NCBI GenBank assembly: GCA_938091485.1
Contig: CALKMV010000017.1
Span: forward strand, 1 to 54,787
Direction: 5' to 3'
Length of the DNA stretch: 54,787 nt
Source of the DNA: an uncultured Luminiphilus sp.
GTDB taxonomy: Bacteria; Pseudomonadota; Gammaproteobacteria; Pseudomonadales; Halieaceae
In this document: piece by piece, positions 1-54,787 of the stretch
Layout: every line of letters begins with the position of its first letter
Numbering within the stretch: position 1 is the first letter of the stretch
Notes under the pieces: generated by a model
Told to the model about the DNA's origin: nothing
What the model saw: the letters and a program-made list of their open reading frames with translations, nothing else
Databases searched by the model: none
Position numbers and translations under genes: made by a program

Positions 1-74
1 GCCGCCAGATCTACCGCGGCTTCTGGAGAATCAAAATCGAGGGCAACGATCAAATTACTGCCTGCGTCAGCCAT
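1..74 (-). CDS. pyrF: Orotidine 5'-phosphate decarboxylase, N-terminal fragment (runs off window)
   Basis: Minus-strand translation MADAGSNLIVALDFDSPEAAVDLA matches the PyrF N-terminus (LIVALDF); lies downstream of lapB as in E. coli. Confidence 0.8.
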   Translation of the reverse strand, partial: MADAGSNLIVALDFDSPEAAVDLA

Positions 75-1287
75 GGGTCTGCTCCAATGCGCCACCCCGA
101 TAGTGAATCGAGTCCCAGTGACGGCAGCCCGGGCATCGCCAGTGCCGCGCTCTACCTGTGAACCCGCAATGACCGCACTGGTAACCCTCCTCGGCTGCGG
201 TAAGTTGGCCAAAGACCCGCCACTCTGGAAGTGACGACCCTGCGTCGAGACCTTTCAGCACCAACGAAGCTGCCACAGACACCGACGGCTGTGCTTCAAG
301 CGTAGCTCTCAAGAAAGCCTCGGCGACCTCCGCACCCTGAACCCGCTCCAATTCAGCAGCCAGCGTTAACGCCAACAAAGGCGATTTCTGTATCGTGTAA
401 TAACGCTCGAGTGAAGCCAGATATAAAGCATCATCAGGGTGAGCAATGCAGATATCCTGAAGCAGCTTCAACATCTCTGGTGTGCAGGTTCGATCACTGC
501 CCATAATCAGCTGGAAGGCATCGAATGCGGCCATTGGATCTCCGAGCGACAGATTCAGATTCGCTAAACCCATGCAGGCGCGCAAATCTGCAGGCTGATC
601 TCGCAATGCATCCTCATAAAGCCCCCTCGAGCTGTCGAAGTCATCCCGCTCAAGCGCGGCTTCAGCCAGCTCACACAGGTATTGGCCTCGTAATTGCTCC
701 GCAGGCTGGCCCTGCCCTATTGCCGGCTGGCCCGCCTCGCCTGCTAACGCTATCAGCTGCTCTGCAATGGTGACCGCAGCTTCCCAATCCCGCTGTGCTT
801 CATATACATCCAGCAAGTGCCGCTGAGCTGTGGCACTGAAATCAGTAGACTGTTCAGCAAGATCCACCAGCAGCTGCTCGGCACGGTCATAGAGCCCGGC
901 GGCAATAAAATCTCGGGCCAGCTCAAGATGTGATTGGTGCAGCTGAACGGGTGAGAGTTGCGGTCGCATCAGCAGGTTCTGATGGATTCTGATCGCTCGA
1001 TCCACCTCGCCTCGCTTGCGCAGCACGCTGCCCAAAGCGATATGTGTATCCAGCGTCTCCTCATTGACAGCCAACGCCTCTGTAAAGGCGTCCACGGCAT
1101 CCTCTTCCTCACCATCAAGTAAAAAATTGAAGCCCCGGTAGTACTGCGAGGGCAATTGGCTGCGCTCTGCCACATCCATCCGCAGTCCGCCTCTGCCTAA
1201 CGTCCAGCCGGCCGCCACCGCTAGGACCAGGAGCACCAGCAAGAGCGCGTTATTGAGAATCACGGTCGTTGCCCTGCTCTCTTGCAA
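67..1287 (-). CDS. lapB: Lipopolysaccharide assembly protein LapB (TPR protein, rubredoxin-like C-terminus)
   Basis: N-terminal TM, TPR repeats, C-terminal CGHCGFTGRARHWRCPGCRHWDS metal-binding motif; next to lapA and pyrF. Confidence 0.92.
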   Translation of the reverse strand: MQESRATTVILNNALLLVLLVLAVAAGWTLGRGGLRMDVAERSQLPSQYYRGFNFLLDGEEEDAVDAFTEALAVNEETLDTHIALGSVLRKRGEVDRAIRIHQNLLMRPQLSPVQLHQSHLELARDFIAAGLYDRAEQLLVDLAEQSTDFSATAQRHLLDVYEAQRDWEAAVTIAEQLIALAGEAGQPAIGQGQPAEQLRGQYLCELAEAALERDDFDSSRGLYEDALRDQPADLRACMGLANLNLSLGDPMAAFDAFQLIMGSDRTCTPEMLKLLQDICIAHPDDALYLASLERYYTIQKSPLLALTLAAELERVQGAEVAEAFLRATLEAQPSVSVAASLVLKGLDAGSSLPEWRVFGQLTAAEEGYQCGHCGFTGRARHWRCPGCRHWDSIHYRGGALEQTHG

Positions 1288-1546
1288 CCAATAAGCGATC
1301 GCGCTCTTTGCGCAGACGACGGATAGTCGCAGCTCGCCTCAGCGCTAGAAGTGCACCCGTTGCAAGCCCCACAGCAACGCCCACCGCCAGAGCAGCGAGC
1401 ACCCAAATGGCTACCGGTTGCGCGGGCAACTGAAAAATAATGAGGTCAAGTGGCACTTCATAAGTGTTCTGCAGGGAGAACAGTCCGCCGACGGCCACTG
1501 CGCCGACTGCAAGCAGCAGCGTCAGCCCCTGTCTTAACCAGCGCAC
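1250..1546 (-). CDS. lapA: LapA-domain membrane protein (DUF1049)
   Basis: Two TM segments then basic coiled tail; position between ihfB and lapB. Confidence 0.85.
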   Translation of the reverse strand: MRWLRQGLTLLLAVGAVAVGGLFSLQNTYEVPLDLIIFQLPAQPVAIWVLAALAVGVAVGLATGALLALRRAATIRRLRKERDRLLVAREQGNDRDSQ

Positions 1547-1548
1547 GG

Positions 1549-1845
1549 TCAGAATCCGGACTTAACAGCCCGGTTTACCCGTTCACGTAATTCTTTTCCG
1601 GGCTTGAAATGCGGCACGTGCTTGCCACGAAGCGCCACGGTATCGCCGGTTCTTGGGTTCCGACCCTCTCGAGGCTCTCGATAATGAAGGGAAAAACTGC
1701 CGAATCCCCTGATCTCGATTCGCTCTCCCGATGACAAGGTTTCGGACATTTGGTCGATAAGCAGCTTCACTGCCAACTCGACGTCTTTGGCGCTCAACTG
1801 GCTTTGACCATCGGTCATCAAGTCAATTAATTCGCTGCGCGTCAT
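1549..1845 (-). CDS. ihfB: Integration host factor subunit beta
   Basis: [10 protein letters not shown]...[52 protein letters not shown]; classic IHF-beta, downstream of rpsA. Confidence 0.97.
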
Positions 1846-1952
1846 CGCTTCATTCCCGTCACACTCACTTGTATTCTGGCCGACACCCCGTGTGTTGGCA
1901 AGTCGTTAATTTTAATGAGATTTATCGACGCGTTGATCAGCCTGTGGGGGAA

Positions 1953-1979
1953 TAAAAAAAAGGCCGGCATAAGCCGGCC
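1953..1979 (-). terminator. Intrinsic terminator between rpsA and ihfB
   Basis: Minus-strand hairpin GGCCGGC-TTAT-GCCGGCC followed by a T-tract (plus strand: AATAAAAAAAAGGCCGGCATAAGCCGGCC). Confidence 0.88.
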
Positions 1980-1998
1980 CCAACACTATCACAATGGA

Positions 1999-3672
1999 TT
2001 AAGAATCTTCCATTTTCGCCTTGATCAGGTCACCAATCGTGCCTGGAGAGGACGACTCGTCCTGCTCCTTCAGCGATGCAACCGCTTCTTTCTCGTCGTC
2101 TATGTCCTTGGCTTTGATGGAAAGCCCCAGTCCGCGACTCTTGCGATCCACGTTAACGACTTTAGCTTCTACCGAATCACCCACACTCAGAACAGAACGC
2201 GCGTCATCGACTCGGTCAAAGCTGATATCACCTGCCTTCAGGTAGCCCTCTACTTCGTCAGAGAGCTTGATAGTAGCTCCCTTGGCGTCCACTTCTGTGA
2301 CGGTGCCTGTCACTAGGCTGCCACGGTCGTTGTCGCTGACATAAAGTGAGAAAGCGTCTTCCTCAAGTTGCTTGATACCTAAAGAAATGCGCTCCCGCTC
2401 TGGATCGATTGACAGAATCACCGTCTCAATCTCGTCACCCTTCTTGTAATTGCGGACGGCTTCTTCACCTGTTTCGTTCCAGCTGATGTCACTCAGATGA
2501 ACGAGTCCATCAATATTGCCATCAAGACCAATAAAGATTCCAAAGTCGGTGATGGACTTGATGCTACCTGAGATCTTGTCGCCCTTTGCGTGATCTGCGG
2601 CAAACGCATCCCAAGGATTCTGCGCGCACTGCTTGATGCCGAGGGAAATCCGGCGGCGCTCTTCATCAATGTCGAGCACCATGACTTCAACTTCATCACC
2701 AAGCTGAACGATCTTAGAGGGATGGACATTCTTGTTGGTCCAGTCCATTTCGGAGACGTGCACCAGACCCTCGACACCCTCTTCGATCTCGGCAAAGCAG
2801 CCGTAATCAGTCAGGTTAGTCACCTTGGCCACAACACGGCTGCCCTCTGGGTAGCGGCCGGTAATCTGAACCCATGGATCTTCGCCCAATTGCTTGAGAC
2901 CCAATGAGACTCGGTTGCGCTCGCGATCGAACTTGAGAATTTTGACATCCATTTCCTGTCCGACTTCTACGATTTCACTTGGGTGCTTGATGCGTTTCCA
3001 AGCCATATCGGTAATGTGCAGCAGTCCGTCTACACCGCCAAGGTCCACAAACGCTCCGTAATCGGTCAAGTTCTTGACCACGCCTTTCACTGACTGGCCT
3101 TCCTGCAAGTTTTGCAGCAACTCCTCGCGCTCGGCACTGTTGGCGGACTCCATGACCGCTCGTCGCGACACCACTACATTATTGCGCTTCTGATCGAGTT
3201 TGATGACCTTGAATTCAAGCTCCTTGCCCTCAAGATGCGTCGTTTCTCTAATGGGGCGAACGTCGATCAATGATCCAGGCAAGAAGGCGCGGATGGATTC
3301 GATGTCGACAGTAAAGCCACCCTTGACCTTGCCATTGATCACACCCATGACAACCTCATCGGCCAAGTGAGCAGCCTCGAGGCCTTTCCACGCCTCGGCT
3401 CGCTTTGCTTTCTCGCGAGAGAGCTTGGTTTCTCCAAAACCGTCTTCGACGGTTTCGAGAGCAACCTGGACTTCATCACCCACGCTGAGACTGCACTCAC
3501 CGTTGGCGTTGGTAAATTGGTCAAGGGGAATGACCCCTTCTGACTTCAAACCGGCGTGGACAGTGACCCACTCGTTATCAATATCAATAACGACACCCGT
3601 GACGATCGATCCGGGTTCCATATCAACGGTTTGGAGACTTTCTTCAAATAGTTCGGCGAAGGATTCGCTCAT
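1999..3672 (-). CDS. rpsA: 30S ribosomal protein S1
   Basis: 557 aa with repeated S1 domains ([25 protein letters not shown] etc.), downstream of cmk. Confidence 0.98.
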
Positions 3673-3732
3673 GATGATGTTCCTGCATTGCGGAGTGAGC
3701 CCACTCCTGCCGGCTTCCAGACCCAGCCGGGT

Positions 3733-4461
3733 TTATTGTCCAGACGCGTCGGCGGGGTCAAGCCGTAACTCCGATGCATCGCTTAATAACTCGCGAGAGA
3801 CTGCCAGTTCGCAGACTGCCTGCAAGACCTCGCCAGCGGACAGCATGGTACTGTCGATGACGATGGCATCTTCTGCTGGCACAAGCGGAGACACGGTGCG
3901 GGACTGGTCCCTAGCGTCTCTCTCTTGGATGTCAGTCAGAAGGCGCGCGAGACTAACACTCTCCCCCATACCCTGCAACTGATGGAAACGCCGCTCTGCA
4001 CGCGCTTGATCGCTGGCGGTCAAGAATATCTTGAGGGGCGCATCCGGAAAGACAACGGTGCCCATGTCCCTACCATCAGCCACCAATCCCGGCGGTCTGG
4101 CCAGCTCCTGCTGCCTCAACAGAAGTGCTTTGCGCACTGCCGGCAAAGCAGCCACGGTGGAGGCGTCCCGGCCTCCCTCCTCCGTCCGAATACCTGAGGT
4201 CACATCTTCGCCAGCGACCCACACTCTGACGCCAGCATCGGCCGGCCTAAAAGTCACGTCGAGGGTACGGGCAATATCGGCAACCGCATCACTATCCTCT
4301 AATGCAATTGCCTGGCATCGGCAGGCGAAGCCAACCACGCGATAGAGGGCGCCACTGTCCAGAAGGTGCCACCCGAATGCTTTAGCCAAATGCTGACTGA
4401 GCGTGCCCTTACCGGCTCCGCTGGGGCCGTCAACACAGATAACCGGTGATGGGTGGGTCAT
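3733..4461 (-). CDS. cmk: (d)CMP kinase
   Basis: PVICVDGPSGAGKGTLSQHLAKAFGWHLLDSGALYR P-loop; VADGRDMGTVVFPDA. Confidence 0.97.
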   Translation of the reverse strand: MTHPSPVICVDGPSGAGKGTLSQHLAKAFGWHLLDSGALYRVVGFACRCQAIALEDSDAVADIARTLDVTFRPADAGVRVWVAGEDVTSGIRTEEGGRDASTVAALPAVRKALLLRQQELARPPGLVADGRDMGTVVFPDAPLKIFLTASDQARAERRFHQLQGMGESVSLARLLTDIQERDARDQSRTVSPLVPAEDAIVIDSTMLSAGEVLQAVCELAVSRELLSDASELRLDPADASGQ

Positions 4462-5759
4462 TCCTCGACGACTTCCAGACGTAATCCGGTCTGTACTGAC
4501 AAATCTGCAAAACCTGGGAAGGATGTTGCCACGTGAGCGCAGTCAGTCACTTTAATTCGATCAGACGCCCTCAGGGCCGCCATGGCGAAACTCATGGCGA
4601 TTCGGTGGTCGTGATGGGTGGTGATCACACCGCCAGAAAATTCTCCACCCACCACCTCGATGCCGTCCGGCTGCACGGTGTTCTCAATACCCAATTGCGA
4701 CAGCCCTTCCGCCATGCTGGCAATCCGATCGCTCTCTTTTACACGCAGCTCTTCGGCCCCCCGGAGCACAGTCAGACCCTCTGCGCAGGCCGCTGCGATT
4801 AACACAGCAGGTAACTCATCGATCGCAAGCGGTACTGCCTCGACGGGAATCTCGATCCCTTTCAGGGGTGCATAGCGAACACGGAGATCGGCGACCGGCT
4901 CACCTCCGACCTGACGCTCGTTCAAAATCTCGATGTCTGCGCCCATGGCGCGCAAAATCGTAATCACTCCCTCCCGAGTCGGGTTTATTCCTACATGCTC
5001 TAGGGTGAGATCTGAACCGGGCGCAATCGAAGCGCCCACCAGAAAAAAGGCGGCGGAGGAGATATCGGCAGGAATATCGATGTCTGTGCCGTGGAGTGAT
5101 CCCCCACCTTCTAGACCAATCACACCCTGATCACGGTCAACGACATAGCCAAACCCAGCCAGCATGCGCTCGGTGTGATCTCGGGTCGGCGCCGGTTCGG
5201 TCACACTAGTGCGGCCGTCAGCAAACAGTCCCGCCAGCAACACACTCGACTTTACCTGAGCACTGGCAACCGGCAGATCATAGTGAATGGCGTTCAGCGA
5301 GCGGCCCCCTTGAATCTCCAGAGGCGGGCAGCCCTCATGTGAGCTGATGAGCGCGCCCATTTGCGACAACGGGGTAATCACCCTAGCCATGGGCCGACGC
5401 AATAGCGACTGATCACCTGTCAAAATACTGTCGAAAGATTGTCCCGCGAGCAGACCGGCCATCAGGCGGATGCTAGTACCGGAGTTACCCACGTCCATGA
5501 CTTGAGCGGGCGGATTCAAGCCACGAAGACCGACGCCTTCAATCGTCAGGCATCCCGATTGCGGATCCGTGATGCCGACACCCATCTCACGAAAAGCGGA
5601 GAGCGTCGCCAGTGCATCCTCACCTTCAAGAAAACCACTGACGGTCGTTCGGCCCTCGGCAATTGATCCCAGCATGATGGCTCGGTGTGACATCGACTTG
5701 TCTCCCGGCACACGAATGCGACCAGTGAGTGAGCCACCTGGGTCCAGATAAAAATGCAT
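4458..5759 (-). CDS. aroA: 3-phosphoshikimate 1-carboxyvinyltransferase (EPSP synthase)
   Basis: RIRVPGDKSMSHRAIMLGSIAEG, DVGNSGTSIRLMAGLL, ELRVKESDRIASMAEGL, DHRIAMSFAMAAL. Confidence 0.98.
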   Translation of the reverse strand: MHFYLDPGGSLTGRIRVPGDKSMSHRAIMLGSIAEGRTTVSGFLEGEDALATLSAFREMGVGITDPQSGCLTIEGVGLRGLNPPAQVMDVGNSGTSIRLMAGLLAGQSFDSILTGDQSLLRRPMARVITPLSQMGALISSHEGCPPLEIQGGRSLNAIHYDLPVASAQVKSSVLLAGLFADGRTSVTEPAPTRDHTERMLAGFGYVVDRDQGVIGLEGGGSLHGTDIDIPADISSAAFFLVGASIAPGSDLTLEHVGINPTREGVITILRAMGADIEILNERQVGGEPVADLRVRYAPLKGIEIPVEAVPLAIDELPAVLIAAACAEGLTVLRGAEELRVKESDRIASMAEGLSQLGIENTVQPDGIEVVGGEFSGGVITTHHDHRIAMSFAMAALRASDRIKVTDCAHVATSFPGFADLSVQTGLRLEVVEE

Positions 5760-6661
5760 CAGTCCGTTTGCTCCGACTCGCCCGTGAGGGGATTCAGGAT
5801 GTCATCATGCTTGCGCCTGACCTCCCTGCACCGGGCAAAGAAGGTTTCTATCGCGTCACCATCACTCTCGGCAATCAGCGTCCGCAAATGATCCTGCTCC
5901 CGCGCCATCGCGTCCATTGCGGTAAGAATGGCGTCGCGATTGGTCAAAGCAATATCTCGCCACATCAGCGGATCTGATGCCGCGATACGCGTCATATCTC
6001 TGAGCGCGCCACCGCCATGCTTCATGGGGGACAAGTCATGATCGGCTAGCATCGATGTCATTGCGTAAGCCACCATATGGGGCATATGACTACTTGCCGC
6101 CAGTGCCGCGTCGTGATCTTCCACGGACATATGCGTAATACGTGCCCCCGCGGTAACCCACAGCCGTTCAACAATCTTGAGTGCGGCCGTGTCGGTCTCG
6201 CCGGAGGGTGTCAGGATGACCTCGCGCCCATCAAACAGCCCAGGATAGGCAGCACCGACACCACTGTTCTCACTGCCTGCAATAGGGTGCCCGGGGACAA
6301 ATCGCGGATAGGCTGACCCCGCGGCATCAACGATGACGCCTTTAATGCTTGCCATGTCCGTTACCACAGGTTCACCCGAAGCCGCCGCCAGATCCAAAAC
6401 CTCTGGCAAAAGCTGAGCAGTGGACTCCGGGGGGGCGCCAATGACGATGACATCAGCCTCGGCGACGATTGTTGGCAGGTCCAAGCTGAAACGATCGATC
6501 AAACCCAAAGCCAAACCGCGCTCAAGCGAGGGGGCGCGAGGTCCCCAGGCAATGAGATCGGCGCACCAGTTGCCGCGCTTGAGGGCACCAGCCAACGACC
6601 CGGAAATCAGTCCGAGACCCAAAAAAGCGACGATAGGGTCGTGATCAGTGTCCACGATCAA
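5759..6661 (-). CDS. tyrA: Prephenate/arogenate dehydrogenase
   Basis: NAD-binding GLGLISGSLAGALKR; VVTDMASIKG...GHPIAGSENSGVGAA; HMPHMVAYAM. Confidence 0.93.
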   Translation of the reverse strand: MIVDTDHDPIVAFLGLGLISGSLAGALKRGNWCADLIAWGPRAPSLERGLALGLIDRFSLDLPTIVAEADVIVIGAPPESTAQLLPEVLDLAAASGEPVVTDMASIKGVIVDAAGSAYPRFVPGHPIAGSENSGVGAAYPGLFDGREVILTPSGETDTAALKIVERLWVTAGARITHMSVEDHDAALAASSHMPHMVAYAMTSMLADHDLSPMKHGGGALRDMTRIAASDPLMWRDIALTNRDAILTAMDAMAREQDHLRTLIAESDGDAIETFFARCREVRRKHDDILNPLTGESEQTD

Positions 6662-7782
6662 ATGGGCGCTCGGGGATAAGAGCCCAGCCTCTTCAGCATG
6701 ATGGAGTGCTCTTCTATCTGCCCCATCACCTCTCCCATGACGTCATCAGCGAGATGACCCTCGCACTCAATATAGAACACATAGGTCCACTTTTCTGTCT
6801 TGGAGGGTCTGGAATCGATCCGAGTCAAGCTGATGCCATTTTCCTCAAAGGGGCGCAGCAGGCCGAGTAGCGCTCCCGGCCGGTTTCGCGCAGATACCAA
6901 TAACGACGTTTTGTCATGACCACTAGGCGGCACGGTCTCTTTGCCCAGCACCAAAAACCGTGTGGTGTTGGTGGAACTGTCCTGAATGGCGCTCGCTAGC
7001 GTATCCAGCTTGTGTAAAGAGACCGCCAGCTCGCCGGCGATCGCCGCCACCCCGGTCTCAACTCCCGCCCTTCTGGCGGCCTCACCGTTACTAGCCACCG
7101 CTTCGCGCGGGACATCGGGCAGGTGGCTATCGAGCCATTGCCTGCATTGGCCCAGCGCCTGCTCGTGCCCCAAAATCATCCGGATGTCGGATTGCTCGGT
7201 GCCTTGGCCTGCAAGCAAGTGATGCACCACGGGAAGTTCAATCTCACCCGTGATCTGCAGTGGCGATTCCAGAAAACAATCCAGTGTCTGGCCCACCATG
7301 CCCTCGGTCGAATTTTCCACGGGTACAACCCCGTAGTCACAAATTCGCTCCTCAACCTGACGAAACACTTTATGAATGCTCGCCTGTGAGCTAGGTATCG
7401 CCGACTGACCAAAATGTTTCAGCGAAGCTGCCTGAGAGTAGGTGCCCTCGGGTCCGAGAAAGGCCACCGACAGCGGCTGCTCCAGAGCCAGACAACTGGA
7501 CATAATCTCCCGAAAGACCGAGGCAATATGCTCGGCCGCCAAGGGCCCCGGGTTGCGCTCTTGGATGGCGCGCAGCACCTGCGCTTCACGCTCGGGACGG
7601 TAAAAGACTGGCGGCGCCTCCACGAACTGCGACGCATTCAGTTTCACCTGTGCGACTTCCTGCGCACATCGCGCACGTTCGCTGATCAGCTCGAGCAATT
7701 GACTGTCAATCGCATCAATACGCTCTCGGATCTTACTCAGTTGTTCATCAGGGTTCATGGGGTATCCCCTCGCCGGGTTCAT
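6658..7782 (-). CDS. pheA: Chorismate mutase / prephenate dehydratase (P-protein); start may be 7758
   Basis: N-terminal chorismate mutase helix, FLGPEGTYSQAA, GVVPVENSTEG, TTRFLVLG, C-terminal ACT domain (ARNRPGALLGLLRPF). Confidence 0.96.
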   Translation of the reverse strand: MNPARGYPMNPDEQLSKIRERIDAIDSQLLELISERARCAQEVAQVKLNASQFVEAPPVFYRPEREAQVLRAIQERNPGPLAAEHIASVFREIMSSCLALEQPLSVAFLGPEGTYSQAASLKHFGQSAIPSSQASIHKVFRQVEERICDYGVVPVENSTEGMVGQTLDCFLESPLQITGEIELPVVHHLLAGQGTEQSDIRMILGHEQALGQCRQWLDSHLPDVPREAVASNGEAARRAGVETGVAAIAGELAVSLHKLDTLASAIQDSSTNTTRFLVLGKETVPPSGHDKTSLLVSARNRPGALLGLLRPFEENGISLTRIDSRPSKTEKWTYVFYIECEGHLADDVMGEVMGQIEEHSIMLKRLGSYPRAPI

Positions 7783-8861
7783 TACCCGTGGCGTTGTTCG
7801 AAATCCTGCATGAAGTCACACAGGGCGTCCACCGAGGCTTCCTCCACCGCATTGTATAGACTCGCGCGCATCCCGCCGACTGATCGATGGCCCTTTAAGT
7901 TGAGCAGCCGCACCGCCTCTGCTTCCTGCAAAAAAACCGGGTCCAGGCCGTCATCAGCCCGCGTAAAGGGCACATTCATCAGCGATCGGCTCACAGTCTC
8001 TACCGGGTTACTGTAAAAATCGCTGTTATCGATGAGGTGATAGAGTTTGCCGGCTTTCCGACGGTTAATTGCTTCCATTTCTTCCAGCCCACCCAGATTC
8101 TCCAGCCATTCGAATACCAGGCCTGTCAGATACAGGGCGAACGTGGGCGGTGTGTTGTACATGGAGTCATTGTCAGCGGCCGTCTTCCAATTCAGCATGG
8201 CTGGAGCCTCGGCGCGAGCGCGCCCGAGAAGTTCCCGATGCACCACGACCAGACACAGACCCGCAGGTCCAATATTTTTCTGAGCTCCTGCATAAAGCAC
8301 ACCAAACTGATTAACGTCGATGGGCCGTGACAGGATGGTCGATGACATATCGGCCACCAAGGGCACGTCAATCTGCGGGACAAAATCAAACTCGAGACCA
8401 CCGATGGTTTCATTCGGGCAGTAGTGGAGGTAGGTCGCACTGGAGTCCACTTGCCACCCATTCTGAGGAGGCACTGTTGTAAAGCCCGAGCCTTCTGAAG
8501 TCGCCGCAACATTGACCGACCCAAAGCGCTGCCCTTCCAGCAGGGCCTTTTTTGACCACTGCCCGGTCACAACCTGATCGACAGACTGACCCGGGGCGCT
8601 CAGATTGAGCGGAACCGCAGCAAACTGCAGCGAGGCGCCACCCTGCAGAAACAGCACAGCGTAATCGTCACTGACCGCCATGAGACGTCGCAGAGATGCC
8701 TCAGCCTGCTGGGCAACCTCCATGAAAGCGGGGCTACGGTGACTAACCTCCATCACGGAAGCGCCAATATCAGACCAATTCAAAAATTCGGCTTGCGCGC
8801 GCTCCAACACGGGTTGCGGCAGCGCGGCCGGGCCCGCACAGAAGTTATGAGCTCGAGTCAC
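7782..8861 (-). CDS. serC: Phosphoserine aminotransferase
   Basis: [25 protein letters not shown]...[44 protein letters not shown]. Confidence 0.98.
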
Positions 8862-11536
8862 TCTGCGGCGTCCTCAGCTCCCTCCGCAATCGAACCGTCT
8901 GCATCGCCTGCCTCTGTGACCGGCGCGGCACTATCAGTCGAACCAGTCGAACCAGTCGAACCGCCAATAGCGGACTGTGCGTCGGTCGTGTCCACGTCGT
9001 CCTCGGCGATCCGACTGACGCTGACCAGCGCCTCACCGTCGCGGGTACGGATCACGCGGACGCCTTGAGTATTCCGTCCCTGCACACTGACTTCTTCGAC
9101 TCGGGTTCTCACCGCAGTGCCCTGATTGGAGATCAGCATCATTTCATCGCCGTCCCAGACTTGCTCAGCACCCACCAGAGAGCCGTTGCGCTCGGAAGTC
9201 GTCATGCCAATGACGCCTTTTGTACCGCGTCCTTTAACGGGAAACTCGCTAGTCTCCGAACGCTTACCATAGCCATTCTCGCTCACAGTCAGGATTCTGC
9301 TGCCTTCCTTCGGCACGACCAGTGAAATAAGACTATGGCCCTCGCCAAGTTTGATACCTCTCACACCCCGCGCGGTCCGGCCCATGGCACGAACAGCTGA
9401 CTCAGCGAACCGCACTACCTTGCCTTCACTGGAAAACAGCATGATGTCCTGACTGCCATCAGTGACCGCGGTGCCGATCAGCACGTCATCTTCTTCCAGT
9501 TCAATCGCGCGAAGGCCGACGCTGCGCTGTCGCGAGAACAGACTCATATCGGTCTTCTTGACTATGCCGTTAGCCGTCGCCATGAAAATGAAATGGTCGG
9601 TTTCGTATCCTTCAATGGGCAGAATGGAGGTGATGCGCTCGCCCTCATCCAGCGGCAGCAGGTTAACCATGGGCCGCCCACGGGCTGTGCGACTGGCCAA
9701 GGGAATATGGAACACTTTTAACCAATAGACCTTGCCCAGATTTGAAAAGCACAGAATCGTTGCATGAGTACTCGCAATTAAAAGATGCTCGACAAAATCT
9801 TCGTCTTTGACCGCAGTTGCGCTTCTGCCGGTTCCGCCTCTTCGCTGAGCCTGATAGTCGGTCAGCGACTGGGTCTTGGCATACCCACCATGCGAAATGG
9901 TCACTACGCGATCTTCCTCGGTAATCAGGTCTTCAACAGTCAGATCATGGGCTGAATCCGAAATCTGGGTTTTACGGTCGTCTCCGAACTCTTCCACGAC
10001 CTCCTCGAGCTCCTCGCGAATGACCTGCTTGAGACGATCCGGGTCACTCAGGATCTCTAGGTAATCTGCAATCTCGGCAATCTTGTCAGCGTATTCCTGC
10101 AACAACTTCTCATGTTCCAGCCCTGTCAGACGGTGCAGACGCAGATCGAGAATCGCCTGAGCCTGTGCAGGCGAAAGGTGATACTGGCCGTCATGGAGAC
10201 CCAATGAATCGGGAAGATCGTCCGGTCGGCAGGCATCAGCGCCGGCGCGCTCAAGCATCGCGATCACATCTCCGGGCGCCCAGGATCGCGCCATCAGCCC
10301 CTCGCGGGCATCGGCAGCGGTTGGTGAGGCCTTGATCAGTTCGATGACGTCATCAATATTGATGAGCGCAATGGCCAAACCCTCCAGCACGTGACCGCGC
10401 TCGCGGGCTTTGCGCAAAAGGTACACCGTCCGTCGGGTCACAATTTCGCGTCGATGACGAACAAACGCCTCAATCATTTGCTTCAGGTTGAGCACCTTCG
10501 GCTCACCATCAACCAGGGCCACCATGTTGATGCCCACTACCGATTGCAGTTGGGTTTGTGCATACAGATTGTTCAACACCACGTCACCGACTTCGCCGCG
10601 GCGCAGCTCTATCACTACCCTCAGGCCATCCTTGTCTGACTCATCTCGCAGCTCCGTGATGCCCTCTAGCTTTTTCTCTTTGACCAGCTCAGCAATGCGC
10701 TCAATCAGGCGCGACTTATTTAGCTGATAGGGGATCTCATGGATGATAATGGTGTCTTTACCTTTGGATTCGTCCGAGATCACTTCTGCTTTGGCTCGCA
10801 CGTAGATGCGGCCCCGACCAGTACGATAGGCCTGCACAATGCCCGCTCGGCCGTTGATCTGAGCGCCCGTGGGGAAATCGGGTCCGGGGATGTACTGCAT
10901 CAGCTCGTCGACGCTGATATCCGGATCCTGCAAAGCCGCCAGGCAGCCCGCTACCACTTCGCGCAAGTTGTGGGGCGGGATATTGGTGGCCATCCCAACC
11001 GCAATACCCGACGAGCCATTGACCAAAAGGTTGGGGACTCGGGTTGGCAGCACCGACGGTATACGCTCGGTGCCGTCGTAGTTATCGACGAAATCGACCG
11101 TTTCCTTGTCCAGGTCCGCGAGCAAGGCATGGGCGATTTTGGACATGCGAATTTCGGTGTAGCGCATGGCTGCGGCAGAGTCGCCGTCAACCGAGCCGAA
11201 ATTTCCCTGACCGTCTACCAGGGTGTAGCGCAACGAGAAATCCTGCGCCATACGAACGATGGTGTCATAAACGGCTGAATCACCATGAGGGTGGTACTTA
11301 CCGATGACGTCGCCCACTACCCGTGCAGACTTTTTGTATGCCTTGTTCCAGTCGTTATTCAACTCGTTCATCGCAAACAAGACCCTGCGATGCACTGGTT
11401 TCAAGCCGTCTCGGACATCCGGCAACGCACGGCCGACGATCACGCTCATCGCGTAATCCATGTACGACTGTTTCAGTTCGTCTTCGATATTGACGGGGAC
11501 GATTTCCCGCGCCATTTCCTGAGGATTTTCTGCCAT
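8858..11536 (-). CDS. gyrA: DNA gyrase subunit A
   Basis: [56 protein letters not shown] (GyrA box-like); acidic C-tail. Confidence 0.98.
8934..8960. repeat. Three perfect 9-bp tandem copies (CAGTCGAAC) in the gyrA C-terminal tail
   Basis: cagtcgaac x3; on the minus strand encodes a GST-GST-GST type repeat ([15 protein letters not shown]). Confidence 0.9.
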
Positions 11537-11699
11537 TGGGGCTACTTAACTCGGGCTCGTAATTGGGCCATTAGGGGCCCGGCTACGTAAAGTCAGAGTG
11601 TACCAAACAACCCCGCCTCAAGCGAGTTTTTAGCGCCTCGAACAGGCGGTTTTGAGGCCCCGGCCCCTGTATACTCTGCGGCCCGCGTGAGGAGTCTCC

Positions 11700-13031
11700 A
11701 TGCCTGATTTTGACACGGTCTTACACCCCGAATTTCTGATTCCCATGGTGCCGCGCCGCGAGGTTATGACGGGGCACAGCGTGGCGATTCGCGAGGGGCG
11801 GATCACGGCCATTCTGCCAAGGCAGGAAGCACAGGATGCCGATGCTGGTGAGCATATCGATCTGCCGCAGTGTGCGCTGATGCCCGGTTTCATTAACCTG
11901 CATTGTCACGCCGCCATGTCGCTGCTCAGGGGCTATGCAGATGATGTTCCCCTGATGACTTGGTTGCAGCGCTATATCTGGCCGACTGAAAGTCACTTTA
12001 TCAGCGAGGATTTTGTGCGCGACGGCTCTGACCTAGCGATTGCTGATTTGTTAATGAGCGGCACCACAACTCTGGCAGACCAGTATTTTTTCCCAGAGAT
12101 CACCGCCGAGTCGGTAGACCGAAGTGGCCTGCGCGCGCTCCTCACTTTCCCGGTGATCGATGTTGAAACCGCATGGGCTCGAGACGCTGAATCCTGCATT
12201 AACCGCGGCCTTGCGCTGCGCGATCAGTACCGTGATCATGACCGTATCGATGTCGGGTTTGGACCGCACTCCACCTACATGGTCAGCGAAAAGACCCTTT
12301 CCAGAGTGGCAATGCTGGCCGAAGAGCTCGACGCCTCTATACAGATCCACCTACACGAGACGCGCGAGGAAGTGCTGACCTCGGTAGAACGTTCGGGCCT
12401 CCGACCCATCGATTTTCTCGAGCAGGTGGGTCTGCTGGGTCCGCGTACTCAATGTGTGCACATGACAGCGCTAGGTGAGCAGGACATCGAGACAGTGGCC
12501 ACTCACGGTGCGCATGTTGTGCACTGCCCCCGCTCAAATCTCAAGCTAGGCTCCGGTATTTGCCCAGTGCAGAAACTCCTTGATCGTGGCATCAATGTGG
12601 CATTGGGCACCGATGGCGCTGCGAGCAACAACCGACTCAACATGCTCGGGGAACTCCAGACCGCATCACTCATTGGCAAAAGTCAGCATGGCGATGCGAA
12701 GGCGGTCGATGCGTGGACCGCATTGGAGATGGCGACTTTGCACGGCGCATCGGCATTGGGTTTAGAGGAGCAGCTCGGTAGTATCGAAGTTGGCAAGTCC
12801 GCTGACCTTATTGCATTGGATCTGTCCGGCCTGCAGCACCTGCCGCGGCACAATCTCGCCTCGAGTCTGGTCTACGCGAGCAGCGGCAACGAGGTGAAGT
12901 GGAGCTGGGTGGCGGGAAAACCGCTGGTCACTGCAGGTAAGTTGCAAACACTCGACTACACTGATCTCGCCGCAAGAGCAGGCCACTGGTCCGAACAGCT
13001 CGGCGCTTTCCGAACAACACTGGAGTCCTGA
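11700..13031 (+). CDS. mtaD: TRZ/ATZ family amidohydrolase, 5'-methylthioadenosine/S-adenosylhomocysteine deaminase-like
   Basis: LMPGFINLHCHAAMSLLRG; IQIHLHETREEV; CVHMTAL; LGTDGAASNNRLNML; directly upstream of ubiG. Confidence 0.88.
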   Translation: MPDFDTVLHPEFLIPMVPRREVMTGHSVAIREGRITAILPRQEAQDADAGEHIDLPQCALMPGFINLHCHAAMSLLRGYADDVPLMTWLQRYIWPTESHFISEDFVRDGSDLAIADLLMSGTTTLADQYFFPEITAESVDRSGLRALLTFPVIDVETAWARDAESCINRGLALRDQYRDHDRIDVGFGPHSTYMVSEKTLSRVAMLAEELDASIQIHLHETREEVLTSVERSGLRPIDFLEQVGLLGPRTQCVHMTALGEQDIETVATHGAHVVHCPRSNLKLGSGICPVQKLLDRGINVALGTDGAASNNRLNMLGELQTASLIGKSQHGDAKAVDAWTALEMATLHGASALGLEEQLGSIEVGKSADLIALDLSGLQHLPRHNLASSLVYASSGNEVKWSWVAGKPLVTAGKLQTLDYTDLAARAGHWSEQLGAFRTTLES

Positions 13032-13035
13032 CACG

Positions 13036-13743
13036 ATGCCAATAAATGACAACGTCGATCGAGATGAAATTGCCAAATTCGAGAAGTTGGCCTCGCGTTG
13101 GTGGGACCCCAACAGTGAATTCAAGCCGCTCCATGACATCAATCCCTTGCGGGCTGGCTGGATTGACCAGCATGCCGACGTCAAAGGCAAGAGCGTGCTG
13201 GATGTGGGCTGCGGGGGCGGGCTGCTCTGCGAGGCCATGGCGCACCGGGGGGCCGAAGTCACAGGTATTGATATGGGTGAGGCACCTCTGGCCGTGGCGC
13301 GGCTACACCAGCTGGAAAGCGGTGTCGACGTCAACTACGTGCAGAGCACCGCAGAAGCGCTGGCAGAGCAGCAACAAGAGACGTTCGAGGTGGTTACCTG
13401 CCTTGAGATGCTGGAGCATGTGCCCGACCCATCCACCGTGATTCAGGCCTGCGCCGACCTGTGTCAGCCGGGTGGCGATCTGTTCTTCTCCACGATCAAC
13501 CGCAACCCCAAGTCATTCCTGTTCGCCATTGTCGGTGCCGAGTACATCCTGAATCTGCTACCCAGAGGCACCCATGAATACGACAAACTAATCAAGCCGT
13601 CCGAACTCGCGCGCTGGATTCGCGAGGCCGGGCTCGATATGCAAGAAATGATGGGGATGACATACAACCCACTCACCAAGCGGTATCGGCTTACGCCGGG
13701 TGATGTCTCGGTCAACTATCTCATCCGAGCGAAAAAGCCGTGA
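13036..13743 (+). CDS. ubiG: Bifunctional ubiquinone O-methyltransferase
   Basis: FEKLASRWWDPNSEFKPLHDINPLR; VLDVGCGGGLLCEAMA; FSTINRNPKSF. Confidence 0.97.
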   Translation: MPINDNVDRDEIAKFEKLASRWWDPNSEFKPLHDINPLRAGWIDQHADVKGKSVLDVGCGGGLLCEAMAHRGAEVTGIDMGEAPLAVARLHQLESGVDVNYVQSTAEALAEQQQETFEVVTCLEMLEHVPDPSTVIQACADLCQPGGDLFFSTINRNPKSFLFAIVGAEYILNLLPRGTHEYDKLIKPSELARWIREAGLDMQEMMGMTYNPLTKRYRLTPGDVSVNYLIRAKKP

Positions 13744-14414
13744 CATCACGCAACGTGAGCGCGGTGCTGTTTGATCTCGACGGCACCCTGATCGATACCG
13801 CTCCGGAATTCATTCACATTGGTCTTCAGCTGCGTTCTGAAGCGGGGTTAGCGCCCATCGAACCCGAGACCATCTGGCACAGTGTGTCCGACGGTGCCAT
13901 CGGTATGGTGCAGACCGCATTGGGCATGTCAGCCGACGACCCCTCTTTTGAGCAGTGGCGGCAGCGCTTTCTAACGCTATATGAAGCCGGTCTGGGAGAC
14001 CTCAGCCATCCTTACCCCGGATTACCGGCACTGATTGCCGATCTGCATCGAGCGGGAATTCACTGGGGAGTCGTGACCAATAAACTGGCGCGATTCACGC
14101 TCCCTCTCATGGACAGGATGCCCTTTGACCCAAAGGCTGGGGCGGTCGTGACACCCGATCACGTCGACCAACCCAAGCCTGACCCAGAGGCTGTCTTGCT
14201 CGCCTGCAAACAGTTGTCATGCGACCCTAAAGAGACCCTGTTTATTGGGGATCACTTAAGAGATATCGAGGCAGGTCGGGCGGCGGGATGCTTCACTATC
14301 GCCGCGGCTTACGGATATCTGGCGCCCAGGGAAACTGCGACAAACTGGCAGGCCGATGCGGTGGCTGACAGCAGTCGTGAACTGGCCGAATTGATCTCAG
14401 GAATGCTGTCATGA
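13740..14414 (+). CDS. mupP: HAD phosphatase, MupP/Gph-like (GTG start)
   Basis: AVLFDLDGTLIDTAPEF, VVTNKLARFTLPLMD, PKPDPEAVLLAC, FIGDHLRDIEAGRAAG; ubiG-mupP-yciK order as known in pseudomonads. Confidence 0.85.
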   Translation: MTSRNVSAVLFDLDGTLIDTAPEFIHIGLQLRSEAGLAPIEPETIWHSVSDGAIGMVQTALGMSADDPSFEQWRQRFLTLYEAGLGDLSHPYPGLPALIADLHRAGIHWGVVTNKLARFTLPLMDRMPFDPKAGAVVTPDHVDQPKPDPEAVLLACKQLSCDPKETLFIGDHLRDIEAGRAAGCFTIAAAYGYLAPRETATNWQADAVADSSRELAELISGMLS

Positions 14415-15166
14415 GTTTTGTCCCCAACAGCTGGCAAGCGTCCAGCGATGAGCTCGCCGGAAAAACCGTGCTGATCACTGGTGCCAGCCGCGGCATTGGA
14501 GAGGCTGTCGCACTCAGTTGTGCACAACACGGCGCGGAAGTCCTACTTTTGGGTCGTGATGAAACGGCATTGGCGCGGGTGTACGACCAGATTACCGATA
14601 TGGGATACCCCAAGCCCGGCATCATTCCACTGGACCTCAACACCCGGGATCCCTCGCTCTATGCCACGCTGGCAGACGAACTCGCGGGGGCAGAGGTGAT
14701 GCTCGACGGTTTGGTACACAATGCCAGCGTGCTGGGTGAGCGCCGCGCGCTGGCACAAACTTCACCCGAAAGCTGGGACGAGGTCTTGCAGGTCAACATG
14801 ACCTCGGTCTTTCTCTTGACCCGCGCACTGATGCCGCTCCTCGAGGCCGCATCGGCTGCCTCAGTCGTGCTCACCAGCTCCGGGGTGGGAAGACAGGGCA
14901 AAGCCTACTGGGGTGCTTACGCGGTTTCCAAATTTGCTACCGAGGGTTTCATGCAGGTGCTCGCTGACGAATTGAGCGCGACTAGCTCCGTTAGAGTGAA
15001 CAGTCTGAATCCGGGTGCGGTCAACACGGGCATGCGCAGAGCAGCCTATCCGGGGGAACCACCCGATACTAATCCAGCGCCGGCCGCATTAACTGACCGA
15101 TGGCTGTATCTGCTAAGCGATGCCAGTCGCGATCTCCACGGTCAAGCATTGAGCGCACAGGGCTAA
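14411..15166 (+). CDS. yciK: YciK-like short-chain dehydrogenase/reductase
   Basis: LITGASRGIGEAVALSCAQHGAEVLLLGRD; YxxxK motif (GAYAVSKFATEG). Confidence 0.88.
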   Translation: MSFVPNSWQASSDELAGKTVLITGASRGIGEAVALSCAQHGAEVLLLGRDETALARVYDQITDMGYPKPGIIPLDLNTRDPSLYATLADELAGAEVMLDGLVHNASVLGERRALAQTSPESWDEVLQVNMTSVFLLTRALMPLLEAASAASVVLTSSGVGRQGKAYWGAYAVSKFATEGFMQVLADELSATSSVRVNSLNPGAVNTGMRRAAYPGEPPDTNPAPAALTDRWLYLLSDASRDLHGQALSAQG

Positions 15167-15219
15167 AGCTGCTCAAATCGGAGCTGTTATCGTCTGCGGC
15201 CCAGACTCCGCTCGCGAGC

Positions 15220-16107
15220 TCAGTCGCTACGTCGACTCCGACGTCCTGCAACCCGCTGCCCTTTTTTTGCGAACCGCTGACGACGCTCCAGATCCTTTTT
15301 GGACAATCGTGCCGCCTCTCTAGTGGGCAGTCCGGCCATCTGATAGACCACATCCACATCCCGCTGCGGCAATTCCAACCACTGCCCTTTCTTGAGCTTC
15401 GAAGGCAGGAACACCTCGCCGTAACGAACGCGCTTCAACCGTGAAACAGTCGTGCCCTGAGACTCCCATAATCGCCGAACCTCCCGGTTGCGCCCCTCCA
15501 TCAGCACGACATAAAAGAAGCGATTGATGCCGTCACCTCCTCCTTCCTGAATGTCGGAAAATCTAGCAGGACCATCATCGAGCTCTACGCCGCCTTTAAG
15601 GCGCTCCAGCATAGGTTCATCTATCCGTCCCATCACGCGGACAAGATACTCTCGCTCAATCGCATTCGAGGGATGCATCAGAGCATTAGCCAGCGCCCCG
15701 TCTGTGGTAAACAACAGCACTCCGGAAGTGTTGAAATCAAGGCGACCCACCGAAATCCACCGGCCATTTTTCAGTTTCGGCAAACGCTCAAATACCGTTT
15801 TACGACCCTCGGGATCATCTCGGGAGCAAACCTCTCTGACCGGCTTGTGATACAGCAGGACACGAATCTCACCGGCAGCCTCCATCTCCAGCGGCTTGCC
15901 ATCCAGCCGCAGGCTCTGGCCCGAGCGAATACGATCTCCAAGAGTCGCCACACTGCCGTCAACGGCGACGCGGCCCTCTTCAATCCAGCGCTCCATCTGC
16001 CGCCGCGAGCCAAGTCCCAGATTCGCAAGCACCTTTTGCAGCTTCTGGCCTTTGTCTTCAGTGACAGAGTCGGGTGATTTAGTCTTTGGGGCTGTCTTGC
16101 TCGACAT
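15220..16107 (-). CDS. rluB: 23S rRNA pseudouridine(2605) synthase
   Basis: S4 domain; VGRLDFNTSGVLLFTTDGALANALMHP; LMEGRNREVRRLWE. Confidence 0.95.
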   Translation of the reverse strand: MSSKTAPKTKSPDSVTEDKGQKLQKVLANLGLGSRRQMERWIEEGRVAVDGSVATLGDRIRSGQSLRLDGKPLEMEAAGEIRVLLYHKPVREVCSRDDPEGRKTVFERLPKLKNGRWISVGRLDFNTSGVLLFTTDGALANALMHPSNAIEREYLVRVMGRIDEPMLERLKGGVELDDGPARFSDIQEGGGDGINRFFYVVLMEGRNREVRRLWESQGTTVSRLKRVRYGEVFLPSKLKKGQWLELPQRDVDVVYQMAGLPTREAARLSKKDLERRQRFAKKGQRVAGRRSRRSD

Positions 16108-16798
16108 CGTCTGCGTCTTCTAATTGAGGCTGGTCGTCATCCAGCGCTGCGGCGGCTTTTTCTTCCGTATCGGGTTGAGAGGCAACGCCTCCCCCTTCTT
16201 GTTGTCCATCGGCGTCAAGGTCGGAGAGCTGCTCCGGCACCTCCAATGCCAACTCGCCAGACAGGTTGTCGAGTTCCTTGATCTCCGCCAGTGGCGGCAA
16301 CTGATCAAGTGATTTCAGATTGAAGTAATCGAGAAACTGTCGGGTCGTTGCATACATGGCTGGCCGGCCAGGCACGTCACGGTGGCCCACCACCCGCACC
16401 CATTCGCGTTCCAAAAGCGTTTTGATGATATTGGTGCTCACGGCGACACCTCGAATTTCCTCAATCTCACCGCGCGTTATTGGTTGACGATAGGCAATAA
16501 GAGAAAGCGTCTCCATAAGCGCTCGCGAGTATCGAGCAGGGCGCTCCTGCCAGAGACGGCCCACCCAGGTTGCCAGATCCTGTCGCACCTGAAATCGATA
16601 CCCCGAGGCGACTTGCACCAATTCGTAGCCACGATCCTCACAGCGCTCCTCCACCAACTTAATTGCCGCGCGGATATCTTCCTTGGACGGACGCTCATTT
16701 TCCTCGAATAAGAGCGTCATACGCTGCACGGACAAGGGCTCTCCCGCTGCCAACAGCGCGCCCTCCAAGATCTGCACCAGCCCCGCTTCCATGTTCAC
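16079..16798 (-). CDS. scpB: Segregation and condensation protein B
   Basis: LEGALLAAGEPLSVQRM...RALMETLSLIAYRQPITRGEIEEIRGVAVSTNIIKTLLEREWVRVVGHRDVPGRPAMYATT. Confidence 0.97.
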   Translation of the reverse strand: MNMEAGLVQILEGALLAAGEPLSVQRMTLLFEENERPSKEDIRAAIKLVEERCEDRGYELVQVASGYRFQVRQDLATWVGRLWQERPARYSRALMETLSLIAYRQPITRGEIEEIRGVAVSTNIIKTLLEREWVRVVGHRDVPGRPAMYATTRQFLDYFNLKSLDQLPPLAEIKELDNLSGELALEVPEQLSDLDADGQQEGGGVASQPDTEEKAAAALDDDQPQLEDADDVEQDSPKD

Positions 16799-17670
16799 TC
16801 CGATTTCGCTTTGATATGGATAGGCCCAAAGCCCTCTGTCTGGACGAGCTCAATCAGGGATTCCTTCATGAGCTCCATCAGTGCCAGAAACGTCACCACC
16901 ACCCCCAGCCGGCCTTCTTCCGGCTTGAACAGAGAGACGAACGGCACGAAGCCCCCTTGCGTCAATGTTTCCAACACCTGAGACATGCGCTCTCGAGTTG
17001 AGAGCGATTCCATCTGAATCTGATGGCTGGCGTACATTTCGGCCCGTCGCAAGACCTCGCCTAAAGCCAGCAACACTTCCCGCATGTCCACCTCAGGTAG
17101 CGGTCTTTCCAGACGAAGATCTGGTGGGGCCGCAGAGGCCTGCCACAACTCCCGCTCCAGACGCGGCATCGCTTCGATATCCTCAGCAGCCTTCTTGAAA
17201 CGCTCGTATTCCTGCAGACGACGCACGAGGTTGGCACGAGGATCCTCCTCGTCCTCATCGACGTCACTAGATCGTGGAAGCAACATGCGCGACTTGATCT
17301 CAGCCAACATCGCGGCCATGAGCAGGTACTCTGCTGCCAGCTCGAACTGCATTGCATCCATCAGTTCGACATAGCGCATGTATTGCTCGGTGATTTGCGC
17401 GACGTCGATATCTAGGATGTCGAGATTCTGGCGTCGGATCAGGTAAAGCAGCAGATCAAGAGGCCCTTCAAAGGCATCGAGAAACACCTCCAACGCCTGC
17501 GGGGGAATGTAAAGGTCCTTGGGGAGCTCTGTGACTGCTTCGCCCCGGACCATTGCAAAGGGCATTTCACTCTGCTCGGGCCGCAGGGTGGGCATATCAC
17601 TCTCTGCCACGGGGTTTTCCGGCGGCCTTTCGGCGCCCTCCTGCGGGGCGTTTTCAGTAGAGTTGGTCAC
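16795..17670 (-). CDS. scpA: Segregation and condensation protein A
   Basis: FEGPLDLLLYLIRRQNLDILDIDVAQITEQYMRYV...AAEYLLMAAMLAEIKSRMLLP. Confidence 0.97.
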   Translation of the reverse strand: MTNSTENAPQEGAERPPENPVAESDMPTLRPEQSEMPFAMVRGEAVTELPKDLYIPPQALEVFLDAFEGPLDLLLYLIRRQNLDILDIDVAQITEQYMRYVELMDAMQFELAAEYLLMAAMLAEIKSRMLLPRSSDVDEDEEDPRANLVRRLQEYERFKKAAEDIEAMPRLERELWQASAAPPDLRLERPLPEVDMREVLLALGEVLRRAEMYASHQIQMESLSTRERMSQVLETLTQGGFVPFVSLFKPEEGRLGVVVTFLALMELMKESLIELVQTEGFGPIHIKAKSE

Positions 17671-17685
17671 AACGAAATTATACCC

Positions 17686-18312
17686 TCAGGCGTCTTCAAA
17701 GTCGCTGACGTCGCCGACACCGCGGCGCAAAATCAGCGGAGCCGAGCCGGTTAAATCAATCACACTGGTAGCCTCCAGCCCGCAGAAGCCACCGTCAATA
17801 ACCAGATCTACTTCGTGCTCAAGGTGATCCCGAATGTCATAGGGGTCTGTCATGGGATACTCCTCGCCGGGCAAAGCTAGGGTCGCACTCATGAGGGGCT
17901 CATCAAGCACCTGCAGGAGTGCCTGTGGAATCGAATGATCCGGCACGCGCAAGCCGATGGTTTTGCGTTTCGGCTGTACCAGCCGCTTGGGCACATCCCG
18001 GGTCGCTTCCAATATAAATGTATAAGGGCCAGGTGTGGCGTGGCGTAAGAGCCGATAGGCGGCATTGTCTACACGCGCATAGGTTCCCAGCTCAGACAGA
18101 TCGCGACACACCAAGGTGAAGTTGTGATCGTCCCGCAGCGCGCGGATCCGTCGGATGCGCTCCACTGCCTTTTTGTCGCCAAGCTGGCACCCTAATGCGT
18201 AGGCTGAATCTGTGGGGTACACCACCACGCCACCGCGGTGAATAATGTCGACCGCCTGTTGTATCAGTCGAGCCTGCGGTGTCTCAGGGTGGATGGCAAA
18301 AAACTGGCTCAC
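17686..18312 (-). CDS. L-threonylcarbamoyladenylate synthase family (YciO/Sua5/YrdC)
   Basis: GGVVVYPTDSAYALGCQLGDKKAVERIRRIR...NFTLVCRDLSEL; PYTFILEATRDVPKR. Confidence 0.92.
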   Translation of the reverse strand: MSQFFAIHPETPQARLIQQAVDIIHRGGVVVYPTDSAYALGCQLGDKKAVERIRRIRALRDDHNFTLVCRDLSELGTYARVDNAAYRLLRHATPGPYTFILEATRDVPKRLVQPKRKTIGLRVPDHSIPQALLQVLDEPLMSATLALPGEEYPMTDPYDIRDHLEHEVDLVIDGGFCGLEATSVIDLTGSAPLILRRGVGDVSDFEDA

Positions 18313-19202
18313 AGCTGTTCCCAGACCCCCATGCCCTCGGGAATCCCCGTTACGTCGACCCCCAGTCCCGCGCCGTAGGGCGAGTCACGGTGAAAATCTG
18401 ACCCGACGGAAATCTGCAAGTCACGTTCCCTGACCAGACGCCAAAGAGTGTCTGTATCACCCGGCCGGGGCCGACCGTTGATGACCTCCAACGCCTGCCC
18501 ACCCGCATCGCGAAACGCATCCGTCAAAGCCCGGAGCCGGGTCGCCGTCATTTTGTAGTCCAACGGGTGGGCTAGTACCGATACGCCACCTGCACCATTG
18601 ATTGCGGCAACAGTGTCATCTAGCGTCGGCCACAGCAGGGAGATGTCACCCGGCTTGCCGCGACCCAGAAACTGCTTGAACGCCAATTGCTCACTATCGA
18701 CGTGGCCCGCCAAGACCATCCATCGAGCAAAATGCGGGCGACCTATCTGTGCACCCGCGGCTACCGCCATCGCACCCACCAACGCGCCGGGCATGCCGTT
18801 GCGATCCAGTGTATGTGCGATTTTTTCAGCACGATCTTTGCGGGCTTTATCCAGTCCTTCAAGATGCCGTAACAAAGCGGGTGAAGCCGGGTCAAAACCA
18901 AGACCCACAATATGGATACCCACTCGCCCCCATTGGCATGAGAGCTCGACGCCACTGATCAAATCGAGCCCCGATGGTACTGACTGGTAGACACTCAGAT
19001 AGCCGGCAATCGTATCGTGATCAGTGATCGCTAGACGACGGACACCCTCACTCACGGCGCGGTCAGCCAAATCACGCGGGCTCAAGGTACCATCAGAAGC
19101 GGCACTATGTGTGTGGAAGTCGATCAAGGCAATCTCTACACTTCGCCCGGAATATCCAAGAGACCCCGCCGAGCTGAGAAGAAGGATGGGATTGTCTACC
19201 AT
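18309..19202 (-). CDS. PHP-domain phosphoesterase (YciV/RNase AM-like); true start may be internal, near IALIDFHTHS
   Basis: IDFHTHSAASDGTLSPRDLADRA; AITDHDTIAGY; SVLAHPLDY; VGSDFH. Confidence 0.92.
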   Translation of the reverse strand: MVDNPILLLSSAGSLGYSGRSVEIALIDFHTHSAASDGTLSPRDLADRAVSEGVRRLAITDHDTIAGYLSVYQSVPSGLDLISGVELSCQWGRVGIHIVGLGFDPASPALLRHLEGLDKARKDRAEKIAHTLDRNGMPGALVGAMAVAAGAQIGRPHFARWMVLAGHVDSEQLAFKQFLGRGKPGDISLLWPTLDDTVAAINGAGGVSVLAHPLDYKMTATRLRALTDAFRDAGGQALEVINGRPRPGDTDTLWRLVRERDLQISVGSDFHRDSPYGAGLGVDVTGIPEGMGVWEQL

Positions 19203-19247
19203 AGTCGAAGTGATAGCGAGCGCTGGGGCGCGGGATCAAATTAATCC

Positions 19248-19862
19248 ATGAAACAACTGCTGGAATTCCTGCCTCTGGTGCTTTTTTTTGGCGCCTATCA
19301 GATGAATGGTGAGAGTGTGACCGTTGGGAGCTACTCACATACCTTCGACGGTATCTTTAGTGCCACCGCGGTGCTCATGGTGAGTAGCGTCATTGTTTGG
19401 CTGCTGGCCTCTGCCATATCTAGGCACAACGACCGGCGTCTGATGTGGATGGCAATAGCCGTGGCGGTTTTTGGCGCTGCCACGCTGATTCTGAGAGACC
19501 AACGCTTTATTCAATGGAAGCCAACCGTTTTCAATTGGGTGCTGGCAGTCGTATTCCTCGGCTCCCAATTTGTGGGCGAACGGAATCTGCTTGAGCGTTT
19601 GCTGGGAAACCAGTTATCCGTGACTCGCAGGGTTTGGACGCAGCTGAATGCGCTCTGGATTGGCAACTTTGTGCTCGTCGGGGCCCTCAATCTGTATGTT
19701 GCCTACCAGTATGAGGAAGCCTTCTGGGTCTCCTACAAACTCTACTCCAGCATCGGCTTCACCTTGACCGTGATGTTACTGACGATACTGATTGTTGCAC
19801 CGCATCTCAGAGAGCAGAGCGATGAGCAGGCAGAACCCGAGCATTTTGAGAGGCCGCAATGA
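19248..19862 (+). CDS. yciB: Inner-membrane septation/intracellular spread protein YciB
   Basis: MKQLLEFLPLVLFFGAYQMNG...KPTVFNWVLAVVFLGSQFVGERNLLERLLG; multiple TM. Confidence 0.95.
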   Translation: MKQLLEFLPLVLFFGAYQMNGESVTVGSYSHTFDGIFSATAVLMVSSVIVWLLASAISRHNDRRLMWMAIAVAVFGAATLILRDQRFIQWKPTVFNWVLAVVFLGSQFVGERNLLERLLGNQLSVTRRVWTQLNALWIGNFVLVGALNLYVAYQYEEAFWVSYKLYSSIGFTLTVMLLTILIVAPHLREQSDEQAEPEHFERPQ

Positions 19863-20560
19863 AATTCCGGACAGCACGCATACGACATGGTCTAACCGCG
19901 CTGCTCACCGCGGTTCTCGGAGTCATTGCGCCACATGGCATCACGCAGGAGACTCAGTACGTCAGCGATATGGTGCTGGTGCCAGTGCGAAGCGGGCCTG
20001 GCGCCGATTATCGTATTTTGAATCGGGGATTGCCGTCTGGCACAGCGCTCCTCGTCTATGATCTGAGTGATGATGGCGAATGGACCGAGATCGAAACCCG
20101 AGGCGGGACTCGCGGCTGGATGCCAACTCAGTACCTTCAAAAAGAGCCACCGGCCGGATTGCTCATTAACGATTTGAGATTGGAACTGGAACAACTTCGC
20201 GGTGAGCGGGATCGGCTGTTTAGCCAGCTCAACCAGAGCTCGTCCGAGGTAACAGAGGCTGACGAAACTATTATCGAATTGACGACCACTCTGGAAAGCA
20301 CTCAGGCAGAGCTTACTGAGGTCAAGCGGGTCTCAGCAGCGGCGCTGGATCTCGATCTCATGAATCAGCAACTCGTTGCAGAACTCGAATCCAACCGCTC
20401 TGAAGCCGATTTGCTCCGTTTAGAGAATGTGCGGTTGCGAGAACGTATTGCTAACAATCAGATATTGGATGGCGCGCTAGCCGTCTTTCTCGGCGTCATC
20501 CTTGCTGTAGTCGCTCCGAGGCTATGGCCAAAGAAAAAACGCCCGGACGGATGGTCATAA
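19859..20560 (+). CDS. SH3-domain protein (TIGR04211-type: signal, SH3, coiled coil, C-terminal TM)
   Basis: YVSDMVLVPVRSGPGADYRILNRGLPSGTALLV, coiled coil, C-terminal TM then KKKRP. Confidence 0.85.
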   Translation: MKFRTARIRHGLTALLTAVLGVIAPHGITQETQYVSDMVLVPVRSGPGADYRILNRGLPSGTALLVYDLSDDGEWTEIETRGGTRGWMPTQYLQKEPPAGLLINDLRLELEQLRGERDRLFSQLNQSSSEVTEADETIIELTTTLESTQAELTEVKRVSAAALDLDLMNQQLVAELESNRSEADLLRLENVRLRERIANNQILDGALAVFLGVILAVVAPRLWPKKKRPDGWS

Positions 20561-20574
20561 GAAAGGAGAAAATA

Positions 20575-21201
20575 ATGACGAGCTTCACGACTCTAGGGAA
20601 TAAGTCTCGCTTGCTCGCGGCTGCGGCCGCACTGTGGCTGTCCGCGGGGATGCCGACGCCACTCGCTGACGACGACATCGGTAACCCCAAGGTGCTGATG
20701 AAAACCACCGATGGCGAGATCACGATTGAGCTATTTGCTGATAAATCACCTATCACCGTGGAAAATTTTCTGAGCTATGTCGACGCCGGTCACTATGACG
20801 GCACCGTATTTCATCGGGTGATTCCCAACTTCATGATTCAGGGAGGTGGCTTTACGGCTACTCTGGAGGAGAAGGAGACAGGCGATCCCATCGTCAACGA
20901 GTCAATCAACAAACTCCACAATACCCGCGGCACGCTGGCGATGGCGCGCACTAGTGACCCCGACTCTGCGACGGCACAGTTCTTCATTAATCAGCGCAGC
21001 AACCTGCGATTGGACTGGGCGGGGGGCAAAGATGGTTACACCGTATTCGGCGAGGTCGTTGAAGGTATGCAAGTCGTCGATATCATCGCGCTGTCTGAAA
21101 CCAACTCTGCGCGTGCGCTAACCACTCAGGGGCCCACGGTATTTCAGGATGTACCGGTGAAGCCAGTGGTCATTATCTCTATGAGCAGAATCAATCCGTG
21201 A
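20575..21201 (+). CDS. Periplasmic peptidyl-prolyl cis-trans isomerase (cyclophilin type)
   Basis: VLMKTTDGEITIELFADKSPITVENFLSYVDAGHYDGTVFHRVIPNFMIQGGGF; upstream AAGGAG supports the 20575 start; N-terminal signal-like sequence. Confidence 0.93.
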   Translation: MTSFTTLGNKSRLLAAAAALWLSAGMPTPLADDDIGNPKVLMKTTDGEITIELFADKSPITVENFLSYVDAGHYDGTVFHRVIPNFMIQGGGFTATLEEKETGDPIVNESINKLHNTRGTLAMARTSDPDSATAQFFINQRSNLRLDWAGGKDGYTVFGEVVEGMQVVDIIALSETNSARALTTQGPTVFQDVPVKPVVIISMSRINP

Positions 21202-22001
21202 TTCAACTCAGCATCAATCTCAATAAGATTGCACTCATACGGAACTCTCGAGATACCTGTCACCCAGATCCTTGCGAATTTGCTGCCGCCGTCATTGAGG
21301 CGGGCGCCCATGGCATTACAGTGCACCCGCGACCGGATCAGCGCCATATCCGCGCTGATGATTGCGTGCAGCTTGGCAAGACCTCGCTTGGCTTCAATAG
21401 ACAGGAGTCTAAAAGCGAGGGGGCGCCTGCCGACGTCGAATTCAACATCGAAGGCAACCCCTTCGCAGCAGCACAGTCCTCCAGCCGCGAGGGCGTCAGC
21501 GATTACCCGGGCTTTCTGCAACTCATTGAGGCCGTGCGACCGGAGCAAGTGACATTGGTGCCCGATACTGATGATCAACTGACCTCAGATCATGGCTTCG
21601 ATATCGCACGCGACGGTGCACGTTTGGCGCCGGTGATTGAAAAACTGAAGTCGCTGGGGTGCCGCGTCAGTCTCTTCATGGACCCAGAGCCATCGCAAAT
21701 CGAGCTCATTCCGGCTCTCGGCGCCGACCGGATCGAGCTCTACACCGAAAGCTATGCCAGAGCTCACGAGCGAGGAGACTTCGACGCCGTACTTGCGCAA
21801 TTTCAGGAGGCTGCTGCTGCTGCAACTGCCAACGGCCTTGGTATTAATGCGGGCCACGATCTGAACCTGACTAATCTGCGTGACTTCCGGATTCCCGAGC
21901 TGCTCGAGGTCTCAATCGGCCATGCGTTTACCATTGATGCCCTGCGCTGGGGTATTCCAGAGGCCGTGTGTCGGTACCTTGAAGCGCTGAGCGCTCAGTA
22001 A
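21198..22001 (+). CDS. pdxJ: Pyridoxine 5'-phosphate synthase-like protein (PdxJ family)
   Basis: LSINLNKIALIRNSRDTCHPDPCEFAAAVIEAGAHGITVHPRPDQRHIRADD; VTLVPDTDDQLTSDHGFD; LGINAGHDLNLTNL. Confidence 0.88.
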   Translation: MIQLSINLNKIALIRNSRDTCHPDPCEFAAAVIEAGAHGITVHPRPDQRHIRADDCVQLGKTSLGFNRQESKSEGAPADVEFNIEGNPFAAAQSSSREGVSDYPGFLQLIEAVRPEQVTLVPDTDDQLTSDHGFDIARDGARLAPVIEKLKSLGCRVSLFMDPEPSQIELIPALGADRIELYTESYARAHERGDFDAVLAQFQEAAAAATANGLGINAGHDLNLTNLRDFRIPELLEVSIGHAFTIDALRWGIPEAVCRYLEALSAQ

Positions 22002-22012
22002 CGCCCGGGCAC

Positions 22013-22708
22013 TTGCTAGCCACAGTGAATTCATCAGCTGACGACACACCGCCCTATCAGGTCCCCCACTCGCAGGAATCAATAAGACTCCTGTTTCGTG
22101 ACCCCCACTTGCTGATTGTCGATAAACCCACCTTGCTGCTGAGCGTACCGGGGCGTCATCCGCTCAACCGCGACTGCCTGCTCAATCGACTCAGCGTTCG
22201 CTATCCCGGTGTGTCTGCTGTCCATCGCTTGGATCTCGACACCTCTGGTGTGATGGTGATTCCCCGCCACCGCGAGGCGCTGTCTGGTCTCGCACGCCAG
22301 TTTCAGGAGCGGCGGATCTGTAAATCCTATGTCGCACGCGTCGCGGGTCAGGTCACCGAGGACGTCGGTGAAGTCGACCTGCCACTGATCGCCGACTGGC
22401 CCAACAGACCCAAGCAAAAAGTCTGTTTTGAGACGGGAAAACAGGCTTTGACGCGTTGGAAAGTCCTCAGTCGCGACGACTATAGTTCATTGTTGGCGCT
22501 CACCCCCATCACCGGTCGATCACATCAGCTACGAATTCATATGAGAGAGATAGGGCATCCGATTTTGGGCTGTGATTTCTATGCGCCCGAGGCAGTGCTC
22601 AAAGCTGCGCCGCGTCTGTTGTTACATGCGACATCATTACGATTCACCCATCCGCTGACGGGAGAGGCTTTGACCGCCTTCTCCCCGGCACCTGCCGCTT
22701 TCTACTAG
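22013..22708 (+). CDS. RluA-family RNA pseudouridine synthase
   Basis: LLIVDKPTLLLSVPGRHPLNRDCLLNRL; AVHRLDLDTSGVMVIPRH; PITGRSHQLRIHMREIGHPILGCDFY. Confidence 0.93.
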   Translation: MLATVNSSADDTPPYQVPHSQESIRLLFRDPHLLIVDKPTLLLSVPGRHPLNRDCLLNRLSVRYPGVSAVHRLDLDTSGVMVIPRHREALSGLARQFQERRICKSYVARVAGQVTEDVGEVDLPLIADWPNRPKQKVCFETGKQALTRWKVLSRDDYSSLLALTPITGRSHQLRIHMREIGHPILGCDFYAPEAVLKAAPRLLLHATSLRFTHPLTGEALTAFSPAPAAFY

Positions 22709-22777
22709 CTTAAGTTGGCATTCCGACGCATTGCGGAGATGCATTACCATGCGCTCTCGCGCTATTAGGAGAGCAAC

Positions 22778-23281
22778 GTGGTCCTCGTCAACCAAGCGGG
22801 TCAGGAAAAAGTGATCGTGGTCAAACCGAACCACTCTGCTACCTGGCGCCATAACCTGTGGTTACTGGCCGCGCTGGCTGTGCCGTCTCTGGGCGCAGGT
22901 ATTGCTTTTGCGCTGTTGGGCGCATGGCCCATTTTGCCCCTAGCGGGTCTTGAGCTGACCGCACTTGCGGGAGCGCTCTATTGGGTCAACTGGAAGCTGG
23001 AGTACCGGCATGTCATTCGCCTGACTGACGACCTGATCACGATCGACAAGGGGTATTTTGTCCCAAAGCGAAGCTGGCGCTTCGCGCGTGAGGAATCCGC
23101 ACTGCGCGTGGTACCCGAGACCCACCATTGGCAGGGTCCTGAACTGTCCGTGCACGACCGGCTCTCCGAAATCCGTATCGGTGACTTCCTCAACCGTGAG
23201 GAAACTCTGCAATTACTGAGTCTGCTGCGGACAGAACTACGTATTCGCACCCACAGCAGTGATAGTTCGATCAAGGCTTAA
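22778..23281 (+). CDS. DUF2244-like membrane protein
   Basis: Two TM helices then soluble domain ([29 protein letters not shown]); GTG start after AGGAGAG. Confidence 0.75.
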
Positions 23282-23285
23282 GAAG

Positions 23286-24635
23286 ATGGCGCATTCCGAA
23301 GCAAGTACAGCGACAACTGAAGGCGGCGAAAAGGTCGGCTTTATCTCATTGGGTTGCCCAAAAGCCTTGGTCGATTCCGAGCGCATCCTGACCCAACTGC
23401 GAATAGAAGGTTACGAGATCACTCCTCACTACGAAGACGCGGGCGTGGTCATCGTCAACACCTGCGGATTTATTGATGCCGCCAAGGAGGAAAGCCTCGA
23501 AGCCATTGGAGAAGCCATCAGCGAGAATGGCCGTGTGCTGGTCACTGGCTGCATGGGTCGCGGCGAGGACGCTGAAACCATTCGCGCCCGACATCCCAAA
23601 GTGCTGGGCATCAGCGGGCCGGCCGCCTATGAAGAGGTCTTGGGTACGGTCCGAGAAGTGTTGCCGCACCGTCACCAGCCCAACCCCTTGATCGATCTCA
23701 TTCCGGCACAGGGCGTAAAACTCACCCCGCGCCACTATGCCTATCTCAAGATCAGCGAGGGTTGTAACCATCGCTGCCGCTTCTGCATCATCCCCAGCAT
23801 CCGTGGTGATCTGGTCAGTCGCCCCATTGGCTCCGTGATGGATGAGGCCGAGGGCTTGGCGCGGGCAGGGGTGCGCGAGCTGCTGATCGTATCCCAAGAC
23901 ACCAGTGCCTATGGCATTGACCTCAAATATCAGACCGATTTTTGGCAGGGCCGGCCACTGAAATCGAATCTGGAGAGTCTGGCCACAGCGCTGTCTGAAC
24001 TCGGAATTTGGATTCGTATGCACTATGTGTACCCTTACCCCCATGTGGACGCGCTGATTCCCATGATGGCTGAAGGTAAGCTGCTCCCTTATATTGACAT
24101 GCCGCTACAGCATGGGGCCCAAAGCGTGTTGCAAAGAATGAAGCGACCCGCAGCAGCAGAAAAAACCCTTGATCGCATCGCTCGGTGGCGCGACCTGTGC
24201 CCCGACCTGACAATTCGCTCTACTTTTATTGTCGGCTACCCCGGTGAGACCGAGGCGGAATTTGAGACGCTCCTGAATTTTATTGAGGCAGCACAGTTGG
24301 ATCGCGTTGGCTGCTTCCAGTACTCACCTGTCAAAGGCGCTGCAGCCAACGCGCTACCTGACCCCGTGCCTGAGGAAGTTAAGGTGGATCGCTGGGAGCA
24401 ATTCATGGCGCTCCAGCAATCAATCAGTACCAGCAAACTCCAGCGCAAAGTGGGCACGACGCAACAGATTCTAATTGACAGGGTATCGAGCGACGGTGCA
24501 ACGGGCCGGACACAGGCTGACGCACCCGAGATCGATGGCGTGGTTCACCTGCCAGGGGTGACCGAATTTCAACCAGGCGAATTGGTAGAGGCCGAGATTA
24601 CCGCTGCCGATGAGTACGACCTTTGGGTGTCATGA
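23286..24635 (+). CDS. rimO: Ribosomal protein S12 methylthiotransferase
   Basis: [48 protein letters not shown] radical SAM CxxxCxxC; C-terminal TRAM-like domain. Confidence 0.97.
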
Positions 24636-24651
24636 ACCTGGTTCGGTATCC

Positions 24652-25365
24652 ATGAATATCATTTTACTCAGGCCCGAGGACTGGCTCGACGAGAACATTG
24701 TTTGTATTGACGACCGCCGCCACGAGCACATCCGTGGGATCCTCAAAGCGCAGATGGGTGAGCGCTTACGAGTGGGGTCACTGGGTAGGCTGAGGGGCAG
24801 CGGCACGGTGGTTAAACTGTCTGACGAGCACACCCACCTTCAGATTGACCTCGTCGATCCTCCCCTACCACGACACCCCTGTGACCTGATCCTTGCACTC
24901 CCCCGCCCGAAAATGCTGCGCAGAGTATTCCGGACGGCAGCTGAAATGGGTGTCTCCCACCTCTATTTGATTAACAGCGCTCGCGTGGAGAAAAGCTACT
25001 GGCAGAGCCCGCTGTTGCAACCTGATCGCATCGACGCTGCACTGATCGCCGGGCTCGAGCGCGCAGGGGATACCGTGTTACCGCAGGTACACCTGTACCC
25101 GCGCTTCAAACCGTTTATTGAGGATCAGCTACCGGGACTCATCGGATCCAGAGCGTGCTGGATCGCGCACCCGGGCGCACCCGAAGCGCTGGCAACACAG
25201 TCAGCTGAAGGACTGATCATGCTGGGGCCGGAGGGTGGCTTTATTCCTTATGAGGTCGATCTGGCGAAATCGGTAGGCGCCAAAGCCGTCCGCTTAAGCG
25301 ACCGGATACTGAGCGTCGATACGGCGGTCACCGCCGCGCTGAGCCAGTCTTCCCGCGCAAGCTAG
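24652..25365 (+). CDS. rsmE: 16S rRNA (uracil1498-N3)-methyltransferase
   Basis: [77 protein letters not shown]. Confidence 0.93.
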
Positions 25366-26033
25366 TGCCCTGCCTGAGCAACAACGCCCGTACCGATAGG
25401 ACAAACGACACCGGTCCCGCCCATGCCGCAATACCCTGCAGGATTTTTGTGCAGATACTGCTGATGGTAGTCCTCGGCAAAATAAAACGTTGGGGCCGGC
25501 AAAATTTCTGTGGTGATGTCACTGTAACCCGATGACGTCAACGCCGGCTGATAGGCATCGAGGCTGGCCCGCGCTGCTGCCTCTTGCGCATCGCCATAGC
25601 AATAGATACCCGATCGATACTGGGTACCCCAGTCGTTGCCCTGACGCATGCCCTGGGTGGGGTCATGATTCTCCCAAAAAGCACCGAGCAGGATGTCATA
25701 GCTGACCTCTGCAGGGTCAAAAACCACCAGTACAACCTCGTTGTGCCCGGTCTGGCCAGTGCAGACTTCTTTATAGATGGGGTTTGGCGTGATACCGGCG
25801 GCGTAACCGACGGCTGTCGTGACGACTCCCGGAATCTGCCAAAACAGACGCTCCACTCCCCAAAAGCACCCCATTCCAAACAGCGCTTGCTCAAGGTGCG
25901 CCGCATAGGGAGGCAGCAGCGGCACCCCTAACACTGCATGACGATCTGTGATCGGCATCGCCTCGACCCGGCCCGGCAGGGCGCTGGCTGCGTCAGGTAG
26001 TGCGTGCTGCCTTCGAATCTCCATCCATTTCAT
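25362..26033 (-). CDS. msrA: Peptide-methionine (S)-S-oxide reductase
   Basis: [69 protein letters not shown]. Confidence 0.97.
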
Positions 26034-26119
26034 GCGTTTTTACCTCAAGATCGCGCCGAGTGGCATGTCCTGCCATGTTTTTGTCATAATAGCCGGCTAT
26101 TTTGACGACGGACAGTAAA

Positions 26120-26191
26120 TCCCGCCCGGGAAATGAGGCTACGCACCCCGTAGCCGCCCGACAGAACAGCCTGCGCACGCAGGTGGCGGGG
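26120..26191 (+). promoter_or_regulatory. Candidate structured 5' leader (possible three-way junction) upstream of small ORF 26204
   Basis: P1 CCCGCC (26121-26126)/GGCGGG (26185-26190); P2 GGCTACG (26137-26143)/CGTAGCC (26149-26155); P3 CCTGC (26170-26174)/GCAGG (26179-26183); followed by GGAGG and ATG at 26204. Confidence 0.45.
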
Positions 26192-26203
26192 GAGGAAAAC
26201 ATC

Positions 26204-26413
26204 ATGACACAGACAAAACGCGAACCCTTTAATGCAGGCGACTTCTCAAGCCGCAAACTCATGGAGCTGGTCAGCGGCGACCGCGACAGCGACCGTCTGA
26301 CCCTCGACCAGGAGGCTCTCGATGCGGTGGTTTCTGAGCTGACGAGCCGGCGCCACTATCTTCGCGAGCTCCGTGATCGCGGATTGCTCGCGCCCCGCGC
26401 GCCCTCACCCTAG
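26204..26413 (+). CDS. Small conserved-looking hypothetical protein (69 aa)
   Basis: ATG preceded by GGAGGAAAACATC; MTQTKREPFNAGDFSSRKLMELVSGDRDSDRLTLDQEALDAVVSELTSRRHYLRELRDRGLLAPRAPSP; ends in TAG at 26411. Confidence 0.6.
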   Translation: MTQTKREPFNAGDFSSRKLMELVSGDRDSDRLTLDQEALDAVVSELTSRRHYLRELRDRGLLAPRAPSP

Positions 26414-26470
26414 GGCAGTCTCATCCCAAAAGATCTTGACCGCCCCCGCTCGGGCGATGTTGTCGCGTTT

Positions 26471-27115
26471 TTGCGGCAAACCAAGGCCATTCAGGCGGTG
26501 ACCCAGCGCCAGGCGCGCCTGGTCTTTGCACTCGATGCAACGGCGAGCCGCGAGCCGACTTGGCAGCAAGCTAGAAAACTGCACGGCGAGCTGTTCAGCG
26601 CCGCTTCAGAAACCACTTCTCTAGCGGTTCAGCTGTGCTACTACCGAGGCATGGCAGAATTTCACTCGAGCCACTGGCTCACTGAATCGGACGCGTTGCT
26701 CGACCAGATGAGTGGCGTCACCTGCGAGGCCGGCATCACACAGATCGGCAGAGTGCTTCATCATGCGCTGGATGCCGGCTCGGCGTCGCAGCCTATTCGG
26801 GCTCTCGTTTTTGTTGGTGATGCGTGCGAGGAATCACCGGAACCCCTGTTGTCGCTTGCCGGGCAGTGCGGCATCAAAAAGCTTCCGCTTTTCCTGTTTC
26901 AAGAAGGCAGGGACGCCACTACCCGCACTGTCTTCGATAGGATGGCAAAATTGAGTGGCGGCGCCGCGGTGCCATTTGATGCCAGCAGCGCCGAGCGCCT
27001 GAGACAACTGTTAGGTGCAGTGGCACGCTTTGCGCGTGGCGGACTGAAAGCGTTGCGGGACAGCGACGGTGCGGGCGATCGACTCCTTTTGGAGCAATTG
27101 GAAAAAGCGCCGTAG
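26471..27115 (+). CDS. VWA-domain protein; TTG is the first standard start in frame, but coding signal extends back to about 26414
   Basis: ARLVFALDATASREPTWQQARKLHGELF...VQLCYYRGMAEFHSSHW...GITQIGRVLHHAL; upstream in-frame GSLIPKDLDRPRSGDVVAFLRQTKAIQ follows the TAG directly. Confidence 0.8.
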   Translation: MRQTKAIQAVTQRQARLVFALDATASREPTWQQARKLHGELFSAASETTSLAVQLCYYRGMAEFHSSHWLTESDALLDQMSGVTCEAGITQIGRVLHHALDAGSASQPIRALVFVGDACEESPEPLLSLAGQCGIKKLPLFLFQEGRDATTRTVFDRMAKLSGGAAVPFDASSAERLRQLLGAVARFARGGLKALRDSDGAGDRLLLEQLEKAP

Positions 27116-27186
27116 CGCTGAGCCAAACCCGATATCATTGTTACCACCAAGAACATCCGACCAATCACAGAGGAGCCCTTAGTCAC

Positions 27187-27903
27187 GTGCCAAGAATGAT
27201 TCTGCTTATCGCCGTCGCACTGGCCCTGGTCATTTTGGTCCGACGCGCCCAAAGACAACCACCACACAAACGTCGCGCAGCCTATATGCAGATTATGCTT
27301 GGCGGCGCCGTCGTGGGCGTCGTTGTGCTGACATTGATGGGCAAGATGCATTGGATAGGTGCTGCATTGACCGGGGCACTGGTGATCGCTCGGCAAACGC
27401 TTCCCCTGCTGATTCGTCTCCTACCCATGCTGGGAAGTCTCCGGGGTCAGGGAGCCCAAGCGGCAGGCAAAAAATCTGAGGTGACATCGCGAATCTTGAA
27501 GATGACGCTGGACCATGACAGTGGCGATCTGAGTGGAGTGGTACTGGAGGGCGCCCACCAGGACTGGCTTCTGGACGAACTGGATCGCGAACAACTCGAT
27601 GACTTGATGGCATTCTGCCAAAGAGAAGATGCTGACTCGGCTCAACTGCTGGCCAGTTATCTCGAGCAGCGATTCCCTGAAGAGAGCGGAGCCGAAGAGC
27701 GCTCACAACATCAGGAAAGCGGTCAGAGTGCCGGCCTCATCCGTGCAGAAGCACTCGCAGTACTGGGTCTTTCGGATGATGCTGATCACGATGACATTGT
27801 GGCCGCGCACCGCACACTGATCCAAAAACTGCATCCAGACCGAGGTGGGAACGACTACCTCGCAGCGAAAATCAATGAAGCCAAGGATTTTTTACTCAGC
27901 TGA
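27187..27903 (+). CDS. Membrane-anchored J-domain (DnaJ-like) protein, GTG start
   Basis: N-terminal TM segments; C-terminal J domain AVLGLSDDADHDDIVAAHRTLIQKLHPDRGGNDYLAAKINEAKDFLL with HPD motif. Confidence 0.88.
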   Translation: MPRMILLIAVALALVILVRRAQRQPPHKRRAAYMQIMLGGAVVGVVVLTLMGKMHWIGAALTGALVIARQTLPLLIRLLPMLGSLRGQGAQAAGKKSEVTSRILKMTLDHDSGDLSGVVLEGAHQDWLLDELDREQLDDLMAFCQREDADSAQLLASYLEQRFPEESGAEERSQHQESGQSAGLIRAEALAVLGLSDDADHDDIVAAHRTLIQKLHPDRGGNDYLAAKINEAKDFLLS

Positions 27904-27962
27904 GCTGTCATAGCAGTCAGGGTTTAGGCTCTGATTACTCACTTACGGGAGGAGCAGGTGTC

Positions 27963-28250
27963 GTGAGCGGCGTATTCATCATCCGCAACCAATTAGGGCA
28001 CTACTGGGGCAAGTCAGGTAGCTGGGTCAAGGGAGGCCGAGCCGGCCAGGTAGCCTGCTGGACGCACAAAGATGAGGCGGTGAATACCCTGTTTGAAATA
28101 GGCTCGGGGAACACCGATTTGCGCGGTGAAATCTTGCTCGTTGAGGCAGATAACGATCACCCGACCAACCTAGAAATCAGTAAACATCCGCTGCCGAAGC
28201 CCGATACGGTAGACGAGCTTGAAAATAATGGGGACGACCCCCATGTCTAA
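27963..28250 (+). CDS. Hypothetical protein (95 aa), GTG start
   Basis: ORF after GGGAGGAG; SGVFIIRNQLGHYWGKSGSWVKGGRAGQVACWTHKDEAVNTLFEIGS...; no recognised family. Confidence 0.6.
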   Translation: MSGVFIIRNQLGHYWGKSGSWVKGGRAGQVACWTHKDEAVNTLFEIGSGNTDLRGEILLVEADNDHPTNLEISKHPLPKPDTVDELENNGDDPHV

Positions 28251-28283
28251 CGGGTCGATCGTTATTCTCCGGGAGCGCTGGTT

Positions 28284-29165
28284 ATGAGAATTCTGCTATT
28301 CATGGCGACCAATATCGCCGTTCTGGTGCTGATCAGCCTGATTTTCAGCTTGTTCGGACTGGAGGGCATCCTTGTCAATAACGGCGTCGACCTGAACCTG
28401 AGCAGCCTGCTCATTTTCTGCGCTCTCTTTGGTATGACCGGCTCTGTATTCTCGCTGCTGCTCTCCAAGTTCTTGGCAAAAAGGGGGACGGGAACCCAAA
28501 TTATTGAGACGCCGGGCAACGCCGACGAACAATGGCTTATCGACACTGTGGATAGTCTCGCTCGCGACGCCGGCATTGGTATGCCGGAAGTGGGCATCTT
28601 CCCCTCAGATGCCGCCAACGCCTTTGCGACCGGATGGAATCGCAATAACGCACTGGTCGCAGTGAGTACCGGCTTGCTGAGGCGCTTTGATAAGGAGGAG
28701 ACTCGCGCAGTCCTGGCACACGAAATTGGTCATGTTGCCAATGGCGACATGATTACGCTGGCGTTGATTCAGGGCGTACTGAACACCTTCGTTATGTTCT
28801 TTGCTCGCATTATCGGGCACACCGTTGACCGGGTCGTATTCAAAAACGAGCGAGGTTATGGATTTGGCTACATCATCGTCACTCTCTTGGCTCAAGTTGT
28901 GCTCGGCATTCTGGCCAGCATGATCATCATGTGGTTCTCTCGCTACCGGGAGTACAGAGCGGATGCGGCAGGTGCGCAACTTGCCAGCACCGCGGGCATG
29001 ACTGCCGCACTGATGCGATTAAAAGCCGAACAGGGTTTGCCTCAGGATTTACCCGGTGAAATGACCGCTTTCGGCATTCGATCACACGCTGGCTCGGGCT
29101 TGCAGGCTTTGCTGCGCTCGCACCCGCCGTTAGACGACCGAATCAGGGCGCTGCAAGCCGCATGA
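28284..29165 (+). CDS. htpX: Membrane protease HtpX
   Basis: MRILLFMATNIAVLVL; NAFATGWNRNNALVAVSTGLL; VLAHEIGHVANGDM zinc motif. Confidence 0.97.
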   Translation: MRILLFMATNIAVLVLISLIFSLFGLEGILVNNGVDLNLSSLLIFCALFGMTGSVFSLLLSKFLAKRGTGTQIIETPGNADEQWLIDTVDSLARDAGIGMPEVGIFPSDAANAFATGWNRNNALVAVSTGLLRRFDKEETRAVLAHEIGHVANGDMITLALIQGVLNTFVMFFARIIGHTVDRVVFKNERGYGFGYIIVTLLAQVVLGILASMIIMWFSRYREYRADAAGAQLASTAGMTAALMRLKAEQGLPQDLPGEMTAFGIRSHAGSGLQALLRSHPPLDDRIRALQAA

Positions 29166-30235
29166 ACCCCGTCAAGATCGGGGTGACCTGCCTCGCGGCA
29201 CTGGCGCTGCAGTGGCAGGGTCCTCTGCTTTCCGCACAAGACGCACCGGACTATTTGAGCTTCTCAACTGATGACGAAGCCAATACCACCGAGGTCTTTC
29301 AACGCGCGAGCCCAGCGGTTGTTTTTGTGACCTCCAGTGAGCTCCGCCGGCAACGCTTTACCCGCAACGTCATGGAAATCCCACGCGGCGCCGGGTCGGG
29401 CTTCGTATGGGATGCCAGTTCCGGGCTTGTCGTGACCAACTACCACGTCGTCGCCGGCGCTGATCGTCTGGCCATCACATTAGCGGACGAAGCATCCTTT
29501 CAGGCAGAGGTCGTAGGCCTCGCGCCCGAGAGAGATCTGGCCGTACTGCGCATGATCGAACCACCGGATAACCTCACTGAATTACCACTCGGTGACTCCT
29601 CTGAGCTCTCGGTCGGCCGCAAAGTCATGGCCATCGGCAACCCCTTTGGACTCGATACCACTCTCACGGTTGGCGTGATCAGCGCCCTGGACCGGGAAAT
29701 CCAATCTCCAAGTAATCGCACCATTCGAGGGGTCATCCAAACGGATGCGGCGATCAATCCCGGCAACTCTGGTGGCCCACTGCTCAATTCTTTAGGGCAA
29801 CTGGTCGGTGTCAATACCGCGATCTACTCACCGAGCGGAGGCAGCGCAGGCATTGGCTTTGCGATCCCGGTAAATACGGTTATTGAAGTCGTTCCACAAC
29901 TGATCGCCTTCGGGAAAATTATGCGCCCTGTGCTGGGCGTCGAACTGGCATCGGATCGTTGGCTAAGGCGTTACCGGGTCGACGGCGTCCCGATCGTCAG
30001 AACCTACCGTGGGTTTCCCGCCGAAACAGCAGGCATGGTGGGGGCGAGAAGAGGGTCTCGGGGCGAGATTATCCTCGGTGACGTCATTATAGAGATCGAC
30101 GGAGAGCAGGTTGCCAACAACGATGAGTTTCTCTCGGCCATGGAAAAGCACCGCGTTGGTGACACCATCGACGTTGTCACGACACGTGAAGGCGAGGAAA
30201 AACGGTTTACGGTTGAACTGTCGGAAGTGCAGTAG
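29162..30235 (+). CDS. S1C-family (DegS/DegP-like) serine protease with PDZ domain
   Basis: GAGSGFVWDASSGLVVTNYHVVAGAD; RDLAVLRM; QTDAAINPGNSGGPLLN; C-terminal PDZ. Confidence 0.93.
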   Translation: MNPVKIGVTCLAALALQWQGPLLSAQDAPDYLSFSTDDEANTTEVFQRASPAVVFVTSSELRRQRFTRNVMEIPRGAGSGFVWDASSGLVVTNYHVVAGADRLAITLADEASFQAEVVGLAPERDLAVLRMIEPPDNLTELPLGDSSELSVGRKVMAIGNPFGLDTTLTVGVISALDREIQSPSNRTIRGVIQTDAAINPGNSGGPLLNSLGQLVGVNTAIYSPSGGSAGIGFAIPVNTVIEVVPQLIAFGKIMRPVLGVELASDRWLRRYRVDGVPIVRTYRGFPAETAGMVGARRGSRGEIILGDVIIEIDGEQVANNDEFLSAMEKHRVGDTIDVVTTREGEEKRFTVELSEVQ

Positions 30236-30241
30236 CGCTTT

Positions 30242-31645
30242 TTAGTCGTTGATATGGTGTGGCCAACTGGCTGGGTCGAGCACCTCGTCCGGCAGCTGAT
30301 CACTGCTGAATCTGGGCGCCTCTCCGGCTTCCAGTTGTCGCTCAAAATGCCGCAGCAATGACATAGCAATGGGGTACAGCGCCCAAAGTGCCAGCAGATT
30401 GGTCAATGCCAGGAGCGCCATAGTCAGATCCGCAAAACCGAATACTGTTCCGAGATCCTGAACCGATGCCCACGCGATCATGGTCAACACCGCCAGTCGG
30501 AACAGGAAAATCGCTCTCGGTCCCGTCCGCTCGAAGTACGCGATACTGTTCTCACCTAGGAAACTGTTGTACGCGATCGTTGTGGTCGCAAATAACACCA
30601 GCACAAGGCTTACAAGGGGCTCTCCCCAGGAGCCTACGTGTTCCGCCACCGCCATCTGAGTCATGACCACACCTTGAATCTGCGCTGATTCGGAGCCATA
30701 CGTGGAGGACATCAGGATGATCAGGGCAGTGGCAGTACACAAAATAATCGTATCGATAAACACGCTGAGAGATTGAACTAAGCCTTGAGACACAGGATGC
30801 GGTACGTCTGCTGCGGCAGCTACATTGGGCACGGTACCTAGGCCCGCCTCATTGGAGAACAGTCCCCTGCGCGCGCCTTGTGCAATTGCGGCAGCGACAC
30901 CCCCACCGACCGCCTGTTCAAGCCCCAACGCTGACGAGAGGATCAGCCACAAAGCGCTCGGAATCTCCCCGACGTTCAATGCCAAGACCAGCAGCGCGAG
31001 CATGAGGTAACCCACCACCATAGCGGGCACGATGACTTCAGAGACTAGCGCCAGACGCCGAATACCGCCGAACAAGATAACCGCCATGACCACCGTCATC
31101 ACCAGTCCACTCGTGAGGGCGGGAACGCCGAAGGCCGATTCGATCGAAGTTGTTACAACGTAACTTTGTACCGCGTTGAAGCCGAAGCCAATCGTTACCA
31201 ATAGCAGCAAGCTGTAGATCATGGGGAGTACCCGCCAGCCCAGTCCATAGCGCATGACATAGGCTGGACCGCCGCGAAACGTCTCCTCGCCATGACGCCT
31301 CTTGTACAGCTGGGCCAACGCGCACTCAAAGAGACTGGTGGCCATGCCCAGCAGAGCAATGAGCCACATCCAGAACAGTGCGCCTGGTCCACCCAAGGTA
31401 ATAGCCACTGCCACCCCGGCAATATTGCCACCGCCAACGCGCCCAGCAACACTGACCGTGAGTGCTTGAAAACTGGAGATACCTCGCTCGGAACCCCGCC
31501 ACTCGATATCAGATAACACCGCGAGGGTGTGGCGGAATAGCCTTATCTGAACACCTCTTGCGCCGATGGTGAAGCGCAACCCGACCAAGAGCAGCGCACC
31601 GATCAGCACATAGGACCAGAGCCAGTCTGTTAGGGTCATCAGCAT
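30242..31645 (-). CDS. Sodium:alanine symporter family (AGCS) transporter; ORF open to 31732
   Basis: GVQIRLFRHTLAVL...SSFQALTVSVAGRVGGGNIAGVAVAITLGGPGALFWMW; FRGGPAYVMRYGLG; QGARRGLFSNEAGLGTVPNVAAAADVPHP. Confidence 0.93.
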   Translation of the reverse strand: MLMTLTDWLWSYVLIGALLLVGLRFTIGARGVQIRLFRHTLAVLSDIEWRGSERGISSFQALTVSVAGRVGGGNIAGVAVAITLGGPGALFWMWLIALLGMATSLFECALAQLYKRRHGEETFRGGPAYVMRYGLGWRVLPMIYSLLLLVTIGFGFNAVQSYVVTTSIESAFGVPALTSGLVMTVVMAVILFGGIRRLALVSEVIVPAMVVGYLMLALLVLALNVGEIPSALWLILSSALGLEQAVGGGVAAAIAQGARRGLFSNEAGLGTVPNVAAAADVPHPVSQGLVQSLSVFIDTIILCTATALIILMSSTYGSESAQIQGVVMTQMAVAEHVGSWGEPLVSLVLVLFATTTIAYNSFLGENSIAYFERTGPRAIFLFRLAVLTMIAWASVQDLGTVFGFADLTMALLALTNLLALWALYPIAMSLLRHFERQLEAGEAPRFSSDQLPDEVLDPASWPHHIND

Positions 31646-31650
31646 GACAA

Positions 31651-32994
31651 TTAAATCAATCCGGTGATAAGGATCAGTGCCACCGCGGGCACCACGACAA
31701 ATCGCGTCAGTCCTCGCCAGAGGCCATACCACCGCGGATCGTCACGCAGCTCATCTTCGCTTTGATCGCGATGCATGAACCAGCCGGTGAATAACGCCAC
31801 CAACAAACCCGCCATGGGCAACAACAATTTGTCGTAAAGCGCTTCAGTAAGTTCATTAAAATTCATACCGAGCAAGCGATAGTCTTCCCATATGTTGTAG
31901 CTGAGCACCGAAATAACGCTCAGGCTAGTCACCGAGCCGACCACCAAGATCGTGCTGCGCTGACGCGACGTCCCAAGCTTTTCTTTCGTCCAGCTGGTCA
32001 CACTCTCCAACAATCCCACCATGGAAGTCACGCCGGCCACCGCCAACATAATGAAAAATAGCACCGCAAACACCGCACCGCCCGGCATTTGCGCGAACGC
32101 CACAGGCAGGGTCTGGAATATGAGGCCCGGCCCACTCGCCATATCTAGGCCAAAGTGAAAAACCGCCGGGAAAACCACGAAACCCGCCAATAAGGCGATC
32201 AGCGTATCGGCCAGAACGATTGTGCCCGCGCCACGTGTGATAGAAAAATCTCTGGGGAGATAGGCGCCGTAAGTCATCATGCCCCCCATACCCACACCAA
32301 TGGAGAAAAAAGCCTGGCCAACTGCCGCCAGAAACGTCGCGCCAGTGACCTTGCTGAAGTCAGGAGTGAACAACCACTCTAGTGTTTCGACAAAGCCACC
32401 CGCAAAATAGTTGTAGATACTCAGCCCGACGAGTAGCGAAAACATCAGCGGCATCATGATCGTCACGGCTCGCTCAATACCCGCAGTGACACCCGCATAA
32501 ATAATGCCACCAACCATCAGGTTACCCATCAGAGTCCACAACACCATGGACTGATTGTCAGCCAGCAAACCGGTAAACGTGGTCTCAGCCACACCGGCAT
32601 CAAAATCAGCAAAACCTGTCCCCAGTGCCCGCGCCAGATACCACAGCACCCAACCCACAACCACAGCATAGGTAATGGCAATGGTGTAAGCCGTTGCGAC
32701 ACCCATGCCACCGACTATTTTCCAGCCTTCAGTGCGGCCGGACTCTTTGGCCACCGCAGCCATAGAGGTAGGTGGGCTGCCACCTCCGCGCCTGCCGACC
32801 AGTAGCTCAGCCATGAGGCAAGGAATGCCGATGGCGATAGCGCAGAGAAGATAAATCACGATAAAAGCGCTGCCGCCATTCTCACCTGTCACATACGGGA
32901 ATCGCCAGATGTTGCCGAGACCCACTGCAAATCCGACCGATGCCATCACGAATGCGAAGCGGCTTGACCACACCGCGTTTCCAGTTGCCACCAT
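31651..32994 (-). CDS. Sodium-dependent (NSS/SNF family) transporter
   Basis: WSSRFAFVMASVGFAVGLGNIWRFPYVTGENGGSAFIVIYLLC; multiple TM. Confidence 0.95.
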   Translation of the reverse strand: MVATGNAVWSSRFAFVMASVGFAVGLGNIWRFPYVTGENGGSAFIVIYLLCAIAIGIPCLMAELLVGRRGGGSPPTSMAAVAKESGRTEGWKIVGGMGVATAYTIAITYAVVVGWVLWYLARALGTGFADFDAGVAETTFTGLLADNQSMVLWTLMGNLMVGGIIYAGVTAGIERAVTIMMPLMFSLLVGLSIYNYFAGGFVETLEWLFTPDFSKVTGATFLAAVGQAFFSIGVGMGGMMTYGAYLPRDFSITRGAGTIVLADTLIALLAGFVVFPAVFHFGLDMASGPGLIFQTLPVAFAQMPGGAVFAVLFFIMLAVAGVTSMVGLLESVTSWTKEKLGTSRQRSTILVVGSVTSLSVISVLSYNIWEDYRLLGMNFNELTEALYDKLLLPMAGLLVALFTGWFMHRDQSEDELRDDPRWYGLWRGLTRFVVVPAVALILITGLI

Positions 32995-33100
32995 GTGGGC
33001 GCCTCCTACCCGTCGCGCATCAGGAGTGCATCACTACCCAATGCGTCATTTATCATTTGCTGATCGTGCAAACTACGTGCCGGTCTGTGTAATAACAAGC

Positions 33101-33850
33101 TCACAACTGTCCCTGAAGGATAATGTCGAAACCCTCGGCACTGGGCGTCGCCAGCATTGCGACCGCTCTGCGAAAACTGTCGTCTCTGGCGACAGGCCCG
33201 CTACCCTGGAGATTCACTGAATAAGCCTCGGGCAAAACATTGAGTTCGCCCGCGAGCATCAATGCGCCGCCCTCAGTTTCGACAATGCCTTTTACACCTG
33301 CCTTGGCTGCAGACCCAGTCATATCGATCCGATAGTCCCCGAGGGGAATATCGCCACTATTCGCGGTCCAGGTCGCGCCGCGAAGGTAAGCAACCCCCTC
33401 AGCCCGAGACAATTTGCCATTAGCGAACTCAATGCGGTCGAAGTTACCGGAGAGTTTCCCTTCAAGGTACAGCGGAAACATCGCTCGGAGGATAGCGATG
33501 TCGATACTCACAGTCACATCACGAAGGCTCTGGCGACCCGACAACCCCGCGCCCGCTCGCGCCTGGAGAATCTGATCACCCCATTCACTGGTCACGGTTA
33601 ACGGTGTGCTCCACCCCAGTCGCCACGCTTGAAGCCGCCACTGCACGCGTCCCAACATCAGGGGTTTGCCATCCAACAATACCCAACCCCTGACTGCCTG
33701 GCCGGACCAGATCGTTCCTGTCACCCCTGTCAGTGCCACACTTCCGGGCAACAGGCCGGTAACTGCGCGAGCAGGAATCTGGGTCATCATGAGCGCAAAC
33801 AGCACCACTGCTGCCAACACTCGATAGTGGCGCACCAACCAACTCATCAC
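33101..33850 (-). CDS. gspN: Type II secretion system protein N
   Basis: ARAVTGLLPGSVALTGVTGTIWSGQA; last gene of gspC-N. Confidence 0.85.
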   Translation of the reverse strand: MMSWLVRHYRVLAAVVLFALMMTQIPARAVTGLLPGSVALTGVTGTIWSGQAVRGWVLLDGKPLMLGRVQWRLQAWRLGWSTPLTVTSEWGDQILQARAGAGLSGRQSLRDVTVSIDIAILRAMFPLYLEGKLSGNFDRIEFANGKLSRAEGVAYLRGATWTANSGDIPLGDYRIDMTGSAAKAGVKGIVETEGGALMLAGELNVLPEAYSVNLQGSGPVARDDSFRRAVAMLATPSAEGFDIILQGQL

Positions 33851-34315
33851 TTAGCTATCCGCAATTCGTAAAGTGGCATTGACCCCACCACTCTGGCCTG
33901 CGCTGGTGACAGAGGCATCCAGCACCGATAGCCCGGAAACAGCCTCTATCTGTTCGAGAAATCGCAGGAGATTGTCAAAGGCAACGCCCTCAAAGCGGAT
34001 TTGCACCTCACCTCGGCTATTCGGCTGCAGCCTCTTAACAGGCAGTCCATTGGCTTCACTAGCCTGACTGAGCGTTCGGGTCAGATTGAGATTCTGCTCG
34101 CCACCCCCGGCTCTGAGGGCGGTGAGCCGCTCCACCTTGAGATCAACTCGCACCAGTTTCTCTGCCAATACCTGATTGTTCTGGCTTAACTGCGATCGGC
34201 GGCCATCCAACTCAATGAAAATTACTTTCACAAAAAGCCAGAGCCCGAGCACACCGACAAGCACCATGAGCGCAATCTGGTCTCGGGTGGACAAAGATTC
34301 AAACCACTCTCGCAC
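33851..34315 (-). CDS. gspM: Type II secretion system protein M
   Basis: MREWFESLSTRDQIALMVLVGVLGLWLFVKVIF; synteny. Confidence 0.88.
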   Translation of the reverse strand: MREWFESLSTRDQIALMVLVGVLGLWLFVKVIFIELDGRRSQLSQNNQVLAEKLVRVDLKVERLTALRAGGGEQNLNLTRTLSQASEANGLPVKRLQPNSRGEVQIRFEGVAFDNLLRFLEQIEAVSGLSVLDASVTSAGQSGGVNATLRIADS

Positions 34316-34317
34316 GG

Positions 34318-35475
34318 TTAGATCCCCACTCGCAAACGCGCTACCACGCCATCTCTGCGCGCATTGGAGCTCTCGAGCTCTGCGTCTAACCCGCGCTGCC
34401 CAAGTTGGTCTCGGACTTGCTCCACTGACTGAAAGTCCGGCGCTAGTAAATTGACGCGGATATCACTCGCGCCACTAAAGTTAACCGATGTCAGCGTGAT
34501 GTCAGGTACCGCACCGGCGGCACTGAGCAATGTCACCAACACAGGAGTAAATACACGTTGCTGCGAACCCGCACCGAGTTCGGTCAACTGGCGATCGAGT
34601 TGCTTTTCCGCATCGACCACAGCGCCGCGCGGATTGACGCGCCGATAGCTGTCCTGAACCGCCTGCCGAAGCTGTAGGTTCTCAACCTTCAGTGATTGAT
34701 AGTCAGCAACAGAAACCCCCGTCTTCAAAATCAGAGCTACGCCCAGCGCCACCGCCACACTTTGCCACACCCCCCACCAGCGCATCAGGGGTAGCCGGGG
34801 AGCGAACTCACCCTGTCTCAGATCAGGTCCCGCCGGCACCGGATCAGTCAGGAGCAAGGCCTCTGATAAGCCGCCCTGCCGCCACTGCGTTTGTTGCCGC
34901 AGGTGACCCGGAATCGCCGCCATGGCAACCGCCTCATCCTGCCCGTAGGCCACCAGAACAACCTGCTCTGCATGCAGGCTGTTAAGAAGCGCTGACAATA
35001 ACGTGGCCTCGACTCGGGTTCCTTCAGCTTCACTCCATCTCACCAGCACTGCGTCGGACTCAAATAATAGGGTCCACTGCCCTTCCGTCCAAGGCAAACA
35101 CAGCGCCTCTGATACCCAGGGCACCTCTCTCAGTGACTCGGGTAGCTCATCCATCCACTGAGCGACTTTGGCTCGAGCAACAACGCTCACTGCATGATGT
35201 CCCTCATAGAGCGGCGTATGAGCAAAGTGTAAATCGGAGACATCCTCGAGCAATGACTCTTCAAGCATGAAAGGCAGGGCGCGCCGCAGGTGCTTCACTT
35301 CTTCGGCCGCCACCGGCACAGTCATGTTGCGGACCACGTCGGACGGCAGTGCCAAAAAAGTATTTTCCGGCAATCTGAATCCATCATCAGTCAAGCGTTC
35401 AGGGGCGGCACCGGGGCGCAACAGAAATCCCTGCCCCTGCTGCCAACGGACGACATTGATGTTCTCGGGATTCAT
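34318..35475 (-). CDS. gspL: Type II secretion system protein L (ORF open to 35649)
   Basis: PSDVVRNMTVPVAAEEVKHLRRALPFMLEESLLEDVSDLHFAH; synteny. Confidence 0.9.
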   Translation of the reverse strand: MNPENINVVRWQQGQGFLLRPGAAPERLTDDGFRLPENTFLALPSDVVRNMTVPVAAEEVKHLRRALPFMLEESLLEDVSDLHFAHTPLYEGHHAVSVVARAKVAQWMDELPESLREVPWVSEALCLPWTEGQWTLLFESDAVLVRWSEAEGTRVEATLLSALLNSLHAEQVVLVAYGQDEAVAMAAIPGHLRQQTQWRQGGLSEALLLTDPVPAGPDLRQGEFAPRLPLMRWWGVWQSVAVALGVALILKTGVSVADYQSLKVENLQLRQAVQDSYRRVNPRGAVVDAEKQLDRQLTELGAGSQQRVFTPVLVTLLSAAGAVPDITLTSVNFSGASDIRVNLLAPDFQSVEQVRDQLGQRGLDAELESSNARRDGVVARLRVGI

Positions 35476-35527
35476 CGGAAAAAACTTCGCAAAGGCAGTG
35501 CAGACCGATCTGATGACAATGTCGGGA

Positions 35528-36649
35528 TCATAGCTCGCCCTCAGAGCGAAAAACAGCGACGGTGCGCTCCGGCATCCGATGCAAAACGCTGAAGAGATGA
35601 CGTTCGCGTTCCACCAATTCGACCGTGGCGTCCAACAGGAACCAGTCACTTCTGATGTCCAGCAGCGGCTCTAATTCCGCCAGCTGCCGGCCCTCGAACA
35701 CCGGATCGATAAGTAAATCCGACACACTGTTGATCTCTCCCTCTCGTCGCAACATGTCGAGCCGCTCTGCCTCCATTTCGGGAAGCGGTAACATCTGGTC
35801 ATCAGCATTCAAAGCACGGAGCACGGGCAACGGGCTGGTCAAGATGTTTAGCCGGCCACCCGTTTCAGGCCACACGGTCACCATTGGCGCGAGTGCTCGA
35901 TAAATGGGTTCCGTCATGCCCCGTACCGCACGCAATTCGCTGACACTCGCCAAAGCGCGATTGGCAGGGAGATACGGATAATCGGCGTAACGGTATTCGG
36001 CGTCCTCTGCACCGCGCATCCTTCGCTCGGCATCAGAATCAATAAAATCAGTAATAGCGTCGGTCAGCGCCATCGCCTCGTCCAAAGATAACGACGCCTC
36101 ACCCAGAGACTGCAGGAGTCTGATCAACACCTTCTGTGGCGCAGTCCAGCGCTTCATATCGTCATTACTGAGCATCGGGGCACCAGCTGATCCGTCGCCG
36201 CTACTCGGCATATTTTCAGCGCCTTCCTCCGAATCAGTCGACTCATCACCCCCCGGATTCGAATGCGAAACCGCTGTACCCCCTGGCAATAGGTTGAGAT
36301 TCAATCTACCTTGCAGATCCTCAATTCCTCCACTCAACCATCCTCCGGCGTCGAGAGGATAAGGCGTCGGCGGTTGCGCCCAGATCTCGTTAAGGTTGTC
36401 GGAAGGCTCTTTAGCCCGGGCATCTTCGCGACTATCAGCCTGTAACGCGAGCGCCGCCAGACCCTCCGCCCCGATGAGATAAGCCCACGCCTGCTCCGAG
36501 AACAACTGGTTTGTGCCTCGCTGTAAAGTGAGGCTGAAATCGCGCTGCAGGCCGACCAAGAGTGCTGACACAAGCGCAAACACCAACATTGCCACTACCA
36601 GCGCGGCGCCATTCTGTGACGCATCAGGCTTAGGGGGAGGGCAAGACAT
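35528..36649 (-). CDS. gspK: Type II secretion system minor pseudopilin K
   Basis: QNGAALVVAMLVFALVSALLVGLQRDF; DAGGWLSGGIEDLQGRLNLNLL. Confidence 0.93.
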   Translation of the reverse strand: MSCPPPKPDASQNGAALVVAMLVFALVSALLVGLQRDFSLTLQRGTNQLFSEQAWAYLIGAEGLAALALQADSREDARAKEPSDNLNEIWAQPPTPYPLDAGGWLSGGIEDLQGRLNLNLLPGGTAVSHSNPGGDESTDSEEGAENMPSSGDGSAGAPMLSNDDMKRWTAPQKVLIRLLQSLGEASLSLDEAMALTDAITDFIDSDAERRMRGAEDAEYRYADYPYLPANRALASVSELRAVRGMTEPIYRALAPMVTVWPETGGRLNILTSPLPVLRALNADDQMLPLPEMEAERLDMLRREGEINSVSDLLIDPVFEGRQLAELEPLLDIRSDWFLLDATVELVERERHLFSVLHRMPERTVAVFRSEGEL

Positions 36650-37286
36650 AAGTCCTCCTCATCTCTCCCAGACCTGGCAATTCGATCGAGACCTCAACTG
36701 CCGCTGGCGGCGCTGGTGTCTTTCCGGGCTGGGACAAATCAGCGAGCCAGCTGTCCCGCCAGTTCCGACGGTCAATAACGTCGTTGCGATCGCTCTCTAG
36801 CTCCGACACCGACGCGAGGAAATGCAGCTCAAAGCGATCCACCTCTGTCAGCACCAGCGTCTCGATGGGCTCGGTCCCCGCGGTTCGATCAAGAACCGGA
36901 AAATAGCTCCGCCATAGATCTCCGTCCTCGAGCCACCAACGAACGCGCTGCAACGTGCTTCGTGGAGCCGCAGTCGAGTTATGCCAGCCAGCCCGAGTGA
37001 GCGTTAATGGGTCACTGGCCAGCTCCCCTCCCGTGAGCGCAGGCGCAATTTGACCAAATTCATCGACCACCGGCCGATTCGCAACCTGACGTAAATCCCG
37101 CGCAAGCAACGCCCATGTTTGATTAATTTCCTGTGCTCGTGAGCCCGCATCGCGCAGGCTTTCAGCGCCCGACAACGCGACAGACAATCCGTTGTAGGCG
37201 ATCACCGAGATCAAAGCGGTAATCGCCATGGCAATTAGCACCTCGACAAGCGTAAATCCCCTGGCCACTGAGCTAAGGCACGCCAT
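36630..37286 (-). CDS. gspJ: Type II secretion system minor pseudopilin J (ORF open to 37484)
   Basis: ARGFTLVEVLIAMAITALISVIAYNGLSVAL prepilin N-terminus. Confidence 0.92.
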   Translation of the reverse strand: MACLSSVARGFTLVEVLIAMAITALISVIAYNGLSVALSGAESLRDAGSRAQEINQTWALLARDLRQVANRPVVDEFGQIAPALTGGELASDPLTLTRAGWHNSTAAPRSTLQRVRWWLEDGDLWRSYFPVLDRTAGTEPIETLVLTEVDRFELHFLASVSELESDRNDVIDRRNWRDSWLADLSQPGKTPAPPAAVEVSIELPGLGEMRRTYVLPSP

Positions 37287-37731
37287 TGGCCCGTTCCTGT
37301 GCGAGAAAGCCGTCGAGAGTGTGGATAGGCGCGTCACGCCCATCCTGTGCATTAGAGACTCTAATTTCGTATCTAAAAAAGCCCGGCACCTGCGTCTCCT
37401 CACCCTCACTCCACCAGTACCAGTCTTGACCGGCGAGTTCTTCAGATCCCGACAGACGACCGTTTTGCAACCTACCTTTTGCACTCAGCACGAGTCGCAA
37501 CTCTGCAAGTCGATTGGCCGCAATCCATTGCGCCTGAGTCCGCTCCTCTAGATAACGTAATCCGTCGAGCTGCTGAGATAGCGTGAGTAATAGTGCCGGC
37601 AAGGCGACCGCCACAACGGCCAGCGCGACCATGACCTCAACCAACGTGAAGCCGCGACGCTCCATCGCTCCAAGCCCCACTGAGCCAAAAAACCTTTTCC
37701 GCACAGCGGAGTCAGTCGTCTTCATCAGCAA
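37273..37731 (-). CDS. gspI: Type II secretion system minor pseudopilin I (start may be 37665)
   Basis: MERRGFTLVEVMVALAVVAVALPALLLTLSQQL. Confidence 0.92.
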   Translation of the reverse strand: MLMKTTDSAVRKRFFGSVGLGAMERRGFTLVEVMVALAVVAVALPALLLTLSQQLDGLRYLEERTQAQWIAANRLAELRLVLSAKGRLQNGRLSGSEELAGQDWYWWSEGEETQVPGFFRYEIRVSNAQDGRDAPIHTLDGFLAQERANGVP

Positions 37732-38320
37732 GGCCCTTCGGCATCACAGTCATCCGACCCAAAAGATCCCATTCGAGTCGATACAGTAACTCGCCGGTCC
37801 GAGCATCCAGCCATTCGAGTGCGCCGGGGGTCACTTCGCCTCCAGCCCAGGTCACGATTTGAGGCGATAGTTTAAGGTCACGTTCATATGGCGACAGATC
37901 TGCCTCAGGCTGGCCCTCCAGAATCAGTCTGAGCTCATAACCATTCCCCAAAGCGAGAGGCGCAAAAATCTCTACCCCCTGCCGAGGAGACACCCAACCC
38001 TGATCAAAACGTTTCAGCCACACGCCCTCGTAGGCGGCTACCGAAGCCTCACGACTCCGGCCAATATAAAGGCCGTGATCTGCAGCAGATAACCCCGCCT
38101 CTGCACTTGCGTAAGAGAGCAGGCCTGACAGATACCGCACTTCCGCATCCAGTTCGAGATCGGCGCCGCCTCGACCCACATTGAGGCTCACCACTCCTGT
38201 TAGCAGCACAATGACAAACACCGCTACCAGAAGCTCGATAAGGCTGAAACCGCGGCCGCTCACCGGAGGTGCAACTGATCTGATGACACTCAGGAGGCGG
38301 CGATCAGGCGTCCGCCTCAT
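37712..38320 (-). CDS. gspH: Type II secretion system minor pseudopilin H (ORF open to 38368)
   Basis: GRGFSLIELLVAVFVIVLLTGVVSLNVG. Confidence 0.9.
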   Translation of the reverse strand: MRRTPDRRLLSVIRSVAPPVSGRGFSLIELLVAVFVIVLLTGVVSLNVGRGGADLELDAEVRYLSGLLSYASAEAGLSAADHGLYIGRSREASVAAYEGVWLKRFDQGWVSPRQGVEIFAPLALGNGYELRLILEGQPEADLSPYERDLKLSPQIVTWAGGEVTPGALEWLDARTGELLYRLEWDLLGRMTVMPKGLADEDD

Positions 38321-38735
38321 TCCAGTTACCGATGTCGGCATTCTGCCCCTCGCCGCCCGAAAGCCCATCAGCCCCCAGCGAATAGATATCGACCTCCCGA
38401 TACTCCCCGGGTGACAGATATAAGTAGGGACGACCCCAGGGATCCATTGGTAGCTCGGAGAGGTAGCCCCCTTGTTTGAAATTACGTGGCTCAGGGTCGA
38501 GTGTGCTCGGCGTTACCAGAGCTTCGAGACCCTGCTCGGTGGTGGGGTACACGAAATTATCCAGGCGATAGATCTTCAGCGCTGTTTCAATAGACTTGAA
38601 ATCAGCCTGAACCTTCTGGATGCGAGCGTCGTCCGCACTGTTGAGCACCGTTGGTGCAACAACGCTGATCAACAGCCCCATAATCACAAGAACCACCAAG
38701 ATCTCGATTAATGAAAAACCGCTGTGTTTGTTCAT
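38304..38735 (-). CDS. gspG: Type II secretion system major pseudopilin G
   Basis: GFSLIEILVVLVIMGLLISVVAPTVL...RLDNFVYPTTEQGLEALV...GGYLSELPMDPWGRPYLYLSPGEYREVDIYSLGADG. Confidence 0.97.
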   Translation of the reverse strand: MNKHSGFSLIEILVVLVIMGLLISVVAPTVLNSADDARIQKVQADFKSIETALKIYRLDNFVYPTTEQGLEALVTPSTLDPEPRNFKQGGYLSELPMDPWGRPYLYLSPGEYREVDIYSLGADGLSGGEGQNADIGNWNEADA

Positions 38736-38741
38736 GGCTGC

Positions 38742-39962
38742 TTACCTCACCATCGTATTCAAATCGAAAATCGGCAACAGGATGGCCAAAACAATCGTCA
38801 GTACCAGCCCCCCCATCAAAACCACCATGGCGGGCTCAAATAAACCCATCACGGTCCCCAATGTCATTTCAAGCTCTCGCTCCTGATTGAGCGCCGAACG
38901 CTCCAACATGGTTTCCATATCCCCACTAGTCTCACCAGAAGCCACCATATGAATCATCATCGGCGGAAAGAAAGTTTCCTGTGAGAGCGCCCGACTCAGG
39001 CTGGTACCCTCCTGTACCGCAACGGATACGACACTGCTTGACTCACGTAATGCAAGATTCGTCATCACAGCCCCGGCAATGCGCAACGCATGAATCAGCG
39101 GCACACCCGAAGCCATCAGGATACTCAGAGTGGACGCAAAGCGCGCGGTGTCCAGCGCAATCAACACACCCCGTAGCCCCGGAACCTGAAGCAGAAACTG
39201 ATGCCACCGTTTGCGCCGAGCCGGATGTTTAAGGACGCGACGGCCGAGCCAGACCGCCGCCACGATAACAATCAAACAGTAGATCGCGTAAGCACGCATA
39301 AAATCACTGACCCATATCAGCCCTACGGTCAAAGGAGGCAGTGACTTCTTGGAATGCACAAAGATACCGACCAACTCAGGCACGACAAAAATCATCAGGG
39401 CTGACACCACCGCAATGGCTACAGCAATCAGGACGAATGGGTAGATCAGGGCCATCTGCAGCTTCTGAGCCGTATGCTGCCGCGTCTCAGTGTAGTGGGC
39501 GAGCTGCTCAAGCACGGGGGCCAGTTGCCCGGCCTCTTCGCCAGCATTGACCATGGCTCGGTACATCTCGCCAAAAGCCTGAGGAAACTGATTAAGGGCA
39601 TGCGCCAGTGTATGGCCTTCCGCCACCTTGGAGCGCACCTGCAGCATCATGGATTTGATCGAGGATTTGCGGCTTTGATCCGCCACTGCTTGCAGGCACT
39701 CATCCAAAGGTAGCGCAGAGGCAACTAGCGTCGCCAGTTGTCGTGTGATGAGCGCCAGATCAGCAGCACCCAGCCGTCTGCCCAACAAGCTAAAGCGACC
39801 GCCGTCACCGCTTCGAGCGGTATCGGACGCGACCGCTACTTCAACCGGCCGAAGTTGCCTTTGCCTGAGGGTACCTCGCACCTGACGATCAGAGTCGCCC
39901 TCCAGCACTCCTTTGACAAGCTTGCCCTCGGCGTTCAGGGCCTTGTAACGAAAGGCCGTCAT
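38742..39962 (-). CDS. gspF: Type II secretion system inner membrane protein F
   Basis: FRYKALNAEGKLVKGVLEGDS; ALITRQLATLVASALPLDECLQAVADQS; MIHMVASGETSGDMETML. Confidence 0.97.
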   Translation of the reverse strand: MTAFRYKALNAEGKLVKGVLEGDSDRQVRGTLRQRQLRPVEVAVASDTARSGDGGRFSLLGRRLGAADLALITRQLATLVASALPLDECLQAVADQSRKSSIKSMMLQVRSKVAEGHTLAHALNQFPQAFGEMYRAMVNAGEEAGQLAPVLEQLAHYTETRQHTAQKLQMALIYPFVLIAVAIAVVSALMIFVVPELVGIFVHSKKSLPPLTVGLIWVSDFMRAYAIYCLIVIVAAVWLGRRVLKHPARRKRWHQFLLQVPGLRGVLIALDTARFASTLSILMASGVPLIHALRIAGAVMTNLALRESSSVVSVAVQEGTSLSRALSQETFFPPMMIHMVASGETSGDMETMLERSALNQERELEMTLGTVMGLFEPAMVVLMGGLVLTIVLAILLPIFDLNTMVR

Positions 39963-39965
39963 GGG

Positions 39966-41486
39966 TCAGTTGACCGCGGTCACCCGCAGCACTTCCTCGA
40001 GGCTGGTATCGCCAGCGATGATGCGGCGGCGCCCGTCTGCATCGATGCCCGGACTATATTCGCGCGCCAGGCGCAGCAGCGATTGCTCCCCCTCACCGCT
40101 GTGAATCGCCTCTCGCAGAGTCTCTCCAATTTCAATCAATTCGTAGATGCCGGTTCGGCCACGATAGCCTGTCATGTTGCAGTGCTCACAGCCGCAAGCC
40201 CGGAAAAGTTGTATACCTTCATCGCTCAATCCCAACCGCTGTCGCTCTGCATCACCGGGTTGGTAAGGCTCTCTGCATTCAAGGCAGAGGAGCCGAACCA
40301 ACCTCTGTGCCATCACGGCCAACAGGCTGGAGGACAGCAGGAACGGTTCGACCCCCATATCCTGCAGCCGCGTGACTGCGCCAATAGCGGTATTGGTGTG
40401 TAATGTCGACAAAACCAGATGGCCTGTGAGCGATGCTTGGACTGCGATTTCAGCAGTTTCAAGATCTCTGATCTCCCCAACCATGACCACATCTGGATCC
40501 TGTCGCAAAATAGCCCGTAGACCTCTCGCAAAGGTCATGCCGACCTTCGAATTGACCTGAGTCTGCCCAACACCAGGCAGCATGTACTCAATCGGATCCT
40601 CGATGGTGAGGATATTGCGTGAGCTCTCGTTAATGCTCGACAGCCCTGCATAAAGGCTCGTCGTCTTCCCCGATCCAGTGGGTCCAGTCACCAGAATAAT
40701 GCCGTGGGGGCTGGCCAACGCACTCTTATAGGCATCGTATACCTGTGAGTTCATTCTCAATTCGCTGAGATTCAGTTGGCCTGCCTGCTTGTCCAACAAG
40801 CGCAGCACCACACGCTCCCCGAAGGCGGAAGGGATGGTCGACATACGAATGTCGATGCCATGGCCGGCAATGCGGACTGAAATCCGGCCATCCTGTGGCA
40901 CCCGTTTCTCGGCAATATCCAATTTCGCCATAACCTTGAGTCGCGACACTAGCAGTGGAGCAAGCGTTTTTTTAGGCGACAGCACCTCACTCAACACCCC
41001 GTCCACCCGATATCGGATACTCAGTCGCTCTTCAAAGGTCTCGATATGGATATCCGAGGCCTGCTCTTTCACCGCCTGAGAGAGGATCGCATTGATCAAG
41101 CGGATAATCGGTGCGTCATCATCCGCGTCCATGAGATCGCCGGCATCCGGCAGTTCTTCAACCAGACGCGACAAATCGATATCTGAGGAGAGGTCTTCGG
41201 CCATCTGAGCGGCTTCGTTCTGGGTGCGTTGATAAGCCACGGTCAGGCGCTGGCGAAATTCCTCTCGCTCCAGCGACTGCAGCAAAAAATCTTCTCCGAC
41301 AAAGCGTCTTACTTCAAGCAATACGTCGGTCGCCAAAGGGGCAACGTAATGGAGCGTCACACCTTTCGCTGACCGTTCCAACAACACATTACGTGTCTGC
41401 GCAAAAGTAAAAGGCAGCGCCGATGTCGTCAGGTGAGGGTTCGACGACCCAGCTGCAGATAACGCTTCCGGCGCAGGCTCGGTCAT
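39966..41486 (-). CDS. gspE: Type II secretion system ATPase E
   Basis: GIILVTGPTGSGKTTSLYAGL; ILTIEDPIEYMLPGVGQTQVN; RAILRQDPDVVMVGEIRDLETAEIAVQASLTGHLVLSTLHTN. Confidence 0.98.
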   Translation of the reverse strand: MTEPAPEALSAAGSSNPHLTTSALPFTFAQTRNVLLERSAKGVTLHYVAPLATDVLLEVRRFVGEDFLLQSLEREEFRQRLTVAYQRTQNEAAQMAEDLSSDIDLSRLVEELPDAGDLMDADDDAPIIRLINAILSQAVKEQASDIHIETFEERLSIRYRVDGVLSEVLSPKKTLAPLLVSRLKVMAKLDIAEKRVPQDGRISVRIAGHGIDIRMSTIPSAFGERVVLRLLDKQAGQLNLSELRMNSQVYDAYKSALASPHGIILVTGPTGSGKTTSLYAGLSSINESSRNILTIEDPIEYMLPGVGQTQVNSKVGMTFARGLRAILRQDPDVVMVGEIRDLETAEIAVQASLTGHLVLSTLHTNTAIGAVTRLQDMGVEPFLLSSSLLAVMAQRLVRLLCLECREPYQPGDAERQRLGLSDEGIQLFRACGCEHCNMTGYRGRTGIYELIEIGETLREAIHSGEGEQSLLRLAREYSPGIDADGRRRIIAGDTSLEEVLRVTAVN

Positions 41487-41492
41487 TGGCGA

Positions 41493-43505
41493 TCACTCGC
41501 TCCCAGTGCCGTCAGCAGGCACCTCAGGCAACTGCTGAATCTGCTCTTCCCAGGTGGGCAACAGTGGCAGATTGCCGTCGTCTAAGAACATCAGACCACG
41601 CTCGCGACGTTCCAACTGCTCGTCGCGAATAAAGCGATACTTTTCGGCAGTGGCACCCGCAAGATCTTCGTCATCCCGAATAATCGTCGGGCGAATAAAT
41701 ACCAGCAGATTCGACTTGGACACCGTCACCACATCGCTACGAAACAGCCGCCCAAGCAGAGGGATACTCGACAAAAACGGCACGCCCTCACTGGAATTCT
41801 GCACCTCGTCTTTAACCAGGCCTCCCAGCACAACAATATCGTTATCGTTAGCGAGCACCATAGTCTCAATCTTGCGCTCGTTAGTAATCACGTCGGAGGC
41901 CAGACGGCTCGGGGCAATACTCGACACCTCCTGAACAATGTCGAGCACCACCGAATCGCCCTCATTAATTTGTGGCGTGACTTTCAGGGTGACTCCCACA
42001 CTCTGACGCTCGATGGTTTGGAAAGGATTCTGGGCGCCATTACCCACACCCGTATTCGTATAGGATCCCGTTAAAAACGGCACCTGCTGTCCCACCGTGA
42101 TAAACGCCTCCTCATTATCGAGTGTAAGCAAGCTTGGCGTGGACAGAATGTTGGCATTGCCCTGAGTCTCCAGCGCATTCAGGATCACGGTCATGGTGAG
42201 GGTCTCGTCCACCACGCCCCAGCCCAACGTCGTACCGGGTATCGTGGCAAGAGATCCTGCTACCGCGCGCGTGCCTATGTTTTCTGAGCCATCCTCGGGT
42301 ACCAGCGCCCCGGCCAGCCCCGCGGCCCTCTGCCGCCGCGCCTCATCGGTGGTGACGTTGCTGCCAAACATGCCGCTGTCATTGGAGAACAACCACTGCA
42401 AACCCAACTCCTGTCCTTCGACCACCTCCATCTCAACAATGATCGCCTCAATCAAGACTTGGGCGCGGCGAATATCCAGCCGCGCAATCACCGCTTCCAG
42501 AGCGGCCATCTCGTCGGTATCGGCGGTAATAATCAGGCTGTTGGTGCCCTCATCTGCCTCGATCGTTGAATCACCGCTACCGGCGCGTTTGTTACTGCCG
42601 CCTTCCTCAAGCCGGGAAATGTTTTGCATGACTCGAGTCAGCACTTCAGAGACCTCGGCCGCATCGGCATATTCGAGATAGATCACGCGGACATTGCCGG
42701 ATTGCTCAAGCGGCGTATCGAGATACGCCACTAACTTGCGGATCCGTTCGACCGATAGCTCATCCGCCGTGACCACAACGCTATTAGTCCGCTTGTCGGC
42801 GACCAACACTGCTTCCTTATCTGCCTCGGCACCCTCCCCCTGTCTGGACTTTTCGAGGGTGTTCAGCATGCTGACCACGTCCTCGGCGACGCCGTACTTA
42901 AGTCGGATGATCTCAGTAGTCTGGATCGCCGAGCGGTCCATGCGTTCGATGATGTCGACGATCCGATCAATGTTCGATCGGATATCAGAAATAATGATGG
43001 CATTACTCGGCGCGTAGGCCGCCATGTGCGCCTGCTGAGGCACTAACGGACGCAGCACCGGGATCAGTTTGGCCGCCGAAATGTTGTCGAGCCGAATGAC
43101 TTGCGTGACGTATTCATCATTACCGACAGCCGCTTGCTCATCCATGATAGGCACCGGCGACGAACGAGCATCTTTACTGGGAACAATGCGGATCACCTGG
43201 CCGCTCCTCACGGCGGTATATCCCTGGACATCCAGAATCGAAAGAAATAAATCGTAGAGCTCTGCCTGAGTCACCGGCTTTGAGGAGATCACCCGCACCT
43301 TCCCCTTCACATTGGGATCAACCACCATGGTCGTGCCCGTCACATCAGAAACGAACTTAATGAACTCCTGAATGTCTGTGTCCTTCAAATTGACCGTATA
43401 TTCCTGTGCCACGGTGAGCGGACTCAGCACAAAAAATGCCGCTATTGCGACGCGACGCAAAACAGCTTTCAGGCGAGTGATGTGTTGGGAGATATTCACG
43501 GGCAT
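41493..43505 (-). CDS. gspD: Type II secretion system secretin D (ORF open to 43568)
   Basis: Signal peptide then YTVNLKDTDIQEFIKFVSDVTGTTMVVDPNVKGKVRV; secretin domain VGQQVPFLTGSYTNTG, VLGGLVKDE. Confidence 0.97.
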   Translation of the reverse strand: MPVNISQHITRLKAVLRRVAIAAFFVLSPLTVAQEYTVNLKDTDIQEFIKFVSDVTGTTMVVDPNVKGKVRVISSKPVTQAELYDLFLSILDVQGYTAVRSGQVIRIVPSKDARSSPVPIMDEQAAVGNDEYVTQVIRLDNISAAKLIPVLRPLVPQQAHMAAYAPSNAIIISDIRSNIDRIVDIIERMDRSAIQTTEIIRLKYGVAEDVVSMLNTLEKSRQGEGAEADKEAVLVADKRTNSVVVTADELSVERIRKLVAYLDTPLEQSGNVRVIYLEYADAAEVSEVLTRVMQNISRLEEGGSNKRAGSGDSTIEADEGTNSLIITADTDEMAALEAVIARLDIRRAQVLIEAIIVEMEVVEGQELGLQWLFSNDSGMFGSNVTTDEARRQRAAGLAGALVPEDGSENIGTRAVAGSLATIPGTTLGWGVVDETLTMTVILNALETQGNANILSTPSLLTLDNEEAFITVGQQVPFLTGSYTNTGVGNGAQNPFQTIERQSVGVTLKVTPQINEGDSVVLDIVQEVSSIAPSRLASDVITNERKIETMVLANDNDIVVLGGLVKDEVQNSSEGVPFLSSIPLLGRLFRSDVVTVSKSNLLVFIRPTIIRDDEDLAGATAEKYRFIRDEQLERRERGLMFLDDGNLPLLPTWEEQIQQLPEVPADGTGSE

Positions 43506-43509
43506 CCTG

Positions 43510-44550
43510 TTAGAGGCTGGAAAGATTAACGCTGAGGGTAACGTTGCCACCCTCCCTTTGAATGTCAAACGTCGCTTCGGTCGCCTCTCTCATCATTTGA
43601 TACAGCTTGATGGAATTACTGGCATCGCTAAGAACCAGGCCATTCACCGCGGTGACAATATCGCCCTCTTGAAATCCAAAAGTATCGAAGGCGGCACGAT
43701 CCTGCCCAGGAGCGACCCGGTAGCCAACAATTTGACCTTCCTCTCGCACCGGCGAGACGCTCACTGCGGAGGCCAACGCTTCTGGATTGTTGTAGAGCTG
43801 TTGGCGATACTGACTCGCCAGTGCGCTGCGATCTGCCGAATCAGCTGTAGGCGAAGTAGCGCTCTTGTTAATTGGTGCGATCTGGTCGGTCGAGACTGCT
43901 TCCGTCGACTTTCTTGTGGGCCGGGTTGGCATTGCCACCATGGGGCCTTCATAAAGCTTGATGAGTTCATAGGTGCCATTGTTATCAATGACCACCTGCT
44001 GGGGCATGACCTTTGCAAGCACCACCTGACCCGAAGCTGGTAACACATCGGCAACCGCATACACCTGTTCTGTAGCGCCCGATTTAATGACGGCATTTCC
44101 CGTTCCATCCTCCGTTGACGCCACAATCCCCGTTAGGGTGAGTGCCAGCCGCGTTTCCCTCGCATCTCGCTCAATACCGTCGCGATCCACAGTCGCTGAA
44201 GCAGCATTTTCCACCCCAGACAACGCGTCTGGCGAACCTCCGAATAAACCAGAGCCGATCACCGTCGAAATATCGATAACCACCGTTTGACGTTGCCCTC
44301 TTGGAGTCGGTGGATTTAACGCCATGCTCGGAGCAGCCTCGATGACACCAGTGCGAAAGGGGATCCAAACTAGCTGACTGGCGCTGGAGAGTGACCACAG
44401 AATAAGGACGATGATCAGACCGGTTTGCAGTCGTTGCAAACGCGCAGCGTCCCGCGCCATGCCTCGCCAAAAGCCACGAACTCGGCCTTGAGCCTGAGCT
44501 GCTGCCTCCTCGAGCCGCGCCTTCCATGCGCTGTGGTCAATACTGTTCAC
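43510..44550 (-). CDS. gspC: Type II secretion system protein C
   Basis: N-terminal TM, HR domain, C-terminal PDZ (FGFQEGDIVTAVNGL); first gene of the operon. Confidence 0.92.
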   Translation of the reverse strand: MNSIDHSAWKARLEEAAAQAQGRVRGFWRGMARDAARLQRLQTGLIIVLILWSLSSASQLVWIPFRTGVIEAAPSMALNPPTPRGQRQTVVIDISTVIGSGLFGGSPDALSGVENAASATVDRDGIERDARETRLALTLTGIVASTEDGTGNAVIKSGATEQVYAVADVLPASGQVVLAKVMPQQVVIDNNGTYELIKLYEGPMVAMPTRPTRKSTEAVSTDQIAPINKSATSPTADSADRSALASQYRQQLYNNPEALASAVSVSPVREEGQIVGYRVAPGQDRAAFDTFGFQEGDIVTAVNGLVLSDASNSIKLYQMMREATEATFDIQREGGNVTLSVNLSSL

Positions 44551-44735
44551 GATGGTATGTGTCGTCCAGATCCCGCCGGATTCCCATCATACGCGGGAGC
44601 GTTGGGAAATACCCTTCCTTGAGTAGATTACTCACTCTAGCAAAGCTGGCATGACAACTCTGTGACAGACTGCCAACTTGCTGACCCTGTGAGCGACGTC
44701 ACTGATCAATGGCCACCGCTGGGGGCAGTGACGTG

Positions 44736-44744
44736 TGCTAAAAT
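44736..44744 (+). promoter_or_regulatory. Putative extended -10 promoter of the TPP-riboswitch operon
   Basis: TGCTAAAAT immediately upstream of the THI element; no strong -35 seen. Confidence 0.45.
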
Positions 44745-44746
44745 GA

Positions 44747-44832
44747 CAGGACCTGCGGGGTGGCTAACGCCTGAGATACCTTACCGGTAAACCCGTTGAA
44801 CCTGATCCGGATCATACCGGCGGAGGGACCGG
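44747..44832 (+). ncRNA. TPP riboswitch (THI element)
   Basis: GACAGGACCTGCGGGGTG...GCCTGAGATACC...ACCCGTTGAACCTGATCCGGATCATACCGGCGGAGGGACC: conserved CTGAGA and ACCTGATC...GGAGGGA boxes. Confidence 0.96.
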
Positions 44833-44896
44833 GTGTTTCGGAAGACTATCTTGCCAAACGCTGTGAGCCCCCGTAGACGACTGAGGAGCACAGCGC

Positions 44897-47059
44897 TTGG
44901 AACACCACGTCTTCACAGCTTTGCAGCACTTTTCGCAATCATCTTCTTTTCGCGCTAGCACACTGCTGTTTAAGCGGGTCGCCTGCTGGTGGCTACTTAT
45001 CACACCAGCGGGATTTGTGTGCGCACAGGAAGGTCGCTGGGTATTGGAGGAAGTCACTGTGACGGCCACCCTACTCGACTCAGTCACTGCCCCAATCAGC
45101 GCTACCGTGCTGACCGAACAAAGCCAATCCAGACGCGGTGCGGCGCACCTTGAGGACGTCATTACGCTGGCGCCCAACGTGACCGCCTCCTCAGGCGCGT
45201 CACGCAGTCGCTTTTTCCAGATTCGTGGTATCGGCGAACGCAGCCAGTTTGTGGAGCCAGTGAACCCCTCGGTCGGCATTTTATTAGATGGCATTGATCT
45301 CAGCGGCTCGGGAGGCGCATTGACGCTATTTGACGTACAACAGGTTGAAATCCTGCGTGGACCACAAGGAACATTGATGGGCGCCAACGCGCTGGCAGGG
45401 GTCATCGCTGTCCAAAGCAATGGCACCGACTCGACCAGCCGTGATATCGCATTAGGCATAGAAAACAAAGGCGGCTATCGCCTAGGTGCTCGTTGGGGTG
45501 GGCATCTGGCCGACGGAATAAAAGGCCGAGTTGCTCTGCAACAGTATGAGAGTGACGGGTATGTCGATAACGATTACCTGAGGCGCAGTAACACGAATTC
45601 CCGGGAAGAACTAACGGCACGCGGCACACTGGCCTGGATCAGCGGAGCGCAAACCGTTGAGGCTGCGGTCTACTACACCCGCGTGGACAATGGCTATGAC
45701 GCTTTTTCCCTCGACAACACGCGCGCCACCCTTTCTGATCAGCCCGGCGAAGACGATCTGACGCTCAAAGCAGGGCGCCTGAACTGGCACAGTATGCTGA
45801 TGGGCTTGGACAACACTCTGCAACTGAGTCATGCCAGTACGCAAACGACGTACAGCTACGATGAAGATTGGAGCTACGTCGGGATAGCGCCCGGCTGGGA
45901 GTACAGCTCCTACGACGAGTACTTACGAGACCGCTCGATGAACAGCCTTGAATGGCGACTGCAGGCACCAGAGACAGACAATACAGAATGGGTGATCGGC
46001 GCCTATCTGCGGGACGAGTCAGAAGATCTCAGCAGACGATATACCTACTTACCAGAGCCCTTTAGCAGCAGCCTAGATACACAAACGCTGGCTATTTTTG
46101 GACAGATCAGCCGGCCCATTCACCAGCAGATATTTGGTTTTGTCGGCGCACGCCTGGAGCAGCGAGACAGCGAGTATCGTGACAGTGCCAACGTTGAAAA
46201 AGACTTCGATCATAACTACTGGACAGGCCGCCTTGGTTTGGTCTGGCACTATCAAGACAACAGACAGGTGTATGCAACGCTGTCTCGCGGCGCCAGAGCA
46301 GGCGGCGCCAATGCGGGGCTTCTCGCCAGTATTGAAGCGTTACCCGAGCAGAATCAGAACAGCGTTTCTGCGCTGGGGGTCTTCGATGAGGAGACGTTAC
46401 TCAGTCTCGAGGTGGGTTGGCAGATTGACTTGTCAGAGTACAACGTGCAGTCCCGTCTGGCGCTGTTCACGATGGACCGGAATGACCAGCAGGCCAAGGG
46501 CTCACTGGTCATTCCCCGAGCAGACGGCAGCACTGCCTTTATCGACTACACCGATAACGCCGCTGCCAGCGAACACCGCGGGGTCGAGTGGGCGCTGCAA
46601 TGGCAACCGGTAGAGCGTCTGACGACAGCGTTCACGCTTGGGTTGCTCGATGCGCAATTTGATCGCTACATCACTGCCACCGGCGCAGACCTCTCCGGAC
46701 GGGATCAGCCCCAGGCGCCAGACTGGCAGTACTCGGCGGGACTCACTTGGCGCGCCACTCCTTTGGTATCGTTACAGGTCGAAATGGCAGGCAGCGACGC
46801 TTATTTCTTCTCTGACCGGCACGACGTGCGGGCAACCGAAACCCATCAATTGAACGCCAGCCTATCTGGGCGCTGGGACCGCTGGTCGTGGAACTTGTGG
46901 GGTCGCAACCTCACGGATGAAACAACCTTCGTCAGGGCCTTTGGCACCTTCGGTAATGACCCGCGCAAAGAGTACGCATTGGAGCCCTACCGCCAATATG
47001 GAGAACCCCGTATGGTAGGTCTGTCGCTGAGCTATGACCTGATGGAGGGCCCGCAATGA
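44897..47059 (+). CDS. TonB-dependent outer membrane receptor, predicted thiamine/thiamine-precursor receptor (TTG start)
   Basis: EEVTVTATLLDS plug; FFQIRGIGERSQF; QQVEILRGPQGTLMGANALAGVI; C-terminal beta-barrel; directly downstream of TPP riboswitch; GAGGAG before TTG. Confidence 0.92.
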   Translation: MEHHVFTALQHFSQSSSFRASTLLFKRVACWWLLITPAGFVCAQEGRWVLEEVTVTATLLDSVTAPISATVLTEQSQSRRGAAHLEDVITLAPNVTASSGASRSRFFQIRGIGERSQFVEPVNPSVGILLDGIDLSGSGGALTLFDVQQVEILRGPQGTLMGANALAGVIAVQSNGTDSTSRDIALGIENKGGYRLGARWGGHLADGIKGRVALQQYESDGYVDNDYLRRSNTNSREELTARGTLAWISGAQTVEAAVYYTRVDNGYDAFSLDNTRATLSDQPGEDDLTLKAGRLNWHSMLMGLDNTLQLSHASTQTTYSYDEDWSYVGIAPGWEYSSYDEYLRDRSMNSLEWRLQAPETDNTEWVIGAYLRDESEDLSRRYTYLPEPFSSSLDTQTLAIFGQISRPIHQQIFGFVGARLEQRDSEYRDSANVEKDFDHNYWTGRLGLVWHYQDNRQVYATLSRGARAGGANAGLLASIEALPEQNQNSVSALGVFDEETLLSLEVGWQIDLSEYNVQSRLALFTMDRNDQQAKGSLVIPRADGSTAFIDYTDNAAASEHRGVEWALQWQPVERLTTAFTLGLLDAQFDRYITATGADLSGRDQPQAPDWQYSAGLTWRATPLVSLQVEMAGSDAYFFSDRHDVRATETHQLNASLSGRWDRWSWNLWGRNLTDETTFVRAFGTFGNDPRKEYALEPYRQYGEPRMVGLSLSYDLMEGPQ

Positions 47060-47319
47060 AATTGACTGCAGAACTAAGCGTCTATCCCTTGCGAGAGGAT
47101 TTCAAGGCAGCGGTGCTGGCCTTCATTGAAGAACTGCTTAAAGAGCAGAGTGTTGTGGCCGTTACCAATTCCATGAGCACCCAGATCAGCGGCGAAGATA
47201 CCGCCGTATTCGGCGCGATTCAGCAAGCGTTGCGCGCCAGCTACGCTCAGTTTGGCCGACAAGTGCTGGTAGCCAAGTTTATTCCGGAGCACTTTGTGGA
47301 CATCGGCCCGGAAGGCTGA
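47056..47319 (+). CDS. Small thiamine-binding-like protein (YkoF/MTH1187-type, COG0011-like)
   Basis: MKLTAELSVYPLREDFKAAVLAFIEELLKEQSVVAVTNSMSTQISGEDTAVFGAIQQAL...; overlaps TBDR stop (ATGA); TPP-operon context. Confidence 0.75.
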   Translation: MKLTAELSVYPLREDFKAAVLAFIEELLKEQSVVAVTNSMSTQISGEDTAVFGAIQQALRASYAQFGRQVLVAKFIPEHFVDIGPEG

Positions 47320-47320
47320 G

Positions 47321-47884
47321 ATGAGCATATTGGAGGTCTGCGCAGTCGCGCTGGCGCTCGCCTACGTCATACTTGCCATCTATCAACGCCGCTTGTGTTG
47401 GCTTGCGGCCATCGCCAGCGCTTTGTTGTACATCCTGATTTTTTGGCAGGTTCGGTTGTACCTGGAGGCAGCGCTTCAAGTGTTTTATATCGCCATGGCG
47501 ATCTATGGCTGGTTTGCCTGGCATCAGAAAAGCAATCAACCCAGCACCCCCATCCGCACTTGGTCTGCAAAGCGGCACTTGGTGGCATGCGGCACACTTG
47601 TTGTGCTGAGCCTAATCCTAGGCGGAGTGATGGATCGATGGACCGATGCGGCTTCGCCCTTCATTGACGCCGGCACGACAGTCTCCGCGCTCCTCGCCAC
47701 CTGGATGGTGGCGCGCAAGTTGCTGGAGAACTGGCTTTACTGGATTGCGATCGATATTGCTTCGATTGGCTTGTACCTGTCACGGGACCTTTCCCTCACA
47801 GCCGCACTGTTCCTGGGATATGTGATGCTGGCAGCGTGGGGCTATCGTGAATGGCGTAAACAGTGGCAAATGCAGACGTCATAA
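47321..47884 (+). CDS. pnuT: PnuC-family transporter, predicted thiamine transporter PnuT
   Basis: Multi-TM protein with YAMAIYGWFAW-like motif (FYIAMAIYGWFAWHQ), NWLYWIAIDIASIGLYLSRDL; in a TPP-riboswitch operon. Confidence 0.88.
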   Translation: MSILEVCAVALALAYVILAIYQRRLCWLAAIASALLYILIFWQVRLYLEAALQVFYIAMAIYGWFAWHQKSNQPSTPIRTWSAKRHLVACGTLVVLSLILGGVMDRWTDAASPFIDAGTTVSALLATWMVARKLLENWLYWIAIDIASIGLYLSRDLSLTAALFLGYVMLAAWGYREWRKQWQMQTS

Positions 47885-48678
47885 ACCCCAGCTTGGACAA
47901 GTGGCAGGAGTGGCAGCTACCCACACCGCTGGATCGTCGCCCGGGTTTGGGGTGCCTGCTGGCACAGGGTAGCGGTCATAGCATCTATGAAATTCTGGGC
48001 ACGCCCCGGCTGGTGGGACGACTCAGGCACCGATCGACCCGACTGACTGAAGCGGCTTTCCTGCAGGAACTCACGGTCTGGTCGGGGGCGGCACAGCATG
48101 GACTGGCACCCCAAATCGTTTTCACCGATAGACAAGAACAGGTCGTGATCTGTGAACGCGTTGAGGCTGCCGAGCAGCCTGTGTCTGCTGAGGCTCTTGG
48201 CAGACTCTGTCGCCGAATTCATCAGTTGCCTGGCGTCAACCACCGGCTCACGCTGAGTAACGAGATCGAGCACTACCTCGATCAACTGCCTGCTGATCTG
48301 GTGCATCAATGGCGCGCCGCCATGCAGGCCTGCGACGTTGAAAAAGCGCTCTCAAGACTGGCGGAGGACACACCTCACCTCTGTCACAACGACCTGACCC
48401 CCGGTAATCTGATGACTGATGGCGATAGCCTGATGGCCATCGACTGGGAGTATGCGGCTATGGGCAGTCGTTATTTTGATGCGGGTATCGCCGGGGGATC
48501 ACTGTCTGACAGTGAGCAAGACACCATGATGAGACAGGTATTTGACGACACACTCGATGAGGGCTTGATGACGGCAGGCAAACAGATTGCCGGGCTGGTG
48601 ACGGCGCTGTGGCAGTGTTGCTTTGCCGTTGATGACGCGCCCTCGCCTGCCGAGTGGCTAAGGTCAATACGCTCCTGA
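47863..48678 (+). CDS. Aminoglycoside phosphotransferase/choline kinase-fold protein, predicted thiamine kinase (ThiK-like)
   Basis: LCHNDLTPGNLMTDGDSLMAIDWEYAAMGSRYFDAGI (Brenner and DxD motifs); operon context. Confidence 0.82.
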   Translation: MANADVINPSLDKWQEWQLPTPLDRRPGLGCLLAQGSGHSIYEILGTPRLVGRLRHRSTRLTEAAFLQELTVWSGAAQHGLAPQIVFTDRQEQVVICERVEAAEQPVSAEALGRLCRRIHQLPGVNHRLTLSNEIEHYLDQLPADLVHQWRAAMQACDVEKALSRLAEDTPHLCHNDLTPGNLMTDGDSLMAIDWEYAAMGSRYFDAGIAGGSLSDSEQDTMMRQVFDDTLDEGLMTAGKQIAGLVTALWQCCFAVDDAPSPAEWLRSIRS

Positions 48679-49586
48679 TGAGCGAGCGATGGCACGTTTT
48701 GGGGGTCGGCGCGATCGGCGGACTGTTTGCCTGCCGACTGCAATCGAGCGGCGCTGACGTCACGCTATTGGCCAGAGAGGATGGCCAGCCAACGCGGGAG
48801 CTGATTGTGAAGAGCGATCAAGTGGAGCGCTTTCAGTTTGCTCAGCAAAACCTCTTAACTTCCCAGCAACCCCTTGAGCACTTATTGGTCTGCACCAAAG
48901 CTTGGGCAGTCGAGGCGGCTGTCAAAGCCATAGCGCCAAGACTCTCTGCTCACAGCGCAGTGGTATTACTCTGCAACGGGATGGGTCTCGCCGAGATCGT
49001 CGCGCCGTTAATTGGCGAGGCCCAACTTGTGCTGGGTTCAACCACCTCTGGATGCCGGCGCTCCACCGAGAACGAGCTGATTCTCTCTGGCGAAGGCAGC
49101 ACCCAGCTGGGGACATTGGATCACAGCGCCGAGCCCCCACCCTGGCTGTCCTGCTGGCATCGGGGCATCCCCAACCTGCACTGGGAAACCGACATCCGGT
49201 CCGTGCTACTGACCAAGGTTTCTATCAACGCGGTGATCAATCCGCTGACCGCGATCCATCAGGTGTGCAATGGCGATCTGTTGCAGTCGCCTCTGTGGGA
49301 AAAAACTCACGCACTGATCGCAGAGGTGCAGCTGTTGCTGCGCAGCGCTCACGCCTTGGATATCGCTGCGGCGCTTCCCGAGCGGGTTCGCGCTGTTTGC
49401 GAGAGTACCGCAGCCAATCATTCATCCATGCGCGTCGATGTCGAGAGAGGTGCTCGGACCGAAGTTGATGCCATTGTAGGCTGGCTTCTCAGAGATTTGA
49501 CCCCGAATCCGCCCGCAACTCCTTTGCTTAGTGAGCTCTTTGAGGCGGTCCGACAACAAGACCATCTATCATCATCGGTCGGCTAG
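48678..49586 (+). CDS. panE: 2-dehydropantoate 2-reductase family (PanE/ApbA)
   Basis: WHVLGVGAIGGLFACRLQSSGADVTLLAR; LLTKVSINAVINPLTAI; HSSMRVDVERGARTEVDAIVGWLL. Confidence 0.88.
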   Translation: MSERWHVLGVGAIGGLFACRLQSSGADVTLLAREDGQPTRELIVKSDQVERFQFAQQNLLTSQQPLEHLLVCTKAWAVEAAVKAIAPRLSAHSAVVLLCNGMGLAEIVAPLIGEAQLVLGSTTSGCRRSTENELILSGEGSTQLGTLDHSAEPPPWLSCWHRGIPNLHWETDIRSVLLTKVSINAVINPLTAIHQVCNGDLLQSPLWEKTHALIAEVQLLLRSAHALDIAAALPERVRAVCESTAANHSSMRVDVERGARTEVDAIVGWLLRDLTPNPPATPLLSELFEAVRQQDHLSSSVG

Positions 49587-50395
49587 ACAAGTGCCAGCAG
49601 TGATAGCACCACCACCCAGACACCGGTGGCACGATTCATCGCCTTTTGAGTTGTTTCTACCGCTTTCACTACTCCGAGCGGATCATTCAGGTCGTCCTGG
49701 TCCAAACGCCAAGCCCGCTCTATTCCTCTGGCCAACAGGTCCTCCGACGAGACCTCGTTGTCAAAGGCGTCTGTAGTCAACAGGCCTCGGGAGTGCTCGA
49801 AATCGCCCAGCAGAGAAAAAGTGAGGAGTAAGAGCCTTGCGGGCAACCAGTCCAGTATCTTCTGAGCGGCCTCAAAACGCCCACTACTTCGCGTATTCGA
49901 CAATTCCACAAGGCGATAGACAGCCGCGCCAAAGGGACCCAAAAGCCAGAAATACAGTACCGGTGGAAACCACCGGGCAAAGCCCCGATAAGCAAAATCG
50001 CGCATCGCAAGCTGTCCACGCCCGTTACCCGCATCGCTACCAGTGACCCCCTGTTTGAGCAGCATCGCCGCACCATCGTCGTCCCCGACGCGGGCGCGGG
50101 CCAGAAAGCGCTGCAAGTCAGTGGGATAGTCACCCCGGCCCAACGAGAAATATAAAAGCGCGGTGCCAACCAGTGCCTCAGCCAGCCCCCCAAGTAAGGT
50201 CTCAAGCACCGCCAGTACAATCAGTCCCGCCAGCACCGGTGCGCCGACACGCAGCGCCAGAGATGGCCACGGGTCCAGTTCGATCGCGTCGACGCGACGG
50301 CTGAGCGCGTGGAACCAACGATCGCCGTGAAGGGGTCCACCGGCGCCCAAGAGCGCGAACAAACCTACTGCCACAATAAAAATGAGGTACGACAC
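49583..50395 (-). CDS. ampE: AmpE-like regulatory membrane protein
   Basis: Membrane protein, LYFSLGRGDYPTDLQRFLARARVGD; RGFARWFPPVLYFWLLGPFGAAVYRLVEL; next to ampD. Confidence 0.88.
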   Translation of the reverse strand: MSYLIFIVAVGLFALLGAGGPLHGDRWFHALSRRVDAIELDPWPSLALRVGAPVLAGLIVLAVLETLLGGLAEALVGTALLYFSLGRGDYPTDLQRFLARARVGDDDGAAMLLKQGVTGSDAGNGRGQLAMRDFAYRGFARWFPPVLYFWLLGPFGAAVYRLVELSNTRSSGRFEAAQKILDWLPARLLLLTFSLLGDFEHSRGLLTTDAFDNEVSSEDLLARGIERAWRLDQDDLNDPLGVVKAVETTQKAMNRATGVWVVVLSLLALV

Positions 50396-50421
50396 TCGCG
50401 TGCGTCTCCTTACTGCTTCGA

Positions 50422-50979
50422 CTAATGGGCGACCAGCCGGGACCAGTCAAAAGCGGGTCCCGGATCGGTCTTGCGACCCGGTGCAATATCGCTGTGACCA
50501 ACGATAGCATCGTGCCGGATATCGGGGTATTGCTTTGTCAAGGACGTCAGCAACTGATTTAAGGCATCGTACTGCGGGTCGGTATAGGCCTCTTCATCAC
50601 AGCCCTCCAGTTCGATACCAATACTAAAATCATTACATTGTTCACGCCCCTGCCACGAGGAAACACCAGCGTGCCAGGCCCGCTCGTCAGTTGAGACGAA
50701 CTGCACCACCTCACCAGCCCGGCGAATAAGAAAGTGCGCAGACACCTCAAGATTCGCGATTTCCGCAAAATAAGGATGTCCTTCACAGTCCAGCGTATTG
50801 GTGAACAACGCCTCAATCTCAGGGCCACCATATTGGCCTGGTGGCAGGGAGATACAGTGCACGACGATTAGGTCGGCCACCACGCCCTCGGGCCTGGGGT
50901 TACAATTGGGAGAAGGTACCCGACGGGCACCTGCAAGCCAGCCCTTATGGATCTTCCATTGGTCAGTAATAGTCGCCAC
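50422..50979 (-). CDS. ampD: 1,6-anhydro-N-acetylmuramyl-L-alanine amidase
   Basis: IVVHCISLPPGQYGGPEIEALFTN...VSAHFLIRRAGEVVQFVSTDERAWHAGVSSWQGREQCNDFSIGIELEG; HSDIAPGRKTDPGPAFDW. Confidence 0.97.
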   Translation of the reverse strand: MATITDQWKIHKGWLAGARRVPSPNCNPRPEGVVADLIVVHCISLPPGQYGGPEIEALFTNTLDCEGHPYFAEIANLEVSAHFLIRRAGEVVQFVSTDERAWHAGVSSWQGREQCNDFSIGIELEGCDEEAYTDPQYDALNQLLTSLTKQYPDIRHDAIVGHSDIAPGRKTDPGPAFDWSRLVAH

Positions 50980-51068
50980 AAGGTAATCTTATCGCACCCT
51001 GAGAAGTGCGTGAGGTAGATACCGCCCACCCTCTCCAACCATTGACCTAGGTAGCACAGCGACCAACC

Positions 51069-51896
51069 ATGATCACCGCAGATTACATTGCCAAACTTGT
51101 TACTCAGGCACTCGCCGAGGACGTCGGGGATGGCGATGTGACGGCGCAGCTCATCGGAGCTGACCTGCAGGCTAGCGGCAACATCATTACACGGGAGGAC
51201 GGCATCCTGTGTGGGACAGCCTTTGCGCTGGAAGCCTTTCAGCAGATTGATCCCAGCTGCCATGTGGAATGGCATTCGCAGGATGGGGACGCGGTCACAG
51301 CGGGCAACCCACTTTGCACTCTGAGCGGGCCCGCGCGCGCGCTTTTGACCGGAGAACGCACAGCGCTGAATTTCTTACAGCTGCTGTCGGGTACTGCGAC
51401 GACCGCTGGTCACTATGCCGCGCGCGTCGCCCATACCAGCGTGAAGTTGCTGGACACCCGTAAAACCCTGCCCGGACTGAGACTGGCACAGAAATATGCC
51501 GTGACTTGTGGAGGCTGTCACAACCATCGCATCGGATTGTTTGATGCCTTCCTGATTAAAGAGAACCACATCGCGGCTGCTGGCGGCATTGCCGAGGCAG
51601 TCGCAGCAGCGAGGAAAGTCGCACCTGATAAACCGGTGGAAGTTGAGGTGGAGAATGAGAATGAGTTGTACGAGGCACTTACGGCCGGTGCAGATCGCAT
51701 CATGCTCGACAACTTTACGCTAGCAGCGCTCCGCGATGCCGTCACGCATACCGGTGGCAGAGCTGAATTGGAGGCCTCCGGCAATGTGACCGGTGAGACC
51801 CTTGTTGCAATCGCCGAAACCGGCGTTGACTTCATCTCAATCGGTGCGCTGACCAAACATGCCAAGGCTTTGGATCTTTCGATGCGGATCGACTGA
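51069..51896 (+). CDS. nadC: Nicotinate-nucleotide pyrophosphorylase (carboxylating)
   Basis: [85 protein letters not shown]. Confidence 0.98.
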
Positions 51897-51901
51897 AATC
51901 G

Positions 51902-52402
51902 CTAGCTGTGGATAGGCTCATTACTCACCAAAACGCCGTTGCGATCTGCGTAGAGCCAGTCACCTGGCGCCACCGGCACCTCACGTAACATCAGCGGAAT
52001 ATCCCGATCCCCCACCCCCCGCTTATCCGTTTTGACAGGGCAAACACCCAAGCTTTGCACACCGATATCAATCTCATCGATGACCTCGACATCGCGAATC
52101 GCGCCGATTACCACGACCCCCGCCCACCCATTATCGGAGGCGAGCTGAGCGAGACGATCGCCGAGCAGGGATCGATGCAGGGCGCCCTGCCCGTCTACCA
52201 GCAACACGCGACCCTCACCCGGCTCAGCGACTGCCTCAGCCACCCGTGAGTTGTCGGCGTGACAGGCTATCGTGGAGACGGGGCCCGAAAAGCACTCTCG
52301 GGTGCCAAACGAACGAAACTGAAAGCCCAGATGCTGCGCCGCGGGATGCGCATCCGACAGATCGGGTGTCGTGAATGCCAACAGCAGTTCAGAACCAGTC
52401 AT
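51902..52402 (-). CDS. RraA family protein (RNase E regulator / HMG aldolase-like)
   Basis: FTTPDLSDAHP; GRVLLVDGQGALHRSLLGDRLAQLASDNGWAGVVVIGAIRDVEVI; PGDWLYADRNGVLVS. ORF open to 52426. Confidence 0.88.
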   Translation of the reverse strand: MTGSELLLAFTTPDLSDAHPAAQHLGFQFRSFGTRECFSGPVSTIACHADNSRVAEAVAEPGEGRVLLVDGQGALHRSLLGDRLAQLASDNGWAGVVVIGAIRDVEVIDEIDIGVQSLGVCPVKTDKRGVGDRDIPLMLREVPVAPGDWLYADRNGVLVSNEPIHS

Positions 52403-54152
52403 AGGAGAAAGCAGAGAGGCTGTCACCCGGCGCGTCGATGGCGCCCGCGTGAGCGCGCGCTCTGGGCAGCAAGCGTTCCATGTAGAACTGCGCTGTGTTC
52501 ACTTTGCGGTCACAGAAAACGACGCGCTCGCCGTTGGCGGACACATTCGCCGCCACCAACGCACCGCGCACCAGTTGCCAGCCGCCGAACAGGTAGCCGG
52601 TCTGCATCATGTAATCAAAGGAGCCACCCAGCGCGGTAAAACGATCATCGCCCAATGTAGCCAGCAGACGCTGCGTGGTCTTAACGTGATCGGCTAAAGA
52701 TTCGGCAAGACAACTTCCCATACTGTGGAGGCGCTCGTCATTATGGCCCTGCAGCGTGGCGGCGATCTCACGAATCTCCGCCTGCATGGCCTCCATAGTG
52801 GCGCCACCGTCTCGACCCAGCTTGCGGTTCAGCAGATCCGCGGCCTGAATGCCGTTGGTGCCCTCATAGATCGGCGTAATGCGCACGTCTCGCAAATACT
52901 GCGCCGCACCGGTCTCCTCGACGTAGCCCATGCCACCGTGTACCTGAACCCCCAGAGAAGTGACTTCCATTCCCAGCTCGGTGAGCCAGCCCTTAATCAC
53001 CGGGATCATCAGGTCAATACGCCGCTGACTCGCCTCGCGGGTTTCTTCGGGACCGGCATGCGCTAGGTCCATGGTCACCGCCTCGGAATAAGCTAGCGCA
53101 CGCATGGCTTCATTGAGCGCGCGCATGGTCAGAAGCATGCGTTTAACATCAGCGTGCTCGATGATCGGCACCCCGCCCTGGACCCGCTCCCGCGCGTAGG
53201 CCACCGCCTTTTGGTACGCGCCCTCAGACGCCCCAAGACCCTGCAGACCCACCTTGAGGCGAGCTTCGTTCATCATCGTGAACATGCAGGCGAGGCCCTG
53301 ATTCTCCTCGCCCACCAGATAGCCGATCGCACCGCCGTTGTCGCCGTAGGCCATGACACAGGTGGGACTGCCGTGAATGCCCAGCTTGTGTTCAACGGAT
53401 ACCGGGTAAGCATCGTTGCGTTCGCCCAATGTGCCATCGCCATTCACCATGAACTTGGGGACCAAAAACAGCGATATCCCGCGGCTGCCCGCGGGCGCAT
53501 CAGGAAGACGCGCCAAGACCAAGTGGATGATGTTATCCGTTGCGTCGTGATCGCCCCACGTGATGTAAATCTTCTGTCCAAAAATGCGGTAGTGATCGCC
53601 CTCGCGCTCAGCGCGGGTTTTCATAGGGCCGAGATCTGAACCAGCCCCTGACTCGGTGAGGTTCATGGTGCCCGACCACTCACCCGAGTAGATTTTTTCG
53701 AGATAGGTAGATTTAAGCGCCTCATCCGCGTGGGCCGAAATGGCCAACGCAGCACCGGCGCTGAGAAAAGGTTCCAGCGCAAACGCCATGTCGGCACTGT
53801 TCCACATCTCACAGGCAGCGGTGCCAAACAGTTCTGGAAGACCCTGCCCTCCCTGGTCCTGTGGTGCGGAGATACCGACCCAGCCGCCGGCGCCCAATTG
53901 CTGAATGGCGTCGCCATAGCCCGGTGGAATAGTGACCGCGCTGTCACTGCAGCGCGCGGGATGCGCATCACCAACCCGCCGCAGCGGCGACACCACATCG
54001 GATGCAAACTTGGCGGCTTCATCGAGAAGCGCTGTGGTGAGTTCAGTGCCCAAACCCAGTTCAGCGTAATGCGGGAGCTCACCCAGCACCGAACCGACGT
54101 CGAGCACATCGTCAATCAGAAACTGCATGTCATCCGTCGGTGCCGTATACAT
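52389..54152 (-). CDS. Acyl-CoA dehydrogenase, DmdC/3-methylmercaptopropionyl-CoA dehydrogenase-like
   Basis: MYTAPTDDMQFLIDDVLD; GTMNLTESGAGSDLGPMKTRAEREGDHYRIFGQKIYITWGDHD; QVHGGMGYVEETGAAQYLRDVRITPIYEGTNGIQAADLLNRKL. Confidence 0.9.
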   Translation of the reverse strand: MYTAPTDDMQFLIDDVLDVGSVLGELPHYAELGLGTELTTALLDEAAKFASDVVSPLRRVGDAHPARCSDSAVTIPPGYGDAIQQLGAGGWVGISAPQDQGGQGLPELFGTAACEMWNSADMAFALEPFLSAGAALAISAHADEALKSTYLEKIYSGEWSGTMNLTESGAGSDLGPMKTRAEREGDHYRIFGQKIYITWGDHDATDNIIHLVLARLPDAPAGSRGISLFLVPKFMVNGDGTLGERNDAYPVSVEHKLGIHGSPTCVMAYGDNGGAIGYLVGEENQGLACMFTMMNEARLKVGLQGLGASEGAYQKAVAYARERVQGGVPIIEHADVKRMLLTMRALNEAMRALAYSEAVTMDLAHAGPEETREASQRRIDLMIPVIKGWLTELGMEVTSLGVQVHGGMGYVEETGAAQYLRDVRITPIYEGTNGIQAADLLNRKLGRDGGATMEAMQAEIREIAATLQGHNDERLHSMGSCLAESLADHVKTTQRLLATLGDDRFTALGGSFDYMMQTGYLFGGWQLVRGALVAANVSANGERVVFCDRKVNTAQFYMERLLPRARAHAGAIDAPGDSLSAFSYDWF

Positions 54153-54214
54153 CGTGTCTTCCTCGTTTTGGACGTGTTTTGGAGCGCGGGTTCGACTGCG
54201 CCCTCCGCCTAAGT

Positions 54215-54259
54215 GCCATGCATTTTTGCCACGCCGGAGTCATACGGCAAAAATATGGC
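54215..54259. promoter_or_regulatory. Long interrupted inverted repeat in divergent acyl-CoA dehydrogenase/LysR promoter region (candidate operator)
   Basis: GCCAT-gc-ATTTTTGCC (54215-54230) ... 15 nt ... GGCAAAAAT-ATGGC (54246-54259). Confidence 0.6.
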
Positions 54260-54267
54260 CAAAGAGT

Positions 54268-54273
54268 TATAAT
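54268..54273 (+). promoter_or_regulatory. Putative -10 box of the LysR gene
   Basis: TATAAT at 54268-54273, 42 nt upstream of ATG 54315; -35 region falls in the right arm of the inverted repeat. Confidence 0.5.
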
Positions 54274-54314
54274 TCATCGCATGAATAAAGGCCGGCACGC
54301 CTGACACGCATTAT

Positions 54315-54787
54315 ATGAAAAACCTCAACCAAATTGATCTCAATCTGCTGGTTTATCTTGAGGTCCTGCTGCGCGAACGCAACGTAACGCAGGCAGCGAA
54401 TCAACTGGGGCTATCACAACCTGCTATGAGTAACGGCCTTCGCAGACTGCGCACACTGTTTGACGACCCGCTGCTAGTGCGCACCTCCGAGGGCATGACC
54501 CCCACCGAGCGAGCGCTGGAGTTGGAGCCCTTGGTCAAGGAGATTCTCCTTGGTGTGGATCGCGCCATGCAGCCCGCCACCGATTTCGAGCCGGGCGAAG
54601 CGCAAATGGTGGTGCGCATCATGGCCAGCGACTACGCCGAATCCACGCTCTTTCCGGCGGTGCTCACGCAACTCCGCGAACACGCACCCGGCATCACGCT
54701 GGACATCATGAACCCCTCGGATGTGAGCTTTCTGGACGTGGAGCGCGGCAAGGTCGACCTGGTCATCAACCGCTTTGATCAGATGCC
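54315..54787 (+). CDS. LysR-family transcriptional regulator (C-terminus off window)
   Basis: MKNLNQIDLNLLVYLEVLLRERNVTQAANQLGLSQPAMSNGLRRLRTLFDDPLLVRTSEGMTPTERA HTH; direct translation of the sequence. Confidence 0.95.
   Translation, partial: MKNLNQIDLNLLVYLEVLLRERNVTQAANQLGLSQPAMSNGLRRLRTLFDDPLLVRTSEGMTPTERALELEPLVKEILLGVDRAMQPATDFEPGEAQMVVRIMASDYAESTLFPAVLTQLREHAPGITLDIMNPSDVSFLDVERGKVDLVINRFDQM

Follow-up and report, generated by a model that had tools for sequence, protein, structure and literature searches.

The ORF69 locus and its promoter

In the window, by which we mean the whole stretch of 54,787 nucleotides of Luminiphilus DNA that was analyzed, the small gene ORF69 is preceded by a predicted leader and a Pho-type promoter, and is followed by genes for a VWA-domain protein and a membrane protein with a J domain, the last of which probably belongs to the same operon. 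The features are as follows:

26070-26087, + strand: Pho box, two direct-repeat units CTGCCATGTTT TTGTCAT (found with a pstS-derived matrix; architecture common to most ORF69 orthologues)
26098-26103, + strand: -10 element TATTTT (spacing from the Pho box as in pstS promoters)
26110-26203, + strand: predicted 5' untranslated leader (span from the putative start site to the ATG)
26204-26413, + strand: ORF69, a small protein of 69 amino acids (family conserved in Halieaceae, with orthologues in 88 of 140 genomes)
26423-27115, + strand: VWA-domain protein (read from the AUC at 26423; Pfam in relatives and predicted fold)
27187-27903, + strand: membrane protein with C-terminal J domain (Pfam DnaJ, E = 3.8e-6, just below the cut-off)

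The named matches to ORF69 are from Luminiphilus and other Halieaceae, and the family shares the conserved motifs SRKL(W) and RRHYL.EL; searches of Pfam, NCBIfam and PDB with ORF69 returned no match. For the second gene, the Pfam VWA domain was identified in 8 of 19 relatives, and VWA folds were among the best structural matches to its predicted fold. Wherever the start of this gene was readable in loci bearing the three-way-junction leader described below (21 of 21), the codon was AUU or AUC, and it is homologous to the start in other Halieaceae genera, in which AUG, GUG or UUG is used. The AUC start was also found in several other loci when relatives L001-L028 and L030 were compared. Many junction-bearing loci have a stop a few codons upstream and no canonical start that would keep the conserved N-terminus of the VWA protein, and the window's gene likewise has no AUG, GUG or UUG compatible with it. 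There are rare known cases of conserved AUU starts, such as pcnB of E. coli and cvfC1 of S. aureus (PMC13009471), and the AUU/AUC start may put an additional brake on the second gene. Given that ORF69 stops about 10 nt before the VWA start codon, translation of the VWA gene is probably coupled to that of ORF69.

The promoter was scored with a matrix built only from the pstS promoters of sister genomes, and with this matrix 26070-26103 ranks first among about 110,000 window positions (22.7 bits, the next position having 9.7). Most members of the family have, ahead of ORF69, the pattern TCA(T/C)-N7-TGTCA(T/C), 10 nt, TAnnnT, the same architecture as in those pstS promoters. The window's Pho box fits the published definition (PMC4415409), its two 11-nt direct repeats occupying the activator position ahead of the -10 element, and tandem TGTCAT repeats also lie just upstream of phoB in the window's genome. 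Some junction-bearing relatives have lower scores (1.9 bits in L005 and -1.7 bits in L026), so that part of this clade has a weaker box. Across the Halieaceae, the ORF69-VWA-J-domain operon looks like a conserved member of the Pho regulon. The -10 element places the predicted transcription start near 26110, so that helix P1 of the leader would lie inside the transcript; an earlier note on this DNA, made from the sequence alone, had named a start downstream of 26190 as evidence against its proposed leader structure, and the predicted start is upstream of P1.

In the window's genome, the genes for PhoB and PhoR are neighbors on contig C10, each scoring above the cut-off, and nearly every genome of the genus has both proteins. 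None of the 22 junction-bearing genomes yielded a detectable PstS or PhoU, two proteins that were found in some other Luminiphilus. Many of these 22 genomes are incomplete, but it is unlikely that absence from all of them is an assembly effect. The junction-bearing Luminiphilus are of interest as a case of PhoB/PhoR persisting without detectable Pst-PhoU.

Structure and covariation of the leader

The elements of the leader fold, in 5' to 3' order, are these:

26120-26126, + strand: P1 5' strand UCCCGCC (folding, alignment and covariation)
26127-26130, + strand: P2a 5' strand CGGG (double changes in 3 of 4 P2a pairs)
26131-26136, + strand: P2 internal loop (UGA at 26134-26136 near-invariant, facing invariant G26156; alignment and changes per site)
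26137-26143, + strand: P2b 5' strand GGCUACG (double changes in 5 of 7 P2b pairs)
26149-26155, + strand: P2b 3' strand CGUAGCC (covariation)
26157-26160, + strand: P2a 3' strand CCCG (covariation)
26161-26168, + strand: junction strand J2/3 (final A, 26168, invariant; alignment and changes per site)
26169-26174, + strand: P3 5' strand GCCUGC (double changes in 3 of 6 P3 pairs)
26179-26184, + strand: P3 3' strand GCAGGU (directly adjoins P1; covariation)
26185-26191, + strand: P1 3' strand GGCGGGG (positions -19 to -13 relative to the ORF69 ATG)
26191-26195, + strand: Shine-Dalgarno GGAGG (first G common to P1)

The earlier note had proposed the helices P1 (CCCGCC at 26121-26126 with GGCGGG at 26185-26190), P2 (GGCTACG at 26137-26143 with CGTAGCC at 26149-26155) and P3 (CCTGC at 26170-26174 with GCAGG at 26179-26183), with P1 enclosing the other two in a three-way junction and its 3' strand adjoining the GGAGG (26191-26195) before the ATG at 26204. 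These coordinates are exact in the sequence, and the same junction was recovered both by covariation and in the minimum-energy fold of the leader, which adds a fourth helix absent from that note, P2a (26127-26130 with 26157-26160), and extends P1 by U26120-G26191 and P3 by G26169-U26184. P2a continues P1 without a gap and P3 adjoins P1 on the other side, leaving the 8 nt of J2/3 as the only unpaired nucleotides of the junction. The fold of this single sequence is weak evidence, the folding energies being those expected of GC-rich DNA (z = -2.0 for a chosen 88 nt and -0.13 for 143 nt).

The structure was compared across an alignment of 20 leaders, all from the window's genus. Unaided, RNAalifold recovered P1, P2a, P2b and P3, 9 of the 18 pairs showing compensatory changes, and in the full structure 13 of the 24 pairs had double (compensatory) changes, such as C-G to U-A in P1, C-G to G-C in P2a, CUAC/GUAG to UUGC/GCAA in P2b and U-A to C-G in P3. 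Paired cells made up 87.7% of the full structure versus 39-58% in slid controls, and none of 500 column shuffles reached the observed covariation values. Since shuffles ignore relatedness, a phylogenetic null was built in which each column was simulated independently along a tree derived from the adjoining coding DNA. The 13 double-change pairs in the model-fitted alignment compare with 4.3 +/- 1.5 under this null (maximum 9; none of 1000 simulations reached the observed number), and the 12 pairs in a MAFFT alignment made without fitting to the structure compare with 4.7 +/- 1.5 (maximum 9; none of 500 simulations). Because the double-change pairs exceed the null in both alignments, the comparative evidence shows that the RNA structure is real and is conserved by compensating mutations, which is the covariation of P1-P3 in orthologous leaders that the earlier note had proposed to look for. 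The idea that the helices are chance pairings in GC-rich DNA draws on the z-score of -0.13 over the longer stretch, but compensatory changes so far above the null in two alignments refute it, and we give it almost no credence.

In the alignment there are 41 G-U pairs versus 13 A-C mismatches, and it is therefore the plus strand that is the folded RNA; the same counts rule out a fold of the minus strand. Although the window has an open frame from 26102 onward, a coding explanation for the conservation is ruled out by loop indels of 1-2 nt together with an in-frame stop in L022. Unpaired sites that are near-invariant include the UGA/G of the P2 internal loop, the ACA preceding P1 and the final A of J2/3, whereas the loops of P2b and P3 vary freely, as judged by the alignment and by changes per site. 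Such conserved unpaired positions suggest specific recognition of the fold. Three group-B sequences (L007, L008 and L028) keep P1, with P2a weakened and P3 rearranged. A kink-turn in P2 was considered and rejected: this motif has tandem G-A/A-G pairs after a three-nucleotide bulge, and here one strand reads (A)AU-GA-GG while the other offers only a G followed by the invariant C.

The earlier note had also proposed an alternative pairing of 26154-26158 with 26185-26189 as the basis of a switch. Although the pairing exists in the window, the comparison gives it no support: compensatory changes are absent, the null is not exceeded, and 4 of the 20 sequences disrupt it at the very pair where P1 covaries from C-G to U-A. 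Lacking covariation and breaking exactly where P1 compensates, it was rejected as a general mechanism, and the switch proposed on its basis is not supported.

Distribution of the element

A covariance model of the element, which matches the window's leader at 26108-26194 with 96.7 bits, identified it in 22 of the 140 Halieaceae genomes, all of them Luminiphilus and each time immediately before ORF69. It is single-copy, save for one assembly whose second match, at the end of a contig, is taken as an assembly duplicate. Covariance searches of other Halieaceae genera and of the leaders of other ORF69 orthologues gave only noise and nothing convincing, and the ORF69 leaders of other genera contain unrelated hairpins. 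The operon is present in these genera without the element, which is therefore not essential to it. Other Luminiphilus (L011-L013, L015, L016, L103 and L107) have a shorter ORF69 leader with a possible single stem, UCGGYC/GRCCGA, that surrounds a conserved GAGACAGAUGG loop and adjoins the Shine-Dalgarno. An exact DNA pattern scan found only four close relatives, and no relatives were found in the viral contigs searched.

The earlier note recognized no riboswitch family in the leader and, in agreement, the Rfam scan of the leader gave no match above the gathering cut-off. The best sub-threshold scores were 15.6 bits against a cut-off of 49.5 bits, on the minus strand, and 13.9 against 70 bits; the former, a weak match to anti-hemB, was taken as chance. 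Elsewhere in the window Rfam identified an ordinary TPP riboswitch (44746-44846, + strand, 69.3 bits). A literature search found nothing on this leader element.

Probable control of translation and comparison with known systems

On balance, we consider it reasonably likely that the leader is a cis-acting element that controls a PhoB-activated operon at the level of translation, P1 lying tightly against the Shine-Dalgarno. Sequence comparison establishes the fold, the strand that folds, the constant placement of the element before ORF69 and the Pho-type promoter, and beyond these we infer binding by PhoB, the start site, a repressive sign and that the element regulates at all. PhoB on the Pho box at 26070-26087 would recruit RNA polymerase and transcription would proceed from near 26110, after which the first ~80 nt of the mRNA would fold as the three-way junction, closed by P1, with P3 stacked on P1 and P2 forming the arm that has the conserved internal loop. 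The 3' strand of P1 would run into the Shine-Dalgarno, within the usual 30S footprint, and P1 would thereby limit ribosome loading on ORF69. The output of the PhoB-driven message would then be set by whatever stabilizes or opens the junction, candidates being a protein (possibly a product of the operon), a small ligand or ion, or the ribosome itself.

Supporting a restraint of initiation by P1 was the finding that forbidding this helix largely exposes the Shine-Dalgarno in the calculation, its computed openness rising from 0.3-0.9 to 0.7-1.0. P1 covers the Shine-Dalgarno only partly, and the fold could be neutral or could even keep it open; in general terms, we favor the interpretation that it probably tunes the amount of protein by pressing on the ribosome-binding site. 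There is no terminator-like site on the plus strand between 26104 and 26203, such as a transcription attenuator would have, and for this reason control should be translational. Sequestration of the Shine-Dalgarno by codons 8-9 of ORF69 (CCCTTT) was also considered; this pairing is predicted in several sequences once 75 nt are added, but it is weak, follows conserved amino acids and is unproven.

What acts on the fold can be weighed from its distribution and its conserved positions. A three-way junction with near-invariant unpaired nucleotides and an adjacent ribosome-binding site would suit a new riboswitch for a small molecule or ion, in which the P2 internal loop and J2/3 form the ligand pocket and the ligand locks P1 against the Shine-Dalgarno. 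Known riboswitch classes, however, usually recur before several genes, whereas this element was found only before ORF69, in 22 genomes of one genus, rather than before different genes of one pathway, and neither a conserved alternative pairing nor two mutually exclusive conserved folds were found. The one-gene, one-genus distribution is mildly against a strict small-ligand riboswitch, which we think improbable, and points to a dedicated regulator more than to a metabolite riboswitch of wide occurrence. Strict linkage to one operon is typical of autoregulated operons, and ORF69 or another protein could bind the junction and repress its own operon; against this, the ORF69 family extends far beyond the genomes that carry the element and no known RNA-binding fold was matched by the ORF69 sequence, and we hold such binding to be a somewhat better prospect than the riboswitch, albeit still an unlikely one. 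Similarly doubtful is a role in stability only, in which the 5' structure carries no signal but shields the mRNA against decay or prevents misfolding of the GC-rich start region. The start of P1 ~10 nt from the predicted 5' end and the unrelated hairpins in the leaders of other genera are consistent with such a role, but the specific unpaired nucleotides are conserved beyond what a protective hairpin needs.

The significance of translation-level control by the leader depends on what it responds to: a hairpin that only tunes expression would be a modest addition, and one that senses something would be notable. A new class of sensing RNA, responsive to a ligand or a protein, on a PhoB promoter and in a lineage apparently without the Pst-PhoU sensor, is a speculative proposal to which we attach little weight. 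If it were correct, translational coupling and the non-AUG start would join it as several stacked post-transcriptional brakes on the operon. Independently of this, the covariation gives a firm RNA structure in abundant, little-studied ocean bacteria, the promoter tied to it would predict that the RNA is made at low phosphate, and an uncharacterized, widely conserved operon (small protein, VWA and membrane J-domain protein) appears to be linked to the phosphate response.

Among three-way-junction riboswitches, the TPP and purine riboswitches resemble the leader in that P1 closes two arms and conserved unpaired nucleotides lie inside. The leader differs from them in having no Rfam match, although the true TPP riboswitch of the window was detected, and in standing before one gene only, with no supported switch helix. 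Structured 5' leaders, for example ribosomal-protein leaders, control the translation of a single operon. The genes downstream here are not ribosomal, no regulator protein is known and there is no Rfam match, but the leader is like this type in having a conserved fold immediately ahead of the first gene's Shine-Dalgarno, in its strict tie to one operon and in control that is apparently translational. With respect to the Pho regulon, the promoter here drives the uncharacterized ORF69-VWA-J-domain operon, and the junction-bearing Luminiphilus have no detectable PstS/PhoU, with PhoB/PhoR mostly kept. In its design the promoter nevertheless agrees with known Pho promoters in the two 11-nt direct repeats with a CTGTCAT-like core (PMC4415409), and its -10 spacing is that of the pstS promoters of the sister genomes.
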